A stretch of 64,000 nucleotides of DNA from Rhizobium sp. LC145 (GTDB lineage Bacteria; Pseudomonadota; Alphaproteobacteria; Rhizobiales; Rhizobiaceae), in contig NZ_LBHV01000004.1 in assembly GCF_001005825.1 (NCBI RefSeq), positions 186,001-250,000 of the forward strand, written 5' to 3'. The notes below the pieces were generated by a model. The model did not search any database. It was not told the origin of the DNA and saw only the letters and a program-made list of their open reading frames with translations. Below, piece by piece: positions 1 to 64,000 of the stretch. Each line of letters begins with the position of its first letter. The stretch's first letter is position 1. The position numbers were made by a program, and so were the translations under genes.

Positions 1-159
1 CGTGGCGCAGATGACGAGCACCGGATCGGTTTCAGCCGATGCCATCGAGGCCTGCGCATAGGCGCCGATCGCGCCCTGCATCGTGAGCATGACGACGATC
101 AGCGCGGCGAGAACCCCGCCGCTCATTGCATCGCCGATGATCCGCCTGATGTCGCGCAT
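1..159 (-). CDS. N-terminal fragment of a hypothetical exported protein
   Basis: The first 53 codons of a leftward gene are present; the rest lies outside the window. The ATG at 159 opens MRDIRRIIGDAMSGG, followed by a hydrophobic stretch of about 20 residues and then AYAQAS, which looks like a signal peptide with an Ala-x-Ala-type cleavage site near residues 33-37. The short mature part has a single Cys (residue 51). It faintly resembles small DUF2946-type exported proteins, but too little is visible to assign a family. An inverted repeat lies just upstream at 192-226. Confidence 0.5.
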   Translation of the reverse strand, partial: MRDIRRIIGDAMSGGVLAALIVVMLTMQGAIGAYAQASMASAETDPVLVICAT

Positions 160-191
160 GGCTTCACATGCCCCGGCAAGCCGCCGCTTGT

Positions 192-226
192 CACTGCGGC
201 ACGTTGACCTTCAACGCGCCGCAGTG
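192..226. terminator. Inverted repeat between two leftward genes
   Basis: The arms CACTGCGGC (192-200) and GCCGCAGTG (218-226) are perfectly complementary with a 17-nt loop. The structure lies 15 nt beyond the stop of the 760-residue gene and about 33 nt before the start of the next leftward gene. No U-run follows, so it may be a weak terminator or an mRNA-stabilising hairpin. Confidence 0.35.
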
Positions 227-240
227 GAATTAAGCTCGCA

Positions 241-2523
241 TCACTGGCTGCTGGCGGAGTTCCCGAGCGCGGCCCATTCGCGGATCGCCTCGTTGAACGC
301 CTGCACGCCTGCCGGCCCCTTCTGCAGGGTAAGCAAGGCGCGGCGGCCATTCCGGTAAGCCAGCGGGATGTCCATCCAGTCGCGGCTGCGCAGCAGCTCG
401 AGATTGGTGGCCCGCGCATCCGGGAAATCGTTGAGCGCGATCATGTGGAAATCGTCGGTGATCTTCGCCGGAACGGCGATCAGCGCGTTGCCCCGATCCT
501 GCTCGGTCTGCTTCATCGCGATGCGCTGTACGCTGTCGATCGCCCCGCCCTCGAAATCCGGCGGAACCGAGAAGACGATTTCGATCAGATGGCTTGCCGG
601 CAGCGACGGGTCGGCATTGCGCTTGACGGTGAGAAGCGCGGTCAGCCCACGGCCGGGTACGGCGATGCGCCCCTGCACCACCGGCTCCTGCGCGCCGTTC
701 TCGCCCGGTTCGCGCTGGAGGGACCAGGAAACCGCTCCCTCGATCGCGGTCGGAGCCGTCTGGCCGAGACGCTCCTCGTAGAGGAACATCTTCTCGCCCG
801 CCAGCGCCGGCGCATCCGACGGATTGGCGGTCGGAGCGGGCTGATCGCCAGCGGCTTCGGCGCCTTGCTCGCTCGTGGCAGCAGGCGTCGTTCCCTGAGC
901 GGGTGTATCGGAAGCGGCAGGCGCCGGCGGTGAATTCAGCGAAGCGACGGACTGGCCTTCGGCACCGCTTGCAGGCGCGCCGCCTGGTCCTTCATCCACT
1001 TCCGAACCGTCCGGCAGCAGACGCTGCGTGAACTTGCTGCCAGCGACCGATCCGTCGTCCGGTGTCGGCGCCGCGGCGCCGTTTCCATTGCCGTTCGACG
1101 GCTGCGCGGGCGGCGGCGTCTGCGGCGTGGCGGGCGCCGTCTCGGCGGATGGCGTTTCCGTTCCGGGTGGGCCGGGCTCCACGAAGGCGCTGACCATCTC
1201 GGTCAAAGCCTCGCGGTTGAGCCAGAGGCCGTAACCGCCGCCGAGAACGACGACGAGGCCCAGCAGGCCGAGCACCACACCGGTGTAGCCGCGCTTCTTT
1301 TCAGGGGTGACGCGATAGGCCTTGGCGGCGGGCGCATCGTCCTTCGCGCTTTCAGCCGCGAGCGGATCGCGCGCCGTACCCGTGAAGGGAGCGTCCTTGT
1401 TGTAGCCGATCAGCTCCTCCAGGTCGGCCCAAGGGTCGTTTTCCTCCTTGCGGGCGCCGTCCGCCTGCCGATTATCGGCATCGGACACAGCATGCGAGGG
1501 CTTTGCCCCGAACTCGGGAAGATCGGAGACGGAAGGCATGCGTACCGAATCGGCCGCGACATTGTTCTCCTGAACGAAACGGGCGTCGACCGGCTCCGAT
1601 GCGGCGGCATGGGCGTCGGCCTCTGCCCCCTTGCGAGCCGGCAACGAAAGGTCCGGGACGTCGTTCCATGCCGATTCGGCTTCCGCAGCGTGCCGCGTTT
1701 CGGCCGGGTCGTTCCAGCCCCAATCCTCTTCCGGACGCTGCGCGGCGGCTGCCGGTTCATGCTCCCAGGCGGGCTCCTGCGGCTGGCCGGCTGCTACCGG
1801 CTCTTCCTCATGCGCCGGATGGTAACCATCGGCGGCATATTCGGATGCCGGCGCCGGCTCCTCGGCAAGCCTGTCCGATGTATCCTCCAGGCGCGGGATC
1901 GTCTCGTAGGCCGGCTCATGCGGCGAAACCGTATCCTCGTCCGGTATTTCGTCGCGCCAGTCGCCGTAGCGTTGAGGCTCCTCGCCCGAAGGCCCCTGCT
2001 CGTCAGACGCGGCAGTTACCTGTTCCGCTTCCTCTTCCGGATAGGCGGGCTCTTCCGGATAGGCGGGAGTGGTTTCCGCATAGGCTTCGCTTTCGGCCTG
2101 CGGCTCCGGCTCATGCGCCTCGGCTTCCTCCGCAACAGGCTCTTCGGCCGCAGCGGTTTCCTGCCCCGCCTCATGCACGTCGCGCTCGGCCGGCTCCTCG
2201 TAGGTATCCGGCTCCTCCTGGGCAGCCGGTTCCTCGGGAAGGGCCGCATCGGTCTCCGCCGGATAGGCAACCGGCTCCTCGGCAAGCGCCTGTTCTTCGA
2301 TCGGCGGCAGGGCCTCGGCGTGCTCGCCTTCCACCTCGACGATCGCCGCTTCCAGCTTTTCCATCTGCCGGCGCAACATGTCGTCCGAGGGACGCGGCTT
2401 CATGTTCTCTAGCTGCCGCTGGACCGCGCTACGAGCCTTGTCGTAGACCTTCGTCCGCATTTCGGGCGTATTGTTCGCCAGACCGTCCACGGCGCGGCGG
2501 ATAACCGCTACAAAATCAGCCAT
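241..2523 (-). CDS. Large acidic, Glu/Pro/Ala-rich single-pass membrane protein
   Basis: This 760-residue protein has no recognised function. Residues 1-70 are a basic/amphipathic region that looks helical. Residues about 70-300 are extremely rich in E, P and A with repeated EEP, YPEEP and AEEP units and are probably disordered. A single transmembrane helix lies near residues 413-435 after KKRGYT. A Pro/Gly/Ala linker then leads to a folded-looking C-terminal domain of about 170 residues. The ATG at 2523 is preferred over the GTG at 2529 because GAGAAAG lies 5 nt before the ATG. It is encoded immediately downstream of purA on the same strand, 58 nt apart. The acidic part should be cytoplasmic and the C-terminal domain periplasmic. 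It may be an envelope or division scaffold, but that is a guess. Confidence 0.8.
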   Translation of the reverse strand: MADFVAVIRRAVDGLANNTPEMRTKVYDKARSAVQRQLENMKPRPSDDMLRRQMEKLEAAIVEVEGEHAEALPPIEEQALAEEPVAYPAETDAALPEEPAAQEEPDTYEEPAERDVHEAGQETAAAEEPVAEEAEAHEPEPQAESEAYAETTPAYPEEPAYPEEEAEQVTAASDEQGPSGEEPQRYGDWRDEIPDEDTVSPHEPAYETIPRLEDTSDRLAEEPAPASEYAADGYHPAHEEEPVAAGQPQEPAWEHEPAAAAQRPEEDWGWNDPAETRHAAEAESAWNDVPDLSLPARKGAEADAHAAASEPVDARFVQENNVAADSVRMPSVSDLPEFGAKPSHAVSDADNRQADGARKEENDPWADLEELIGYNKDAPFTGTARDPLAAESAKDDAPAAKAYRVTPEKKRGYTGVVLGLLGLVVVLGGGYGLWLNREALTEMVSAFVEPGPPGTETPSAETAPATPQTPPPAQPSNGNGNGAAAPTPDDGSVAGSKFTQRLLPDGSEVDEGPGGAPASGAEGQSVASLNSPPAPAASDTPAQGTTPAATSEQGAEAAGDQPAPTANPSDAPALAGEKMFLYEERLGQTAPTAIEGAVSWSLQREPGENGAQEPVVQGRIAVPGRGLTALLTVKRNADPSLPASHLIEIVFSVPPDFEGGAIDSVQRIAMKQTEQDRGNALIAVPAKITDDFHMIALNDFPDARATNLELLRSRDWMDIPLAYRNGRRALLTLQKGPAGVQAFNEAIREWAALGNSASSQ

Positions 2524-2581
2524 CAGCACTTTCTCACGTTCATCGGCTTAACGCCGGATGAAAGGTAACCATTTTGAGACA

Positions 2582-3880
2582 TTAGTCTTCAAACGGATCA
2601 GTCACAAGTATGGTGTCCTCGCGCTCCGGACTGGTCGAAAGTAGCGCGACGGGCGCACCGATCAATTCCTCCACCTGGCGGACGTATTTGATCGCCTGAG
2701 CCGGCAGGTCCGCCCATTTGCGGGCGCCCACAGTCGATTCCTTCCAGCCTTCGAGCGTGATGTAGACCGGCTCGACGCGTGCCTGCGCGCCCTGGCTTGC
2801 CGGCAGGTGATCGATCCGCTCGCCATCGAGCATGTAGCCGACGCAGATTTTCAGCTCGTCGAGGCCATCGAGCACATCGAGCTTGGTCAGCGCGATGCCG
2901 GTGATTCCATTGGTCGCCACCGACTGACGTACCAGTGCTGCGTCGAACCAGCCGCAGCGGCGCTTGCGGCCCGTTACCGTGCCGAACTCATGGCCCTTCT
3001 CGCCGAGGAACTGGCCGATCTCGTCGTTGAGTTCAGTCGGGAACGGCCCCTCGCCGACGCGGGTCGTATAGGCCTTGGTGATCCCCAGGATGTAGCCGAG
3101 CGCGCCGGGCCCCATGCCGGAACCGGCGGCCGCCTGGCCGGCGACCGTGTTGGACGAGGTGACGAAGGGATAGGTGCCGTGATCGATATCGAGGAGCGAA
3201 CCCTGGGCGCCTTCGAACAGGATGCGCGAACCCTTGCGGCGCTCCTTGTCCAGAAGCTCCCAGACGGTCTCGCGGTAAGGCAGGACCCGCTCGGCAACCG
3301 ACATGAGCTCCTGCATGATGGTCTCATGCGAAACTTCCGGAACGCCGAAGCCGCGACGCAGCGCGTTGTGATGGGTGAGGATGCGATCGACCTTGGCCGA
3401 AAGCGCTTCCGGATCGGCAAGGTCCATGACGCGGATGGCGCGGCGGCCCACCTTGTCCTCATAGGCCGGGCCGATGCCGCGGCGGGTGGTGCCGATCTTG
3501 GTGCCGCTGTTGGAGGCCGCATCCTCGCGCATGCCGTCCAGTTCGCGGTGCAGAGAGAGAATCAGCGTCGCGTTGTCGGCGATGCGCAGGTTGTCCGGGG
3601 TGATATTCACCCCTTGTGCTCCGAGCTTGTCGATCTCGGCGACCAGCGCATGCGGATCGACCACCACGCCGTTGCCGATAACCGCCAGCTTGCCGGGGCG
3701 CACGACGCCGGAGGGCAGCAGGGAAAGCTTATAGCTCGTGCCGTCGATCACCAGCGTATGGCCAGCATTGTGCCCGCCCTGGAAGCGCACGACGATATCG
3801 GCGCGTTCCGAAAGCCAGTCGACAATCTTGCCTTTGCCTTCGTCGCCCCACTGCGAACCGATCACTACGACATTCGTCAT
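2582..3880 (-). CDS. purA: Adenylosuccinate synthetase
   Basis: PurA joins IMP and aspartate using GTP to make adenylosuccinate, the first committed step to AMP, in the cytoplasm. The protein is 432 residues, the family's normal length. It has GDEGKGK at residues 12-18 (catalytic Asp and phosphate loop), QGGHNAGH near 34-41 (catalytic His) and a complete C-terminus. The ATG at 3880 is chosen because [18 protein letters not shown] is the standard start; the open frame continues 47 codons upstream without family similarity. It is divergent from the EamA transporter, with 288 bp between the starts. The large acidic membrane protein follows 58 nt downstream. Confidence 0.97.
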
Positions 3881-4168
3881 TTTTCGCTTCCTGTTTTCCG
3901 GGCAAAGCCCAAACGTCCATACGCGCATAGCCCCATAGATCGAAATGATCCATGGAAGGGATATGCGCCGATCCGAATTCCCACAGCGTTTTGCCTGTCG
4001 CACACGGCAAACGCGCTGCAAACGGCCGCATCTATAATGCCTTGGCGGAAGGAAAGCGACCTGTTTGTGGCCATGCCATGGTTTTTGCGTGACAAATCAC
4101 CGAACGGCGCGTTATTGCGCCTGTCGCCGAAGGTTTGATGCGCCTTTGCGCCGGCGAAGGAGAATGTC

Positions 4169-5101
4169 TTGCGCAAAATGGCCTATTTCTATCTCGCCAC
4201 GGCAGCGCTCTGCTGGGGCGGCAACGCGGTGGCGGGTAAGCTCGCGATCGGCCATGTGAGCCCGATGATGCTCACCTTCTGGCGCTGGTTCTTCGCAACC
4301 GCCATCATCTTCGCGATCTCGGTTCCGCAGCTCGTCAGGGACTGGCCTGTCGTGAAGAAAAACCTGCCGATCTTCATCTTCTACGGCATCATCGGCTACA
4401 CCATTTTCAATGCCGCGCTTTATACCGCCGTCAACTACACGACGGCGATCAACGTGACGATCGAGCAGGCCGGCATTCCGATGCTGATCTTCGTCCTCAA
4501 TTTCCTCCTGTTCAGGACGCGGGTATCGTTCGCGCAGATCGCCGGCTTTTCGCTGACGCTGGCGGGCGTTGCGCTGACCGCCGCCCATGGCGATCTTGGA
4601 AGCCTCATCCATCTCGGGGTCAATTTCGGCGACGCTATCATGATCATCGCCGTCGTGGTCTATGCCCTCTATACGATCGCGCTGCGCTGGAAGCCGCGCG
4701 TCGACTGGCGCACGCTGATGGCCTTCCCGGCACTGTTCGCGATGCTGGCCACCGCGCCGCTGGTGGCATGGGAATATTCCCGCGACGCCCTCGTATGGCC
4801 GGATACCGAAGGCTGGGTCATCGGCCTCTATACGGCGATCTTCGCCTCACTCATCGCGCAGATCTTCTACATCAGGGGCGTGGAAACCATCGGCGCCAAC
4901 CGCGCCGGCCTCTTCATCAACCTTGTGCCCGTCTTCGGCACGCTGCTGTCCGTCGCCATCCTCGGCGAGGACCTGCAGCTTTTCCACATCCTCGCGCTCG
5001 CACTGGCGCTTGGCGGCATCGCGATCGCCGAAATTGGAAAACCGGCCTCCGCAGGCGATCAGGCCGGCATCTCGGCGCCTTCGGCAAACAGATCGAAATA
5101 G
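4169..5101 (+). CDS. EamA/DMT-superfamily permease
   Basis: This is a 310-residue inner-membrane protein with about ten hydrophobic helices arranged as two EamA repeats (roughly residues 3-135 and 150-285), the architecture of drug/metabolite transporters. The substrate cannot be read from the sequence. TTG at 4169 is preferred because GAAGGAG (4156-4162) lies 6 nt upstream; the in-frame ATG at 4178 would have 15 nt spacing, and the ATG at 4164 is in another frame. The 3' end overlaps the convergent small gene by 43 nt. Confidence 0.88.
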   Translation: MRKMAYFYLATAALCWGGNAVAGKLAIGHVSPMMLTFWRWFFATAIIFAISVPQLVRDWPVVKKNLPIFIFYGIIGYTIFNAALYTAVNYTTAINVTIEQAGIPMLIFVLNFLLFRTRVSFAQIAGFSLTLAGVALTAAHGDLGSLIHLGVNFGDAIMIIAVVVYALYTIALRWKPRVDWRTLMAFPALFAMLATAPLVAWEYSRDALVWPDTEGWVIGLYTAIFASLIAQIFYIRGVETIGANRAGLFINLVPVFGTLLSVAILGEDLQLFHILALALALGGIAIAEIGKPASAGDQAGISAPSANRSK

Positions 5102-5268
5102 CCGTCCAGCGCGTCCATCGTGCCGAGATCGCCTTCGGCGCCCTCGAATTGCACCGAGGGCGAGGCTGCGAAATCGCGGACGAGGCCGGTCGGTCCGGCC
5201 GCATCGGCTTCCTTGCCGGCGATGAGAACCGTCAGAACGATCGCGGAAATGATGAGCTTCTTGACCAT
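5059..5268 (-). CDS. Small secreted hypothetical protein
   Basis: This encodes 69 residues. The N-terminus MVKKLIISAIVLTVLIAG is a good Sec signal peptide, with likely cleavage after ADAAG near residue 25. The mature part is about 45 acidic residues (for example DALDGYFDLFAEGAE) with no cysteines or recognisable domain. It overlaps the end of the rightward EamA gene by 43 nt tail to tail, which suggests antisense interference between the two transcripts. The signal peptide and an AGG-type ribosome site support it, but homology is unknown. Confidence 0.6.
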   Translation of the reverse strand: MVKKLIISAIVLTVLIAGKEADAAGPTGLVRDFAASPSVQFEGAEGDLGTMDALDGYFDLFAEGAEMPA

Positions 5269-5517
5269 TGCCTGAACCCTGTTTCGTCGGACGGCCAGCC
5301 CGCCGTCTCTTTTTCTCGATGAAGCCAGCCTAGGATGGCAGGTTTTCGGCGCGCTTAAGCCGATAACTGCAATTTTAATGAAATCGCGCTTTTTCCCACA
5401 ATGAGACGCCGCCTGGGGGACGCCACCGGGGGCGCTGTCGGCGCGACATCCCGATTCCTAAACTTTTCCTTAAATTTTACGGGTCATTAATCTCTCGAAA
5501 CCGAGAGAGACTAGGCG

Positions 5518-6090
5518 ATGCGTATTGCGTTCTCCATCGCTCTCCTGCTGCTGCTTTCCGCCTGTGCTTCCGCTCCCAACCGGATCACGAATGCCTGTGC
5601 GATCTTCGAGCAACGGGACGGGCTTTTCAACAACTGGGCACGCGATGCCAGGGCAGCCGAGCGCGAATTCGGCGTACCCGTACCCATCCTGATGGCGACG
5701 ATCTATACGGAATCCGGTTTCCGCTCCAACGCCCGACCGCCGCGCACCAAGCTGCTCGGCTTCATTCCGTGGAAGCGCCCCTCCTCCGCCTATGGTTATG
5801 CGCAGGCGCTCGACGGAACCTGGCTCGAATACAAGCGCGCCACCGGCCGCTGGAGCGCCAGCCGTACCGATTTCACCGACGCAATCCACTTCGTCGGCTG
5901 GTATCATAACCGCAGTCACATGCGGAACGGCATTCCGCTCAACGACGGCTACAGGCTCTATCTCGCCTATTATTCCGGCCACGCCGGCTATTCGAAGGGC
6001 CAATTCGGCTCCGGCGTCAGGAAGGCGGCCCAGCGCTCCGCCGCCATGGCATCGAAATACGAGGCGCAGTTGAGGAACTGCGGTTACTGA
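5518..6090 (+). CDS. Lytic-transglycosylase-like (SLT-fold) lipoprotein
   Basis: This encodes a 190-residue predicted outer-membrane lipoprotein. The lipobox LLSAC places the lipidated Cys at residue 16. The mature part has ILMATIYTESGFRS, the catalytic Glu context of SLT/lysozyme-fold transglycosylases, followed by AYGYAQALDGTW, like the family's YGLMQ..TW segment, and YLAYYSGHAGY near the end. It should cleave or bind peptidoglycan in the periplasm. The upstream region is AT-rich with a short TCTCTCG/CGAGAGA hairpin (5491-5508) just before TAGG and the ATG. Confidence 0.82.
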   Translation: MRIAFSIALLLLLSACASAPNRITNACAIFEQRDGLFNNWARDARAAEREFGVPVPILMATIYTESGFRSNARPPRTKLLGFIPWKRPSSAYGYAQALDGTWLEYKRATGRWSASRTDFTDAIHFVGWYHNRSHMRNGIPLNDGYRLYLAYYSGHAGYSKGQFGSGVRKAAQRSAAMASKYEAQLRNCGY

Positions 6091-6169
6091 GGCTGGAACG
6101 TGGAAACACGCGACGATTGAATTCCGTCCTCCTTCCCCTAAATTCCGACCGGATTTGGGGGGAAAGGCA

Positions 6170-6883
6170 ATGAGGGCTCGCCTGAAGGGCATCATCGCAT
6201 CCGTGTTGGCGCTGGCGGGCTGCGGCTCGATTTATTATCGGGATCAGCCGCCAGGCAGGTTCAGCGGCAGTCTTGTGGTCATGTGGGTGGGCGAAGGCGG
6301 CCCGAGTGGAGACGGCAAATTCGTCTTCGTTCCTCGACCGGGCGCACCGCTGACCTTCACCCGCCCGAACGGCAATCAGCCCGCAACGGTTATCAAGCCG
6401 GGCATCATGTATACCGATGGCGGCTCCGTCCCAAGAGGTGCGCAGATATTCAAGGGCCTTTCACCCTGGGGCTATGCGCCGGCTTACATGATCCACGATT
6501 GGTTGTTCGAAGCACGGCATTGTCTTCTCGACGGGGAGCGCAATCCCCGTTTCGACGGGCTTGAAGACGTAACTTTCGAGGATTCTGCAAAAATTCTGGG
6601 CGAGGCCATCCAGGCGCTGATCGTGCAAAACAAGGTGGACCGCAACGATCTTGCCGGAAACGCCATTACATCCGCCGTCAGCGGAGCAATTGCGAAGAAG
6701 GTGTGGAATGAACAGGGGGCCTGTGCTCGGGGCCACATCTCTGAGGAACATCGCGCGGAAATCGATGCGGCCTTTCCCGAAGTGGCTCCCGAGGAGAAGG
6801 ACCGTGTATTTCGCACGCCTCCGGCCCCACCGCGCATCGCTGGTGCCCGGCCGGGAAGGATCATCTCGGCCATCGACTTTTAG
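6170..6883 (+). CDS. DUF1353-family lipoprotein
   Basis: This encodes 237 residues. The N-terminus ends in the lipobox LAGC, with the lipidated Cys at residue 18, so it is probably membrane anchored. The segment YTDGGSVPRGAQIFKGLSPWGYAPAYMIHDWLFE, with its TDGGS..P and HDWL motifs, matches the DUF1353 core, found in phage and bacterial proteins of unknown function. The ATG at 6170 is preferred because a GGGGGGAAAGG purine tract ends 2 nt before it; the in-frame TTG at 6155 has no such signal. It follows the SLT lipoprotein on the same strand with an 80-nt gap. Confidence 0.78.
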   Translation: MRARLKGIIASVLALAGCGSIYYRDQPPGRFSGSLVVMWVGEGGPSGDGKFVFVPRPGAPLTFTRPNGNQPATVIKPGIMYTDGGSVPRGAQIFKGLSPWGYAPAYMIHDWLFEARHCLLDGERNPRFDGLEDVTFEDSAKILGEAIQALIVQNKVDRNDLAGNAITSAVSGAIAKKVWNEQGACARGHISEEHRAEIDAAFPEVAPEEKDRVFRTPPAPPRIAGARPGRIISAIDF

Positions 6884-6976
6884 CAACCCGCTGCGGCTCT
6901 GTGCCTGAAGCCCGTTGCTTCGGCTTACGCGATCAGAACACCCGCAGGTTTGCGAACGGATGGAGGATTGAAAGTT

Positions 6977-8404
6977 TCATTCGCCGTAGCCGACGATGCC
7001 CTTGATCTCCAGGAAGTCGTGGATGGCCCAGTCGGCATATTCCCGGCCATTGCCGGATTGCTTGTAGCCGCCGAACGGCGCCTTCGTGTCCCAATCGGGA
7101 TAGTTGATGTAGACTGAGCCGGCTCTTAGCCGTGCGGCGACCTTGCGGGCATGGGCGAGATCACCCGACTGGACGTAAGCCGCGAGGCCGTACGGTGTAT
7201 CGTTGGCGATCTCGATCGCCTGTTCCTCGTCCCTGTAAGGCAGGATCGACAGCACCGGCCCGAAGATTTCCTCGCGGGCGATGGTCATGTCGTTGGTCAC
7301 GTTTGCGAACACCGTCGGCCGCACATAGTAGCCGCGATTGAGATTTTCCGGCCTGCCCGGTCCGCCGGTCACGAGTGTCGCGCCCTCCTCGATACCGGCC
7401 TCGATCAGCCGCTGGATCTTGTCGAACTGGGCCTTGCTGACGACCGGACCGAGATCGGTATCCTTCGCGCGCGGATCTCCCGTCTTCACCTTTTCCGCGG
7501 CTGCCTTGGCGATCGCAAGCGCCTCGTCATGCCGATCGGCCGGCACCAGCATGCGCGTCGGCGCATCGCAGGACTGGCCGGAATTGCCGAAGCAGGACGT
7601 GACCCCTTCGGAAACCGCCTGTTCGAGATCGGCATCGGGAAGGATGATGTTGGGAGACTTTCCACCGAGTTCCTGCGCCACCCGCTTGACGGTATCGGCC
7701 GCCGTCTTGGCGACGATAATGCCGGCGCGCGTCGAGCCGGTGAAGGACACCATGTCGACATCCGGATGGCCGGCCATGACCTGCCCGACATCGGGACCGG
7801 TGCCGTTCACCAGATTGAACACGCCCTTCGGCGTGCCGGCCGCCTCCATCACCTCAGCGAAGATGATGCCGCTGATCGGCGCGATCTCGGAAGGCTTCAA
7901 AACCATGGTGCAGCCGGCGGCGATCGCCGGCGCCACCTTGCAGACGATCTGGTTGAGCGGCCAGTTCCACGGTGTGATGAGGGCGCAGACGCCGATCGGC
8001 TCCTTGACGATGGTCGTCGTGCCGCGCTTCTCGGTGAACTCGTAAGCCTCGAAGGCTTCGATCGTGGCGATGAGGTGCCCCTTGCCGGCGGCGGCTTGCG
8101 AATTGCGGGCGAAGGTGAGCGGCGCCCCCATTTCCTGCGAAACCGCTTTGGCAATGTCTTCGTAGCGCTTCTCGTATTCAGCGAGGATGCGTCGCAGGAG
8201 CTTCAGCCGCTCCTCCTTCGGCCAGACGGAAAAGACAGGAAATGCGGCTTTCGCCGCGGCCACCGCCTTATCCACATCCTCCTTCGAGCCGAGAGCGATC
8301 CGCGTGAAGGCCTCTTCCGTCGAAGGGTCGATCACGTCCAGCGCCACGGGGATTGCAGGCTCCACCCATGCGCCGTCGATGAAGAATTTCAGGTGGTTGC
8401 TCAT
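6977..8404 (-). CDS. NAD(P)-dependent aldehyde dehydrogenase
   Basis: This is a 475-residue cytoplasmic enzyme of the ALDH superfamily that oxidises an aldehyde to the acid. Visible motifs are TPWNWP (oxyanion Asn147), KPSE (Lys170, cofactor), FTGST (221-225), the general base Glu in QELGGKSPN (Glu245) and the catalytic Cys in GQSCDAP (Cys279). The C-terminal EEIFGPV and PFGGYKQSGNGRE segments are complete. The substrate is not deducible. A GGAGGT ribosome site precedes the ATG at 8404. The gene is just downstream of the esterase/dioxygenase pair but separated by a long inverted repeat, so it is probably a separate unit. Confidence 0.92.
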   Translation of the reverse strand: MSNHLKFFIDGAWVEPAIPVALDVIDPSTEEAFTRIALGSKEDVDKAVAAAKAAFPVFSVWPKEERLKLLRRILAEYEKRYEDIAKAVSQEMGAPLTFARNSQAAAGKGHLIATIEAFEAYEFTEKRGTTTIVKEPIGVCALITPWNWPLNQIVCKVAPAIAAGCTMVLKPSEIAPISGIIFAEVMEAAGTPKGVFNLVNGTGPDVGQVMAGHPDVDMVSFTGSTRAGIIVAKTAADTVKRVAQELGGKSPNIILPDADLEQAVSEGVTSCFGNSGQSCDAPTRMLVPADRHDEALAIAKAAAEKVKTGDPRAKDTDLGPVVSKAQFDKIQRLIEAGIEEGATLVTGGPGRPENLNRGYYVRPTVFANVTNDMTIAREEIFGPVLSILPYRDEEQAIEIANDTPYGLAAYVQSGDLAHARKVAARLRAGSVYINYPDWDTKAPFGGYKQSGNGREYADWAIHDFLEIKGIVGYGE

Positions 8405-8422
8405 GGGAGACCTCCGATCGAA

Positions 8423-8461
8423 CAGGCATGACCTGGATACTATCGACCATGGTCATGCCTG
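8423..8461. promoter_or_regulatory. 11-bp perfect inverted repeat before the aldehyde dehydrogenase
   Basis: CAGGCATGACC (8423-8433) and GGTCATGCCTG (8451-8461) are exact reverse complements separated by 17 nt. The element fills the 70-bp gap between the esterase stop and the aldehyde dehydrogenase start. No U-run follows, so an operator or an intercistronic hairpin is as likely as a terminator. Confidence 0.5.
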
Positions 8462-8474
8462 CCGCAAGCAGAAC

Positions 8475-9089
8475 TCACCCACTGTAAGGAGCAAAGAACG
8501 TCCTTACCGCCTCGATCTCGTTGGGGCGGATTTCATGCCCGCCGGCATGCCATTCCACCGTCACCTTGTCGCCCTGGCTCTGGAAATAGTCCGCGAGCGC
8601 CTGCGTCTCGGTCACCGGGCAGATCGGGTCGTATTGACCGGCAGTAATCAGCACACGTGCCGTCTCCCCTTTGCTGCGGTCCTTGGGCACGAACGGGATC
8701 AGCGGGTGCATCAGCACGCCCGCATGGAAGAGGCCGGGTTTCTCGATCATCATATTGGCGAGAATGTTCGCGCCGTTCGAAAAGCCGAGTCCGAGCACGG
8801 CCGAGGAGCCGTGGCGGTCACGGTTGGCCGCCACGAAGTCGCTCATCCGCTCGGTTGCCCGGGAGAGATCGTCCAGATCGTAGACGCCCTCGGCCCTGCG
8901 CCGGAAGAAGCGGGCCGCACCATGTTCGGCAACATCGCCGCGCGGCGAGATCACCGTGGCGTTCGGCAACAGCCGGCCGCCGAAATCGAAGAACTGGTTC
9001 TCGTCGCCGCCCGTGCCGTGAAAGACGAACAGGATCGGCGATCCGGGTGCACCGGGCCTCGCCCGGTGCACATAGCTGTCGTGACTCAT
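8475..9089 (-). CDS. Alpha/beta-hydrolase, carboxylesterase/phospholipase family (MhqD-like)
   Basis: This encodes 204 residues with the alpha/beta-hydrolase signature: LFVFHGTGGDE (oxyanion HG motif, about residues 20-30), the nucleophile elbow GFSNGA, the acid in GQYDPICP and the histidine in AGGHEI near the C-terminus. The size and motifs fit the small carboxylesterase/phospholipase family that includes Bacillus MhqD. It starts 24 nt beyond the stop of the ring-cleaving dioxygenase on the same strand, so the two are almost certainly cotranscribed. The same partnership (esterase plus hydroquinone/catechol dioxygenase) is known in Gram-positive quinone resistance. The substrate is inferred only from that context. 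Confidence 0.85.
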   Translation of the reverse strand: MSHDSYVHRARPGAPGSPILFVFHGTGGDENQFFDFGGRLLPNATVISPRGDVAEHGAARFFRRRAEGVYDLDDLSRATERMSDFVAANRDRHGSSAVLGLGFSNGANILANMMIEKPGLFHAGVLMHPLIPFVPKDRSKGETARVLITAGQYDPICPVTETQALADYFQSQGDKVTVEWHAGGHEIRPNEIEAVRTFFAPYSG

Positions 9090-9113
9090 TTCTGTTCTCC
9101 TGTCCCGAAACCC

Positions 9114-10043
9114 TTATGCGATCGGTTCGAGATGCTGTTCGAGGGTCCTTCTCAGGTGCTCGTGCTGCATCGGCAGCTTCAGCGCCTCCCCGAGATGGGC
9201 GGTATCCTCGTCGCGATCGAAGCCAGGTTCGTTGGTGGCGACCTCGAACAGCACGCCGCCCGGCGTGCGGAAATAGATCGCCCAGAAGTAATCCCGGTCG
9301 ATAACGGGGGTTACCTGATAGCCGGTATCCATCAATGCCTTGCGGACTTCGAGCTGCTTTTCGCGGTTCTCTACCGCAAAGGCGATGTGATGCACGGAGC
9401 CCGCGCCGGGGCGCGCGCCGTTGATGTTCGGCATGGTTTCGATATCGATGACATCGGCTCCGTTGCCGCCCGGAATACCGAGCCTCGTGACCCCGTCCTT
9501 CGCATCCACCTGTTCATAGCCCATGAACTTCAGGAGTTCGGCGGTCGCGCCTTCGTCGCGAAGCCTCAGCGAAGCGGAATGGAAGCCGCGGATCGCATGG
9601 TCTTCGGAAACGCCGTTGCCGGTCCAAGGCAGGCGGGCATCGTCCTTGACCTCGACAAGCGCGAAGCCGTCGCCGTCCGGGCCTGCGAAATGCAGCCGGT
9701 TTTCACCGAAGGCGCTGTCGGCCTTGATGCCTTCGACGCCCGCCTTCGTCAGCCGGTCGGTCCAGAAACCGAAGGAGCCTTGCGGCACGGAGAAAAGCGT
9801 GGTCCCCACTTCGCCCGTGCCGGGACGGCCGCGGGCGATATGCGGGAACGGGAAATAGGTCATCACCGAACCCGGCGTGCCGACTTCGTCTCCGTAATAG
9901 AGATGGTAGACATCCGGCGCATCGAAGTTGACGGTCTTCTTGACCCGGCGAAGCCCGAGCGTATCGGTGAAGAACCTGTTATTGGTGCTGGCGCTGGCCG
10001 CCATCGAGGTGACGTGATGGAGACCCTTGATCTGATCGAGCAT
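9114..10043 (-). CDS. Ring-cleaving dioxygenase, two VOC domains (MhqO/LinE-like)
   Basis: This 309-residue protein has two vicinal-oxygen-chelate modules. The first metal-site-like segment is GLHHVTSMA at the N-terminus. The second module has VHHIAFAVEN (metal His) and GVLFEVATNEPGF (metal Glu). The layout matches the MhqO/LinE group that opens hydroquinone or catechol rings with Fe(II) and O2. ATG at 10043 is chosen because it begins the conserved MLDQIKGLHHVTS and has AAAGGGG 6 nt upstream; the longer reading frame adds 33 non-conserved residues. It is the first gene of a two-gene unit with the esterase. Two copies of GTTCACTGAA lie about 95-135 nt upstream of the start. Confidence 0.86.
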   Translation of the reverse strand: MLDQIKGLHHVTSMAASASTNNRFFTDTLGLRRVKKTVNFDAPDVYHLYYGDEVGTPGSVMTYFPFPHIARGRPGTGEVGTTLFSVPQGSFGFWTDRLTKAGVEGIKADSAFGENRLHFAGPDGDGFALVEVKDDARLPWTGNGVSEDHAIRGFHSASLRLRDEGATAELLKFMGYEQVDAKDGVTRLGIPGGNGADVIDIETMPNINGARPGAGSVHHIAFAVENREKQLEVRKALMDTGYQVTPVIDRDYFWAIYFRTPGGVLFEVATNEPGFDRDEDTAHLGEALKLPMQHEHLRRTLEQHLEPIA

Positions 10044-10136
10044 TTGAAACCCCTTTCCGGCTCTAAAAGCCTTTGTTCTGGGGCAAATGTGGTCGATCGG
10101 GTGGGACTTGGATAGGCTACCGTCCCCGAACGCATT

Positions 10137-10178
10137 GTTCACTGAATGGATATCACGAAGTCCGTATCGTTCACTGAA
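10137..10178. promoter_or_regulatory. Tandem palindromic operator candidate GTTCACTGAA x2
   Basis: The ten-mer GTTCACTGAA occurs at 10137-10146 and again at 10169-10178, exactly 32 bp (about three helical turns) apart. Each copy contains the near-perfect palindrome TTCA-C-TGAA. They lie in the 135-bp gap upstream of the dioxygenase/esterase genes and just beyond the ung stop. Spacing and symmetry suggest a dimeric repressor, but the regulator is not in the window. Confidence 0.5.
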
Positions 10179-10868
10179 CTAGACGCGTTCAGGCAATTGC
10201 CACTCCACTGGCTGTTTGCCGCGCGAGGCCAGGAATTCGTTCGCCTTGGAAAAATGACGGCAGCCGAAAAAGCCGTTATGGGCCGAAAGCGGCGAGGGAT
10301 GCGGAGCACGCAGCACGAAGTGCTTTTTCGTATCCACGAAGGCCGCCTTCTTCTGCGCGTAGGAACCCCAGAGCATGAAGACGACGCCGTCGCATTCCTC
10401 GTTGACGGCGCGGATCACGGCATCGGTGAAGCGTTCCCAGCCGCGCCCCTGATGCGAGGCCGCCCTCGCCTCCTCCACGGTCAGCACGCTGTTGAGCAGC
10501 AGCACGCCCTGCTCCGCCCAGTGTTCGAGGAAACCGTGATTGGCGGGCGGAATGCCGAGATCGGTCTGCATTTCCTTGTAGATGTTGACGAGCGACGGCG
10601 GAATGCGCACGCCGGGCCGGACACTGAAACAGAGGCCGTGCGCCTGCCCGTAGCCGTGATAGGGATCCTGCCCGAGGATCACCACCTTGACCTTGTCGAG
10701 CGGCGTCAGGTCGAGAGCCCGGAAATATTCCGAGCCCTTCGGAAAGACGTGCTTGCCCGCCTCCTTTTCGGAAATCAGGAAACGGCGGAGCTCGCTCATA
10801 TACGGGTTTGCGAATTCCGGTCCGAGCACCCGCTTCCAGCTTTCCTCGAGCTTCACGCCCTCCGTCAT
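10179..10868 (-). CDS. ung: Uracil-DNA glycosylase, family 1
   Basis: Ung removes uracil from DNA to start base-excision repair. The 229-residue protein carries GQDPYHG (water-activating Asp), [23 protein letters not shown], and [11 protein letters not shown] near the end (catalytic His and the Leu that inserts into the minor groove). The ATG at 10868 is preferred over the ATG at 10874 because AAGGAG is 6 nt before it. It starts 10 nt after the stop of the glyoxalase gene, placing it third in a galE-glyoxalase-ung unit. Confidence 0.96.
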
Positions 10869-10878
10869 CTCCATCTCC

Positions 10879-11274
10879 TTACTGGAACCGCCCGCCTCTC
10901 TGCAGCACTTCGATCTTGTAGCCGTCCGGGTCGGTCACGAAGAAGAAGCGCCCGAAGGGCTTACCGCCGTGCTGCATATCCACGAGCTTTCCGACCGGCA
11001 GTCCAAGCCCGGTGAAGCGCTCGTATTCGGCATCGACATCCTCGACGGAGACTGCAAGGTGGCCATAGCCGTTGCCGAGCTCATAGGGTTCTCCCCGGCC
11101 CGCATTGACCGTCAGCTCCAGTTCGAAGCCGGTCTCCGGATTGGAAAGATAGATCAGCGTGAAACCGTCGAAGGGAACGCGCTGCGCCACCTCGAGCCCG
11201 AAGGCCTGCCGATAGAATTCAACTGACCGCGCCTCCTCCAGCACGCGGATCATCGAGTGGATCATCTTCGCCAT
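10879..11274 (-). CDS. gloA: Glyoxalase I-like VOC protein (lactoylglutathione lyase)
   Basis: This encodes 131 residues with one glyoxalase domain. All four metal ligands of Escherichia coli type glyoxalase I have counterparts: His6 (MIHSMIRV), Glu53 (ELELTVN), His72 (GYGHLAVSV) and Glu122 (GYKIEVLQ). [10 protein letters not shown] and DPDGYKIE closely match the GloA pattern. It should convert the methylglyoxal-glutathione hemithioacetal to S-lactoylglutathione. The ATG at 11274 (MAKMIHSM) follows GGAAG by 6 nt; the open frame runs far upstream antisense to galE and is not used. It sits between galE (14-nt gap) and ung (10-nt gap). Confidence 0.88.
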
Positions 11275-11288
11275 GACTGTCTTCCGTA

Positions 11289-12278
11289 TCATTCCAGGAT
11301 GTGATTGCTGCGCGAATGCCAGTCCCACGCGGAGCGGATGATATCCGTCAGACTGTATTTCGGCTCCCAGCCGAGCACGGCGCGCGCCTTGTCGTTGTTG
11401 GCGACGAGCGAGGTGGAATCGCCGTCCCGCCGGCCGACATATTCCACCGGGAAGGGCTTGCCCGATACCTCGGAGATCGCCGCCAGCAGTTCCTTGACGG
11501 TCGTGCCGGTTCCGGTGCCGAGGTTGAGTTCCACCGTCTCCCCGCCATCGAGCAGGTAGTCGACGGCGCGCACATGCGCGTCCGCGAGGTCGAGCACGTG
11601 GATATAGTCGCGCACGCAGGTGCCGTCGCGGGTATCGTAATCGTCGCCGAACACCTTGAAGCCCTGACGGCGGCCGAGCGCGGCCTCGATCGCCAGCGGG
11701 ATCGCATGGGTTTCCGGCGTATGCCACTCGCCGATCCGGCCTTCGAAATCCGCGCCGGCGGCGTTGAAATAGCGCAGCATCACCGAGCGCAGGCCCTTAT
11801 AGGTGCCGTAATCCTTGAGCGCCTGCTCGATCACCCACTTGGTGCGGCCGTAAGGATTGATCGGAGCCTGCTTGTGCGTCTCGTCCATCGGCACCCGGTC
11901 GGGCAGGCCATAGGTGGCGCAGGTCGAAGAGAAGACGAAGGCCTCCACGCCGGCATCGATCACGGCAGCCAGAAGCGTGAGCGCGCCGACGACGTTGTTG
12001 TCGTAGAAGCCGACGGGGTTCTTGACCGACTCGCCGACCTCAATCAGCGCCGCGAAATGCAGCACCGCATCCGGCTTGTGCTTGGCGAAGACTTCGTCGA
12101 GGCGCGCACGATCGCGGATATCCCCCTGCTCGAAGGGCCCCCAGCGCACGAATTCAGAATGACCGTTGGAGAGATTGTCGAAGACGATGGGTTCATAGCC
12201 CCGTTCCGCCAGCACTAGGCAGGTATGGGAACCGATATAGCCGGCCCCGCCGACCACGAGCACTTTCTTTTTCGACAT
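11289..12278 (-). CDS. galE: UDP-glucose 4-epimerase
   Basis: This 329-residue extended short-chain dehydrogenase interconverts UDP-glucose and UDP-galactose, supplying galactose for exopolysaccharide and LPS (called exoB in Sinorhizobium). GGAGYIGSH is the NAD-binding loop, SSTCATYG and INPYGRTKW hold the Ser/Thr and Tyr-x3-Lys catalytic residues, and LRYFNAAGAD is typical of GalE. Start: two adjacent ATGs occur at 12281 and 12278; the second has CAGGAG at a 5-nt spacing and gives MSKKKVLVVGG. It heads the galE-gloA-ung unit. Confidence 0.94.
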   Translation of the reverse strand: MSKKKVLVVGGAGYIGSHTCLVLAERGYEPIVFDNLSNGHSEFVRWGPFEQGDIRDRARLDEVFAKHKPDAVLHFAALIEVGESVKNPVGFYDNNVVGALTLLAAVIDAGVEAFVFSSTCATYGLPDRVPMDETHKQAPINPYGRTKWVIEQALKDYGTYKGLRSVMLRYFNAAGADFEGRIGEWHTPETHAIPLAIEAALGRRQGFKVFGDDYDTRDGTCVRDYIHVLDLADAHVRAVDYLLDGGETVELNLGTGTGTTVKELLAAISEVSGKPFPVEYVGRRDGDSTSLVANNDKARAVLGWEPKYSLTDIIRSAWDWHSRSNHILE

Positions 12279-12425
12279 CATGTCTCCTGAAGGCTGTTGA
12301 AGTCGGCGGCACTATAACGGGCATGTCCGGAAAAGCCAGCCGCAGCGGCGAACATCAGGATGCTTAAACTCAACATCGGGACTGCGGCCGGTTCACTGGT
12401 TTGACCGGAGTGCAGGTGCTACTTT

Positions 12426-12562
12426 CGTCATTCCTGTTCCTCGGGTTAAACCCGAGGATTGTCACAGGAATCCAGCCGCGCGAAGTCTTTTGTGTGAAAG
12501 GACTCTTCCCCGTCGCGGACGCGACGCCGCTGGATCCCTGTGACAAGCACAGGGGGATGACG
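12426..12562. repeat. RIME-like mosaic palindromic repeat, copy A
   Basis: This element of about 137 bp begins CGTCATTCCTGT and ends with the near complement CACAGGGGGATGACG. Internally it has a perfect palindrome CCTCGGGTT/AACCCGAGG (12439-12447, 12449-12457), a CACAGGAATCCAGC block and its counterpart GCTGGATCCCTGTG. It shares the ends and the CAGGA-TCCAGC/GCTGGAT-CCTGTGACAAGCAC blocks with the copy at 59709-59844. It accounts for most of the 385-bp gene-free gap between galE and the DUF454 gene. The family resembles the rhizobial RIME intergenic mosaic elements. It has no coding capacity. Confidence 0.8.
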
Positions 12563-12666
12563 ATTTGAGGCATCGACAGCCCCTGGAAAAAACTTATGCC
12601 TTGCTACAAAATCATGAGAAAACATGAGCTTCAGGGACTTACCTGAATCATTCACGAAAGCACCTG

Positions 12667-13029
12667 ATGCGCCTTCTGTACCTCTGTCTCGGCTGGCTTT
12701 TCGTGGCACTCGGCGTGGTGGGCGCGTTCCTGCCGGTGCTGCCGACGACGCCTTTCCTGCTGCTGGCGGTCGCCTGCTTCGCGCGCTCCTCGCCGCGGCT
12801 GGAAGCTTGGCTGATGGAGCATCCGAAGTTCGGCCCTCCTTTGAAGAACTGGCGCAGGGAAGGTGCGATCAGCAGAAGGGCGAAGATCGCCGCGGTTACG
12901 CTTATGGCTGCAAGCTATGCGCTCTTCTGGTTCGGCACGTCACCGCCCTTCTGGCGGGCGATGCTCGTTGCGGCCGTGATGATCGTTCCGGCGGTCTTCG
13001 TGGTGACGCGGCCAGAACCGAGTTCCTGA
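12667..13029 (+). CDS. DUF454/YbaN-family inner-membrane protein
   Basis: This encodes 120 residues. MRLLYLCLGWLFVALGVVGA followed by LPVLPTTPFLLLAVACFARSSPR is the hallmark of YbaN/DUF454 proteins: two N-terminal hydrophobic segments around a conserved LPxLPTTPF turn. A further hydrophobic pair lies at residues about 75-115. Function is unknown; relatives are often near haem or iron genes, and here it abuts the convergent hmuV stop (0 nt apart). No strong ribosome site is visible. Confidence 0.85.
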   Translation: MRLLYLCLGWLFVALGVVGAFLPVLPTTPFLLLAVACFARSSPRLEAWLMEHPKFGPPLKNWRREGAISRRAKIAAVTLMAASYALFWFGTSPPFWRAMLVAAVMIVPAVFVVTRPEPSS

Positions 13030-13812
13030 TCAGCGCTCGCGTGATTGCGGCAGCACATAGGGAATGTGCTCGGCCGGAAGACGCCCCACCGCACCGGCGA
13101 TACCGTAGACGCTGGCGATAATCCCGTCGTTCACCGTTTCGAGACAAGGGCCTTCCGCCACCACCCGGCCATGGTTCAGCACCACGAGATGATCGGCGAA
13201 CTCGGCCGCCAGGTTGAGGTCGTGCAGGATTGCAAGGACGGCGCCGCCGGCGCTGGCGAAATCACGGGCGATCTCCAGCACGGCGATCTGGTGGCCGATA
13301 TCGAGGCTTGCGGTCGGCTCGTCGAGGAAGAGCGCCCGCGGCAGGCCGTCCGCGACCGGATGCGGCACCTGCGCCAGCGCCCGAGCGAATTGCACGCGCT
13401 GCTGCTCGCCGCCCGAAAGTGAGAAATAGGGGCGGCTTTCGAAGCCGCGCAATCCGACGCGGGAAAGCGCCTGACGGGCCTGTTCGGTCGGGTTCAGCGC
13501 CCCTTGAGCCACCGCCCCCATGCGCACGATCTCGAGAGCCGTGAAGGGAAAGGCAAGCTGGATCGCCTGCGGCAGGACCGCCCTCCTCCGCGCGAGGTCG
13601 GCGGGCTTATAAAGACGGACATCGGTGCCGTGATAAGTAACTGTGCCTCGATCTGGCTCCATCTCTCCCGAAATGGCCTTCATCAGCGTCGACTTGCCCG
13701 CTCCGTTCGGGCCGATCACCACCGTGAATTGGCCCGGTTTCAGCTCGATGCTGATATTGTCGACCAGATTTCGACCATCTCGGGTGACGGTAATCTGTTC
13801 CGCGGAAATCAT
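13030..13812 (-). CDS. hmuV: Haem ABC transporter, ATP-binding protein
   Basis: HmuV powers haem import through HmuU. The 260-residue protein has Walker A GPNGAGKST (about residues 35-43), the signature LSGGEQQR, Walker B ALFLDEPTASLD and the switch His in AILHDLNLAAEF, in the order expected for FecCD-partner ATPases. Its ATG overlaps the hmuU stop by 4 nt (ATGA), so translation is coupled. The stop is adjacent to the end of the convergent DUF454 gene. Confidence 0.94.
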   Translation of the reverse strand: MISAEQITVTRDGRNLVDNISIELKPGQFTVVIGPNGAGKSTLMKAISGEMEPDRGTVTYHGTDVRLYKPADLARRRAVLPQAIQLAFPFTALEIVRMGAVAQGALNPTEQARQALSRVGLRGFESRPYFSLSGGEQQRVQFARALAQVPHPVADGLPRALFLDEPTASLDIGHQIAVLEIARDFASAGGAVLAILHDLNLAAEFADHLVVLNHGRVVAEGPCLETVNDGIIASVYGIAGAVGRLPAEHIPYVLPQSRER

Positions 13813-14897
13813 GGCGCATCCCTCATTCCGAGGCCGCCTCGCCTGCCGAGCAGCAGGAAGAGGAAGACAGGCGCTCCGAAGAGCGCTGTGATGACGCCGA
13901 TCGGCAATTCGGCGGGTGCGGCCACGGTCCGGGCGACACTGTCGGCGATGAGTAGCAGCGCGCCGCCGCCGAGCGCCGATCCCGGCAAAAGGAAACGGTG
14001 CGACGGCCCCATCACGAGACGCAGGAGATGCGGCACCACGATACCGACGAAGCCGATCGAGCCTGCGACCGCGACGGTGGAGCCGCAGGCGGCCGCGACC
14101 GCCACGATCACGATCTTCTTCAGCCGCTGCACCGGAATGCCCATGTGGAAGGCGGCGGCATCGCCGAGCACCAGAGCGTCCAACCCGCGGGCTACGAAGG
14201 GAATGATCGCCATCACCAGCACGATGAAAGGCAGGATCGACAGCACGCGCCCGGAGGTCGCTCCGCCGAGAGAGCCGAGGCTCCAAAAGGTGATGTCGCG
14301 CAATTGCCGGTCATCGGCCATGAAGATCAGCAGCCCCATGAAGGCCGCGGCAAAGGCGCCGATCGCGATGCCGGAAAGGATGAGCGCGGTCGTGGAGGTC
14401 TGCCCGTCACGGGTTGCGATGACATAGAGCAGCCAGGTGTTCAAAAGCCCGCCAAAAAACGCCATCAACGGCAGGAAATAGCTGCCGAACAGAGCCGAAA
14501 GCGGCGCCAGAACCGTTCCGCCGAGCACGATCGCGATAACGGCGAAAAGCCCGGCGCCGGAGGTGACCCCGACGATGCCGGGGTCTGCGAGCGGGTTACG
14601 GAAGAGCCCCTGCATCATCGCTCCGGAGACCGCGAGCCCCGCGCCGACCAGAAGCCCGAGCGCGGTGCGCGGCAGGCGCACCGCCTCCAGCACCACCCGC
14701 TCCTGATCCGAAAGGCTGGCCGTGTTCCCGGTCAGATAGGCCCAGAGTTCGGAGAGGCCGACCCCTGTCGGGCCGCTGCCGAGCGAGACGAGGCAGGCGG
14801 CGACAAGCAGGAGGACGAGCAGCAGGAGGACGATCGCTCCCTGGTGCGTCCGGTCTCCATCGGCTGCCAGCCGGAAGGGCATTGCCAGCGTCTTCAT
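13809..14897 (-). CDS. hmuU: Haem ABC transporter, permease
   Basis: This is a 362-residue FecCD-family inner-membrane permease with about ten hydrophobic helices. RLPRTALGLLVGAGLAVSG and MQGLFRNPLADPGIVG match the conserved family segments that follow the first periplasmic loop, and PHLLRLVMGPSHR is the coupling region toward HmuV. The ATG at 14897 shares its A with the TGA stop of hmuT. Together with hmuT and hmuV it forms one tightly packed operon. Confidence 0.94.
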   Translation of the reverse strand: MKTLAMPFRLAADGDRTHQGAIVLLLLVLLLVAACLVSLGSGPTGVGLSELWAYLTGNTASLSDQERVVLEAVRLPRTALGLLVGAGLAVSGAMMQGLFRNPLADPGIVGVTSGAGLFAVIAIVLGGTVLAPLSALFGSYFLPLMAFFGGLLNTWLLYVIATRDGQTSTTALILSGIAIGAFAAAFMGLLIFMADDRQLRDITFWSLGSLGGATSGRVLSILPFIVLVMAIIPFVARGLDALVLGDAAAFHMGIPVQRLKKIVIVAVAAACGSTVAVAGSIGFVGIVVPHLLRLVMGPSHRFLLPGSALGGGALLLIADSVARTVAAPAELPIGVITALFGAPVFLFLLLGRRGGLGMRDAP

Positions 14898-15781
14898 CAG
14901 TTCATCGCGCCCGGATAGAGGCTTGCGGCGAGCGTGCGGGCAGCCTCGGGCGTGCGCGGGCCGAAGCCGAGCAGAAGCAGGCCGTCCATGGAAACCAGCG
15001 CCTTGTTGGCCGCAGCCGGCGTTGTTTGCATCGAAGGCAGCGCAAAGACTTCCTCCGGCTTCAGCTGATGGTCGCCGCGCGACATGGAGAGGATGACATC
15101 GGGCTTTGCCGCGATCACCGCCTCGTCGGAGAGCGGCTTGTAGCCGGTGATCGTCGGGGCGGCATTGATGCCGCCGGCCATTTCGATAATGGCACCGGCC
15201 TCCGTATCGGCGCCGCCCGCCATGATGCGGCCGTTGGAAACGGACAGCACGAAGAGCACCCGCTTCTTCTCGCCGCCCAGCTTGGCGACGTCTTCCGCAA
15301 GCGTCTTGAGGTCCTTATCCGTCGCGCTTGCGAGCGCTTCCGCCTTGTCGGAGAGGCCGACCGCTGCGCCGACATCCCTGATCTTCTGGGGAATGGCCTC
15401 GGCCTTCGGCGGCGTCGGGATCGTCACCATCGCAACTTCACTCGCCCGGAGGATGTCGAGAACGGGCGGCGGTCCGGAGCCTTCCTCGATGAGGAGCAGA
15501 TCCGGCTGCTGGCCGAGAATGCCTTCGGCGGAAAGGGCGCGCATATAGCCGACATCCGGCTTGGAACCTGCTTCGGAGGGATAAAGGCTCGTCGAATCCA
15601 CCGCGACGATGCGGTCCTGCGCACCGAGAGCATAGAGGATTTCGGTTACCGTGCCGCCGACGGAGACGATGCGCTGGGCCTCCGGATTACCCTTCTCCGC
15701 GGCAAAAACGTTATGGGACAGCATGCTTCCCGTCAGGACGATGGCTGCGAACAGCCCGCGAAAAACAAAGGAAGACCTCAT
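14897..15781 (-). CDS. hmuT: Haem ABC transporter, periplasmic binding protein
   Basis: This 294-residue protein has a Sec signal peptide (MRSSFVFRGLFAAIVLTGSM, cleavage near VFAAE). The mature part is a helical-backbone TroA-type binding protein: RIVSVGGTVTEILYALGA, DSTSLYPSEA (candidate haem-ligand Tyr), GYMRALSAEGILGQQPDLLL. It should pick up haem in the periplasm and hand it to HmuU. The ATG at 15781 starts the signal peptide, with AAGGGG about 10 nt upstream; the longer frame adds 11 residues. It is first in hmuTUV and divergent from hmuQ. No hmuS gene lies beside it. Confidence 0.93.
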   Translation of the reverse strand: MRSSFVFRGLFAAIVLTGSMLSHNVFAAEKGNPEAQRIVSVGGTVTEILYALGAQDRIVAVDSTSLYPSEAGSKPDVGYMRALSAEGILGQQPDLLLIEEGSGPPPVLDILRASEVAMVTIPTPPKAEAIPQKIRDVGAAVGLSDKAEALASATDKDLKTLAEDVAKLGGEKKRVLFVLSVSNGRIMAGGADTEAGAIIEMAGGINAAPTITGYKPLSDEAVIAAKPDVILSMSRGDHQLKPEEVFALPSMQTTPAAANKALVSMDGLLLLGFGPRTPEAARTLAASLYPGAMN

Positions 15782-15850
15782 GATTTCTGCCCCTTTCCCA
15801 TCCGTTCGGAGCACGTCCGACCGCGCCTGCCATTCTCGATGGCATCAATA

Positions 15851-15871
15851 ACTTGAGTTGACTACGCAAGT
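15851..15871. promoter_or_regulatory. Quasi-palindromic operator candidate shared by hmuTUV and hmuQ-hutX
   Basis: ACTTGAGTTGACTACGCAAG plus a final T is an imperfect 21-bp palindrome; 16 of 21 positions match its reverse complement, with outer arms ACTTG/CAAGT. It lies midway between the divergent starts of hmuT (15781) and hmuQ (15946), and TTGACT inside it could serve as a -35. An iron or haem regulator (RirA, Irr or HmuP type) is expected by analogy, but the motif is not an obvious match to published boxes. Confidence 0.5.
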
Positions 15872-15945
15872 TTTTTCAGCTTTTCAAGAGCACCGGCCGC
15901 AGATATCTTGAGCCGAAAATGAAACATATGTGAGGGACCGATCCA

Positions 15946-16293
15946 ATGTACATCGCCATGAACCGTTTCCGCGTCGTGCCGGGCTATGAAGAAGCCTTCG
16001 AAGCCGTCTGGCGCAGCCGCGAAGGTCGGCTGGCCGAGCTTCCGGGCTATATCGAATTCCACATGCTGAAGGGCCCGAAGGCGGAGGATCACACCCTCTA
16101 CGCATCCCACACGGTCTGGGAGAGCTACGAGCATTTCCACGCCTGGACTCAGTCGGAACAGTTCCGCGCGGCCCATGCCAAGGCCGGCGAAAACCGCGGC
16201 AAGGTCGAATACCTTTCCGGCCCGCATTTCGAGGGTTTCGAAGTCATCATCCATGAAGACAGCAAGGGCGTTCGCCGCGCCGATGCCGCGTGA
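15946..16293 (+). CDS. hmuQ: IsdG/HmuQ-type haem-degrading monooxygenase
   Basis: This 115-residue protein of the antibiotic-biosynthesis-monooxygenase (ABM) fold opens the haem ring and frees iron in the cytoplasm. The IsdG catalytic triad Asn-Trp-His is present at Asn6, Trp67 and His77, almost the same numbering as Staphylococcus IsdG. The conserved ELPGYIEFHMLKGP and HFHAWTQSEQFRAAH segments fit rhizobial HmuQ/HmuD. It is divergent from hmuT and is followed by the haem carrier hutX after 11 nt, so uptake and degradation are linked. Confidence 0.9.
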   Translation: MYIAMNRFRVVPGYEEAFEAVWRSREGRLAELPGYIEFHMLKGPKAEDHTLYASHTVWESYEHFHAWTQSEQFRAAHAKAGENRGKVEYLSGPHFEGFEVIIHEDSKGVRRADAA

Positions 16294-16304
16294 GGGAAAC
16301 AGAG

Positions 16305-16844
16305 ATGAACGCAGCCGCTGACATCAAGCCGGGCCACATCAACCCCGATCCGCGCGCCCGCGCGCTCGAAGCCCTCGCCGCCAAGCCGGATGGCGTCGTG
16401 GAGGCGATCGCCTCCACCGCCGACGTAACACCTGCCGAAATCCTCGAAATCCTGCCCAAGGGCGCGGCTGTGATCGCCTCCAAGGAAGCCTTCGCGGATA
16501 TCTGGTCAGAACTGACCACCTGGGGCGAAGTGCTGTTCATCGTCCACACGGACGATATCGTGCTCGAGGCCGAAGGCAGCCTGCCGGCGGGCTCCGAAGC
16601 CCATGGCTGGTTCAATATTCACGGCGACAGCCCGATCGGCGGTCATATCAAGAAGGACAATTGCGCCTCGGTGACCTTCGTGGACCGGCCCTTCCACGGC
16701 CGCCGCTCCTGTTCCGTCTGGTTCATGAACGAGAAGGGGTCGGCCATGTTCAAGGTCTTCGTCCGCCGTGACGAGAACCGCGAACTGATCACGGAACAGC
16801 TTGCGAAGTTCGAGGGCCTGCGCGACCGTTACGCCGCGCTTTGA
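16305..16844 (+). CDS. hutX: Haem utilisation cytosolic carrier, HutX/HugX family
   Basis: This 179-residue protein is homologous to half of HemS/HmuS-type haem-handling proteins. It should bind haem after import and pass it to the monooxygenase encoded just upstream. Recognisable segments are AEILEILPKGAAV, WGEVLFIVHTDDIVLE, HGWFNIHGDSPIGGHIK and FKVFVRRDENREL. The ATG at 16305 has AGGGA about 8 nt upstream; the GTG at 16290 overlaps the hmuQ stop and lacks a site. HutX probably substitutes for the missing HmuS. Confidence 0.88.
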   Translation: MNAAADIKPGHINPDPRARALEALAAKPDGVVEAIASTADVTPAEILEILPKGAAVIASKEAFADIWSELTTWGEVLFIVHTDDIVLEAEGSLPAGSEAHGWFNIHGDSPIGGHIKKDNCASVTFVDRPFHGRRSCSVWFMNEKGSAMFKVFVRRDENRELITEQLAKFEGLRDRYAAL

Positions 16845-16980
16845 AAGGAACCGGCCCAGGAAGTTTCTCCCGGGCCGAAAAACCTGAACCATGCCGCCGC
16901 GCCGCTGGCGGACCGTTCGCCCTCCCCGTGCGTAACAAGGAAGGTGATCTTGAGTGGCGCGGCGCACTTTTCGTGGCCTC

Positions 16981-17211
16981 TCAGATCGCCGGCACCCATT
17001 TCCAGAAGACGCCTTCCATTCGATCCGGATAATATTTGAACTCGCATTCGAAGCGCCGGCCATAGATTGCCGCGGCCTTCAGCGCGTTTTCGCTCACGGG
17101 TTTCATTCCGGTCCCTGGCGCGAACCAGTCCTCGAGAAGATCGTCGGGAATATAGACGCCTACCCGCAAAGGCAGCGCCGTCAGGGTCGCTTCGAGTTCA
17201 TCCGGCGGCAT
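16981..17211 (-). CDS. Small hypothetical protein, stress unit
   Basis: This encodes 76 residues of unknown family. It begins MPPDELEATLTALPLRVGVY and is compact and aromatic-rich toward the C-terminus (RRFECEFKYYPDRMEGVFWK). It has no signal peptide or membrane helix. GGAGGG lies 7 nt before the ATG at 17211, and it starts 18 nt after the flavodoxin-fold gene stop, so it is the second gene of that EcfG-promoted unit. It is convergent with hutX. Confidence 0.65.
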   Translation of the reverse strand: MPPDELEATLTALPLRVGVYIPDDLLEDWFAPGTGMKPVSENALKAAAIYGRRFECEFKYYPDRMEGVFWKWVPAI

Positions 17212-17229
17212 GATAATCCCTCCTCGTTT

Positions 17230-18339
17230 TTATTTCGAACGCGGCTCCTTCAGCCCCGCACCGGCGCCGATCCTGTGCCCGGCATGCTTGGCCAGGACCG
17301 CCTCCAGGAGCGTGCGCGCGGCGTTGCGAACCTCTTCCTGCATTGCCTGGTCGCGGTCGAGCGCCTCGTGGCTGGTGGCATAGGGCTCCCAGTATCCGAT
17401 ATAGCGGTCCAGTTCCGCAAGCGGTCCCGCCGGCATCAGGTGCATGAAACGCAGCCAATCGGAAAGGCTGCGGCGGACATTCTCAGCACCTTCCACGTCG
17501 CCGTGGCTGATGACGGAATAAAGCCGCCCTTCGAGATCCCGCGGATAGTCCCAGCCGCGCATCTCGATTTCCTTGGCTTCCTTGGCGTGCTTGCCATGTG
17601 TGGTGGTGGGATCGGGATTGCCGCCATCGGCGCAGACGAGCCGGTCCATCATCAGCTTCACCGGCGAGGAAACCTGATACCAGTTGACCGGCGTGATGAT
17701 CATGATGCCATGCGCCTCCACCCAGAGCGGATAGATCTCGTTCATCCAGTCGTGAACCTGCCCGAGCGAATAATTCGGATAGCAGGAGCATGGCCAGTGA
17801 CAGAGCGCCGGGGAGGTTGAAAAACAGGCCTTGCAGGGATGGATATGACGTCCGTATTCGGAAGCGAGCCGGCTCAAATCAAGCACTTCCACCGAAACGT
17901 TCTCAGATTGCCTGAAAACTTCCTCCGCCACTTTCACCAGCCGGTAACTCTTCGAAAGTTCGCCGGGACAGGTGTGCTCGCTGCGCGACGAGCCGCTGAC
18001 CAGCAGGAAGCGGCGCGGACCATGAGTATCCTCATGGCGAGCCGCGGCCGCCTGAACGGCATCGCGGGCGTTCAGCCAGTCGACGGCAAGATCGTAATCG
18101 GGATCGGCGAATCCTGGACCGGCCTTGCGCGTCTTCGGGCTCTTGCGGGAATTGTAATAGGCATCCCAGGCGGCATCCGCGATCCGCCCGAGTTCGGCCG
18201 AAAGCGGATCGTAGGCCCTGTCCTGGAACTGGTTGAGAAAGCGGCGCTTGAACTCTGCTTCGTCGAGGCGGGGACTCGGGCTTCCCTTGCGGGGTTCAAG
18301 GTCATGAGCTTGCGGCGTTTCACCTGAATTTGCAGGCAT
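17230..18339 (-). CDS. Flavodoxin-fold NAD(P)H-dependent FMN reductase-like protein
   Basis: This encodes 369 residues. An N-terminal extension of about 110 residues is helical and charged. The flavodoxin-like domain starts near residue 110 with RRFLLVSGSSRSEHTCPGELSKSY (phosphate-binding loop of NADPH-dependent FMN reductases), followed by ITPVNWYQVSSPVKLMMDRL, the typical flavin-contact segment. Several cysteines (HPCKACFSTSP, CHWPCSCYP) between them could bind metal or act in redox chemistry. ATG at 18339 is preferred over TTG at 18357. An EcfG-like promoter lies 40-65 nt upstream, so oxidative or general stress induction is likely. Confidence 0.82.
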   Translation of the reverse strand: MPANSGETPQAHDLEPRKGSPSPRLDEAEFKRRFLNQFQDRAYDPLSAELGRIADAAWDAYYNSRKSPKTRKAGPGFADPDYDLAVDWLNARDAVQAAAARHEDTHGPRRFLLVSGSSRSEHTCPGELSKSYRLVKVAEEVFRQSENVSVEVLDLSRLASEYGRHIHPCKACFSTSPALCHWPCSCYPNYSLGQVHDWMNEIYPLWVEAHGIMIITPVNWYQVSSPVKLMMDRLVCADGGNPDPTTTHGKHAKEAKEIEMRGWDYPRDLEGRLYSVISHGDVEGAENVRRSLSDWLRFMHLMPAGPLAELDRYIGYWEPYATSHEALDRDQAMQEEVRNAARTLLEAVLAKHAGHRIGAGAGLKEPRSK

Positions 18340-18359
18340 GGCAATGTCCCGGAACAAGG

Positions 18360-18392
18360 AAAGGGCGAGCGCCTTCGTAACGCTCGCCCTTT
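18360..18392 (-). terminator. Terminator of the DUF3008 gene
   Basis: AAAGGGCGAGCG (18360-18371) and CGCTCGCCCTTT (18381-18392) form a 12-bp perfect stem with a 9-nt loop, 20 nt beyond the DUF3008 stop. The right arm overlaps the promoter of the next leftward gene. Confidence 0.7.
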
Positions 18393-18404
18393 CGTGAAGG
18401 TTCC
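18379..18404 (-). promoter_or_regulatory. EcfG/RpoE2-type promoter for the flavodoxin-fold gene
   Basis: On the minus strand GGAAC (18404-18400), 17 nt, CGTT (18382-18379) matches the general-stress sigma consensus GGAAC-N16/17-CGTT exactly. The predicted transcript start near 18372 leaves a 5' leader of about 33 nt before the ATG at 18339. Confidence 0.7.
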
Positions 18405-18412
18405 GGCTCCGC

Positions 18413-18601
18413 TCAATGATGAGCGTTGTGCTCCGGCTTGCCCTTGCGCTTGGTCGAAGCCATGTCGTGCAGCTCCTTTTCGCTCATGGATTTCTCCATG
18501 CCTTTCGAAGCGCCCTTGAGCTCGCTCTTCTTGATATCGCCGCGCTTGGCGGCGAGCGCGGCACCGGCCGCCTTCTGCTGTGCCTTGGATTTCGCTGGCA
18601 T
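18413..18601 (-). CDS. DUF3008 small basic protein
   Basis: This encodes 62 residues of very hydrophilic sequence. The start MPAKSKAQQKAAGAALAAKR, the middle LKGASKGMEKSM and the ending TKRKGKPEH match the DUF3008 family of small alphaproteobacterial proteins, which have no known activity and are often stress induced. GAGGAGG lies about 6 nt before the ATG. An EcfG-like promoter sits 33-57 nt upstream, arranged back to back with one for the divergent 83-residue gene. Confidence 0.85.
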   Translation of the reverse strand: MPAKSKAQQKAAGAALAAKRGDIKKSELKGASKGMEKSMSEKELHDMASTKRKGKPEHNAHH

Positions 18602-18633
18602 GTCTGCCTCCTCGGATGATTGGCAGGGAATCC

Positions 18634-18658
18634 AACAGGTGAGAGGGCAGATGGTTCC
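18634..18658 (-). promoter_or_regulatory. EcfG-type promoter for the DUF3008 gene
   Basis: On the minus strand GGAAC (18658-18654), 16 nt, TGTT (18637-18634). The only deviation from GGAAC-N16-CGTT is the first -10 base. It fits the looser GGAAC-N18/19-TT form reported for Sinorhizobium RpoE2. Confidence 0.55.
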
Positions 18659-18667
18659 GGGATAGCC

Positions 18668-18693
18668 GGAACCACACGCCGGTGCGGGAGGTT
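18668..18693 (+). promoter_or_regulatory. EcfG-type promoter for the 83-residue hydrophilic gene
   Basis: GGAAC (18668-18672), 17 nt, GGTT (18690-18693). The -35 elements of this and the leftward promoter form the inverted repeat GGTTCCGG/CCGGAACC, so two holoenzymes would bind back to back. The predicted leader to the ATG at 18751 is about 50 nt. Confidence 0.5.
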
Positions 18694-18750
18694 CTGGTGA
18701 TAGTCGCGATCACCGGATCGCGGCAGGAAACCGAAGAAAGGCATGGGATC

Positions 18751-19002
18751 ATGGAACGCAAGGCAAACGATGATCGCGAGAACAATCGTTTCGAGCAGAA
18801 GGATCGTCAGCGGGTGGACGACGAATTGCATGCGCAGACGGACATGACCAAACATGAGGCGCAGAAGGAAGCCTCCGAACTCGGCGGCGGCGACACTTAC
18901 CTCGTCGAGACCGATCTCGATGAGCGGGATCAGCGGGAAGACGAAGACCAGCCCGATGGCCGCGCAAGCCCGATGGCGAATACGGACAATCCGAAGGATT
19001 GA
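18751..19002 (+). CDS. Small highly charged hydrophilic protein
   Basis: This encodes 83 residues, almost all charged or polar (MERKANDDRENNRFEQKDRQ...; ASELGGGDTYLVETDLDERD). It has no hydrophobic core and is probably intrinsically disordered, like small desiccation or general-stress proteins. The coding strand is supported by an EcfG-like promoter at 18668 and by the divergent layout with DUF3008. The opposite strand also reads open (18484-19089), but that frame crosses the DUF3008 gene and both promoters. No family recognised. Confidence 0.55.
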   Translation: MERKANDDRENNRFEQKDRQRVDDELHAQTDMTKHEAQKEASELGGGDTYLVETDLDERDQREDEDQPDGRASPMANTDNPKD

Positions 19003-19048
19003 CCTCGCCGTTCGGTTCTCCCGCCCGAATGGAAATCGGCCGGGCACG

Positions 19049-19074
19049 GAACCTCCGGCCTTCCCAAGGTGTTC
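19049..19074 (+). promoter_or_regulatory. EcfG-type promoter for the nucleotidyltransferase operon
   Basis: GGAAC (19049-19053), 17 nt, TGTT (19071-19074). The predicted start near 19081 gives a leader of about 26 nt with GGAG 8 nt before the ATG at 19107. It lies between the preceding gene's stop (19002) and this start. Confidence 0.55.
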
Positions 19075-19106
19075 ATCTGCGCGGACCAAAGTTTCGGAGA
19101 TGGCCG

Positions 19107-19961
19107 ATGAATGCCGAAGTCAACGCAGCGCAGAACCTGCCTCGGGAGGGCACAACGCACCCGGTGGAGACCATGCCCGGCATGGAGGTGAAGGCCGCGC
19201 CGACCCTCATCGACGCGGAAGCCGAAGCCTTTGTGGCCCAGGCGGTGGAAGATCTGGCCAATTGCCACATCCCCTTCCTGCTCGCCGGCACTTTCGCGAT
19301 CAGCGCCTATACGGGTATCACCCGGCAGACCAAGGATCTCGACATCTTCTGCAAGGCGGGCGACTACGCCCGCATCCTCGCCCATTTCAAGGAGAAGGGT
19401 TACGAGATCGAGGTGGAAGACGACCGCTGGCTCGGCAAGGTCAAGCGGGGCCGCCACTTCTTCGACGTGATCTTCGCCGGCTCGAACGGCACCATGCCGA
19501 TCAGCGACGCCTGGTTCGAAAACGCCCGCCAGATCGACATGAACGGGCACAAGGTGCGCATCATCGCACCGACCGAGCTCATCTGGTCGAAATGTTTCGT
19601 GCAGCTTCGCCACCGCTATGACGGCGGAGACGTGGTGCACATGATCCTGCGCGCCCACGACCAGGTCGACTGGCAGCGGCTGCTCAACCACATGGAAGTG
19701 CATTGGGAAGTGCTCCTCATCCACCTTCTGAACTTCCGGTGGATCTATCCGACCGAGCGCGACAAGGTGCCCGACTGGCTGCTCGACGAACTCCTCGACC
19801 GCCTGAAAGCACAGCGCGAACTGCCCCTGCCGCAGATGAAGATCTGCCGCGGCCGGATGTTCAGCCGGGTGGATTTCGAGATCGACGTGAAGGAATGGGG
19901 CTTTGCCGATGTCGGCGGCGAGGGTGACCTGCGCGAGGACCTGGAAGGAACACTCGCATGA
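19107..19961 (+). CDS. Pol-beta-fold nucleotidyltransferase-like protein
   Basis: This encodes 284 residues. FLLAGTFAISAYTGITRQTKDLDIFC (about 57-82) matches the minimal-nucleotidyltransferase pattern: a Gly-Thr at 61-62, then Asp77 and Asp79 as metal ligands, with a third Asp at 120 in HFFDVIFAG. The family includes AbiEii toxin-type and tRNA or aminoglycoside nucleotidyltransferases; the substrate here is unknown. The residues after 150 are mostly helical (WSKCFVQLRHRYDGGDVVHM). The ATG at 19107 has GGAG at 8 nt. Its stop overlaps the start of a metallophosphoesterase by 4 nt, implying joint action, perhaps adding and removing a nucleotide or cyclic phosphate. No toxin-antitoxin partner is nearby. 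Confidence 0.8.
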   Translation: MNAEVNAAQNLPREGTTHPVETMPGMEVKAAPTLIDAEAEAFVAQAVEDLANCHIPFLLAGTFAISAYTGITRQTKDLDIFCKAGDYARILAHFKEKGYEIEVEDDRWLGKVKRGRHFFDVIFAGSNGTMPISDAWFENARQIDMNGHKVRIIAPTELIWSKCFVQLRHRYDGGDVVHMILRAHDQVDWQRLLNHMEVHWEVLLIHLLNFRWIYPTERDKVPDWLLDELLDRLKAQRELPLPQMKICRGRMFSRVDFEIDVKEWGFADVGGEGDLREDLEGTLA

Positions 19962-20734
19962 AGAACCCCACGGAAGCGAAGAGCCAAACCGCGAAACCGG
20001 AAGCGAGCGAAACGAAAAAGGCGAACGGCAAGCTGAAGATCGCCGCCATGGGCGACCTGCATATCAAGGAACATGGCGGCAATTCCTACAAGGAACTCTT
20101 CACCGAAATCTCGCAGTCAGCCGACATCCTGGTGCTGACCGGCGATCTGACCGATCTCGGCAAGCCGAGGGAGGCGGAAATGCTGGCCGCCGATCTGCGC
20201 TCCTGCTCCATTCCGGTGGTGGGCGTGCTCGGCAATCACGATTACGAATGCGGACATGTCGAGGAGGTGACGGCGATCATCAAGGATGCCGGCATGCACC
20301 TGCTCGAAGGCCAGGCGGTGGAGATCGGCGGCGTCGGCTTTGCCGGCGTGAAGGGTTTCGCCGGCGGCTTCGGCCGCCATATGCTGGGCTCCTTCGGCGA
20401 GCCGGCGATCAAGGCCATGGTGGCGGAAAGCGTCGAAGAGACCATGAGGCTCGAAAACGCGCTCCGGCAGGTGCGTTCCGAGCGCGCCATGGTGGTTTTG
20501 CATTACGCGCCGATCGTCGAGACGGTGGAAGGAGAGCCGAAGGAAATCTATTGCTTTCTCGGTTCCTCGCGGCTTGCCGAAACCATCGACCGGTTTCCGG
20601 TATCGGCCGTGGTGCACGGCCATGCCCATCGCGGCAAATACGCCGGCAAGACGCCTGGTGGAGCGCCGGTCTACAACGTCGCCTCGCATGTCGAGAAGCC
20701 CACCGGCCGGCCCTATGCGCTGATCGAGCTGTAG
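19958..20734 (+). CDS. Calcineurin-like metallophosphoesterase
   Basis: This encodes 258 residues. It contains the full metal-binding set: GDLHIK (Asp33, His35), TGDLTD (Asp63), GNHDYE (Asn93, His94), VVLHYAPI and HGHAHRGK. The first 25 residues are charged and probably disordered. The start ATG overlaps the nucleotidyltransferase stop (ATGA), so the two are translationally coupled and share an EcfG-like promoter. Members of the family hydrolyse phosphodiesters or phosphomonoesters; the substrate is unknown, but coupling to a nucleotidyltransferase points to nucleotide or RNA-end chemistry. Cytoplasmic, with no signal peptide. Confidence 0.88.
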   Translation: MKNPTEAKSQTAKPEASETKKANGKLKIAAMGDLHIKEHGGNSYKELFTEISQSADILVLTGDLTDLGKPREAEMLAADLRSCSIPVVGVLGNHDYECGHVEEVTAIIKDAGMHLLEGQAVEIGGVGFAGVKGFAGGFGRHMLGSFGEPAIKAMVAESVEETMRLENALRQVRSERAMVVLHYAPIVETVEGEPKEIYCFLGSSRLAETIDRFPVSAVVHGHAHRGKYAGKTPGGAPVYNVASHVEKPTGRPYALIEL

Positions 20735-20813
20735 AAGCATCTCCCTATCAAGTGGGAGGTCGTCGCGAAGCGAGGGGTGGGGGTGACAAACTGATCACGG
20801 AGCGCTCTTCTTT

Positions 20814-20846
20814 CCGTCATTCCTGTGACAAGCACAGGGATGACGG
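20814..20846. repeat. RIME-like repeat, minimal end-only copy C
   Basis: CCGTCATTCCTGTG (20814-20827) and CACAGGGATGACGG (20833-20846) flank only ACAAG. These are the two ends of the larger elements at 12426 and 59709 without the middle. The hairpin lies between the convergent phosphoesterase and lpd genes, so it could also act as a terminator. Confidence 0.75.
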
Positions 20847-20880
20847 TGGGAAAGGCTCCTGCCCTCAGCAACACAACACC

Positions 20881-22299
20881 TCAAATATGCAGCGCGTGCC
20901 CCAATCCCTTCAGCGCCGCCTCCGCGAAAGCCTCCGACTGCGTCGGATGCGCATGGATCGTGCCGGCAATGTCCTCCAGTCGCGCGCCCATCTCGACCGC
21001 CAGCGAAAAGGCGGCCGAAAGCTCCGACACCCCTGCCCCGACCGCCTGGATGCCGAGAACCAGATGATTGTCCGCCCGCGCCACGACCCGCACGAAACCG
21101 TCCTCCGATGACAGCGTCATGGCCCGACCATTGGCGGTGAACGGGAACTGTCCGATCTTCACTTCGCGGCCGTCCGCCCTCGCTTCCTCCGGCGACAGGC
21201 CGACCGAGACGATTTCGGGATCGGTGAAGCAGACGGCCGGGATCGCCCGCTTGTCCCAGCTTCGCCGGTTGCCCGCAACGATTTCCGCCACCATTTCGCC
21301 CTGCGCCATGGCCCTGTGCGCCAGCATCGGCTCGCCGGTCACGTCACCGATCGCGTAGATGCCGCGCATGGAGGTGCGGCATTGATCGTCGATGCGAAGA
21401 TACCGGCCGTCCAGCTCGAGCTCCAATTCCTCGCGGCCCCAGCCCTCGGTGACCGGCTTGCGCCCCACCGTCACGAGCACCTTGTCGGCCGCGATGCGCT
21501 TTTCCTGACTGTCTCCGTTTTCGGCAAGCAGGGCTTCTCCATTGGAAGAAAGCCCCTTCACCTTCGTGCCGGTGAAAACTTCGATGCCGAGGGCGGCAAG
21601 CCGCTTGGCGACCGGTTGGGTGAGCTGCGTATCATAGAGCGGCAGGATGCGGTCGAGAGCCTCCACGATCGTTACCTTCGCACCGAGCTTGGCAAACGCG
21701 ATGCCGAGTTCGAGACCGATATAGCCGGCACCGACCACCGCCAGCCTCTGCGGCACCTCCTTCAGCGACAATGCGCCGGTGGATGAGATGACTTTTCCGC
21801 CTGACGGCGATTTGGGGCCGCCGAAAGGCAATGCCGGCAGTTCAACCGGCGCCGAGCCGGTGGCGATCACGATGTTTTCCGCCCGAATGACCTGCTGGCC
21901 GGTTTCGGTTTCCACCTCCACGGTCTTGCCGTCCCGGAATTTCGCCCGGCCCATGACGATCTTCACGCCGGCTTTCTTCAAGAGGTTCGCGACCCCCATG
22001 GTCAGCCGGCCGGTGATGCCGTCCTTCCAGGCCATGGTCTTCGCCAGATCGATCGACGGGCTTTCCGCCTTGATGCCCATGGCGTTCCGACCGGCGGCCA
22101 TGGCGACGGTCCCGGCATAGTCGTCCGCCGCATGGATCAGCGCCTTGGAGGGAATGCAGCCGATGTTGAGGCAGGTACCGCCGGGCTTTACCATCTCCAC
22201 GATGACCGTATCGACCCCGAGCTGGCCGGCCCGGATGGCGCATACATAGCCACCCGGACCGGCACCGATGACGAGGAGCTTGCAGGTGATTTCCTTCAT
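20881..22299 (-). CDS. lpd: Dihydrolipoamide dehydrogenase (E3) of the branched-chain complex
   Basis: This 472-residue FAD-dependent pyridine nucleotide-disulfide reductase reoxidises the lipoyl arm of E2. [17 protein letters not shown] binds [13 protein letters not shown] holds the redox disulfide, [10 protein letters not shown] binds NAD, and [10 protein letters not shown] near the end provides the catalytic His/Glu of the partner subunit. It is last in the bkdA1-bkdA2-bkdB-lpd order, starting 15 nt after the E2 stop, so it is dedicated to that complex (lpdV in Pseudomonas). Confidence 0.95.
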
Positions 22300-22314
22300 T
22301 GTTCTTCTCTCACC

Positions 22315-23619
22315 TCACTCCTCGACGAATATCAGCGCAGGCGTTTCCAGAAGCGCCTTCAGCCGCTGCACGAAGGTCGCCGCATCCCAGCCGTCGATCA
22401 CCCGATGATCGAAGCTCGACGAGAGGTTCATCATCTTGCGGGGCACGAACTGCGTTCCGTCCCAATGCGGCCGGATCGCCATCTTGTTGACGCCGATGAT
22501 CGCCACCTCCGGATGGTTGATGACCGGCGTCGAGACGATGCCGCCCATGGCGCCGAGCGAGCTGATGGTGATGGTGGAGCCGGAAAGCTCCTCGCGCAGC
22601 GCCGTGCCGTTCTTGGCAGCCTCGCTGAGGCGGCCCACCTCGCGGGCGCAATCGAAGATGTCGCGCGCCTCCGCATGCCGGACGACGGGCACCATGAGGC
22701 CGGCTGCCGTCTGTGCCGCAATCCCGATATGCACGCCTCCGAACTGCCGAATGACGCCCGCCTCGTCGTCGTAGTGGGCGTTGATGCCCGGCTGTTCGGC
22801 GATCGCCTTCACCGTGGCCCGCATCAGGAAGGGCAGGATGGTGAGCTTCGGCTTGCCGGGCTTCAGATTACCGTTGAGGCGGCCGCGAAGCTCTTCCAGA
22901 GCCGTCATGTCCACCTCCTCCACATAGGTGATGTGGGGGATGCGGGATTTGGAAAGCGCCATCTTCTCGGCGATGCGGCGTCGCAGGCCGACGACCTTGA
23001 TCTCCTCGATCTTCTTGTTCGGCTGCAAACCGGGGGCAATACCCGAGCCGCCCTCGCGACTCAGGAAGGCGTCGATGTCCTCATGGGTGATGCGCCCCGC
23101 GGGCCCGCTGCCCGGCACCTGTCGAAGGTCGATGCCCGCTTCCTTCGCCCGCAGGCGGACCGCCGGCGGCGCAAGCGGCCTTTCGCCTTCCGCCCGCGGC
23201 GCACCATGCCCGCCATTCCCGTTTTTCACCGCTCCGCCCGCTACCGATTTAGGCGGAATGATCTCCGCTGCCGGCTTCGGCTTTTCCACCGGCGGGGGGG
23301 ATGTTCTTTCCGGCTCGGGCTTCGGAGCCGGCTCTGCCGGGGAAAGCTCGACCTCAGCGTCCTCTTCTCCGGCCTCACCGGCCGTCCTGATCTTGAGAAT
23401 CACGGTGCCGGTGGCGATCACGTCGCCGATTTCGCCATGTCGGAAGGTCACCTCGCCTTCCACCGGCGAGGGGATCTCCACCGTCGCCTTGCCGGTCATG
23501 ACAGCGGCGAGCACCATGTCCTCGCGCACGATATCCCCGACGTTCACATGCCATTCCACGAGTTCGGCTTCGGCAACCCCTTCGCCCACATCGGGCAGCT
23601 TGATGATCTTCTCTCCCAT
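22315..23619 (-). CDS. bkdB: Lipoamide acyltransferase (E2) of branched-chain 2-oxoacid dehydrogenase
   Basis: This encodes 434 residues. The N-terminal lipoyl domain carries the lipoylated Lys44 in MTGKATVEIPSP. A Pro/Ala linker (about 85-140) leads to a peripheral-subunit-binding domain (PPAVRLRAKEAGIDL..RITHEDIDAFL). The C-terminal acyltransferase domain ends with FDHRVIDGWDAATF, containing the catalytic His. E2 transfers branched acyl groups to CoA. Its start follows the E1-beta stop after 1 nt. Confidence 0.95.
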   Translation of the reverse strand: MGEKIIKLPDVGEGVAEAELVEWHVNVGDIVREDMVLAAVMTGKATVEIPSPVEGEVTFRHGEIGDVIATGTVILKIRTAGEAGEEDAEVELSPAEPAPKPEPERTSPPPVEKPKPAAEIIPPKSVAGGAVKNGNGGHGAPRAEGERPLAPPAVRLRAKEAGIDLRQVPGSGPAGRITHEDIDAFLSREGGSGIAPGLQPNKKIEEIKVVGLRRRIAEKMALSKSRIPHITYVEEVDMTALEELRGRLNGNLKPGKPKLTILPFLMRATVKAIAEQPGINAHYDDEAGVIRQFGGVHIGIAAQTAAGLMVPVVRHAEARDIFDCAREVGRLSEAAKNGTALREELSGSTITISSLGAMGGIVSTPVINHPEVAIIGVNKMAIRPHWDGTQFVPRKMMNLSSSFDHRVIDGWDAATFVQRLKALLETPALIFVEE

Positions 23620-23620
23620 C

Positions 23621-24634
23621 TCAAGCCTCCATCATGTCGCGCAGCGCCTCGCCGATGCGGGCCGGTCCCGGAAAATAATCCCATTCCTGCGCGTGTGGGT
23701 AAGGCGTATCCCAGCCGGCGACGCGGATGACCGGCGCCTCCAAGTGGTAGAAGCAATGCTCCTGCACCAGCGACACGAGCTCCGCGCCATAGCCGGAGGT
23801 AAGCGTCGCCTCGTGCACCACCATGCAGCGGCCGGTCTTCTTCACCGATTGCACGATCGTCTCCAGATCGAGCGGCAGGAGGGTTCGAAGATCGATCACC
23901 TCGGCGTCTATACCGGTCTCCTCGGCCGTCGTCTGCGCCACATGCACCATGGTGCCGTAGGCGAGCACCGTGACGGCGGAACCCTCGCGCCGCACCACTG
24001 CCTTGCCGAGCGGCACGGCGTAATGATCCTCCGGCACCTCGCCGAGCGAATGGCCGGCCCAGGATGTGACGGGGCGGTCGTGGTGCCCGTCGAACGGACC
24101 GTTATAGAGCCGTTTCGGCTCCAGGAAGATGACCGGATCGGGGTTCTCGATCGCCGAGATCAGCAGCCCCTTGGCGTCATAAGGATTGGACGGCACCACC
24201 ACCTGCAGCCCGCAGACATGGGTGAACAGCGCCTCCGGGCTCTGGCTGTGCGTCTGCCCGCCGAAAATGCCGCCGCCTGTCGGCATGCGCACCACCATGG
24301 GGCAGGTGAATTCCCCGTTCGAACGGTAGCGCAGCCGCGCCGCCTCCTGCGTGAGCTGGTCATAGGCCGGATACATGTAGTCGGCGAACTGGATCTCGAT
24401 ACAGGGTTTCAGGCCATAGGCCGCCATGCCGATCGCCGCGCCGACGATGCCGGATTCGGAAATCGGCGCGTCGAAACAGCGCGTCCTGCCGTATTTCTGC
24501 TGGAGCCCCTGCGTGCAGCGGAAGACGCCACCGAAATAGCCGACATCCTCGCCGAACACGACCACGTTCTCGTCGCGCGCCATCGAAACGTCCATGGCGC
24601 TGCGGATAGCCTCGATCATCGTCATGCGCGCCAT
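23621..24634 (-). CDS. bkdA2: Branched-chain 2-oxoacid dehydrogenase E1 beta subunit
   Basis: This encodes 337 residues. ENVVVFGEDVGYFGGVFRCTQGL, then FDAPISESGIVGAAIGMAAYGL, and VVHEATLTSGYGAEL match the E1-beta transketolase pyrimidine and C-terminal domains. With BkdA1 it forms the thiamine diphosphate enzyme that decarboxylates the 2-oxoacids of Val, Leu and Ile. The ATG at 24634 begins the conserved MARMTMIEAIRSAMD; the upstream extension of the frame is repeat DNA. A 177-bp gap with strong hairpins separates it from bkdA1. Confidence 0.95.
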   Translation of the reverse strand: MARMTMIEAIRSAMDVSMARDENVVVFGEDVGYFGGVFRCTQGLQQKYGRTRCFDAPISESGIVGAAIGMAAYGLKPCIEIQFADYMYPAYDQLTQEAARLRYRSNGEFTCPMVVRMPTGGGIFGGQTHSQSPEALFTHVCGLQVVVPSNPYDAKGLLISAIENPDPVIFLEPKRLYNGPFDGHHDRPVTSWAGHSLGEVPEDHYAVPLGKAVVRREGSAVTVLAYGTMVHVAQTTAEETGIDAEVIDLRTLLPLDLETIVQSVKKTGRCMVVHEATLTSGYGAELVSLVQEHCFYHLEAPVIRVAGWDTPYPHAQEWDYFPGPARIGEALRDMMEA

Positions 24635-24680
24635 GGGGAGACCTCCGATGCGGCAACGCCCCCTCTGGCCTGCCGGCCAT

Positions 24681-24777
24681 CTCCCCCACAAGGGGGGAGA
24701 AGACAAGCGGCGCTGCCTCGGCCCCAATCTGCCGTGGTTGCGGCTGGGTTAACCCCTCCCCCTTGTGGGGAGGGGTT
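24681..24777. repeat. GC-rich double-hairpin repeat inside the bkd operon
   Basis: Two hairpins lie in the 177-bp gap between bkdA1 and bkdA2. CTCCCCC/GGGGGAG spans 24681-24699, and AACCCCTCCCC/GGGGAGGGGTT spans 24751-24777 with an 11-bp perfect stem and loop CTTGT. Neighbouring GGCCTGCCGGCC is also palindromic. The CTCCCC..TTG..GGGGAG theme recurs at 41646-41674. It looks like an inserted palindromic repeat that could pause transcription or protect the 3' end of the bkdA1 message. Confidence 0.7.
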
Positions 24778-24811
24778 GGGGAGGGGTCTTCCAAGAATGA
24801 TGACGGCCATA

Positions 24812-26104
<1,293 letters not shown>

Positions 26105-26242
26105 TTAATCTAGGACGGGTCGTGCTTTCCGGCAATTTCCTTCCCTGATGTCTACTTGCGAATAATTGCGCGGCTGAGCAATTTTCTTTCGCCCCATCCC
26201 CATCTGGCTCTTCCGCGTGCCGAATCACCGCTTCGGGCAGAT

Positions 26243-26268
26243 GGAACCACAAACCGCCGTGAGCCGTT
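26243..26268 (+). promoter_or_regulatory. EcfG/RpoE2-type promoter for treZY
   Basis: GGAAC (26243-26247), 17 nt, CGTT (26265-26268) is an exact consensus match. The predicted transcript start near 26276 is about 27 nt before the treZ ATG. Trehalose synthesis under the general stress sigma factor is established in rhizobia for other trehalose genes, which supports the call. Confidence 0.75.
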
Positions 26269-26302
26269 TGGCCCTCACTTGAGACGATGGGGCTGGCCAA
26301 TC

Positions 26303-28114
26303 ATGTCCGCAATGAGCACATTCAGCGAATTCCGGGCCTTTCCGAAGACGTGGGGCTGCGAATTCGTCGCCGCCGGCGAAGCCGCCTTCCGGTTGTGGGC
26401 GCCCGGACAGGCAGCGCTCTACCTGCGCCTCAACGACCGCGAAACGCCGATGACCCGCAGCGATGACGGCTGGTTCGAGCTGCTCGCGGCCGGCATCGAG
26501 CCCGGAACGGAATATGCCTATGTGCTCCCCAGCGGAATGGCGCTTCCCGATCCCGCCTCGCGCGGCCAGAAGGAGAGCGTGACCGGCCCATCCCTGGTGA
26601 TCGACCCCACCTCCTATCAATGGCGGAACCTCGACTGGCAGGGCCGGCGCTGGGAAGAGGCGGTGATCTACGAGCTGCATGTCGGCACCTTTACGCCCGA
26701 AGGTACCTTCCGCGCCGCGATCGAGCGCCTGTCGCACCTCGCCGCACTCGGCATCACAGCCATCGAAGTGATGCCGATCGGCCATTTCGCCGGCGCACGC
26801 GGCTGGGGTTACGACGGCGCGCTCATCTACGCCCCGCATGCCGCCTACGGCGCACCGGAGGATTTCAAGGCTTTCGTCGATGCCGCCCACGGACATGGGC
26901 TGATGGTCCTGGTCGACGTGGTCCACAACCATTTCGGACCGGAAGGGAATTTCCTGCCGCTTCTGGCTCCCGATTTCTTCCATCCCGAAAAGCACACGCC
27001 CTGGGGCGCGGCGATCGCCTACGAGAACGATCCGGTGCGCCGTTTCTTCGTGGAGAACGCTCTCTACTGGCTGGAGGAATTCCACCTCGACGGCCTCCGT
27101 TTCGATGCGATCGACCAGATCGAGGACCCGTCCGAAAAGCACATCATGGTCGAGATCGCCGAGCACATCCGCGCCGAATTCGGCGACCGCCACATCCATC
27201 TGGCCACCGAGGATTCGCGCAACCTCACTTTTCTGCACGAGCGGGATGAGCAAGGGCGCGTGAAGCTCTTCACCGGCGAGTGGAACGACGACTTCCACAA
27301 CGCCATGCATGTGCTCGCGACCGGTGAGACAGACGGCTATTACCGCGATTTTGCCGATAGCCCGGAGAAGCTCGCGGCACGCGCGCTCGCCGAGGGTTTC
27401 GCCTACCAGGGCGAGGTCACGGTGCGGACCGGAAAACCCCGCGGCGTGCCGAGCGCGGCGCAGCCGCCGACCGCTTTCGTGGATTTCATCCAGAACCACG
27501 ACCAGGTCGGCAACCGGGCGCATGGCGAGCGCCTTCTTTCCCTCGCCGGCAAGGACAAGGTGAAGGCGCTGACGGCCGCCCTTCTCCTCTCGCCCCACAT
27601 CCCGCTCATGTTCATGGGTGAGGAATACGGGGAAACGACCCCCTTCCTCTTCTTCACCGATTTCCACGGTGATCTCGCCAAAGCCGTGCGCGAGGGAAGG
27701 CAGAAGGAATTCGAAGGCCATAATGGTCACGGAGAAGAGACCGTTCCGGACCCGAATGCGAAGACGACCTTTCTCGACTCCAGGCTCGATTGGAGCAAGG
27801 CCGAAAATGACGAAGGCCGCGAATGGCTGAAATTCACCCGCGAACTCCTCTCCGCCCGCAGGAGGTTCATCGTGCCGCTCATCGGTTCGGCGGCAGGCAA
27901 TAGCGGCCGCGTTCTCGCCACCTCCAGCCGGTTCATCGCCGTCTCATGGAGCTTCCCGGCGGGCCGCCTGCACATGGCGATAAATCTCGGCGAGGAGGCC
28001 CGCTCAGCGCCTGGCCTCAAGGGACAGCTCGTATGGGGCGAGCCCGTCGATGGCGGCGCGGTGCCGCCGAAGGCGGTGCTCGTCCGCCTCGAAGCGGCCG
28101 GAGGCGGGCCGTGA
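26303..28114 (+). CDS. treZ: Malto-oligosyltrehalose trehalohydrolase
   Basis: This 603-residue GH13 enzyme releases trehalose from maltooligosyl-trehalose made by TreY. An N-terminal beta-sandwich (GCEFVAAGEAAFRLWAPGQ) is followed by the catalytic barrel: ALGITAIEVMPIGHFAG, DVVHNHFGPEGNF, GLRFDAIDQI (nucleophile Asp), ATEDSRN (acid Glu) and FIQNHDQVGNR. The ATG at 26303 is preferred because the preceding frame covers the promoter; the ATG at 26312 is an alternative. Its stop overlaps the treY GTG by 4 nt. Trehalose acts as an osmotic and desiccation protectant. Confidence 0.94.
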   Translation: MSAMSTFSEFRAFPKTWGCEFVAAGEAAFRLWAPGQAALYLRLNDRETPMTRSDDGWFELLAAGIEPGTEYAYVLPSGMALPDPASRGQKESVTGPSLVIDPTSYQWRNLDWQGRRWEEAVIYELHVGTFTPEGTFRAAIERLSHLAALGITAIEVMPIGHFAGARGWGYDGALIYAPHAAYGAPEDFKAFVDAAHGHGLMVLVDVVHNHFGPEGNFLPLLAPDFFHPEKHTPWGAAIAYENDPVRRFFVENALYWLEEFHLDGLRFDAIDQIEDPSEKHIMVEIAEHIRAEFGDRHIHLATEDSRNLTFLHERDEQGRVKLFTGEWNDDFHNAMHVLATGETDGYYRDFADSPEKLAARALAEGFAYQGEVTVRTGKPRGVPSAAQPPTAFVDFIQNHDQVGNRAHGERLLSLAGKDKVKALTAALLLSPHIPLMFMGEEYGETTPFLFFTDFHGDLAKAVREGRQKEFEGHNGHGEETVPDPNAKTTFLDSRLDWSKAENDEGREWLKFTRELLSARRRFIVPLIGSAAGNSGRVLATSSRFIAVSWSFPAGRLHMAINLGEEARSAPGLKGQLVWGEPVDGGAVPPKAVLVRLEAAGGGP

Positions 28115-30642
28115 TCCCGCCGCTCGCCACCTACCGCATCCAGTTCCGTAACGGCATGACCTTCAACCGTGCGGCAGCGCTGGTGCCCTATCTGAAACGC
28201 CTCGGCATCAGCCATCTCTACGCTTCGCCGATCTTCTCGGCCGTCAGCGGCTCGACCCATGGTTATGACGTGACGGATGCGAACGAGATCGACCCCGCGA
28301 TTGGCGGGCGAGAGGGGTTCGATCGGCTTTCGGATGCGCTGAAGACCGCCGGGCTCGGCCTCATCCTCGATATCGTGCCGAACCATATGGCCGCCTCGCT
28401 CGAAAATCCCTGGTGGCGCAGCGTCGTGGAGCTCGGCGAGGCGAGCCCCTATGCCCGCCATTTCGATATCGACTGGAGCCGGCGGCTCACCCTGCCCGTC
28501 CTGGCCGAGACGTTCGAGAAGGTGCTGGAAAGGGGCGATCTCTCGGTTAGGCCCGATCCCAGGACGGGCAAGCCGGCACTTGCCTACCAAGGCACCTGCT
28601 ATCCGCTGACGCCGTCGAGCTATGCGGGACGGGAGGCGGAAGTGCTGGCCACCACCGCGCCCGACGCCATCGCCGGTTTGCACGACCTGCAGCCCTGGCG
28701 CCTCATCCCGTGGCGCGATGCGTCGCGCGAGCTCAGCTATCGTCGCTTTTTCGAAATCACCAGCCTCGTGGGCATGCGGGTCGAGGATGGCCGGGTGTTC
28801 GATGACATGCACCACACCGTGCTGGAACTCGTCCGCACCGGCCGCGTCGATGGACTCAGGATCGATCATGTGGACGGCCTTGCCGATCCCAAGGCCTATC
28901 TCGAACGGCTGCGGCACGAGGTCGGGCCGGATATCTATATCGTGGTCGAAAAGATCCTCGGCGAGGGTGAACATCTGCCCGCCGACTGGCCGGTCTCCGG
29001 CACGACCGGATATGAACTCATCTCCGCCCTTGCCGATGTCTTCGTCGACGGCCGCAAAGCCGGAAAGCTGACGGATGCCTATACCCGCACGTCAGGAAGT
29101 CCCGTTGATGTGGCGGAGGAGCTTCGCCAGGCCAAACTGCTGATGGTCAACAACAATTTCGCTGGGGAGTTTGCCGCCCTGCTGCGCATGGCCGTACAGA
29201 TCCAGCGGGCCGAGGACTGGGAAGCGCCGCTTGTGGAGGATAGTCTGGAAACTGCGCTGCGCGAGCTTCTGGTCGCCTTTCCCGTCTACCGCACCTATGG
29301 CACGAAGGCCGGCCTTTCGCCGGCCGATCGCAAGCTCCTCGCAAAGGTGCTCGACCAGGTGAGGACCCGCTCCATCACCACGTGCCGCAACGCGCTGGCT
29401 TTCCTGGAACGCATCCTGATCGGCGATGTCGAACCTCCGCTTGCCGCAAAGGCGGCCCTCTTCCGTAGCCGCTTTCAGCAATTGACCGGGCCGCTGATGG
29501 CGAAATCGGTGGAAGACACGCTTTTCTTCCGCCATCACCGGCTGCTCGCGCTGAACGAGGTGGGAAACGAGCCGCTTCCCAGATCCTCTAACATCGAGCA
29601 CTTCCACCGCCGCATGGAAACCAGGCGGGGACGCGTGCCGCTTTCGCTTTCGGCAACCTCCACGCATGACACCAAGCGCGGGGAGGATGCCCGTGCGCGG
29701 CTCTATGCCATCAGCGAAGCGCCCGAAGCCTGGGCCGAGGCCGTGGAGCGATGGCGCGGCATGCACCGGCATCTCGTACGGGAGCTGAAGGGCGGCCCCG
29801 CTCCGGAGCCCGAATTGGAATGGATGCTCTATCAGGCGCTTGCCGGCGTCTGGCCGGCGGACCTGTCGGTGGACGAACCCGAGGAATTGGAAGCACTTGA
29901 GGAGCGTTTCCTCGCCTATGTCGAGAAGGCTTTGCGTGAAGGAAAGCTGCGCACGAGCTGGAACGATATCGATCCGGACTATGAGCAGGCGGTGACCGGC
30001 TATGCCCGGGGATTTTTCTCCTCAGAGGCTTTTCTCGCGGATTTCACCGGCACGCTGCAGCCCTTCATCCGGGCCGGTCTGGCGAATGGTCTCAGCCAAG
30101 CCATCCTCAAGCTCACGGCACCCGGCGTGCCCGACATCTACCAGGGAAGCGAAGCGCTGGATTTCAGCCTCGTCGATCCCGATAACCGCCGCGAGCCGGA
30201 TTTCCGGCGTTTGGAAACCTGGCTGACGGCGAACGATGCCCCAAGCTTCACCCAGGAAGACGATTGGCGAAGCGGCAGGCTCAAGCAGCACGTCATCGCA
30301 ACGCTGCTGCACCTCAGACAGGAGAAACCGCAACTCTTCCTGGAGAGAGCCTATCTGCCCCTGCGGCCATCCGGTATGCGGGAGGCGGACATCGTCGCGT
30401 TTGCGAGAGCGGACGAAGCGGACGCGCTGATCGTGATCCTTCCCCACCTGATCTTCGCCGCCTTCCATGACGGTCTGCCGCGACCCGACTATTGGGCGGA
30501 TACGCAGATCACGCTTCCGCCGTCTCTTGCGATCCGATCCTACCGGGAGATATTCACCGGCGAGGAATTTACCGGCTCCGTGCCGATCGTCATCGGCCTT
30601 GCCTTCGGCCAGCACCCTTTCGCCGTCCTCGCCGCACGGTGA
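28111..30642 (+). CDS. treY: Malto-oligosyltrehalose synthase
   Basis: This 843-residue GH13 enzyme turns the reducing end of maltodextrin into a trehalose unit. PPLATYRIQFRNGMTFNRA, LYASPIFSAVSGSTHGYDV, DIVPNHMA, GLRIDHVDGLADP (nucleophile) and VEKILGEGE (acid) are diagnostic. SATSTHDTKRGEDARARL and GVPDIYQGSE complete the barrel. The start is GTG at 28111 inside the treZ stop (GTGA), so the two enzymes are translationally coupled. Open frame before the GTG is out of phase with family homology. Confidence 0.95.
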   Translation: MIPPLATYRIQFRNGMTFNRAAALVPYLKRLGISHLYASPIFSAVSGSTHGYDVTDANEIDPAIGGREGFDRLSDALKTAGLGLILDIVPNHMAASLENPWWRSVVELGEASPYARHFDIDWSRRLTLPVLAETFEKVLERGDLSVRPDPRTGKPALAYQGTCYPLTPSSYAGREAEVLATTAPDAIAGLHDLQPWRLIPWRDASRELSYRRFFEITSLVGMRVEDGRVFDDMHHTVLELVRTGRVDGLRIDHVDGLADPKAYLERLRHEVGPDIYIVVEKILGEGEHLPADWPVSGTTGYELISALADVFVDGRKAGKLTDAYTRTSGSPVDVAEELRQAKLLMVNNNFAGEFAALLRMAVQIQRAEDWEAPLVEDSLETALRELLVAFPVYRTYGTKAGLSPADRKLLAKVLDQVRTRSITTCRNALAFLERILIGDVEPPLAAKAALFRSRFQQLTGPLMAKSVEDTLFFRHHRLLALNEVGNEPLPRSSNIEHFHRRMETRRGRVPLSLSATSTHDTKRGEDARARLYAISEAPEAWAEAVERWRGMHRHLVRELKGGPAPEPELEWMLYQALAGVWPADLSVDEPEELEALEERFLAYVEKALREGKLRTSWNDIDPDYEQAVTGYARGFFSSEAFLADFTGTLQPFIRAGLANGLSQAILKLTAPGVPDIYQGSEALDFSLVDPDNRREPDFRRLETWLTANDAPSFTQEDDWRSGRLKQHVIATLLHLRQEKPQLFLERAYLPLRPSGMREADIVAFARADEADALIVILPHLIFAAFHDGLPRPDYWADTQITLPPSLAIRSYREIFTGEEFTGSVPIVIGLAFGQHPFAVLAAR

Positions 30643-30654
30643 ACTTAAAAATGA

Positions 30655-30688
30655 AAGAGGCGCCGATCGAGGGAACCCGGCGCCTCTT
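30655..30688. terminator. Bidirectional terminator between treY and the small peptide genes
   Basis: AAGAGGCGCCG (30655-30665) and CGGCGCCTCTT (30678-30688) form an 11-bp stem with a 12-nt loop. A U-rich tract follows leftward (TTTCATTTTTAAG) and a weaker one rightward (ATTCC). The convergent treY and peptide genes share it. Confidence 0.75.
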
Positions 30689-30712
30689 ATTCCTCCTCCG
30701 GCAGCCAGCCGA

Positions 30713-30787
30713 TCAGCCGAAGCCCAGCAACGACAGAACTGCAAGAACGATGACCACGGCTCCGACGAGCCAGATGATGCTGTTCAT
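30713..30787 (-). CDS. 24-residue membrane peptide, copy 1
   Basis: This is a 25-codon gene (including the stop) whose product starts MNSIIWLVGAVVIVLAVLSL and ends in a Leu-Gly-Phe-Gly tail. It is one hydrophobic helix. AAAGGAGG is 6 nt upstream of the ATG, an almost ideal ribosome site. It is 63 bp downstream of a paralog that shares M-N-S-I, W-L-V-G-A and V-I-V plus the Gly-Phe ending. The codons use synonymous changes relative to the paralog, as expected for selected protein sequence. No function known; it probably inserts in the inner membrane. Confidence 0.75.
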   Translation of the reverse strand: MNSIIWLVGAVVIVLAVLSLLGFG

Positions 30788-30850
30788 GGCTGCCTCCTTT
30801 CTATCCAAGAGGTTCGTGGGCGACGGACCCGGCACCTCCGGCATTCGGCC

Positions 30851-30925
30851 TCACGCGAAGCCGACCAGGTTCAGGATCGCAATGACGATGACGATCGCGC
30901 CAACCAACCAGACGATGCTGTTCAT
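30851..30925 (-). CDS. 24-residue membrane peptide, copy 2
   Basis: This is the first of the tandem pair. The product starts MNSIVWLVGAIVIVIAILNL and ends with Val-Gly-Phe-Ala. AAGGAGAG lies about 7 nt before the ATG. A consensus EcfG promoter is 30-54 nt upstream, so both peptides are likely made in the general stress response. A single hydrophobic helix with an N-terminal polar MNS cap suggests a bitopic inner-membrane peptide that may modulate a larger membrane protein. The divergent neighbour ndh, itself membrane bound, is a candidate partner by position only. Confidence 0.78.
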   Translation of the reverse strand: MNSIVWLVGAIVIVIAILNLVGFA

Positions 30926-30954
30926 GACTTCTCTCCTTGTCTGTTGTGGGAATG

Positions 30955-30979
30955 AACGGCGGGGTCAACGAAAGGTTCC
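30955..30979 (-). promoter_or_regulatory. EcfG/RpoE2-type promoter for the tandem membrane peptides
   Basis: On the minus strand GGAAC (30979-30975), 16 nt, CGTT (30958-30955), an exact consensus match. The predicted start near 30948 gives a leader of about 22 nt ending in the AAGGAGAG ribosome site of the first peptide. Confidence 0.75.
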
Positions 30980-30994
30980 GGGCTTGAGGTGAAC

Positions 30995-31020
30995 GGAACT
31001 TTTAGCCAGAGTGGAATGTT
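30995..31020 (+). promoter_or_regulatory. EcfG-type promoter for ndh
   Basis: GGAAC (30995-30999), 17 nt, TGTT (31017-31020). Its -35 lies 15 nt from the divergent -35 of the peptide promoter. The predicted leader to the ndh ATG at 31063 is about 35 nt. Confidence 0.5.
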
Positions 31021-31062
31021 GAAAGGCATCACGGGCGATGCCGTGCTCGAGGCGGGGACAGG

Positions 31063-32400
31063 ATGACTGGCGAGATCACGACCATCGAGACACTCGATCA
31101 ACCGGACGAAAAGACCGGCGCTCCGCGCGTGGTGATCGTCGGGGCCGGCTTCGGCGGGCTCGCTGCGGCGCGCGAGCTCGGCAATACCGATATCGACGTC
31201 ACGGTCATCGACCGTCGCAACCACAATCTCTTTCAGCCGCTGCTCTATCAGGTGGCGACCGCCGCCCTTTCACCGGCCGATATTGCCGAGCCGATTCGGC
31301 GAACGCTGGGCCGCTTTCACAATATCAAGGTCATGCTGGCCGAGGTGACGGGCATAGATACCGCCGCCAAGACGGTCCATCTCGATTACGGCGCCGACGT
31401 CGCCTATGACCGGCTGGTCGTCGCCACCGGCTCGGAATACAACTATTTCGGCCATGAGGATTGGCGCGCCGCGGCACCAGGGCTGAAGACCATTCACGAG
31501 GCGCGGCTGATCCGGCAGCGTTTGCTTCTCGCTTTCGAAAAGGCCGAACTCAGCCAGGATCCGGAGGAGAAGAAGGCCCTTCTGACCAGCATCATCATCG
31601 GCGGCGGCCCGACCGGGGTCGAGATGGCGGGCGCCATTGCCGAACTCGGCCGCTTCATGATCAGCCGGGATTTCCGCAAGCTGGAGCCGGACCATATGCG
31701 GGTCATCCTGATCGAGGCTGGGCCGCGCATCCTTTCCGCCTTTCCCGAGAGCCTGGTGGCCTATGCTCAGCGTGCGTTGGAAAAGATGGGCGTGGAGGTA
31801 ATGACCAATCTTCCGGTCGAATCCGTCAGCAAGGATGAGGTGGTGGCCGGCCCGCATCGCTTCCGTACCGGCTGCGTCATCTGGGGCGCGGGGGTGAAGG
31901 CCTCGCCGGCGGCGGGCTGGCTCGGCATAGAGGGCAAGGCTGGCGGGCGCATTCCCGTCGAGCCCGATCTTTCCATTGCCGGTCACCCGGATATCTATGC
32001 GATAGGCGATACCGCCCTCGGGCTGAGCGACGACGGCAAGCCCCTGCCGGCGCTCGCCCAGGTCGCCAAGCAGCAGGGCGGCTATATCGGCAAGGCGCTG
32101 CGGCGCAAGCTCCTGGACGGAAAGGACAGCCCACCCTTCCGTTTCAACAATCGCGGCAATACGGCCGTCGTCGGCCATAAGGCGGCGATCTTCGACTTCG
32201 GAACCTGGCGGCTCAAGGGAAGGATCGCCTGGTACCTGTGGGCACTCGTCCACGTCTATCTGCTGGTCAATTTCGAAAAACGCCTGCTCGTCAGCACTCA
32301 ATGGGCCTGGCGCTATGTCAGCCGCCAGCGCGGCGCCCGGCTGATCGACGAGAACGCCGCATCCTTCGTGCCGTCTTCCACACAAAGGACCGAGACATGA
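31063..32400 (+). CDS. ndh: Type II NADH dehydrogenase
   Basis: This 445-residue membrane-associated flavoprotein oxidises NADH and reduces quinone without pumping protons. VVIVGAGFGGLAAAREL binds FAD, HNLFQPLLYQVATAALSP is the NDH-2 signature near the quinone site, SIIIGGGPTGVEMAGAIAEL binds NADH, and IYAIGDTA is the second FAD contact. A C-terminal hydrophobic segment (IAWYLWALVHVYLLVNF, about residues 390-406) anchors it. GGGGACAGG precedes the ATG. It overlaps the next gene by 4 nt. A stress-type promoter suggests a role when complex I is limiting. Confidence 0.93.
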   Translation: MTGEITTIETLDQPDEKTGAPRVVIVGAGFGGLAAARELGNTDIDVTVIDRRNHNLFQPLLYQVATAALSPADIAEPIRRTLGRFHNIKVMLAEVTGIDTAAKTVHLDYGADVAYDRLVVATGSEYNYFGHEDWRAAAPGLKTIHEARLIRQRLLLAFEKAELSQDPEEKKALLTSIIIGGGPTGVEMAGAIAELGRFMISRDFRKLEPDHMRVILIEAGPRILSAFPESLVAYAQRALEKMGVEVMTNLPVESVSKDEVVAGPHRFRTGCVIWGAGVKASPAAGWLGIEGKAGGRIPVEPDLSIAGHPDIYAIGDTALGLSDDGKPLPALAQVAKQQGGYIGKALRRKLLDGKDSPPFRFNNRGNTAVVGHKAAIFDFGTWRLKGRIAWYLWALVHVYLLVNFEKRLLVSTQWAWRYVSRQRGARLIDENAASFVPSSTQRTET

Positions 32401-32681
32401 ACACCGCAAACCCACAGCTCGAAGGGCTTTACCTGGCGGTCGCCGCCATCAACCGCCTGTTGGTGGAGAAGGGGCTGGCCACCCATCAGGATATTCACGA
32501 AGCGCTGCAGGGCGCCGAGCAGACGGTCCTTTCCGATGCCGGACAGCTGACCATCTCCGCCTCGCACCAGAAGGCCGTCGCCTTCCCGATACGCTTCCTG
32601 ATGCTCGCCAACGAAATGGCCGAAAAGGGCGGCGACTGTCAGTTCGAACCTCTGGCAAGGGAAATCGGCCGCCGGACGTAA
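32397..32681 (+). CDS. Small hypothetical protein coupled to ndh
   Basis: This encodes 94 residues starting MNTANPQLEGLYLAVAAINR. Its ATG overlaps the ndh stop (ATGA), so it is translated with ndh. It is helical and amphipathic, with no membrane helix or signal peptide; LVEKGLATHQDIHEALQGAEQ and FPIRFLMLANEMAEKG are the most regular parts. No family recognised. Translational coupling suggests a regulatory or accessory role for the dehydrogenase. Confidence 0.7.
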   Translation: MNTANPQLEGLYLAVAAINRLLVEKGLATHQDIHEALQGAEQTVLSDAGQLTISASHQKAVAFPIRFLMLANEMAEKGGDCQFEPLAREIGRRT

Positions 32682-32718
32682 CGGCGGCGCGAGGTTCACG
32701 CCAGCGGCTCCACCGGGC

Positions 32719-33576
32719 TCAGAGGATCGGCTTGCCTCCGGTGACCGCGATGGTCGCTCCGGATACGTAGCTCGACAGCGGATCGGCGAGCATCACATAT
32801 GCGGTCGCGAGTTCCGCCGGCTGGCCCGGCCTCTTCATCGGCACCTGCTTGCCGAAATTGCTAACCGTGTCTTCCGGCAAGGTCGAGGGGATAAGGGGCG
32901 TCCAGATCGGGCCGGGCGCGACCGCATTGGCGCGGATGCCCTTCTCCGCCAGAAGCTGCGCCAACCCCGCCGTGAAGTTCTGGATGGCGCCCTTGGTGGT
33001 CGCATAGGCGAGCAGCGTCGGGTTCGGAGTGTCCGAATTGATCGACGCCGTATTGATGATCGCGCTACCGGGCTTCATGTGCGGCACGGCGGCCTTGGTA
33101 AGATAGAACATCGCATGGATGTTCACCTTGAAGGTCAGCTCCCACTCCTCGTCGGCAATATCCTCGATCGACTTGAACGTCGCCTGATGGGCCGCGTTGT
33201 TGACGAGGACGTCGATACCGCCGAGTTCCTTGACCGCCTTGTCGACGATCGCCCGGCAATGGGCCGGGTCCTGGATATCGCCCCGCACGAGCACCGCCTT
33301 GCGGCCCGCCTCCTCGACCACACGCTTGGTATCCTCGGCGTCCTCATCCTCGGCGAGATAGGAGATCAGGAGATCGGCGCCCTCGCGGGCATAGGCGATC
33401 GCGACTGCCCGGCCGATGCCGCTGTCGCCGCCGGTGATCACCGCCTTCTTGCCGGCAAGCCTGCCCGATCCGCGATAGGAACGCTCGCCGTGATCCGGCA
33501 CCGGGTCCATCCGGCCGGTAAAGCCCGGCATCGGCTGCTGCTGTTCGGGAAAGGGCGGGCTGGGATAGTTCGCCAT
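32719..33576 (-). CDS. Short-chain dehydrogenase, general-stress type (YhdG/GSP39-like)
   Basis: This encodes 285 residues. It has the long N-terminal extension rich in P and Q (SPPFPEQQQPMPGFTGRMDP) seen in the bacterial general stress protein 39 group. Rossmann motifs are VITGGDSGIGRAVA, LVNNAAHQ and the catalytic YATTKGA, with the active Ser in TASINSD. APGPIWTPLIPSTLP follows. The substrate is not known. An EcfG-like promoter precedes it, matching the reputation of this group as stress induced. Confidence 0.9.
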   Translation of the reverse strand: MANYPSPPFPEQQQPMPGFTGRMDPVPDHGERSYRGSGRLAGKKAVITGGDSGIGRAVAIAYAREGADLLISYLAEDEDAEDTKRVVEEAGRKAVLVRGDIQDPAHCRAIVDKAVKELGGIDVLVNNAAHQATFKSIEDIADEEWELTFKVNIHAMFYLTKAAVPHMKPGSAIINTASINSDTPNPTLLAYATTKGAIQNFTAGLAQLLAEKGIRANAVAPGPIWTPLIPSTLPEDTVSNFGKQVPMKRPGQPAELATAYVMLADPLSSYVSGATIAVTGGKPIL

Positions 33577-33618
33577 GGCGGCATCCTCCGTGGGCTGGTG
33601 GAATGAAGATGGCTCCCC

Positions 33619-33644
33619 AACCCGCTTGCGCCGCCGAATGTTCC
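33619..33644 (-). promoter_or_regulatory. EcfG-type promoter for the general-stress dehydrogenase
   Basis: On the minus strand GGAAC (33644-33640), 17 nt, GGTT (33622-33619). The first -10 base departs from CGTT. The predicted start near 33611 is about 35 nt from the ATG at 33576. Confidence 0.5.
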
Positions 33645-33687
33645 ATAGGCGAGGCCATGCCGAACGCCCCGGACGGCCGGCTTCCCG

Positions 33688-34113
33688 TCAGCTACGGCTT
33701 GCCGGAGGGCGCGTTTCGTCGCCGGCGGCAGTCGTCCCGCGATCGAGCTTGCCCTGCTCTGCCTTGTAGAAATACTGGCTCGCCACCAGCCAGCCCTTGA
33801 GCGGCCTCAAGGGCAGGATGCAGGTCGCAAGCATGAACGGCACCGAGATCAGCAGATGAACCCAGAAAGGCGGCTGGAACGCCAATTCCAGCCATACCGC
33901 GAGCGCCATGCTCGGCACGCAGGCGAAGCACAGCACGAAGAAGGCCGGCCCGTCGGCGGGATCGGCAAAAGAATAGTCGAGGCCGCAGGCTTCGCACCGG
34001 GGGCGCAGCTTGAGGAAGCCATCGAAAAGATGTCCCTGGCCGCAGCGCGGGCAACGCCCCCGCACGCCGGTGCTGTAGGGCGAAAGCGGCGCCCATTTCG
34101 CTTCATCTGCCAT
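33688..34113 (-). CDS. DUF983-family zinc-ribbon membrane protein
   Basis: This encodes 141 residues. Two CxxC pairs (GRCPRCGQG and PRCEACGLD, about residues 20-43) form a probable zinc ribbon, followed by ADGPAFFVLC and two transmembrane helices (about 52-75 and 82-102). This is the DUF983/COG5349 pattern widespread in Alphaproteobacteria; some members lie near cytochrome oxidase assembly genes, but function is undefined. It sits between two stress-type dehydrogenases. Confidence 0.88.
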   Translation of the reverse strand: MADEAKWAPLSPYSTGVRGRCPRCGQGHLFDGFLKLRPRCEACGLDYSFADPADGPAFFVLCFACVPSMALAVWLELAFQPPFWVHLLISVPFMLATCILPLRPLKGWLVASQYFYKAEQGKLDRGTTAAGDETRPPASRS

Positions 34114-34235
34114 GACGTCCGCCTTTCGTGACCCGACGCGATAAATTCATGCCCGCGATATCGCTCAATCCGCCTCGGCGGCAAGCGGTTCCACCGCCGT
34201 GCTTCACTCTGCCGCGCCCCGCATTGTTCGCTTCC

Positions 34236-34260
34236 GGAACCATTTTAACCGCCCTCCGTT
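34236..34260 (+). promoter_or_regulatory. EcfG/RpoE2-type promoter for the 34.3-kb dehydrogenase
   Basis: GGAAC (34236-34240), 16 nt, CGTT (34257-34260), an exact consensus match. The predicted start near 34268 leaves a leader of about 74 nt containing GGGGAGGAG just before the ATG at 34342. Confidence 0.72.
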
Positions 34261-34341
34261 CAAACCTTGTACATCGCTTGAGAAAATCCCGGCAAAGGGA
34301 GATCGAGGCGAAAGCGCCGACCCGGCATGGGGAGGAGTGAA

Positions 34342-35136
34342 ATGAACGCAATCCGCGAACTCGCCGTCGTGACAGGCGCCTCCTCCGGCATCGGCTTCGA
34401 ACTGGCGAAGCTTTGCGCCACCGAGGGCTATGACATCATCGCGGTGGCCGACGAGCCGGAAATCCACGACGCCGCCGAAAAGCTCGCGAACGAGGGCACA
34501 CGCATCACCGCCGTCGAGGCCGATCTTGCCCAAAAATCCGGTGTCGATAAGCTGATGGCTGCGATAGACGCGGATGGCCGCCCCGTCGAGCTGCTGCTTG
34601 CCAATGCCGAGCGTGGTCTGCGCGAAGGCTTTCTCGACCGTGACTTCAAGGAGATCGAGCACGCCCTCCATACCAATATCACCGGCACGCTCGACGTGCT
34701 TCACAGGATCGGCATGCAGATGCGCGAGCGGCGGCGCGGCCGCATTCTCATCACCGGCTCGATCGCCGGCTTCGTCCCCGGCAGCTTTCAGGCGGTCTAC
34801 AACGCCTCCAAGGCCTTCCTGAACAACTTCTCCTTCGCGCTTCGTAACGAGCTGAAGGACAGCGACGTGACGGTCACTTGCCTGATACCCGGTCCGACCG
34901 ACACCGAATTCTTCGAACGCGCCGATATCGCCGACATGCCGCTCGGTGAGATGAAGAAGGGCGACCCGGCTTTCGTTGCCCGCATTGGCTTCGAGGCCAT
35001 GATGGAGGGAGAAGGCGATGTCGTGAGCGGCTGGAAGAACAAGCTTCAAGCGGCCATCGCCAATGTCACGCCCTCCGAGATGCTGGCCGAGCAGCACCGC
35101 GAGTTGGCCGAGCCGGGCGGCGGAAAACCAACCTGA
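34342..35136 (+). CDS. Short-chain dehydrogenase/reductase
   Basis: This encodes 264 residues of the classical SDR fold: AVVTGASSGIGFELAK (cofactor loop), LLANAERG in place of the usual NNAG, ITGSIAGFVPGSF (catalytic Ser) and YNASKAFLNNF (Tyr-x3-Lys). PGPTDTEFFERADI follows. The replacement of NNAG by NAE is unusual but occurs in some SDRs. The ATG at 34342 is chosen because GGGGAGGAG precedes it by 5 nt; the ATG at 34327 overlaps that site. Substrate unknown. Confidence 0.9.
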   Translation: MNAIRELAVVTGASSGIGFELAKLCATEGYDIIAVADEPEIHDAAEKLANEGTRITAVEADLAQKSGVDKLMAAIDADGRPVELLLANAERGLREGFLDRDFKEIEHALHTNITGTLDVLHRIGMQMRERRRGRILITGSIAGFVPGSFQAVYNASKAFLNNFSFALRNELKDSDVTVTCLIPGPTDTEFFERADIADMPLGEMKKGDPAFVARIGFEAMMEGEGDVVSGWKNKLQAAIANVTPSEMLAEQHRELAEPGGGKPT

Positions 35137-35147
35137 CGACGGACCGC

Positions 35148-35438
35148 TCAATCATCATCCCAGAACGGTCCGCGATAGACGCGGCGGCTGACGAGCTTGA
35201 GGCTGCGATCCGGCTGGAGGATGTATCTTTCCTCGACCCGCTGGCCGAATTCGTTGCGGAATTCATGATTGACGACGCTGCCGATCGGCGACCGGGTAAG
35301 GCGCGAGCGCGGCTGTCCGCCATAGGTGATGCTGCCGGGGATGGGCTCTAGGTCCGGCCCCGCTCCGTAGGTGACCGCACCCGCCGTGCAGCCGGAAAGG
35401 AGCGCGGCAAAACCCGCAATGATGACGAACTGTTTCAA
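35148..35438 (-). CDS. Small lipoprotein, paralog of the divergent lipoprotein
   Basis: This encodes 96 residues. The start is TTG at 35438, preferred because GGAGG lies 8 nt upstream and it opens a clean signal peptide MKQFVIIAGFAALLSGC with the lipidated Cys at 17. The mature part shares LEPIPGSITYGGQPR, a Gly-Ser-x-Val segment and LQPDRSLKLVSRR with the rightward gene at 35636. Unknown family, probably outer membrane. It is convergent with the dehydrogenase, 11 nt from its stop. Confidence 0.75.
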   Translation of the reverse strand: MKQFVIIAGFAALLSGCTAGAVTYGAGPDLEPIPGSITYGGQPRSRLTRSPIGSVVNHEFRNEFGQRVEERYILQPDRSLKLVSRRVYRGPFWDDD

Positions 35439-35493
35439 CGTGTGATCCTCCGCAATCGCCGGGCGCATGGGACATTGGCCATTTTCCGCAGTC

Positions 35494-35522
35494 AGCATCC
35501 GCCGATTTGATCGGCGGATGCT
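35494..35522. promoter_or_regulatory. Perfect 13-bp inverted repeat between divergent lipoprotein genes
   Basis: AGCATCCGCCGAT (35494-35506) and ATCGGCGGATGCT (35510-35522) are exact complements around the loop TTG. It is central in the 197-bp gap between two divergent paralogous lipoprotein genes. It may be an operator, a cruciform or an attenuator; no U-run follows on either strand. Confidence 0.6.
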
Positions 35523-35635
35523 ATCGATATAGTCCGAGGCGTGTTTTTTGGAACATCCGGCAGACGAAATCGGCAACCGGCATCATGAAGATTGATGTTT
35601 GCTCGCAGGCTCCTAAGTTTGACCACGGAGGAGCC

Positions 35636-35899
35636 ATGCGCAGCATTTTCGTCAGTATCTCTCTCATCCTGGTTCTTGCCGGCTGCACCGCGCATGAGGC
35701 AGGGCTGGAGCCGATCCCCGGCAGCATCACCTATGGCGGGCAGCCGCGCACGAAGCTCACCAAGGCGCCCGTCGGCAGCACCGTGACCAACCGGCTGAAC
35801 GACGAACTCGGCCGCCCGGCGGAGGAAACCTACATCATCCAGCCAGACCGGTCGCTGAAACTCGTCAGCCGCCACATCATCGAGTTCCGCGACGATTGA
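35636..35899 (+). CDS. Small lipoprotein, paralog of the gene at 35148-35438
   Basis: This encodes 87 residues. MRSIFVSISLILVLAGC is a lipoprotein signal peptide with the lipidated Cys at 17. The mature part LEPIPGSITYGGQPRTKLTK and QPDRSLKLVSRHI repeat the sequence of its divergent neighbour. ACGGAGGAG precedes the ATG at 35636. The shared EPIPGSITYGGQPR signature is the family hallmark. Function unknown. Confidence 0.8.
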   Translation: MRSIFVSISLILVLAGCTAHEAGLEPIPGSITYGGQPRTKLTKAPVGSTVTNRLNDELGRPAEETYIIQPDRSLKLVSRHIIEFRDD

Positions 35900-35979
35900 A
35901 GCCACCTCAATCCTTTGGGTGAATTGAATGGGATGAATTAGCAGTATCTAATTAGAAAACCAAAGCACAGAGTGGGAAC

Positions 35980-36156
35980 ATGACAGTCGAGGAGAAATTG
36001 GAGGCGATCTGCCGAAAGGAATGGAGTCGGGTCCTTGGACTTCCGACGCGCGGGGCCTCGAGACCGGCGTCGGCTGAAAAGAAGGCAGCCCCCTCGCCCT
36101 CCGATCGCTTGACGGGCCGTCCCCCTCGCCTTCCGCCCAAGCCGCCCCAGGGCTGA
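35980..36156 (+). CDS. Possible small basic, proline-rich protein
   Basis: A 58-codon frame starts MTVEEKLEAICRKEWSRVLG and ends in a Pro/Arg-rich tail. GTGGGA is the only ribosome-site-like sequence. The amphipathic start and basic Pro-rich tail look protein-like, but codon bias is ordinary and frames on the other strand are also open. It may be a real small gene or chance. Confidence 0.3.
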   Translation: MTVEEKLEAICRKEWSRVLGLPTRGASRPASAEKKAAPSPSDRLTGRPPRLPPKPPQG

Positions 36157-36540
36157 TGCTGCGGTAATGCCACCGCCCGAACGCGAAAGCCGCCCCGGAC
36201 CGGAGCCGCTTCAACCTCTCATGATCCCTCTCGCCTTAAATCTTCGTGATCTCACAGCGTGATCCGGAGCACCTGCCAACCCGAACCACGGCTTGAATAC
36301 ATCGCACGCCAACCACAACCATTGGCCGCGTCATCCTGCGTATTCAATTTATTGTTGCATATTAAATGGAATGCAACTAACCTTCCCTTGTCGACCAGGC
36401 TGGCCCGCGAGGGAGGAATGTCCATGGCGGCGGGTGCGGCAAGCCCGGAATGCGTGGCCGCAGCCCGACCGATAGCTCGCGCCGCCTGGTCGGCACCGTG
36501 AGCGACATATCCCGACCCCGTCGAAGAGGAGGATCGGTCC
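36157..36540. other. Intergenic region with AT-rich patch and possible leader ORF
   Basis: No recognisable gene was found in these 384 bases. Around 36340-36390 the base composition becomes clearly AT-rich compared with its surroundings, consistent with a promoter or a small insertion. A 25-codon frame starting at the ATG at 36424 (MAAGAASPECVAAARPIARA...), preceded by GAGGGAGG at a good distance and ending at 36501, could be a leader peptide for the gene at 36541. Confidence 0.4.
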
Positions 36541-37110
36541 ATGGACCGGATACGTGCTTTCTATGCCGCCGATGCCAAATTGCGCGGTCTTGCGGAGATT
36601 GCCTGGGAAATGTGGAGAAGGCGGTTTTCGCGCGCACCACGGCAGGAAGCCGCCGCAGCCGGCGGGGCGAGACGGTTCGACAGGGGGCCCTCGGCCGATC
36701 TTTCAAGGGTGCTGCAGGAAGCCCAATTCCCGGCCAGGAACACCAGCGGGTGGCTGCGCTACCATGGAGCGAAGGATGGGGTACGCATCATCATTCCGCC
36801 CTATGAGACGATGCGTCCCGGCGACGTGGTGACGCTTCTCTGGGTCGCCCACGACGACCTCTGGCTCGGCGGCAGGAATATTCCCGGAACCGAGTTCGCC
36901 GACGAGAAACGCGTGACGCGCCAGGATATCGCCGATGGTATCGAGTTTCTCGTCGGGCCCTACCAGGCCAAGGTCCGGCCCATCCTCAAGTCTCAGAAGC
37001 TCTGGGGTGCCGCCCGGGTCTTCTACATGGTGACCCGCAATCGCGGCATCTTCTGCGGGCCGGAAAGCACGGTGCGGATCAACCTCTTCGAGGATCCGGA
37101 CCTCGGATAA
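36541..37110 (+). CDS. Hypothetical protein of unknown family
   Basis: This encodes 189 residues, cytoplasmic by appearance. The first 60 residues are basic and helical (MDRIRAFYAADAKLRGLAEI). The rest is a mixed alpha/beta region: WLRYHGAKDGVRIIIPPYETMRPGDVVTLLWVAHDD, then DIADGIEFLVGPYQAKVRPI, and a short C-terminal part with a single Cys (GIFCGPES). GAGGAGG lies 7 nt upstream of the ATG. A tRNA-Met gene follows on the opposite strand. The PGDVVTLLWVA segment is reminiscent of a small beta-barrel, but no family is assigned. Confidence 0.65.
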   Translation: MDRIRAFYAADAKLRGLAEIAWEMWRRRFSRAPRQEAAAAGGARRFDRGPSADLSRVLQEAQFPARNTSGWLRYHGAKDGVRIIIPPYETMRPGDVVTLLWVAHDDLWLGGRNIPGTEFADEKRVTRQDIADGIEFLVGPYQAKVRPILKSQKLWGAARVFYMVTRNRGIFCGPESTVRINLFEDPDLG

Positions 37111-37138
37111 GGCTTTGCAGGATGAATTTTCTGGAAAA

Positions 37139-37215
37139 TGGTAGCGGGAGAGGGACTTGAACCCCCGACACGCGGATTATGATTCCGCTGCTCTAACCAC
37201 CTGAGCTACCCCGCC
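37139..37215 (-). tRNA. tRNA-Met (anticodon CAT)
   Basis: The minus strand folds as a 77-nt cloverleaf: the acceptor arm begins GGCGGGG, the D-arm is GTAGCTCAG, the anticodon stem GCGGA/TCCGC carries the loop ATCATAA with anticodon CAT (complement of 37179-37181), and the T-arm contains GGTTCAAGTCC. A CCA end is encoded at 37141-37139. The body is of the elongator tRNA-Met type, with G1-U72 and G7-U66 wobble pairs at the ends of the acceptor stem. A strong promoter precedes it. Confidence 0.95.
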
Positions 37216-37266
37216 ACAGGGTCAACGGGGCCGTCCGCAAAGCGTCGATCCCGTGGGATGGGGGGC

Positions 37267-37295
37267 TTATAAGGTCGCTCCCCGCTTTGTGTCAA
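37267..37295 (-). promoter_or_regulatory. Sigma-70 promoter of tRNA-Met
   Basis: On the minus strand TTGACA (37295-37290), a 17-nt spacer and TTATAA (37272-37267) is a near-perfect housekeeping promoter. It lies 52 nt upstream of the mature tRNA 5' end, fitting a short precursor. Confidence 0.8.
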
Positions 37296-37349
37296 GCATA
37301 TGATCGGAGAAAAACCGCCTCCGCCTGAAACCCGCCGGAACGGCCAGCT

Positions 37350-38546
37350 TCAGGCCGCCACCGGCGCCGAAAGAAGCGCCTTCAGCGAGGCTTCCGCCGC
37401 CGCTGCGCGTTCCGAGCGCTCGATGAAGCCGCCGCCATAAACGCGCGCATCCGCACCCTCCGCCGAATAGAGAACGCAGGCCTGACCGGGCGCGACGCCC
37501 GCTTCGCCGACCAGCAGGTCGACATAGACGCCTTGGCTGTCGCAATGGAGGGTAGCCGGCGTCGGCGGGCGCGTGGAGCGCACCTTGGCGAAGCAGGCAA
37601 AACCATCCTTCGTATCGTTTTCCAGCGAGCTGTCGCCGATCCAGTTCATATCGCGCAGATAGACGCGGTGCGTATCCAGCGCTTCCTTCGGCCCGACGAT
37701 TACCCGGCGGGAGCGGGCGTCGAGAAAGACGACGTAGAGCGGCTCGCCGGTCGCGACCCCAAGCCCCTTGCGCTGCCCGATCGTGTAGTTGACGATGCCT
37801 TCGTGCCGGCCGAGCACCCGCCCATCGAGATGCACGATCTCGCCGGAAAGCGCCGCGTTCGGCTTCAACTTGTTGATGATGTCCGTATACTTGCCCTGCG
37901 GCACGAAACAGATGTCCTGGCTGTCGGCCTTCTTGGCGACGACCAGGCCCATCTCTTCCGCAAGCGCCCTCACCTCGGCCTTGGACATGCCGCCCAGCGG
38001 AAAGCGCAGGTAATCGATCTGCTCCTGCGTGGTCGCGAACAGGAACCAGCTCTGGTCGCGGTCGCTGTCGATCGGGCGGAAAAGCGCGCGGCGGTTCGGA
38101 TTGTCCGAGCTCGGATTGCGGGCCGAGCGGATGTAATGGCCGGTCGCCAGCGCGTCAGCCCCGAGTTCCCTGGCCGTTGCCAGGAGATCGGCGAACTTGA
38201 CCGTCTGGTTGCAGGCAACACAGGGGATCGGCGTTTCGCCCATGGCATAGGCCTCAGCGAACGGGTTTATGACCGTTTCGCGGAACCGCTTCTCGTAATC
38301 GAGCACGTAATGCGGAATGCCGAGCGTTTCGGAAACGCGGCGCGCATCCTCGATATCCTGGCCGGCACAGCAGGAGCCCGCGCGATGCACGGCTGCGCCA
38401 TGGTCGTAGAGCTGTAGCGTGATGCCGAGCACATCGTAGCCCTGGCGTTTGAGCAAGCCGGCCACCACGGAGGAATCCACTCCCCCCGACATGGCGACGA
38501 CAACGCGCGTGTCTTCCGGCCTCTTGTCAAAATCCAGCGTGTTCAA
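37350..38546 (-). CDS. mnmA: tRNA-specific 2-thiouridylase
   Basis: MnmA adds sulfur to U34 of tRNA Glu, Gln and Lys. The 398-residue protein has the PP-loop [15 protein letters not shown], the catalytic cysteines in [10 protein letters not shown] and [12 protein letters not shown], and the signature [12 protein letters not shown]. The start is TTG at 38546 ([12 protein letters not shown]), which matches the known rhizobial N-terminus and has GAGAG upstream; the open frame continues 46 codons further without homology. Confidence 0.95.
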
Positions 38547-38684
38547 GAGTAACTCTCTCGGTCTCTCTGCCGCCGATGCAAGGCAGCCGGGCGAACGTCG
38601 GTCCCGCGGGCGGTATCGGCCGTCCGTCAGGCAATTGGCTGAGGATATAGAAAGGATTGGGCTTCGGTGCAAGGAGGAGCCCAA

Positions 38685-39806
38685 TCACGACTGCAGGGAC
38701 TGGTGACGCCCCGCCTCGCCGACGACCGCCGCATTGCCATTGGCCGCTCCCTCAGCCCTCACCCGCGGCAGGGCGGAGGGATATTCCCGCTGGATGAAAT
38801 CGATGAGCTTTTCGCGCATCTCGCAGCGCAGATCGAAGGTTTTAGGCGCATTGTTGGCCGAAGCCAGAATGCGGATCTCCATGACGTTCTCCCGGAAATC
38901 CGTTACCTGCACGGCGACCACCTTGCGGTCCCACAGCTTCGAGGCGGCGGCGATCTCTTCCGCCTTGCTGCGGACGACGGCCACCGGCACGCTGTAATCG
39001 AGGTAGATCATCACCGTGCCGATCAGCGCGGAACCTTCGCGTGTCCAGTTCTGGAAGGGCTTTTCGATGAAATAGCTGAGCGGCAGGACCAGCCGGCGCC
39101 AATCCCAGAGCTTCATCACGACATAGGTGGAGGTGATCTCCTCGACATTCCCCCATTCGCCCTCGACGATCAGCGCGTCGTCGATGCGGATCGGCTGCGT
39201 TATCGCAAGCTGGATGCCGGCGAGCAGGTTCTTCAGCACCGGCTGCAGGGCAAGGCCGAGAACGATGCCGGCAACGCCGGCGGAAGCCAGCAGGCTGACG
39301 CCATATTGCTGCACGGCCGGAAAGGTCATGAGGATCGCCGCTAACGTAACCGCGACGATCACGATGCTCGCGATCCGCTCCATGATGCGCGACTGCGTCA
39401 CATGCTTGCGGGCGAGCAGGTTGTCCTCCGCATCCAGCTTGAAGCGGCGCAGATAGACCGTCATCCAGATGTGCAGCGCGATCTTCGCCATCCAGCCGAC
39501 GACGATGATGAAGCCGATAAGGAGGATGTGGCGCAGCGTCGTTGCCTGGTAATCCGTGAGCGGCGCTACGGCCGCCCCGAAGGAAAGCGCCCAGGTGAGA
39601 ATGGCGAGCCGCATCGGCCGGCGCGTGCGCGCCACCAGCGAGCGCCAGAAGAGATCCTTATTCTCCACGAGCCGGGTCAGGATGCGGAAGCCGAGGCGCT
39701 GGATGAAGAGACCGAGCCCGAAAGCTGCGGCAAGCACCGCGATCGAAACCGCCCAGTCGGGCAGCCAGGCAAAATCGCTGCGGAATTCCTCGATGAAGCG
39801 TTCCAT
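38685..39806 (-). CDS. MscS-family mechanosensitive ion channel
   Basis: This 373-residue inner-membrane protein has four or five transmembrane helices. VSLLASAGVAGIVLGLALQPVLKNLLAGIQLAITQPIRIDD is the MscS pore helix and the start of the beta domain: a Gly/Ala-rich helix, then the typical QP-x8-G-x3 turn. The C-terminal domain, about residues 225-350, is cytoplasmic. It would release solutes during osmotic downshift. It lies upstream of mnmA on the same strand, with 138 bp between. Confidence 0.92.
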   Translation of the reverse strand: MERFIEEFRSDFAWLPDWAVSIAVLAAAFGLGLFIQRLGFRILTRLVENKDLFWRSLVARTRRPMRLAILTWALSFGAAVAPLTDYQATTLRHILLIGFIIVVGWMAKIALHIWMTVYLRRFKLDAEDNLLARKHVTQSRIMERIASIVIVAVTLAAILMTFPAVQQYGVSLLASAGVAGIVLGLALQPVLKNLLAGIQLAITQPIRIDDALIVEGEWGNVEEITSTYVVMKLWDWRRLVLPLSYFIEKPFQNWTREGSALIGTVMIYLDYSVPVAVVRSKAEEIAAASKLWDRKVVAVQVTDFRENVMEIRILASANNAPKTFDLRCEMREKLIDFIQREYPSALPRVRAEGAANGNAAVVGEAGRHQSLQS

Positions 39807-39931
39807 GCCCGAGAGCTAGGGTGCATGGCAGCATGGTAAAGGCCACGAGGGGAAATTTGCCCGTCTCACGCTCCAAAAACTCGGATCACGCCCTATCCTT
39901 CAAACGAAATGGAATGGAGGAGGCCATGATC

Positions 39932-40375
39932 ATGGCGAACGGGGACGAGTTCGATCTCCAGCGTTTCGTGGAAGCACAACATCCGGTCTACCGCCAGGCG
40001 CTGCAGGAGCTTCGCGACGGCCGCAAGCGCTCGCACTGGATGTGGTTCGTCTTTCCTCAGGTGGAGGGTCTCGGCTTTTCGGCGATGTCGCAGAGATATG
40101 CCATCCGCTCCAAGGCCGAGGCACGGGCCTATCTCGTCCATCCGGTTCTCGGCGCACGCTTAAACGAATGCGTGGAGGCGATGCTGACCCACAAAGACCG
40201 CTCGGCGCACGAAATCCTGGGCTCGCCGGACGATATGAAATTCAGGAGTTCGATGACGCTGTTTGCGGCCGTCAGCGAAAAGGGCTCGCCTTTCGAGCGA
40301 GCCCTTCAACAATTTTACGACGGAGAGCGCGACCGCAAGACGATCACGCTCCTGGAAAATCAGGCGGCCGACTGA
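39932..40375 (+). CDS. DUF1810-family protein
   Basis: This encodes 147 residues. FDLQRFVEAQHPVYRQALQEL, GRKRSHWMWFVFPQ, GLGFSAMSQRYAI and LGARLNECVEAML are the conserved DUF1810 blocks. Function is unknown; some members are linked to calpastatin-like or stress genes. Start: ATG at 39932 is preferred since GGAGGAGG ends 8 nt before it; the ATG at 39926 is only 2 nt from the site. The last 16 nt overlap the convergent Tim44-like gene. Confidence 0.9.
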   Translation: MANGDEFDLQRFVEAQHPVYRQALQELRDGRKRSHWMWFVFPQVEGLGFSAMSQRYAIRSKAEARAYLVHPVLGARLNECVEAMLTHKDRSAHEILGSPDDMKFRSSMTLFAAVSEKGSPFERALQQFYDGERDRKTITLLENQAAD

Positions 40376-41388
40376 ATGGCCGAGAGCTTCCAATCATTGG
40401 CGGGCTTGCGCACGAAGGTCCAGACCTCGACGATTTCGGTCGCGTTGTCCGGATCGCCTTCGGCCACCGCGCCGGTATTGCGGTCGCGCATGTAGTCGAT
40501 GCTGGAATAGCGCAGCGCCACCGTCGCATAATCCTGACCGTTTTCGCGCCAGGCCTCAGCCAGGTCGCCCTGCAGAAGCTGGACGTCCTTCACCTCGTTC
40601 TTGAGCCCGTTGGTGGCGTTTTCGCCCAGCTCTTCGGCAAGGTAGGACATGGCCTCCGGCGTGGTGAGGTTGCGCAGCTTGCCGTAGTCCTCCTCCGCAT
40701 AGGCAGCCTGGACGTCCTTCAACAGCTTCTCGAAGTGGTCGAGATCGCGATTGGTGATGCCGATCTCGTCCGTTTCCGGTCCCGCCTGACGCGGCGCGGC
40801 AGCATATCCGCCTGCCCCGCCTGCGGCGGCACCGCCGAGCGAGCCGATCTTCGGGATCTGGAAGCCGGAGTTGCCCTGCTGCGGGGGTTCATAGGCGGCG
40901 TTGCGCTGCTGGCCGTAATTGCCGGACGGACCGGCAGGCTGCTGCTGCCGACGACCGAAGAAGCGGAAGGCAAGCATGGCAAGGCCGGCGATGACCGCGA
41001 TCTGCAGAAGCATGCCGAGGAAGCCGGCCATGCCGCCGAAGCCGCCGCCGAACATCATGCCGAGCAGGCCACCCATCAGGAGGCCGCCCATCAGGCCGCC
41101 AGCGATACCACCGAAGAGGCCGCCGGGACGCTGCTGTTGGGTCGCGTTAGGACGCGCAGCGTTCTGCGTCGCGCCCTGCGGACGCGGGGTCATGGAACGC
41201 TCGATGCCGGTTGCGGGGCCAGGCGCCGTGTTCGTGGCAGGCGGTGCCGAATAGGTGCGGGTGCCGCGGCTGCCGAAACCACCGCCGCCGCGACGGGCTT
41301 CCGCGAAGTCCACGGCTGTCAGCGAGACCGCAAGCCCGAGCGCGGCAACCGCGAAGAGCTGCTTGAAACGCCGAAGGGATGACAACAT
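40360..41388 (-). CDS. Tim44-like domain membrane protein
   Basis: This encodes 342 residues. A Sec signal or anchor (LFAVAALGLAVSLTA) is followed by a low-complexity RRGGGGFGSRGT region, then Gly/Met-rich hydrophobic segments (about 90-145: GLFGGIAGGLMGGLLMGGLL, GMLLQIAVIAGLAMLAFRFF). A linker leads to a C-terminal Tim44/TimA-like domain of about 150 residues (DLDHFEKLLKDVQAAYAEEDYGKLRNLTT ...). Alphaproteobacterial members are thought to be envelope proteins of unclear role. Of the adjacent ATGs, 41388 is better placed relative to GAGGAGAG than 41391. Confidence 0.88.
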   Translation of the reverse strand: MLSSLRRFKQLFAVAALGLAVSLTAVDFAEARRGGGGFGSRGTRTYSAPPATNTAPGPATGIERSMTPRPQGATQNAARPNATQQQRPGGLFGGIAGGLMGGLLMGGLLGMMFGGGFGGMAGFLGMLLQIAVIAGLAMLAFRFFGRRQQQPAGPSGNYGQQRNAAYEPPQQGNSGFQIPKIGSLGGAAAGGAGGYAAAPRQAGPETDEIGITNRDLDHFEKLLKDVQAAYAEEDYGKLRNLTTPEAMSYLAEELGENATNGLKNEVKDVQLLQGDLAEAWRENGQDYATVALRYSSIDYMRDRNTGAVAEGDPDNATEIVEVWTFVRKPANDWKLSAIQSAA

Positions 41389-41580
41389 CATTCTCTCCTC
41401 TTGAGCCGCGGATGCGGCCGTTCCCGATTCATATAGCAATGCAGGCCTGATGATTTGAGTCCCGCCATCGCATTTTTCACGTTGTGGTAGATAACCAACT
41501 TTGAAACGGGAGCCAAGTTCCAAAAATACAACCTATGCGAATTGTAGCGGTGCGAATGGTCGCAGGCGACAGAAAAGGAA

Positions 41581-41607
41581 AAGCCCGGCGCGAGACGCGC
41601 CGGGCTT
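41581..41607 (-). terminator. Rho-independent terminator of serA
   Basis: AAGCCCGGCGCG (41581-41592) and CGCGCCGGGCTT (41596-41607) pair over 12 bp with loop AGA, followed leftward by TTTTCCTTTTC. It is a classic terminator about 75 nt beyond the serA stop. Confidence 0.85.
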
Positions 41608-41645
41608 TGGTAGGACGGTTTAGTCGAACAGGCGAGCCGCGCACG

Positions 41646-41674
41646 CCCCACCCTCCCCTTGAGGGGGAGGTGGG
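41646..41674. repeat. CTCCCC palindrome downstream of serA
   Basis: CCCACCCTCCCC, TTGA, GGGGGAGGTGGG form an imperfect palindrome just beyond the serA stop. It shares the CTCCCC-TTG-GGGGAG core with the repeats in the bkd operon at 24681-24777, so both probably belong to one dispersed palindromic family. Confidence 0.6.
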
Positions 41675-41679
41675 ATGTC

Positions 41680-43275
41680 TCAATCCACGTTGAAGACGAG
41701 CGGCTTGGCCTGCCGGATCGCCGGGTTGGCGCGAAGCTGGTCCAGCACCTCTTCGGAAACCGGGCCGTCTACATAGAGAAGCGCGATCGCGTCCCCGCCT
41801 TCCTTCTCGCGACCGAGCTGGAAGTTGGCGATGTTGACGCCGGCATTGCCGAGCGTCGTGCCCATGAAGCCGATCATGCCCGGCACGTCCGTGTTGGTGA
41901 TGTAGATCATGTGGGCGCCGACATCGGCATCCATGTTGATGCCCTTGATCTGGATGAAGCGCGGCTTGCCGTCGGAGAACACCGTGCCCGCAACCGAACG
42001 GACCTGGTTCTCGGTCTTGACCGTCAGCTTGATGTAGCCGTCATAGACGCCCGACTTGTCGCGCTTGACCTCGGAAAGGATGATGCCCTTCTCCTTCACC
42101 ATGATCGGCGCCGAAACCATGTTGACGTCGGCGACCTGACTGCGGATCAGCCCGGCCAGAAGCGCGCTCGTCAGCGCCTTGGTGTTCATGTTGGCGGTGG
42201 CGCCGTCATAAAGAATCTCGATTTCCTTGGTCGGGCTTTCCTGCACCTGGCCGACGAAGGAGCCGAGAACGTCGGCAAGGCGGATGAAGGGCTTCAGCCG
42301 CGGCGCTTCCTCGGCCGTGATCGAAGGCATGTTGATCGCGTTGGAGACGGCGCCCTTGATCAGATAGTCCGACATCTGCTCGGCGACCTGCAAGGCGACG
42401 TTTTCCTGCGCTTCCGTGGTGGACGCGCCGAGATGCGGCGTGCAGACCACGTTGTCCAGGCCGAAGAGCGGGCTTTCGGTGGCCGGCTCCACCTCGAACA
42501 CGTCGAAGCCGGCACCGGCGACGTGGCCGGACTTAATGGCTTCGGCAAGGGCTGCCTCATCGACCAGACCGCCGCGTGCGCAGTTGACGATGCGAACGCC
42601 CTTCTTGGTCTTGGCCAGCGCTTCCTTGCTGATGATGTTGCGGGTTTTGTCGGTCAACGGTACGTGCAGGGTGATGAAGTCGGCGCGCTCCAGAAGCTCG
42701 TCCAGTTCGACCTTGATGACGCCCATCTCCTCGGCGCGCTCCTTGGAGAGGAAGGGATCATAGGCAAGCACGTGCATGCCGAGCCCGATCGCCTTTTTGC
42801 AGACGATACCGCCGATATTGCCGGCGCCGATGACGCCGAGCGTCTTGCCGGTGATCTCGACACCCATGAAGCGCGACTTCTCCCACTTGCCCGACTGTGT
42901 GGAAACGTCGGCTGCCGGAAGCTGGCGGGCGACCGCGAACATCAGCGCGATCGCATGCTCGGCGGTAGTGATCGAGTTGCCGAAGGGCGTGTTCATGACG
43001 ATGATGCCGCGGCGCGACGCAGCCGGGATATCGACATTGTCGACGCCGATGCCGGCGCGGCCGATGACCTTGAGGTTGGTCGCGGCGGCGATCAGCTTCT
43101 CCGTCGCCTTGGTGGCCGAGCGGATGGCCAGACCATCGTAATTGCCGATGATCTCGGCGAGCTTTTCCTTGTCCTTGCCGAGCTTCGGCTGGAAATCGAC
43201 TTCGACGCCGCGATCACGAAAAATCTGGACGGCGGTTTCCGAAAGTTCGTCGGATACGAGAACGCGAGGTGCCAT
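41680..43275 (-). CDS. serA: D-3-phosphoglycerate dehydrogenase
   Basis: SerA oxidises 3-phosphoglycerate with NAD, the first step of serine synthesis. The 531-residue length indicates the long type with an intervening domain and a C-terminal ACT domain (about 455-531, VPGMIGFMGTTLGNAGVNIANF) for serine feedback. GVIGAGNIGGIVCKKAIGLGM binds NAD and NCARGGLVDEAAL plus TPHLGASTTEAQ hold catalytic residues. It follows serC with an 80-bp gap containing a hairpin. Confidence 0.96.
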   Translation of the reverse strand: MAPRVLVSDELSETAVQIFRDRGVEVDFQPKLGKDKEKLAEIIGNYDGLAIRSATKATEKLIAAATNLKVIGRAGIGVDNVDIPAASRRGIIVMNTPFGNSITTAEHAIALMFAVARQLPAADVSTQSGKWEKSRFMGVEITGKTLGVIGAGNIGGIVCKKAIGLGMHVLAYDPFLSKERAEEMGVIKVELDELLERADFITLHVPLTDKTRNIISKEALAKTKKGVRIVNCARGGLVDEAALAEAIKSGHVAGAGFDVFEVEPATESPLFGLDNVVCTPHLGASTTEAQENVALQVAEQMSDYLIKGAVSNAINMPSITAEEAPRLKPFIRLADVLGSFVGQVQESPTKEIEILYDGATANMNTKALTSALLAGLIRSQVADVNMVSAPIMVKEKGIILSEVKRDKSGVYDGYIKLTVKTENQVRSVAGTVFSDGKPRFIQIKGINMDADVGAHMIYITNTDVPGMIGFMGTTLGNAGVNIANFQLGREKEGGDAIALLYVDGPVSEEVLDQLRANPAIRQAKPLVFNVD

Positions 43276-43325
43276 TGGTCACGGGCTCCTTGAAAGAGGT
43301 TCGAACTTCTAAAAGCGGGATGATG

Positions 43326-43348
43326 CGGCCCCGCCTGTCGCGGGGCCG
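43326..43348 (-). terminator. Intercistronic hairpin between serC and serA
   Basis: CGGCCCCGC (43326-43334) and GCGGGGCCG (43340-43348) pair with a 5-nt loop in the serC-serA gap. No tight U-run follows, so it may be a partial terminator or processing site that lets serC be expressed above serA. Confidence 0.5.
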
Positions 43349-43355
43349 GAACCGG

Positions 43356-44537
43356 TCAGGCGGCAGCCTTGGCGAGCGCCGCCTTCTGCGTCTCGAAGGC
43401 ATAGGAGAGCCACGGCATCAGAGCCTTCATGTCGGCTTCCTCGATGGTGGCGCCGGCCCAGATGCGCAGGCCCGAAGGGGCATCGCGATAGGCGCCGATA
43501 TCGAGCGCCACGCCTTCCTTCTCCAGGATCGAAACGATGCCCTTGGCGAAAGCCGCCTGAGCATCCGCATCGAGTGCGGCGACCGCCGGATCGACGATCT
43601 TGAGGCAGACGGAGGTGTTCGACCGGGTGGCCGGATCGACCGCGAGGTTCTCGATCCAGTCGTTTGCCGCAACGAAATCGAAGATCACCTTGGCGTTCGC
43701 GTCGGCACGGGCGATCAGGGCCTTCAAGCCGCCCGCCGACTTCGCCCAGTTGAGCGCATCGATATAGTCCTCGACGCAGAGCATGGAGGGCGTGTTGATG
43801 GTCTCGCCGGTGAAGATGCCTTCGATGAGCTTGCCGCCCTTGGTCATGCGGAAGATCTTCGGCAGCGGCCAGGCCGGAACGTAGCTTTCCAGGCGTTCGA
43901 CAGCGCGCGGGGAAAGGATCAGCATGCCGTGGCCGCCCTCGCCGCCCAGCACCTTCTGCCAGGAGAAGGTAACGACGTCGAGCTTGGAGAAATCCATGTC
44001 CTGGGCGAAGGCCGCCGAGGTGGCGTCGCAGATCGTCAGGCCCTTGCGGTCCGCCGGAATGAAATCGGCATTCGGCACGCGCACGCCTGACGTGGTGCCG
44101 TTCCAGGTGAAGACGACGTCGCGGTCGAAATCGACTTCGGCAAGGTTCGGCAGCAGGCCATAATCGGCCTCGAACTTGCGCACGTCCTTGAGCTTCAGCT
44201 GCTTGACGACGTCAGTGACCCAGCCGGCGCCGAAGCTTTCCCAGGCGAGCATGTCGACGCCGCGCTCGCCGAGCAGCGACCAGAGCGCCATTTCGACGGC
44301 GCCGGTATCGGAAGCCGGCACGATGCCGATGCGGTAATCCGCCGGCACATCTAAAATTTCACGGGTAAGATCAATGGCCTGCTTCAGCTTCGCCTTGCCG
44401 ATCTTGGCGCGGTGCGAACGACCGAGCGGTGCATCGGAAAGCGCTTCGAGCGTCCAACCGGGGCGCTTCGAGCAAGGGCCAGAAGAGAAATGGGTATTAT
44501 TCGGACGCACGTCCGGCGGGGTGACGGTCTTCGTCAT
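43356..44537 (-). CDS. serC: Phosphoserine aminotransferase
   Basis: This 393-residue PLP enzyme makes O-phosphoserine from 3-phosphohydroxypyruvate. [16 protein letters not shown] is the substrate-binding start, DATSAAF the PLP-binding Asp, and [14 protein letters not shown] carries the Schiff-base Lys. It is the alphaproteobacterial type, which differs from E. coli SerC. It precedes serA in the same direction and is preceded by a structured leader. Confidence 0.95.
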
Positions 44538-44540
44538 GAT

Positions 44541-44610
44541 GGCTATCCTCTCAGATAGAAAGCCCTTCGTTGGGGAAGGGTGTCCCGCCGCCGTGGGTAT
44601 TCCTGTCCGG
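44541..44610 (-). ncRNA. Probable serC leader RNA motif
   Basis: Two hairpins lie directly upstream of the serC start: CTATC/GATAG (44543-44547, 44554-44558) and CCCTTC/GAAGGG (44563-44568, 44575-44580), with a further CCC-rich weak stem at 44583-44597. The ribosome site would fall in the first hairpin. A cis-regulatory serC motif upstream of serC in Alphaproteobacteria is established from comparative studies; this region has the same position and style. No covariation analysis was done. Confidence 0.55.
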
Positions 44611-44674
44611 CTTCATAGTCAAGCGGGTTGTGTCGTTCCGAGATAAATTTTTGCCGCAGTGGCTAACCCGCGCC

Positions 44675-45802
44675 TTACCGCACGCCCCGAAGGATTTTCC
44701 ATTTGAGCGGGCGCAGCGCCTGCCACAACGCCGTCGCCCGCAGCGCCGCGATCAATCGCGCTCTTGCGGCGAAGAGACGGCCTCTCAGCGTGACGGCGGA
44801 CTGCCTCGCCGTGAGCGGAAAGGTCGTCTCGCAGCTTTCCAGCTTCCATGGCTCATCGCCGATCCCGAGGTCCAGCCATTCGAAGCCATGCTCGTGCAGC
44901 CATTGCAGGGTTCGGTAGTAGAGCGCGCTGCCGGGCGAGAATTTCGCCCAATCGCCCGCCTCGAAGGAAAGCATGATGGCGTAATAGCGCCTGCCGGCGG
45001 TGAGCCCCCATATCGTGGCGATGATCGTCTCACCCGACTTGAGATAGAAAAGTTTCAGCATTCCCTCACGGGCGAAGACCTCGGTGCCCTTGTCGAAGAA
45101 ATCGCGCTTGTCCAGATCGACGTCGAAGCCCGGAACCAGCGTCTGCTCGAAGCGCCACTGCTTTTGGCGGATGAAGGCCGCGGTCGCTTCCCGACGCTCA
45201 GACTCGTCTTCCGCAAGCCCGAAGACCAGCGGCGCCAGCTTTTCGAGATTCCTCATCTTGCGCATCAGCGTCTTACGCTGCGGCACCCCCGCCTCCACCT
45301 CCTCCCAGGTCCGGCGAAGATCGTTTCCGTGGCAGGAAATCTCGTTCGGCCGATCTCCGAGAAGCGACAGCGGGTTGGGAATCCCATCGATATCGCGCGG
45401 CATTTTGCTGAGCGACAGGAAGTCGAAGGGCGGCAATGCGTCTGTGATCTGCCGCCAGAGGAGGTCCACGGTCTCGCGGTCCCAGGCGATCTCCGCCGGA
45501 AACAGCACCGGCGCGTTGTAATCCGCAGCCTCGTCGTCGATGAATTCCAGGATGCGCGCGCCCTTGCGGCGCGCAATACAGAGCGGCAGGAAGAGGATGG
45601 GCCTGCCTCCGTCATCACGCACTTCGATGAAATACAGGCTGCGTCGGCCCGAACGGCCGAAACTCTCCAGCCAGACGCGAAGGAATGTAACCGTCTGGAA
45701 TGGATGATAGCGGGCGCTCTCGGAATCCGTCGCGCCGCTCGGCCAATCGGCGGAGACCTCGTCCAGGCTATGGAAAACGGAAATCCTGAATTGCGGCTTC
45801 AT
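44675..45802 (-). CDS. GNAT-fold acyltransferase, CelD/BioF2-like
   Basis: This 375-residue cytoplasmic protein has an N-terminal half (FHSLDEVSADWPSGATDSES.., FQTVTFLRVWLESFG) and a C-terminal half with a GNAT-like motif (KLFYLKSGETIIATIWGLTAGRRYYAIMLSFEAGDWAKFSPGSALYYRTLQWLHEHG). This is the pattern of the CelD/BioF2 group that transfers acyl groups in polysaccharide or cell-envelope synthesis. ATG at 45802 is preferred over the overlapping TTG at 45805. No polysaccharide cluster adjoins it, so the acceptor is unknown. Confidence 0.8.
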   Translation of the reverse strand: MKPQFRISVFHSLDEVSADWPSGATDSESARYHPFQTVTFLRVWLESFGRSGRRSLYFIEVRDDGGRPILFLPLCIARRKGARILEFIDDEAADYNAPVLFPAEIAWDRETVDLLWRQITDALPPFDFLSLSKMPRDIDGIPNPLSLLGDRPNEISCHGNDLRRTWEEVEAGVPQRKTLMRKMRNLEKLAPLVFGLAEDESERREATAAFIRQKQWRFEQTLVPGFDVDLDKRDFFDKGTEVFAREGMLKLFYLKSGETIIATIWGLTAGRRYYAIMLSFEAGDWAKFSPGSALYYRTLQWLHEHGFEWLDLGIGDEPWKLESCETTFPLTARQSAVTLRGRLFAARARLIAALRATALWQALRPLKWKILRGVR

Positions 45803-45902
45803 CAAGTGCCCTGTCGCGATGCGCGGCTTCCGATACCAACTGACGGGTCAGGCTTGAAGCTCAAACCTGTCCCATCGTTAATGGCAAACAGGCCCTTAGA
45901 AA

Positions 45903-45925
45903 GAAGCCGCCCGATGGGCGGCTTC
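45903..45925 (-). terminator. Terminator of the outer-membrane protein gene
   Basis: GAAGCCGCCC (45903-45912) and GGGCGGCTTC (45916-45925) pair over 10 bp with loop GAT, followed leftward by TTTCTAAGG. It lies 15 nt beyond the stop at 45940. Confidence 0.75.
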
Positions 45926-45939
45926 CGGCGGTTCGTGGA

Positions 45940-46764
45940 TCACTTGTAGACGATCGGTTCCGGCGGCGGCTCGTAAGCGACTGGGGTTTCGCAACCGTTG
46001 AAGACGTAGCGGGCGCCGACGCGGGCCTCATGCATGTCGAAGCCCTTGTCACGGCCGGGACCGCCGTTGTCCATATAACCGAACATGTCGCCGCCCGAGA
46101 TATGGCGGAAGCGGTAGCCGATATCGGCCTTGAGATTGCAGGTGAGATCGATCGTCGCGCCGGCCATCAGAGCATAGCTGAAGCGCCAGCTTCCCTTGCC
46201 TTCGTGGTCGCTGCCGTAGCAGCCCGGCATGGAGGGATCATCGCAGATCCTGTTGCGCAGCTTGCCCCATTTCACGTAGCTGCCGCCGATGCCGGCGCCG
46301 ACATAGGGCGTGACGCGGCCATAGGTGCCGAGATCGACATAGACATTGGCCATGAGAGAATAGGCGCGCATCTCCGCCTCGTCGCGGGAGGAGCACATCA
46401 CCGAGCCGCACCAGCCCGTCGTGCTGCCGCGGAAATCCGACTTGCCCAGATAGTCGAAGGTAAGATCGGTGCGCAGATAGTTGTTGACCTGGTAACCGAC
46501 ACCGGCGCCGACCACGAAGCTGTCCTTCAAGGTGGTGCGGTCGAAATCGGCCAGGAAGGCGTTTGAGCCCTGGAAGTATTCGGCACCGCGCATGTGGTTG
46601 AAGGAATATCCGACATCACCGCGCAGATACCAGCCGCTGGCTTCCTGGATTTCCACTTCCGGCGCGTCGATGATCGGCTCGGGCTGGGGCTCGTATAAAT
46701 CGGCGGAATAGGCTGCACTTCCTGCCAGCGCCAGCAAGGCTGCGCCGATCAGACTCTTCTTCAT
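45940..46764 (-). CDS. Outer-membrane beta-barrel protein (Omp25/31-like)
   Basis: This encodes 274 residues. MKKSLIGAALLALAGSAAYS is a Sec signal peptide. The mature protein has alternating aromatic strands: GWYLRGDVGYSFNHM, FVVGAGVGYQVNNYLRTDLTFDYLG, RVTPYVGAGIGGSYVKWG, LKADIGYRFRHISGG and a final strand HEARVGARYVF, then a Pro-rich tail. It resembles the eight-stranded rhizobial/Brucella Omp25-31 and Hbp-type proteins. Cys residues in CDDPSMPGC could form a disulfide loop. A CtrA-type site lies about 84 nt upstream. Confidence 0.88.
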   Translation of the reverse strand: MKKSLIGAALLALAGSAAYSADLYEPQPEPIIDAPEVEIQEASGWYLRGDVGYSFNHMRGAEYFQGSNAFLADFDRTTLKDSFVVGAGVGYQVNNYLRTDLTFDYLGKSDFRGSTTGWCGSVMCSSRDEAEMRAYSLMANVYVDLGTYGRVTPYVGAGIGGSYVKWGKLRNRICDDPSMPGCYGSDHEGKGSWRFSYALMAGATIDLTCNLKADIGYRFRHISGGDMFGYMDNGGPGRDKGFDMHEARVGARYVFNGCETPVAYEPPPEPIVYK

Positions 46765-46847
46765 GGTTCCATCTCCAAGATCCATCTCATTGAACGGCGA
46801 CGCGCCTATCAACGGGTTTATCCGGCATGGATAATGAAGGAGAAAGG

Positions 46848-46866
46848 TTAAGCCTCGCTTAACCAT
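46848..46866. promoter_or_regulatory. CtrA-type binding site upstream of the outer-membrane protein gene
   Basis: TTAA (46848-46851), 7 nt, TTAACCAT (46859-46866) matches both the full CtrA consensus TTAA-N7-TTAAC and the 8-mer TTAACCAT used in alphaproteobacterial surveys. Its near edge is 84 nt upstream of the start at 46764. Confidence 0.65.
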
Positions 46867-46896
46867 GTCCGTTTACCAGTAAAAATCGGGGATAGA

Positions 46897-46930
46897 CAAG
46901 AAAGCCCACCGTGAAGGGCCGGCTTTCTTG
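46897..46930 (-). terminator. Hairpin downstream of glmM
   Basis: CAAGAAAGCC (46897-46906) and GGCTTTCTTG (46921-46930) pair over 10 bp with a 14-nt loop, 19 nt beyond the glmM stop. The flanking sequence is not U-rich, so termination strength is uncertain. Confidence 0.55.
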
Positions 46931-46949
46931 CAAAAGGACTTGGTGTTCT

Positions 46950-48302
46950 TCAGGCCGCGCTGCGGACGTTGGAGATGACGCCGATCAGTTCGCCGACGAT
47001 GCGCTCGATCTGATCGCGATCGTCGCCTTCGGCCATCACCCGGATCAGCGGTTCGGTGCCGGAGGGGCGGATCACCAGCCGGCCCTTGCCGGAAAGCTCC
47101 TGCTCCGCATCGGCGATCGCCTGCCGCACGATGATATCCTCCAGCGGCTTGCCGCCGGCATAGCGCACGTTTTTCAGGAGTTGCGGCACCGGCTCGAACC
47201 GCCGGCAGACCTCGCTGACCGGCAGGTCGAGCCGCTTGACGCGGGCAAGGATCTGCAGGGCCGCGACGAGCCCGTCGCCGGTCGTGCCGAAATCGGACAG
47301 CACGATATGGCCGGATTGCTCGCCGCCCACGTTGAAATCGTGATTGCGCATATGCTCGACGACATAGCGGTCGCCGACCTTGGTGCGGGCGAGCTTGAGT
47401 CCCTTCCCGTCCAGGAAGCGCTCGAGGCCAAGATTGGACATGATCGTCGCCACGATGCCGCCGCCGGTCAGCTTGCCGTCGTCGGCCCAGCTCTCGGCGA
47501 TTGCCGCCATGAGCTGATCGCCGTCGATGATCTCACCGCGCTCATCGACGATGATGACGCGATCGGCATCCCCGTCGAGGGCAATCCCGATATCGGCCCG
47601 CACCTCATGCACCTTCTTCTGCAGCGCCGAGGGGCTGGTCGAACCGCAATCGAGATTGATGTTCGTGCCGTTCGGCTCGTTGCCGATCGTCACCACGTCG
47701 GCTCCGAGCTCCCAGAGAGCCAGCGGCGCTACCTTGTAGGCGGCCCCGTTGGCGCAGTCGATCGCGATCCTCAGCCCATGCAGCGTGACATCGCGCGGCA
47801 GCGTGCGCTTGGCGTGCTCAATGTAACGATAGATATCGCCCTCGACGCGCTTCGCCCGGCCGATATCGGCGGACTTGGCGAGCTGGGTGTACATATCCTT
47901 GTCGAGCAGTTCCTCGATCTGCATTTCCAGCTCGTCGGAAAGCTTGTAGCCATCCGGACCGAAAAGCTTGATGCCGTTATCCTCGTAAGGATTGTGCGAG
48001 GCCGAGATCATCACGCCCACATCGGCGCGCAGCGAGCGGGTAAGCATGGCGACGGCCGGCGTCGGGATCGGACCCAGCAGGAAGACATCGAGCCCGGCGG
48101 CGGTGAAACCCGCCACCATGGCATTTTCGAGCATGTAGCCCGAAAGGCGGGTATCCTTGCCGATCACCACCCGATGCCGATGGTTACCATTCCTGAAGAT
48201 CGTGCCGACGGCGATCCCCACGCGCATGGCGAGATCGGGCGTCATCGGGAAAACGTTGGAATGTCCGCGGATGCCGTCGGTACCGAAATAGCGACGTGTC
48301 AT
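46950..48302 (-). CDS. glmM: Phosphoglucosamine mutase
   Basis: GlmM converts glucosamine-6-P to glucosamine-1-P for UDP-GlcNAc, peptidoglycan and LPS. The 450-residue protein begins [13 protein letters not shown]; the active-site Ser is in [12 protein letters not shown]; the metal loop is DGDADR; the C-terminal phosphate loop is [13 protein letters not shown]. It follows ftsH in the same direction, separated by the 377-bp gap that holds the ftsH terminator and a degenerate repeat. Confidence 0.97.
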
Positions 48303-48627
48303 ATAAGCTCCTTCGTCATCGCGCCCTGATGGCGCGGTCTTGGCGCATAGCCCTCAAAACCGGGGCACAGCGCTATGGCAGGCGAACCTGCAACCATAAT
48401 CTCCGGCAGAGCCGGTCCATGCTCGGCTCATGCCACAGTCTGCATGTATAAGCACGTAAATTAGCGTCAAAATTGATTATATCTCGTTACCAAGTAAGGT
48501 TACATCGCTCCCCGACGGTCAAACCGTGACGAAGGGCAGCAACATCTCTTTCGTCATTGCGACATGAGCAAATCCTCGACACACCGAGGGTGACGCCGCG
48601 TATGCCGAGGGGTTTATCAGCAAGCAA
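48303..48627. other. Intergenic region with degenerate RIME-like repeat
   Basis: These 325 bases carry no recognisable gene. An AT-rich patch at 48455-48510, containing TTGACG on the minus strand, may hold the glmM promoter. A degenerate copy of the mosaic repeat lies at about 48551-48595 (TCGTCATTGCGACATGAGCA ... CCGAGGGTGACG), with a weak internal CCTCG/CGAGG pairing. Confidence 0.45.
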
Positions 48628-48657
48628 AAACCGCCGCGGATTGCTCCGCGGCGGTTT
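48628..48657 (-). terminator. Rho-independent terminator of ftsH
   Basis: AAACCGCCGCGGA (48628-48640) and TCCGCGGCGGTTT (48645-48657) form a 13-bp perfect stem with a 4-nt loop, followed leftward by TTTTTGCTTG. It lies 22 nt beyond the ftsH stop. Confidence 0.88.
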
Positions 48658-48679
48658 CCTTGAATGCTGTGCAGCCGGA

Positions 48680-50614
<1,935 letters not shown>

Positions 50615-50715
50615 CGAACTCCCCGGAACTGCGACGGCCGACTTCCGGCCACCGCCTTGCTTGCCCATAACATAGGGTTACGCCACGGCCTTGCCAAGGC
50701 AAGCGGCGGCTACGA

Positions 50716-52029
50716 TCACCTTTTGCGTGCGGAAACCTTAACGCGCATAGGGGGAAAATCGTCGCATCCGAGCAAATACGCCAGGCGAGCAGCTAAAGTA
50801 TAGTCGAACTGCGGCAAAAAACGGTCGAACGGGGCAAGCACCGGCTGGATAACCGTCTGGTCTGCCGCCGAGATACAGGGCATCACGGCCATCGCCCGCA
50901 TCGCGACCGGCGGCGGCACGTCCGGGAACAACATCGAGGCCTCCTTGCGATCCGACGCGGTAGGGCCGACGACGATTTCCCCGTCGCCGCGATTGGCGAC
51001 ACGATAGCGCCCATCCCAGAGAGCCCACTCTCCAGGAATGAGATGGAGGGGCTGCAGGCCGCGGTTCTCGCGGGAGAGGTAGAGCCCCTCGCGGCGACGG
51101 TCGAAGATCACCCGCCCGGCGGTGATCCGCCCTGCCCCGCTGCCGTCGAGCACGGCCACGACCCGGTCCATGCTTTCCCGGCCCGGCACATATGTCCGTC
51201 CCCCGAGAGCCGCCGCGAGATATCCGAGCGCATGCCGCCGGGCCGCCGCATCGGCTGCGAAGAATTCCGGCGCGAGGTGAACGAGAACGCCGTGATGAGC
51301 GATCGCATGATCGGTAAGAAGGCTCGCGGCCTGTTTCGAAAGCTGCGCGCGGCGGCAAGCGGCGGCATCGAGGCTCGCAAGGTCAAATACTCCCCCACCC
51401 GCAAGCCGCTGGCGCGTTCTCACGCGCTCATAGCGAGGGTCGAGATTGCTGGGATCGTCGATCCAGCCGAACCCCTCCCCTTGAAGAAAGGCGCGAATAT
51501 CCGTGCGGCGGGTCCGCAGGAAGGGCCGCAGCAGCCAGAGTTTCCGATCGAGAAGCACAGCCTCCGCCATGCCGGCAAGCCCCGGATCGTCCCCGCCGAC
51601 GCTGCGGGCACCGCGCATGGCCACCGTCTCGGCCTGGTCGTCCAGCGTATGCCCGGTAAGGATCGCCATCGCGCCGACCTCCTCCGCGATCTCGGTCAGC
51701 AGGCGATAGCGGGCTTCGCGCGCGGCAGCGGAAACCCCGCTCTTCGGCTTTTCGCCCTCCCAGCGGCGGGTGACATGCGGGATGCCCAGTTTCCCGCAGA
51801 GTGCGGCCACCTCCCGCGCCTCGTGGGCGGATTCCTCGCGCAAGCCGTGGTCGATCGTCGCGGCATGAAGAGTAATGCCCTCCGGGGCGGAACGGGAAAG
51901 GGCGACGAGCAGGCCCGTGGAATCGCTGCCGCCGGAGATCGCAATGAGCAGGCGCGCCGGCCTTTCAAGCTCCGCCAGGAAGCGGCGGATCGCGTCTTGG
52001 GGAGAAAGCGGCTTCGGGGCGGCGGTCAA
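50716..52029 (-). CDS. tilS: tRNA(Ile)-lysidine synthase
   Basis: TilS adds lysine to C34 of tRNA-Ile(CAU), which is essential for AUA decoding. This 437-residue protein has the PP-loop LLIAISGGSDSTGLLVAL and the conserved GHTLDDQAETV. RPFLRTRRTDIRAFLQGEGFGWIDDPSN is characteristic. The start is TTG at 52029; an in-frame TGA (the cpoB stop) lies 18 nt upstream, so no longer form is possible. It is 17 nt from cpoB, probably cotranscribed. Confidence 0.94.
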   Translation of the reverse strand: MTAAPKPLSPQDAIRRFLAELERPARLLIAISGGSDSTGLLVALSRSAPEGITLHAATIDHGLREESAHEAREVAALCGKLGIPHVTRRWEGEKPKSGVSAAAREARYRLLTEIAEEVGAMAILTGHTLDDQAETVAMRGARSVGGDDPGLAGMAEAVLLDRKLWLLRPFLRTRRTDIRAFLQGEGFGWIDDPSNLDPRYERVRTRQRLAGGGVFDLASLDAAACRRAQLSKQAASLLTDHAIAHHGVLVHLAPEFFAADAAARRHALGYLAAALGGRTYVPGRESMDRVVAVLDGSGAGRITAGRVIFDRRREGLYLSRENRGLQPLHLIPGEWALWDGRYRVANRGDGEIVVGPTASDRKEASMLFPDVPPPVAMRAMAVMPCISAADQTVIQPVLAPFDRFLPQFDYTLAARLAYLLGCDDFPPMRVKVSARKR

Positions 52030-52045
52030 ATGCGTGGGCCGCCGA

Positions 52046-53062
52046 TCAGCAACTCAGGCGCTTCTGCTCGCTCGTTACCTTGCCGAGCACCGAACGTGGC
52101 GCGCTCGGGTAACGCTTGCTCACCTCCTTCAGGGTGGCGCAGGCTGTTTCCTTGTTGTCGAGCGCGGCAAGCGACATGCCGAGCTTCAGGAGCATTTCGG
52201 GAGCCTTTGGAGATTTGGCATAGGTCTGGTGGGCGTTGAGAAAGGTCTTAGCCGCCTCGTTGAACTTGCCCTGCGAATACTGAGCCTCACCAAGCCAGAA
52301 ATTGGCGTCCGCCGCACGCGCGCCTTTCGGATAGCTTTCGAGATAGCTGTTGAACTCGCGCTCGGCGAGCTGATAGTCGCCGGAGAGCACATGCCCGTAG
52401 GCCGCCTGATAGACATCGTTCTCGCTGCCGAGCGATGCAGTCTGCTGCGGGTCCGGCCGTGCGCCGCCGCGCGGGTTCGACGGGCTATCCACGCCGGGAA
52501 GGCCGGAGGAATTGTTGGCGTTCTCGTTGCGCCTCGCCCCGACGGGATTGCCGCCCTGATCGAACTCTATGGAACCGAGCGTCGTTTCCGGCGCGCCGGT
52601 ATCAGGGTTCCGGCCGCTGCCCTGGTTCTGGGTTCGACCCTGGCCTGGCTGCGGCGTTTCGATCACGCGGGCGACATCGTCTTCCTGCCTGGGCGGCTGG
52701 GCAGCCGGAGCGCGGTTGGAGGCGGTGGCGGCCGGTTTCCCGGCCGCTCCGTTCTCGCTTTTCTCCAGTTCCTGGAAGCGGAACTCATTGTCTTCCTGGG
52801 CCTTGCGTATCTGCTCCTGCATCTGCAGAAGCTGGAAGCTCATTTCCTCGATACGACCATTGAGCTGCCGGATCTCTTCCTCGAGCTGCTGGACGCGGAT
52901 GGCCGCATCTCCGCTCTGGGCGAGAATCAGCGGTTGCCCGCCCTGACGCGGCTCGGCCGCAGCCTGATTGCCGCCCTGGAAAAGTTTCGGCAGCGTGAGC
53001 GCCCCAGCCGGGCCGCTCGCCACCATGAGCCCCAGCATCGCTGCCAAGACAAGTTTCTTCAT
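52046..53062 (-). CDS. cpoB: Cell-division coordinator CpoB / Tol-Pal system protein YbgF
   Basis: This 338-residue periplasmic protein has a Sec signal peptide, a coiled coil (VQQLEEEIRQLNGRIEEMSFQ.. about residues 60-110), a disordered middle rich in P, N and R, and C-terminal TPR repeats (AYGHVLSGDYQLAEREFNSYLESYP.., NFWLGEAQYSQGKFNEAA..). CpoB links outer-membrane constriction by Tol-Pal to septal peptidoglycan synthesis. The ATG at 53062 opens the signal peptide (MKKLVLAAMLGLMVASG). Confidence 0.93.
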   Translation of the reverse strand: MKKLVLAAMLGLMVASGPAGALTLPKLFQGGNQAAAEPRQGGQPLILAQSGDAAIRVQQLEEEIRQLNGRIEEMSFQLLQMQEQIRKAQEDNEFRFQELEKSENGAAGKPAATASNRAPAAQPPRQEDDVARVIETPQPGQGRTQNQGSGRNPDTGAPETTLGSIEFDQGGNPVGARRNENANNSSGLPGVDSPSNPRGGARPDPQQTASLGSENDVYQAAYGHVLSGDYQLAEREFNSYLESYPKGARAADANFWLGEAQYSQGKFNEAAKTFLNAHQTYAKSPKAPEMLLKLGMSLAALDNKETACATLKEVSKRYPSAPRSVLGKVTSEQKRLSC

Positions 53063-53186
53063 GTCGTCCGTCCTTTGATCTGCACCTGATTTGGCGCGAG
53101 AAGGAGATTTTTCCAACTGCCCCGAAAAAGCAACCAAGCCGACGGTCAAAAATCCTAAGAATCAGGGCCAAACTATGGAAAAAGCA

Positions 53187-53212
53187 AAAAGGCGGCCCGA
53201 AGGCCGCCTTTT
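53187..53212 (-). terminator. Rho-independent terminator between pal and cpoB
   Basis: AAAAGGCGGCC (53187-53197) and GGCCGCCTTTT (53202-53212) pair over 11 bp with loop CGAA, followed leftward by TTTTTGCTTTTTCC. It is a strong terminator just beyond the pal stop. Confidence 0.88.
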
Positions 53213-53234
53213 ATTCCTGGCCGTGTGGCCGGAA

Positions 53235-53768
53235 TTACGAACCGGCGCCGCCGAGAACGGTGACCGCGCGGCGGTTCTGCGACCAGCAGGAGATGTCGTC
53301 GCAGACGGCGACCGGGCGCTCCTTGCCGTACGAGATCGTGCGCATGCGGTTCGCCGGAACGCCGCGGGCGGCGAGATAGTCGCGGGTAGCGGCCGCGCGG
53401 CGCGCGCCGAGCGCGAGGTTGTACTCGCGGGTGCCGCGTTCGTCGGCATGGCCTTCGACGGTGATCGCATAGTTCGGATAGCGGGCTAGCCACTGAGCCT
53501 GACGGTCGAGGGTCTGCTGCGCGTCGGCGCGGATCGAGGTCGAGTCGGTATCGAAGAAAATGCGGTCGCCGACGTTGACGGTGAAGTCTTGGCTCGAACC
53601 GGGCGTTGCGGCGCCCGCGCCACCGAGGCCGAGATCGCCGGCGTTGTTCGGCAGGTTCTTCTTGTTGGCGCAGCCGGCAAGGGCAAGCGCCAGTGTCAGC
53701 GCGATGACGGCGGGGTTGCGGGCGAGGTTCTGCATGCGGCTCATCGCCGGGGTAACGGTACGGCTCAT
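53235..53768 (-). CDS. pal: Peptidoglycan-associated lipoprotein
   Basis: This encodes 177 residues. The lipobox LALAGC places the lipidated Cys at residue 33. After a Gly/Ala-rich linker the OmpA-like domain carries IFFDTDSTSIRADAQQTLDRQAQWL and VEGHADERGTREYNLALGARRA, the peptidoglycan-binding motif. Pal anchors the outer membrane to the wall and interacts with TolB. The long N-terminal region before the hydrophobic segment (MSRTVTPAMSRMQNLARN) is usual for rhizobia. It is flanked by a strong terminator and a CtrA-like inverted site. Confidence 0.96.
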   Translation of the reverse strand: MSRTVTPAMSRMQNLARNPAVIALTLALALAGCANKKNLPNNAGDLGLGGAGAATPGSSQDFTVNVGDRIFFDTDSTSIRADAQQTLDRQAQWLARYPNYAITVEGHADERGTREYNLALGARRAAATRDYLAARGVPANRMRTISYGKERPVAVCDDISCWSQNRRAVTVLGGAGS

Positions 53769-53840
53769 GGCCGGTCTCTCCTTGGATCAGTATTTCAGAA
53801 GAACGGTATTTCAGAGTTGCCAGACCCTAACCGCTTTCGG

Positions 53841-53868
53841 TTAACCATGTTCGAACGATTATGGTTAA
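53841..53868. promoter_or_regulatory. Inverted pair of CtrA-type half sites upstream of pal
   Basis: TTAACCAT (53841-53848) and its reverse complement ATGGTTAA (53861-53868) face each other across 12 nt. The pair lies 73-100 nt upstream of the pal start. TTAACCAT is the 8-mer CtrA motif of Alphaproteobacteria. CtrA control of pal has been reported in relatives such as Brucella. Confidence 0.6.
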
Positions 53869-53921
53869 TGATTTGGCAACACGTCCCTTAATGGCTCCTT
53901 TTTCAGGAGATTCAGGCGGGA

Positions 53922-53942
53922 AAGAGGCGCGGAGCGCCTCTT
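53922..53942 (-). terminator. Terminator of tolB
   Basis: AAGAGGCGC (53922-53930) and GCGCCTCTT (53934-53942) pair around GGA, followed leftward by TTTCCC. An outer GGCGGGA/TCCCGCC pairing (near 53916 and 53950) extends the structure. It lies 16 nt beyond the tolB stop. Confidence 0.65.
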
Positions 53943-53957
53943 GTCCTTCATCCCGCC

Positions 53958-55262
53958 TTATTCGAGCAGCGGCGACCAGGCCGGATCGGAAGCATAGGCC
54001 GGCGTTTTGACGAGCTGCTCGTTATAACCGGTCAGGTCGATCGAATAGAGCTGCGGTCCGCCCGAGCCCGCCGCCTGGCGGAAGAACATGAGAACGCGGC
54101 CGTTCGGAGCCCAGGTCGGGCCTTCGTTGTGGAAACCCGTCGTCAGAATGCGCTCGCCCGAACCGTCCGGCTTCATCACGCCGATCGAGAACTTGCCGCC
54201 CGACTGCTTGGTAAAGGCGATGAGATCGCCACGCGGAGACCAGACCGGCGTCGAATAGCTGCCGTCGCCGAAGGAAATGCGCGTCTGGCCGGAACCGTCG
54301 GCATTCATCACGTAGATCTGCGGCTTGCCGCCGCGGTCGCTCTCGAAGGCAACGCGGTTGCCGTCAGGAGAATAGGAGGGCGACGTATCGATCGCTGCGG
54401 TGGAGGTGAGCCGCGTCGTCGTGCGCGAGCGCAGATCCATCGTGTAGATATTCGAATTGCCCTCCTGCTGCAGGCTCATGATGACCTTCTGGCCATCCGG
54501 CGAGAAGCGCGGAGAGAAGGTCATGCCCGGGAAGTTGCCGACCACCTCGCGCTGGCCGGTTTCGAGCTGCAGCAGATAGACGCGCGGCTGCTGGTTGGCG
54601 AAGGACATGTAGGTGACTTCCTGCCGGTTCGGCGAGAAACGCGGCGTGAGCACAAGGTCGCTGCCGTCCGTCAGCATGCGGACATTGAAGCCGTCCTGAT
54701 CCATGATCGCGAGCTGGCGCTTGCGGGCGGTCTTCGTGCCCGATTCGGAAACGAAGACGACGCGGGTATCGAAATAGCCATCCTCACCGGTGATCTGCTT
54801 ATAGATCGCATCGGCGATGATATGCGCCACGCGACGCCAGTTCTCCGGCTGAGTGTAGAACTGCTGGCCGGTCATCTGCTGACCGGCGAACGTGTCCCAC
54901 AGACGGAATTCGGCGCGCAGGCGACCGTCGCCCTCGCGCGTCACGCGGCCGGTGACGAGCGCCTGGGCGTTGATGACCTTCCAGTCCTCGAAGCGAGGCT
55001 GCTGGTCCGGATTGGAGATCTTTTCGATGAAGGCCGTCTTGTTGATCGGCGCGAAAAGGCCAGAGCGCTGCAGGTCAGCGGCAATCACCTGGGAAATCTG
55101 AGCGCCGAGCTCGTTGCCCGAAAGGAAATCGGTGATCGCAATCGGCAGCGGCTCGACATTGCCCTTGTTGATATTGATTTCCACCACCGCGTGGGCCGGC
55201 GCGAATGTCATCACCATGCCGGCAAACGCGATCATCAGGCGGATGAAAGAGCGTTTCATCAT
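53958..55262 (-). CDS. tolB: Tol-Pal system periplasmic beta-propeller protein
   Basis: This encodes 434 residues. A Sec signal peptide ([20 protein letters not shown], cleavage after AHA) is followed by an N-terminal mixed domain and a C-terminal six-bladed propeller whose blades show as repeated SPDG/SPNR and WSPRGD/APNGR motifs (about residues 210-420). TolB relays TolA to Pal. AAAGG is 8 nt before the first ATG at 55262. A terminator follows. Confidence 0.96.
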
Positions 55263-55287
55263 TATGTTAGCCTTTCAGCTATCTAAG

Positions 55288-56412
55288 CTACAGCATTTCG
55301 CTTGGGTCAAAGTGAAGTATGACTTCTTTCCAGGTGTCGTACTTGTCTGGAGGCAGGTTCTTGAACGGAGCTGAGCGCATCACAGCTCGCACCGTGCTAC
55401 CCTCAAAGGTCCGGCGCGCAGTATCGGTGCCTCCCTGGGATGAAACCTCCGGACGTCCGATGATCTGACCCGTTTCGTCAAGATTGATCTTGACGGTGAT
55501 GATCATCCCCTCCGCGCCCTCGATACCTGCGACAATTGACCAATTTTTCTCGACCTGCCCTTTGAGCGCATCTATTTCGCTCTGAGAAAGCGTGGAGCCG
55601 CCCGTCGTCTTTTTGCCGCCAAGTGCCGCCTGCTGCTGCGAACGCTTCGCGCCGCCATTCGCGGGTGCCTGCTTGTTCAGCAGCGCTGCAATCTCGTCGG
55701 CGTTGAAGTCGCTTTCCTTGGAGGAGGAAGCCTTGGCCACTTCCTGCTTCCTGTCGGCCACCTTCTTGTCGCTCGGCTTCTCGGCCGCCTTGGGCGTCTC
55801 GGGTTTCTTCTCCGGCGGCTTCTCGGCAGGCTTGGCTTGCTCCTTCGGCGGCTCGGGCTTCGGCCGCATGGCCGGCACCGGCACGCTGTCGGGCAGCGGC
55901 ATCTGCTCTTCCGGCTGGGCGGCCGTTTCCGGTTGCGGCGTGGGCTCGGGCGCAGGTGTGGGCGGCGTCACCTCAGGCTTGGGCTGAGGCAAGGAGGCCA
56001 CCTCCTGCGGCGGCGGAGCCGTATCTTCCTTGGCGATTTCGGTGGATGCGGTCGGTTTGTCATCGACCACAGGTGCAGGCGTTTCCTGCTTGGCGGGAGC
56101 TGCCGCCGACTCGTTGTCGCTCGGCTTTGCCGTTGGCGTCGGCGGTGCCTTGATATCCACGTTGTTGTCGCCGAAGTTCTCGGCATTTTCCACCGGATCG
56201 GGCCTCGTCGTCGGCACCGGTGCCGCTCTCTCGGCCTTGGGCGCGTTCTTGTCGCCCTGCTGGATCTGGCTGAATTCCTCAATCGGCACGAGGTCGACCG
56301 GCAATGATTCCGAATAGGAAACGTCAAGCGGCTCCGGCGCGCCAAGCGATACCAGCGCGAAGGTCAGCGCCGTCGCATGGATGATCGCGGATGTGGTAAG
56401 GCTCGCCTTCAT
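55288..56412 (-). CDS. tolA: Tol-Pal system protein TolA
   Basis: This encodes 374 residues: an N-terminal transmembrane helix (MKASLTTSAIIHATALTFAL), a long Pro/Glu/Ala/Lys-rich spacer (about 50-240), and a C-terminal TonB-like domain (LSQSEIDALKGQVEKNWSIVAG, MIITVKINLDETGQIIGRPEV). It spans the periplasm to contact TolB and Pal. The spacer is Pro-rich rather than the long helical one of enterobacteria. It starts 6 nt from the tolR stop. Confidence 0.93.
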   Translation of the reverse strand: MKASLTTSAIIHATALTFALVSLGAPEPLDVSYSESLPVDLVPIEEFSQIQQGDKNAPKAERAAPVPTTRPDPVENAENFGDNNVDIKAPPTPTAKPSDNESAAAPAKQETPAPVVDDKPTASTEIAKEDTAPPPQEVASLPQPKPEVTPPTPAPEPTPQPETAAQPEEQMPLPDSVPVPAMRPKPEPPKEQAKPAEKPPEKKPETPKAAEKPSDKKVADRKQEVAKASSSKESDFNADEIAALLNKQAPANGGAKRSQQQAALGGKKTTGGSTLSQSEIDALKGQVEKNWSIVAGIEGAEGMIITVKINLDETGQIIGRPEVSSQGGTDTARRTFEGSTVRAVMRSAPFKNLPPDKYDTWKEVILHFDPSEML

Positions 56413-56418
56413 TGCCGT

Positions 56419-56877
56419 TTATCGGTTTTCCTGCCGTTGCTGCGTCACGAGGCCGATGTTCTTGTATCCGGCCCCCTGGATGCGGGCCATGACATCGGCG
56501 ACGATGCCATAGGCGGACGTGGAGTCGGCGCGAACGAAGATCCGCTCGGAATAACCGGTCGTGGAGATCGCCTGCAGCTTGGCAGTGATCTCGTCCGCCG
56601 TTACCGGCGTCTCCTGCAGGTGGATCTGGCCATCCGCATTGACGGAAATGGTGATCGGCTGCGTTTCCGAGTTGAGCGCCGAGGCCTGCGTCTGCGGCAG
56701 GTCTACCGGAACGCCGACCGTCATCATCGGCGCCGCCACCATGAAGATGATGAGCAGCACGAGCATGACGTCGACGAGCGGCGTCACGTTGATCTCGCTG
56801 ACGGGACCGTGCTTGCGTCCGCGACGCCTACGACCACCGCCGCCCGATGCGTTCGCACCTCCTGCCGACATACCCAT
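56419..56877 (-). CDS. tolR: Tol-Pal proton-channel subunit TolR
   Basis: This encodes 152 residues with one transmembrane helix preceded by a basic Gly-rich N-terminus (GGGGRRRRGRKHGPVSEINVTPLVD). INVTPLVDVMLVLLIIFMVAAP contains the essential channel Asp after the P-L-V turn. The periplasmic part binds peptidoglycan in homologs. The ATG at 56877 has GGAG 8 nt upstream. It is 14 nt from the tolQ stop. Confidence 0.95.
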   Translation of the reverse strand: MGMSAGGANASGGGGRRRRGRKHGPVSEINVTPLVDVMLVLLIIFMVAAPMMTVGVPVDLPQTQASALNSETQPITISVNADGQIHLQETPVTADEITAKLQAISTTGYSERIFVRADSTSAYGIVADVMARIQGAGYKNIGLVTQQRQENR

Positions 56878-56891
56878 GGCGTTACTCCGGC

Positions 56892-57611
56892 TTACTGCGC
56901 TGCCTGGCGCGTCTGCAGTTTCTCATCGATCTGGCGCGAAAGGATGGCGGAAAATTCATCCGCAAAACCTTCCATGCGCGCCGAGAGCTTGCCCGCGTCG
57001 GCGGTGAACTTGTTGTAGGCCACGACGGCGGGAATGGCCGCGACGAGACCGATTGCGGTAGCAAGCAGCGCCTCGGCAATACCCGGCGCGACGACCGCGA
57101 GATTGGTGGATTGCGAGCCGGCGATTGCCTGGAAGGAGGTCATGATACCGACGACCGTTCCGAAGAGGCCGATGAAGGGACCGGCGGAGCCGATCGTGGC
57201 GAGCGAGCCGAGACGCGCCTCGTAGCCCTCGGCCTCGCGGGCCATGGTCACGTCCATCGCCCGGTCGATACGCATTTGCAGGCCGATCGGCGAACGCGCG
57301 CCGCGCTCGAAGCTTTTCTTCCACTCGCGCATGGCCGCAACGAAGATCGCCGCCAGACCGGTATTCTGCCGTTCCGCGAGCGTTCTATAGAGCTCCTCGA
57401 GCGACTGCCCCGACCAGAACACTTGCTCGAACTGGTCGAACTGACGACGCGCCTTGGCGAAGTTGAGATACTTGTCGATCACGATCGCCCAGGTCCAGAC
57501 GGATGCGCCAAGCAACCCGATCATGACCAATTTGACGACGAGACCCGCCTGCATGAACAGCGCCCACAAGCTGACATCATGCGTCGCTGCGGCCAAACCT
57601 ACCTGTTCCAT
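56892..57611 (-). CDS. tolQ: Tol-Pal proton-channel subunit TolQ
   Basis: This 239-residue ExbB/MotA-family inner-membrane protein has three transmembrane helices (about 15-38, 130-155 and 165-190). RIDRAMDVTMAREAEGYEARLGSLATIGSAGPFIGLFGTVVGIM is the conserved core that surrounds TolR. It heads tolQRAB after a 270-bp gap from ybgC. The start MEQVGLAAATHDVSLWALF matches rhizobial homologs. Confidence 0.96.
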   Translation of the reverse strand: MEQVGLAAATHDVSLWALFMQAGLVVKLVMIGLLGASVWTWAIVIDKYLNFAKARRQFDQFEQVFWSGQSLEELYRTLAERQNTGLAAIFVAAMREWKKSFERGARSPIGLQMRIDRAMDVTMAREAEGYEARLGSLATIGSAGPFIGLFGTVVGIMTSFQAIAGSQSTNLAVVAPGIAEALLATAIGLVAAIPAVVAYNKFTADAGKLSARMEGFADEFSAILSRQIDEKLQTRQAAQ

Positions 57612-57636
57612 CTATCCACTATCCCCGAATCCAAAC

Positions 57637-57656
57637 GCCCGGCCTTGAGACCGGGC
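57637..57656 (-). terminator. Hairpin between ybgC and tolQ
   Basis: GCCCGG (57637-57642) and CCGGGC (57651-57656) pair over at least 6 bp with an 8-nt loop in the ybgC-tolQ gap; GTTTGG follows leftward. It may terminate ybgC or be part of the tolQ leader. The rest of the 270-bp gap shows no gene. Confidence 0.4.
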
Positions 57657-57881
57657 GGGTTCAAAAGCGCGCTCGCGAAAGACGCCTTACCGTAACCGCT
57701 GAATGCGCTCTCTACCTTTAGGTGCCCTGAGCTTTCAGCTTGGCTTCTCGCCTTCAATTTTGGTCAAAGGAAGGCGTGCATCGCACAAATCCCTTGAGAG
57801 TGATTCCATTCATCCTGAATCGCTCTACTAGGGATTAAGACATCATTATCGTTAAGAATGCGTTACAGGAGGCGAGTCTAT

Positions 57882-58331
57882 CTACTTGGGATGACTCAGG
57901 AACTTCTCCGCGACACTTTCCGGAAGCCGGCGCGGGCGCCCGTGCTTGTTGATGACGGCGATAATCACCTTGGCTGCGATCAGCAGCGTACCGTTCCGGC
58001 GGATCTCCTGGTTCAGCACCATCTTGGCGCCGCCCGCCTTCTCCGTGACTGTCTCGATGGTCAGGATATCGTCCATCCGGGCCGGCTGCTTGAAGTCGAT
58101 CTCCATGCGATGGACGACGAAGACCAGGCCTTCCTCATCCGCCGACAAGAGCGCGCTCTGCTCGCATCCGAGGCAGCGGAGATAGTCGGTCCGGCCGCGC
58201 TCCAGGAAATGCAGATAGCGGGCATGATAGACCAGGCCGGAGAAATCCGTGTCTTCATAATAGACGCGCTGGGCGAGCCTATGGCCCATTTCCGTCAATT
58301 CGCCGGACAATAAAAAACTGTGTTCGTTCAT
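57882..58331 (-). CDS. ybgC: Tol-Pal-associated acyl-CoA thioesterase YbgC
   Basis: This 149-residue hotdog-fold 4-hydroxybenzoyl-CoA thioesterase family protein has QRVYYEDTDFSGLVYHARYLHFLERGRTDYLR, with the catalytic Asp in EDTD. It is cytoplasmic and cleaves short acyl-CoA; its role in the Tol locus is unclear. The ATG at 58331 (MNEHSFLLSGEL) is better supported than 58355 because AAGG lies 8 nt before it. It is the first gene of the Tol block. Confidence 0.92.
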   Translation of the reverse strand: MNEHSFLLSGELTEMGHRLAQRVYYEDTDFSGLVYHARYLHFLERGRTDYLRCLGCEQSALLSADEEGLVFVVHRMEIDFKQPARMDDILTIETVTEKAGGAKMVLNQEIRRNGTLLIAAKVIIAVINKHGRPRRLPESVAEKFLSHPK

Positions 58332-58454
58332 GCGCTTGCCTTGGAAAATCCTCATTGCTCACTGGATAATCGTGGAACGCTGACCCAGTATTGAAAGCCT
58401 GTCACACTTCCTCCCTATCAGGAAAATCGGCGAAAACCAGTGGAGACGAATTTC

Positions 58455-59675
58455 ATGAAGATAGCAGTCCTGGGCGGCGACGGCTTCGTCGGCTGGCCGA
58501 CATCGCTTCACCTCTCCGAGGCCGGCCATGAGGTGCATATCCTCGACAATCTCTCCCGCCGCTGGATCGATACCGAGCTCGGCGTGCAATCGCTGACCCC
58601 GATGGACAGCATCCAGGAACGCACCCGGGTCTGGCATGCGGAAACCGGCAGGCGCATCCATTTCCACCTCATCGATCTCGCCAAGGACTACGAGCTTCTC
58701 AAGGGCTGGCTCGCCAGGCATCGCCCGGACGCCATCATCCATTTCGCCGAACAGCGTGCCGCGCCCTACTCGATGAAGAGCGACCGGCACAAGAACTACA
58801 CGGTCAACAACAACGTGAACGCCACGCACAATCTGTTAAACGCGCTGGTGGAGCTCGAACTCGACGCGCATCTGGTGCATCTCGGCACCATGGGCGTCTA
58901 CGGCTACTCGACGGTGGGCGCCGCCATCCCCGAAGGCTATCTGCCTGTCGGGATCGAGACCGTCGATGGCCGCACCGTCTCCCAGGAAATTCTCTATCCG
59001 GCCAATCCCGGCTCGATCTACCACATGACCAAATGCCTGGATCAGCTCCTCTTCCAGTTCTACGCGAAGAACGACGGGCTGCGGATCACCGACCTGCACC
59101 AGGGCATCGTCTGGGGCACCCATACGGAGCAAACGCGCCGCCACCCGCAATTGATCAATAGATTCGATTATGACGGGGATTACGGGACGGTCTTGAATCG
59201 TTTTCTCATCCAGGCGGCGATCGGTTATCCGCTGACCGTGCACGGCACCGGCGGGCAGACCCGCGCCTTCATCCATATCCAGGATTCGGTCCGCTGCATC
59301 GAGATCGCGCTCAACAATCCGCCGGCGCGCGGCAGCCGGGCGGAGATCTTCAACCAGATGACGGAAACTCACCGGGTGCGCGACCTCGCCGAGATGGTGG
59401 CGAAGATGACCGGCTCGAAAATCGCCTGGTTGCCGAACCCGCGCAAGGAAGCGCCGGAAAACGAGCTGGTCGTGAAGAACGAAAAGTTCCTAGGTCTCGG
59501 CCTGGAACCAATCACGCTCGGCGAAGGCCTGCTCGGCGAGATCGTCGATGTTGCGAAGAAATTCGCCTATCGCGTTGACAGGACTCGCGTTCCTGCCGTT
59601 TCGGCGTGGACCAGGGACATCGCCGCCAAGGTCGAGCACGATCCGGAAGGCAAGCGGTTGAAATCGGTATCGTGA
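58455..59675 (+). CDS. sqdB: UDP-sulfoquinovose synthase
   Basis: SqdB makes UDP-sulfoquinovose from UDP-glucose and sulfite for the sulfolipid SQDG. The 406-residue extended SDR has VLGGDGFVGWPTSLHLSEAGHEV, DNLSRRWIDTELG, HFAEQRAAPYSM, LVHLGTMGVYG and YHMTKCLDQLLFQF (Tyr-x3-Lys). The length and HFAEQRAAPYSM are specific to SqdB rather than other epimerases. ATG at 58455 starts the Rossmann motif. SqdD and SqdC follow on the same strand. Confidence 0.95.
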   Translation: MKIAVLGGDGFVGWPTSLHLSEAGHEVHILDNLSRRWIDTELGVQSLTPMDSIQERTRVWHAETGRRIHFHLIDLAKDYELLKGWLARHRPDAIIHFAEQRAAPYSMKSDRHKNYTVNNNVNATHNLLNALVELELDAHLVHLGTMGVYGYSTVGAAIPEGYLPVGIETVDGRTVSQEILYPANPGSIYHMTKCLDQLLFQFYAKNDGLRITDLHQGIVWGTHTEQTRRHPQLINRFDYDGDYGTVLNRFLIQAAIGYPLTVHGTGGQTRAFIHIQDSVRCIEIALNNPPARGSRAEIFNQMTETHRVRDLAEMVAKMTGSKIAWLPNPRKEAPENELVVKNEKFLGLGLEPITLGEGLLGEIVDVAKKFAYRVDRTRVPAVSAWTRDIAAKVEHDPEGKRLKSVS

Positions 59676-59708
59676 GTCGGATGGGAACGCCGAGGGTTGC
59701 CTCACATA

Positions 59709-59844
59709 CCGTCATTCCTGTGCCTGTCACAGGAGTCCAGCGCGCCCAAGTCCTTGGGCGCAGAAGACTCATTGATCGAAAAAGGCTCATTCACGGCGCA
59801 GACGCGCCGTGGCTGGATTCCTGTGACAAGCACAGGAATGACGG
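59709..59844. repeat. RIME-like mosaic palindromic repeat, copy B
   Basis: This 136-bp element has perfect 14-bp terminal inverted repeats: CCGTCATTCCTGTG (59709-59722) and CACAGGAATGACGG (59831-59844). It shares internal blocks with the copy at 12426-12562 (CACAGGA-TCCAGC and GCTGGAT-CCTGTGACAAGCAC), but the middle differs: here CCCAAG/CTTGGG and GGCGCAGACGCGCC palindromes replace the CCTCGGG palindrome. It occupies most of the 193-bp gap between sqdB and sqdD. Confidence 0.82.
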
Positions 59845-59868
59845 AGAGTGTGGAGAGCACCAAGCCTC

Positions 59869-60681
59869 ATGAAGCACGCCTTCGTCACTCTCGTCACCAA
59901 TGCCGATTACGCGATGGGAGCGAAAGCCCTCGCCCAGTCGATCCGCCAGACAGGAACGAAAGCGGATATCGTCGTGCTGCATACCGGCGGAATAACCCAT
60001 TCCGAACTCGCGCCGCTCGAAGGGCTGGGTTGCCAGCTGATCAAAGTCGCTCACCTGCCGCTCTCCGATGCGTTCAACGAGCGTCACGCGCGCCGCAACC
60101 TGCATGGCGCGGCGCCTTTCACCAAGGGCCGCAAGCCGGACTTCCACACGCCCCTCGACAATTTCTGCAAGCTCCGGCTCTGGCAGCTCGTCGAATACGA
60201 GACTTGCGTCTTCATCGATGCCGATGCGCTGGTGCTGAGAAACGTCGATAAGCTCTTCGGCTATCCGGAATTCTCCGCCGCGCCGAACGTCTACGAGAGC
60301 CTTGCGGATTTCCACCGGCTGAATTCCGGCGTTTTCGTCGCGAAGCCTTCCATGGAGACCTTCGACCGGATGCTGGCGGCGCTCGACCGTTCGGATGCCT
60401 TCTGGCGGCGCACCGACCAGACCTTCCTCGAAACTTTCTTTCCCGATTGGCACGGCCTGCCGGTCTTCATGAACATGCTGCAATATGTATGGTTCAATCT
60501 GCCGGAACTCTGGGACTGGAACAGCGTTTGCATCCTCCACTACCAGTATGAGAAGCCTTGGGAAAAGGATCATCCTAAGATGGAGCGGTTGCGGCCCCTG
60601 ATCGATCTCTGGCATGCGGTGCATGACGGTGCAGGCATCCCAGATCTTTCCAGCATGCCGAAACCGAAGCCAAGCCCATGA
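59869..60681 (+). CDS. sqdD: Glycosyltransferase family 8-type protein (SqdD)
   Basis: This encodes 270 residues with a glycogenin-like GT-A fold: FVTLVTNADYAMGAKALAQSI at the N-terminus, KLRLWQLVEYETCVFIDADALVLRNVDKLF (metal-binding DAD), FNSGVFV-like LNSGVFVAKPS, and LHYQYEKPWEK near the end (His ligand). In Rhodobacter and Sinorhizobium sqd clusters the gene next to sqdB is called sqdD and is a candidate for the sulfoquinovosyl transfer to diacylglycerol. The ribosome site is weak (GGAGAG, 11 nt). Confidence 0.82.
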   Translation: MKHAFVTLVTNADYAMGAKALAQSIRQTGTKADIVVLHTGGITHSELAPLEGLGCQLIKVAHLPLSDAFNERHARRNLHGAAPFTKGRKPDFHTPLDNFCKLRLWQLVEYETCVFIDADALVLRNVDKLFGYPEFSAAPNVYESLADFHRLNSGVFVAKPSMETFDRMLAALDRSDAFWRRTDQTFLETFFPDWHGLPVFMNMLQYVWFNLPELWDWNSVCILHYQYEKPWEKDHPKMERLRPLIDLWHAVHDGAGIPDLSSMPKPKPSP

Positions 60682-61565
60682 AGGTGCTGGTCTCCGGCGG
60701 AACGGGCCTTGTCGGCCGGCATATCGTGGAAGGCCTCCTTGCCGGCGGCTACCGGGTCATCATCGGCGGGCAGCGCCCACCGCCGGACAGCTGGTTTTCA
60801 CGGCCGGTCGGCTTCGTTCCCCTCTCGCTCGATCCCGATGCCGACCAGATCGAAGCCTTCGACGATGCCTATTTTTTCGTCCATGCCGCCTTCGATCACG
60901 TGCCGGGAAAATACCGCGGCGGCGAAGGAGATGATCCGGAGCGCTTTCGCCGGCTGAATCTCGACGGCACCGTGCGTCTCTTCGAGACGGCGCGCAAAGC
61001 CGGCACGCGGCGCGCGGTCTTTCTTTCCAGCCGCGCCGTCTATGACGGCCTCCCGCCGGATACGGTGCTGACCGAAGACCTGGCGCTTGCCCCGAAAAGC
61101 CTTTACGGCGAGATCAAGCTGCTCGGCGAAATGGCGCTCGCCGCCCTCTCCAGCCCAGGCTTTGCCACCGCCAGCCTCAGGCTCACCGGCGTCTACGGCC
61201 ATTTCACACCCAACAAATGGGATGGCCTCATTGCCGATTATCTGGCCGGGAACCCGGTTTCGCCACGCGCCGGAACCGAGGTGCACGGACGCGATACCGC
61301 GGCGGCCGTGCGGCTGATGCTTGAGGCCGAAGCCGGCAGGATCGACCGGCAGGCTTTCAACGTCTCGGATATTCTGGTCGATACGCGCGACATCCTCTCC
61401 GCCCTCCCCGACCGGCCGCATGAACTGCCGCCGGCCGCCGATCGCGGCGCGATCGATGTCATGTCGACGGATAAGATAGAAACGCTCGGCTGGCGGCCCG
61501 GAGGCGAAGACCTCTTCCGTGAGACCATCCGCGAGATCGCCGCAGCTTTCAGCCCTGCCGGCTGA
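60678..61565 (+). CDS. sqdC: NAD(P)-dependent epimerase/reductase (SqdC)
   Basis: This encodes 295 residues of the extended SDR type: VLVSGGTGLVGRHIVEGL, HAAFDHVPGKYRGGEGDDPE, VFLSSRAVYDG and YGEIKLLGEMAL (Tyr-x3-Lys). LRLTGVYGHFTPNKWDGL resembles nucleotide-sugar enzymes. The start overlaps the sqdD stop (ATGA). By position it is SqdC, whose exact step in sulfolipid synthesis is not settled. The last 17 nt overlap the convergent hypothetical gene. Confidence 0.82.
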   Translation: MKVLVSGGTGLVGRHIVEGLLAGGYRVIIGGQRPPPDSWFSRPVGFVPLSLDPDADQIEAFDDAYFFVHAAFDHVPGKYRGGEGDDPERFRRLNLDGTVRLFETARKAGTRRAVFLSSRAVYDGLPPDTVLTEDLALAPKSLYGEIKLLGEMALAALSSPGFATASLRLTGVYGHFTPNKWDGLIADYLAGNPVSPRAGTEVHGRDTAAAVRLMLEAEAGRIDRQAFNVSDILVDTRDILSALPDRPHELPPAADRGAIDVMSTDKIETLGWRPGGEDLFRETIREIAAAFSPAG

Positions 61566-61929
61566 ACCGTCGCGTCCGAGCTTCGCTTTTCGCCTTTTCC
61601 ATGGCCTGCTTATGCTCTTCCGCCCAGGCCTTGCCGGCATCGCCACCCCAGAGCAGCCAAGCGATATAGCCGGTGGAAGGGTTCTCCTCGTTTCCGAAAT
61701 TCTCGGCTCGGCTCTCGCTCTTCAAGCGCTTGAAGTAGCGGATCATGCGCCGCATCGTCTGCTCGGAAAGCGGTCTGCGGTTCTTGAGATCACGTGCCCT
61801 GGCAATCGCCGCCATCGTGCCTCCGCGCCGGAACTGGGTGCGAAGCTTCAACCCCCTCTCGGCAGCCACCGCGACCTCGGGCGGCGGAACACGGCTGGGA
61901 TATTCTTCAGCCTTCTCGATATGTTGCAT
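61549..61929 (-). CDS. Basic hypothetical protein with Trp-Gly-Gly-Asp motif
   Basis: This encodes 126 very basic residues. RRGGTMAAIARARDLKNRRPLSEQTMRRMIRYFKR and GYIAWLLWGGDAGKAWAEEH recall a small domain seen in some phage-related and DNA-associated proteins, but I cannot name it with confidence. AAGGAG lies 6-7 nt before the ATG, and an EcfG-like promoter is 23-47 nt upstream. It overlaps the end of sqdC by 17 nt. Confidence 0.65.
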   Translation of the reverse strand: MQHIEKAEEYPSRVPPPEVAVAAERGLKLRTQFRRGGTMAAIARARDLKNRRPLSEQTMRRMIRYFKRLKSESRAENFGNEENPSTGYIAWLLWGGDAGKAWAEEHKQAMEKAKSEARTRRFSRQG

Positions 61930-61951
61930 GAGGTTTCTCCTTCGGCAGGAG

Positions 61952-61976
61952 AACCGGAAACGACCGGCGATGTTCC
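61952..61976 (-). promoter_or_regulatory. EcfG-type promoter for the basic hypothetical gene
   Basis: On the minus strand GGAAC (61976-61972), 16 nt, GGTT (61955-61952). The predicted start near 61944 leaves a leader of about 15 nt containing AAGGAG. It lies only 5 bp beyond the Nudix stop. Confidence 0.42.
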
Positions 61977-61981
61977 GAAAA

Positions 61982-62494
61982 TCAGGGTTTCAAGTCGAGA
62001 TCGCCATCACGCCAGACGAGATGGCGCGGGCTTGGCGGCAGGCTTTCGATCTCTTCCGCGATGAAATAGGGCGGAATGTCGAGTGCCCGGAGCGAAGCGA
62101 CCGTCGCCGGCACCCATTTGAATTCCAGCTCGTGCTCGTCCTGAACCCGGTGGACGATTTCGTGCGGCCGGAAGGGGAAATGCGCCGGCACATCCATGTG
62201 GTAATAGAAGCCGAGTTCGTGCCAGTCGCGCTCCTCGTACTGGAAGAAGTTCTCGACCACCCAGAGAAGCCGCCCTACCCCCACCTCGACGCCGAGCTCC
62301 TCGATCATCTCGCGCCGAAGCGTCTCCTCGGAAGTTTCCCCGATTTCGGCCCTGCCACCCGGAAAGGTCCAGAACGGTTCATGCACGGCCCGGTGCACCA
62401 GCACATGGCCTTCGCGAAAACCCAAGCCCGCCACCCGCATCTGGAAAACACGCTTCGGCTTGGACTTAATTCGGATACGGGTGCGGCCGGGCAT
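61982..62494 (-). CDS. Nudix hydrolase
   Basis: This encodes 170 residues. The Nudix box G-x5-E-x7-REUxEExGU is present in full: GGRAEIGETSEETLRREMIEELG (about 46-68). The flanking VHEPFWTFP and FRPHEIVHRVQDEHELEFKWVP are typical of small cytoplasmic Nudix enzymes. The substrate (a nucleoside diphosphate derivative) is not defined. It starts 4 nt after the stop of the phosphoesterase, so it is translated in the same transcript as ruvB and the phosphoesterase. Confidence 0.92.
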   Translation of the reverse strand: MPGRTRIRIKSKPKRVFQMRVAGLGFREGHVLVHRAVHEPFWTFPGGRAEIGETSEETLRREMIEELGVEVGVGRLLWVVENFFQYEERDWHELGFYYHMDVPAHFPFRPHEIVHRVQDEHELEFKWVPATVASLRALDIPPYFIAEEIESLPPSPRHLVWRDGDLDLKP

Positions 62495-62498
62495 GTGT

Positions 62499-63371
62499 CT
62501 AACCTAAGTCGACGACTGTGATTTCGGGAGGAGAGCCTAGGCGCACCGGCATGATGGAACAGCCGAGCCCGCCCGATACGACGAGATTGCGGGCATCCTC
62601 CACCACATGACCATAGGCATAGCGATTGCCGAATTGCGAGGGAACCATGGGCGAATAATCGAACAGGCGGATCTGGCCGCCATGGGTATGTCCAGAAAGC
62701 GTGACCGCGATCCGCGGCGGCACGCGCGGAAAGATGTCCGGCTCATGCGCCATGAGGATGACCGGTGCGTCGTCCGTGACCTGGGCGAGTGTTCCAGGCA
62801 GATCATCCTGTCCGCGGCGCGGCTCGAGCTGGTCGGCAAGCCCGGCCAACCAGAAAGCTTGCCCTTCCTTCTCGAACCGCTCCGCGCGGTTGTCGTAGAC
62901 CAGTATGCCGACGGAGGCGAGAGCGCGGTGCGAAATCGTCGGCCCCTCCATTTTCGCCATGGCTTCCGGGTCGTCGCCCCAATCGTGATTGCCCATGATG
63001 GCATGCACACCGAGCGGCGCGGAAAGCTTCGCCAGCTCTCCGGCCCATATTTCCGGCGCGACCGTGCCCAGCGACAGCGTCATTCCGGAAACGAAATCCC
63101 CGAGAAGGAGGATCATGTCGCCGCCGAGCCGGTTTGCCTCCCCGCAGATGCTCCGGATGCGCCAGGCCGGCATCCACGGTTCGCAGGCATGCAGGTCGGC
63201 GAGCAGCACCAGCCGCAGGCGCAAACCTTCCGGCCAGTTCGGCGGCGTGATCCGATAGGTCGCGGTCCGCAGGCGGAAAACCGGTTCATAGGCCACCGCA
63301 TAGGCGCCGGTCGCCACGCTGGCAAGCAGCATCGTCCCGAACGTCCGCAGCAAGCCCCGACGGGTAACCAC
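62499..63371 (-). CDS. Membrane-anchored calcineurin-like phosphoesterase
   Basis: This encodes 290 residues. The N-terminus VTRRGLLRTFGTMLLASVATG has a twin-arginine-like RRGLL motif and a hydrophobic segment, so it is probably exported or anchored. The metal motifs are ADLHACEPW, LLGDFVSG, GNHDWGDDP, MAHEPDIF and SGHTHGGQ, as in YaeI/UDP-diacylglucosamine-type phosphoesterases. The GTG start immediately follows the ruvB TGA. Substrate unknown. Confidence 0.85.
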   Translation of the reverse strand: MVTRRGLLRTFGTMLLASVATGAYAVAYEPVFRLRTATYRITPPNWPEGLRLRLVLLADLHACEPWMPAWRIRSICGEANRLGGDMILLLGDFVSGMTLSLGTVAPEIWAGELAKLSAPLGVHAIMGNHDWGDDPEAMAKMEGPTISHRALASVGILVYDNRAERFEKEGQAFWLAGLADQLEPRRGQDDLPGTLAQVTDDAPVILMAHEPDIFPRVPPRIAVTLSGHTHGGQIRLFDYSPMVPSQFGNRYAYGHVVEDARNLVVSGGLGCSIMPVRLGSPPEITVVDLG

Positions 63372-64000
63372 TCAGTCTTCCTCTGTGAACAGACGGAACT
63401 GCGCCGCCTCGATATCCTTCGGCGGTTGGAGACCCAGATGCTTCCAGGCATTGGCCGTCAGCACCCGGCCGCGCGGCGTGCGCTGGATGAAGCCCTGTTG
63501 GATCATGTAGGGCTCGATGATGTCCTCGATCGCGTCCCGCGGCTCGGAAAGCCCGGCCGCGATCGTCTCGATGCCGACCGGGCCGCCGCCGAAATTCATC
63601 GCGATCATGCTGAGGTAGCGCCGGTCGAGCTGATCGAGCCCCATATTGTCGACAAGGAGCCGGTTGAGCGCCTCGTCGGCGATCTCGCGTGTGACCGCCT
63701 CGGCGCGCGCCACCTCGGCAAAATCGCGCACCCGGCGCAATAGGCGCCCGGCGATGCGCGGCGTCCCGCGCGCCCGTCTCGCCACCTCGCGCGCCCCGTC
63801 ATCGGTCATCGGCAGGTTCATGAGCCGCGCCCCACGCCGGACGATCAGTTCCAGTTCCTCGACGGTATAGAAGCTGAGCCGCACCGGAATGCCGAACCGG
63901 TCCCGCAACGGCGTGGTGAGGAGGCCGAGCCGGGTCGTCGCGGCCACCAGCGTGAACTTCGAAAGGTCGATCTTGACCGAACGCGCCGCCGGACCTTCGC
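63372..64000 (-). CDS. ruvB: Holliday junction branch-migration ATPase RuvB, 3' part
   Basis: Only the C-terminal 208 residues are in the window; the start and Walker A lie beyond 64000. [27 protein letters not shown] is the sensor I/arginine-finger region. [24 protein letters not shown] and [34 protein letters not shown] belong to the sensor II and winged-helix DNA-binding domain. RuvB drives branch migration with RuvA. It is upstream of the phosphoesterase in the same direction. Confidence 0.97.

Follow-up and report, generated by a model that had tools for sequence, protein, structure and literature searches.

Very small membrane proteins with a single span have been described in several bacteria. 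E. coli YohP, 27 residues long, dimerises through one glycine in the middle of its helix, which is flanked by two lysines (PMC7549839); its production lowers both membrane potential and fluidity, and its loss lowers the survival of E. coli under stress (PMC12719787). MgtS and AcrZ (PMC12719787), as CydX (PMC10117765), are single-span small proteins too, and proteins of this type often act on partners (PMC12719787). The type I toxins IbsC, ShoB, TisB and ZorO are small hydrophobic single helices; ZorO is tandemly duplicated, and searches for such toxins have used the occurrence of small hydrophobic proteins in tandem as a criterion (PMC8309996). In S. meliloti 2011, SEP6, a peptide of less than 30 residues with a predicted transmembrane helix conserved in Hyphomicrobiales, is supported by both Ribo-seq and Western blot, the Western signal being strong and predominantly found in the P100 (membrane/ribosome pellet) fraction (PMC10117765). 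As to regulation, canonical EcfG promoters are described as carrying AAC/CGTT (PMC8103513), a signature also present at several RpoE2-responsive S. meliloti genes (PMC6180224).

Two genes for peptides of comparable size lie side by side in the window, the whole stretch of 64,000 nt of Rhizobium sp. LC145 DNA analyzed here. By ORF reading, the first gene of the pair, P1 (30851..30925, minus strand), and the second, P2 (30713..30787, minus strand), each encode a 24-residue putative single-span membrane peptide, MNSIVWLVGAIVIVIAILNLVGFA of the N19 type and MNSIIWLVGAVVIVLAVLSLLGFG of the S19 type, respectively. P1 and P2 are the only two copies found in this genome, and sit between a treY-like gene (27946-30642, plus strand) and an ndh-like gene (31063-32400, plus strand). 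The former, identified by ORF reading and synteny, is the usual neighbour in loci of the genus, and we take it to encode a malto-oligosyltrehalose synthase. The latter, not constant as a neighbour, was read by us, as in the original prediction, as a type II NADH dehydrogenase (NDH-2). The pair had been described as facing ndh; P1 is instead divergent from ndh, and it is treY, convergent and tail-to-tail with the pair, that faces P2. Among the ORFs of the window, no further gene is found on the same strand between P2 and treY. The interval first proposed for the locus, 30713-30979, includes both genes and the promoter motif but leaves out the terminator.

Coding character of the P1-P2 pair

That the two tiny paralogous genes are real, and kept by selection on the protein, is almost certain. 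Relatives of P1 were detected at E <= 1 in 35/35 sampled genomes of the same genus, and in 3/24 genomes of other families. In two-copy loci (44 distinct sequences for each gene, the five tandem pairs with no treY link, L054, L064, L065, L171 and L172, being included), synonymous differences are far above replacements, pN/pS being 0.18 for P1 and 0.20 for P2, and 0.28 between the paralogues of one genome. Variability at the three codon positions is 0.102, 0.020 and 0.349 in P1, 0.116, 0.031 and 0.296 in P2. Divergence at synonymous sites is high (pS 0.50-0.56), and spacers of 32-100 nt separate the two copies.

The length of the peptides is nearly invariant. The best peptide of each locus, read to the first stop with no length filter, has 24 residues in 222/225 loci, 25 in two, 22 in one. 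Among the 294 members selected by length (20-28 residues), start codon (ATG, GTG or TTG) and score, 291 are 24 residues long; of all 294, 282 start with ATG and 12 with GTG. G9 and G22 are invariant in the 143 distinct 24-residue peptides, V12 is found in 99% and L18 in 98%, figures which lean to the family because the loci come from searches with family members, a bias that does not extend to the promoter statistics given below. Acidic residues are missing in 141/143 distinct peptides; 132/143 carry at most one basic residue, as a rule a C-terminal R, and R is the last residue in 77/143. Hydrophobicity is high (GRAVY mean 2.19; best 19-residue Kyte-Doolittle mean 2.86, minimum 2.38), and the peptides, well within 50 residues, consist, as judged by hydropathy, of one hydrophobic helix with little outside. 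What is kept is a predicted single 24-residue hydrophobic helix of fixed length.

In the 44 distinct tandem loci, P1 carries N19 in 38 and L20 in 41, P2 S19 in 44 and F20 in 40; judged by these residues, the two forms are kept apart, not homogenised. Two main sequence types are also seen in the family, a Y6/L10 branch (MNQIIYLVGLVV..., L129-L147) and a W6/A10 branch (MNSIVWLVGAVV..., L040-L050), and some loci of each branch carry the same promoter motif.

Ribosome-site words precede both genes, AAGGAGAG upstream of the P1 ATG (30931..30938, minus strand) and AAAGGAGG upstream of P2 (30793..30800, minus strand), each read from the sequence. Family-wide, a four-base ribosome-site word was found before 180/189 genes, as compared with 15% of 1620 random control points in the same loci. 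The sites had been called strong, which is true of the words, but not of the accessibility of the P2 site, whose unpaired probability in the fold of a 57-nt stretch of the window is 0.04 (0.33 for the P1 site), a pairing absent in most relatives. Between 30770 and 30812 (minus strand) the P2 site can pair with an upstream CCTCTT; this pairing is not better than in shuffled sequences (68/200), and is not general among relatives. Mean unpaired probabilities are 0.50 for P1 sites (n=43) and 0.41 for P2 sites (n=44), near the 0.46-0.47 of controls, and values below 0.3 were found at 9/43 and 10/44 sites, respectively. Accessibility of the ribosome sites is no distinctive feature of these genes.

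These folds bear on the possibility that P1 and P2 are small hydrophobic tandem toxins of type I, silenced by an antisense RNA. Structures hiding the ribosome site are typical of type I toxins. Size, hydrophobicity and tandem duplication of the peptides would fit this class and the search criterion mentioned above, as would the predicted pairing of the P2 site in the window with an upstream stretch. Nevertheless, no conserved structure hiding the ribosome site emerged over the 43 P1 and 44 P2 sites. The high pS, together with the 32-100 nt spacers, leaves no conserved RNA apparent. No antisense RNA signal came from the Rfam search or the promoter scan: the locus has no Rfam match, and E. coli-type promoters were found on neither strand between 30000 and 31800, in a scan which rhizobial promoters may escape. 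The pair is moreover preceded by a promoter motif of the EcfG type, a further difference from type I toxins. On this balance a toxin-antitoxin system is improbable.

An intrinsic terminator, recognized by folding, follows the pair as originally predicted (30647..30688, minus strand), with a 12-bp G+C-rich stem and a U-rich tail, the stem being followed by UUUCAUUUUU. The inverted repeat is also found directly after the convergent treY. Shuffled sequences folded at least as well in 3/200 cases on the minus strand and 0/200 on the plus strand. A pattern scan of the locus for sigma-70 promoters and terminators listed nothing, the terminator included, probably because its loop of 10 exceeds the limit of 8 set in the scan. 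The short predicted transcript and its terminator might recall a regulatory small RNA or a leader peptide, in which the ORFs would be incidental, and 23 S. meliloti small RNAs have been predicted to have RpoE2-type promoters (PMC3616915). This view is already contradicted by the codon pattern (pN/pS 0.18-0.20). The frequency of ribosome-site words and the constancy of the 24-residue length also speak against it, as does the finding that no same-strand gene lies downstream before the convergent treY, and it may be regarded as very improbable.

The EcfG-type promoter motif

The exact GGAAC-N16-CGTT sequence announced in the original prediction as a stress-type promoter is found at 30955..30979 (minus strand), 29 nt separating it from the P1 ATG. 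The window hosts seven GGAAC-N15-18-CGTT matches, against 1.97 expected, a number reached in 0/100 shuffles. The survey of the family started from 225 loci, some of which come twice from one genome; four had no member under the filter, and the remaining 221 upstream regions were thinned to 162 by 8-mer overlap. GGAAC-N15-18-CGTT with its start between positions -120 and -40 of the first gene was found in 69 of the 162 non-redundant upstream regions, against a shuffle mean of 0.47 (maximum 5, 200 rounds), the commonest start being at -54 relative to the first peptide gene. The same motif was seen in 31/6564 control segments of the same loci, and in 4/162 regions on the reverse strand. By context, the exact motif precedes the peptide genes in 31/31 treY-linked loci of the thinned set and in 38/131 others; before thinning, it precedes the first peptide gene in 47/47 distinct treY-linked loci, de-duplicated for exact identity only. 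It is very likely that the P1-P2 pair is under EcfG control.

The peptide gene is in single copy in 8 of the 47 treY-linked loci. A second motif was found in the spacer between copies in 0/39 two-copy treY-linked loci; these spacers are short, and a promoter located inside P1 would escape the search. Given a motif before the first gene in all treY-linked loci, and none between copies, the pair would most simply be read as one transcript.

The exact motif is missing in 93/162 non-redundant upstream regions. By a relaxed motif model, 25 of the 93 score above the 98% control level, and the other 68 fail. Outside Alphaproteobacteria, the exact EcfG motif was found in none of the 13 loci read (L070, L088, L098, L205, L206, L214-L216, L219, L222-L224 and L231), made up of nine loci from 15 peptide-positive genomes, three from Methyloversatilis, and one from Burkholderia. 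Of 21 loci devoid of the exact motif, none showed a 7-base RpoS-type -10 pattern in the upstream 120 nt. Four of the loci outside the class (L205, L206, L219, L223) feature a common block, ACAGG..GTTAC or ACAGG..GTTGC, some 65-105 nt ahead of the peptide gene. The block is distinct from the EcfG motif, and is perhaps the site of another regulator.

NepR is part of the EcfG switch. Rhizobium sp. LC145 encodes NepR (PF18557, E 1.1e-14). Among 45 hand-chosen peptide-positive genomes, comprising all 15 from outside the class and 30 from within, NepR was found in 26/30 Alphaproteobacteria, and in 0/15 genomes outside. Taken with the motif counts, this points to a family which occurs also without EcfG, and which within Alphaproteobacteria has been placed repeatedly under an EcfG-type motif. 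Members outside Alphaproteobacteria must have other regulation.

Neighbouring genes and spread of the family

An ndh gene was found in the flanks of 26 of the 47 distinct treY-linked loci, and never where treY is lacking, flanks being 1.5-2.5 kb long, some possibly cut by contig ends, so that a more distant ndh is possible. The special tie to NDH-2 read in the original prediction does not survive this count. Divergent adjacency in the window, and the 26 loci just mentioned, are what would recommend the peptides as accessory subunits of the adjacent enzyme; ndh is however not in the flank of 21/47 treY-linked loci, nor of any other, and a role of this type is most unlikely. In loci other than treY-linked ones no neighbour recurs, no Pfam family being found in more than 3/131 upstream or 2/130 downstream positions (neighbours were taken as the nearest long ORFs, some of which are spurious). 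The gene is mostly free-standing, and with no recurring neighbour this argues for action in trans.

Other exact motifs were noticed in the window. GGAAC-N16-CGTT at 34236-34260 (plus strand) lies upstream of the ORF 34327-35136, which we take to be short-chain dehydrogenase-like. Within 18360-18404 (minus strand), GGAAC-N17-CGTT has its -10 part within an inverted repeat (AAGGGCGAGCG...CGCTCGCCCTT) located directly before the ORF 17230-18357, presumably FMN-reductase-like; the repeat could be an attenuator, or a terminator over the promoter. GGAAC-N17-CGTT at 26243-26268 (plus strand) lies a short way upstream of the ATG codons at which a treZ-like ORF probably starts (the ORF call begins at a TTG, 26156), which suggests that the stress sigma factor also controls the treZ-treY genes. 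With motifs at the peptides, at treZ, at 34236 and at 18379, the region resembles a stress island, and the link of peptide genes to treY may be meaningful. In Sphingomonas melonis, EcfG-dependent trehalose genes include the one for malto-oligosyltrehalose synthase (PMC6599016).

Relatives had been expected in Rhizobiaceae; they are present there, but are not confined to this family, being found also in some other Pseudomonadota. Within Rhizobiaceae, 133/199 genomes match at the loose threshold of E <= 1, a count whose weak tail consists partly of chance matches inside longer ORFs. A wider profile (E <= 0.001) detected the peptides in 60/249 genomes of the order, 30/385 of the class, and 46/398 of the phylum. 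In a scan of named genomes 224 relatives turned up, and the best 80 include sequences from Rhizobium, Neorhizobium, Mesorhizobium, Roseomonas-type Acetobacteraceae, Yoonia and Methyloversatilis. Extra copies reside elsewhere in some genomes of the genus. The distribution is patchy across the class Alphaproteobacteria, and includes some other Pseudomonadota.

Taken alone, the peptides of the window reach no better than E 0.2 in Pfam and match nothing in NCBIfam. When 25 peptides were searched, the best values, E 0.008 in Pfam (four members) and 0.01 in NCBIfam (11 members, MPN207a family), were not significant; the best PHROGs value was E 0.013 (two members), and no PDB chain was matched up to E 10. 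In the literature on EcfG, RpoE2 and small membrane proteins, titles and abstract openings hold no description of the family, and six family peptide strings had no occurrence in the literature searched. P1 and P2 are read here as members of a new family of a known kind, putatively stress-induced single-span membrane peptides, the novelty being claimed for the family, and not for every member.

The genes had been predicted to be overlooked by annotation, and plasmid members, located by blastn of gene plus promoter, bear this out. S. meliloti Ak57 (CP090106) carries a 24-residue member, MNQIIYLVGLVVIVIAILSFFGLS, with GGAAC-N16-CGTT starting 50 nt upstream; at this locus no gene is listed in the PLSDB table, a table which is incomplete. 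On a plasmid of Rhizobium etli 8C-3 (L232:2464-2640) the annotation instead places a hypothetical protein antisense over the member, which is itself unlisted. The latter has D9 in place of G9 and no exact motif, and is outside the counted set. A further 16 members (L233-L248) were seen in IMG/VR viral contigs, ten having the identical sequence MNSIIYLVGLVVIVLFILSFLGLR, with no exact EcfG motif within 150 nt of any of the 16. Such contigs can carry host flanks, and these members are either genuine phage cargo or lie in host DNA flanking prophages.

One member may already be published, as SEP6 of S. meliloti 2011. Compared by description only, SEP6 and the family agree in size (below 30 residues), predicted helix and occurrence in Hyphomicrobiales; unlike what is seen in the family, the available part of the SEP6 account mentions neither EcfG control nor tandem pairs (PMC10117765).

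Candidate mode of action in the membrane

We propose that P1 and P2 form a two-gene general-stress transcript, the helices encoded by which change the state of the membrane, acting in trans. We give this reading a probability of about one half. Under stress, the EcfG-type sigma factor would read the GGAAC-N16-CGTT promoter, and an mRNA with a short leader would direct the synthesis of two 24-residue peptides, each predicted to insert into the inner membrane as a single hydrophobic helix. Working in trans, the helices would probably pack through the conserved glycines into homo- or hetero-oligomers, and would lower membrane potential or alter fluidity, making the cell more tolerant, alongside the trehalose produced by the neighbouring treZ-treY genes. 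The idea of oligomers draws no support from the conservation test, a conserved helical face sought among the distinct peptides being not significant (p = 0.23).

The closest model is YohP, a membrane protein of stress and stationary phase. YohP and, by prediction, the family peptides are single hydrophobic helices with little outside the membrane; both are linked to stress, the family through its promoter motif, and both have a glycine in the middle of the helix (PMC7549839, PMC12719787). They differ in their charges, since two lysines flank the YohP helix (PMC7549839) and most family peptides have one basic residue or none, and in promoter class, the family being associated, in Alphaproteobacteria, with an EcfG-type motif, unlike YohP. 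No sequence relationship was found, which counts against the model: BLASTP gave no match, and profile comparison aligned eight columns with a probability of 28% and a nominal E of 6e-4 in a single comparison, the YohP query agreeing in length and glycine positions with the published description (PMC7549839). The family probably acts freely in the membrane as YohP does, with no shared ancestry implied, and the membrane effect assigned to it is borrowed from this single E. coli case, which rests on premature production of the protein.

Like AcrZ, MgtS and CydX, the peptides might otherwise be devoted to a single conserved membrane protein whose gene lies elsewhere, which they would stabilise or modulate under stress. 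The strong constraint on the helix, with G9 and G22 invariant and V12 and L18 nearly so, would suit a specific helix-helix contact, and action on partners is frequent among single-span small proteins (PMC12719787). The family differs from the MgtS/AcrZ/CydX class as no conserved neighbour or partner was found: no gene recurs next to the loci devoid of treY, and ndh accompanies only 26/47 treY-linked loci. The patchy presence in order and class at E <= 0.001 argues in turn against a universal core partner. Binding to a single partner is possible, at odds well short of even. The membrane-wide mechanism, judged about as probable as its contrary, is modestly favoured over it because no partner is linked to the genes, and because of their patchy presence. 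A bolder version of the membrane-wide mechanism appears doubtful: a phylum-wide family would have been captured, in Alphaproteobacteria, by the EcfG regulon and become one of its main small effectors, the co-transcribed N19 and S19 forms of Rhizobium-type genomes setting membrane leak or fluidity under stress as a hetero-oligomer.

When rpoE2 was overproduced in S. meliloti, 150 of the 202 genes with raised expression had no predicted function in one study (PMC3616915). The family adds to such responses tiny candidate stress effectors that gene tables can miss, present in all 35 genomes sampled from one genus and in many more. A promoter test is at hand, and one member belongs to S. meliloti, a laboratory model. 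Should the YohP-like reading be true, stress control by a membrane peptide of one helix would gain an independent example.
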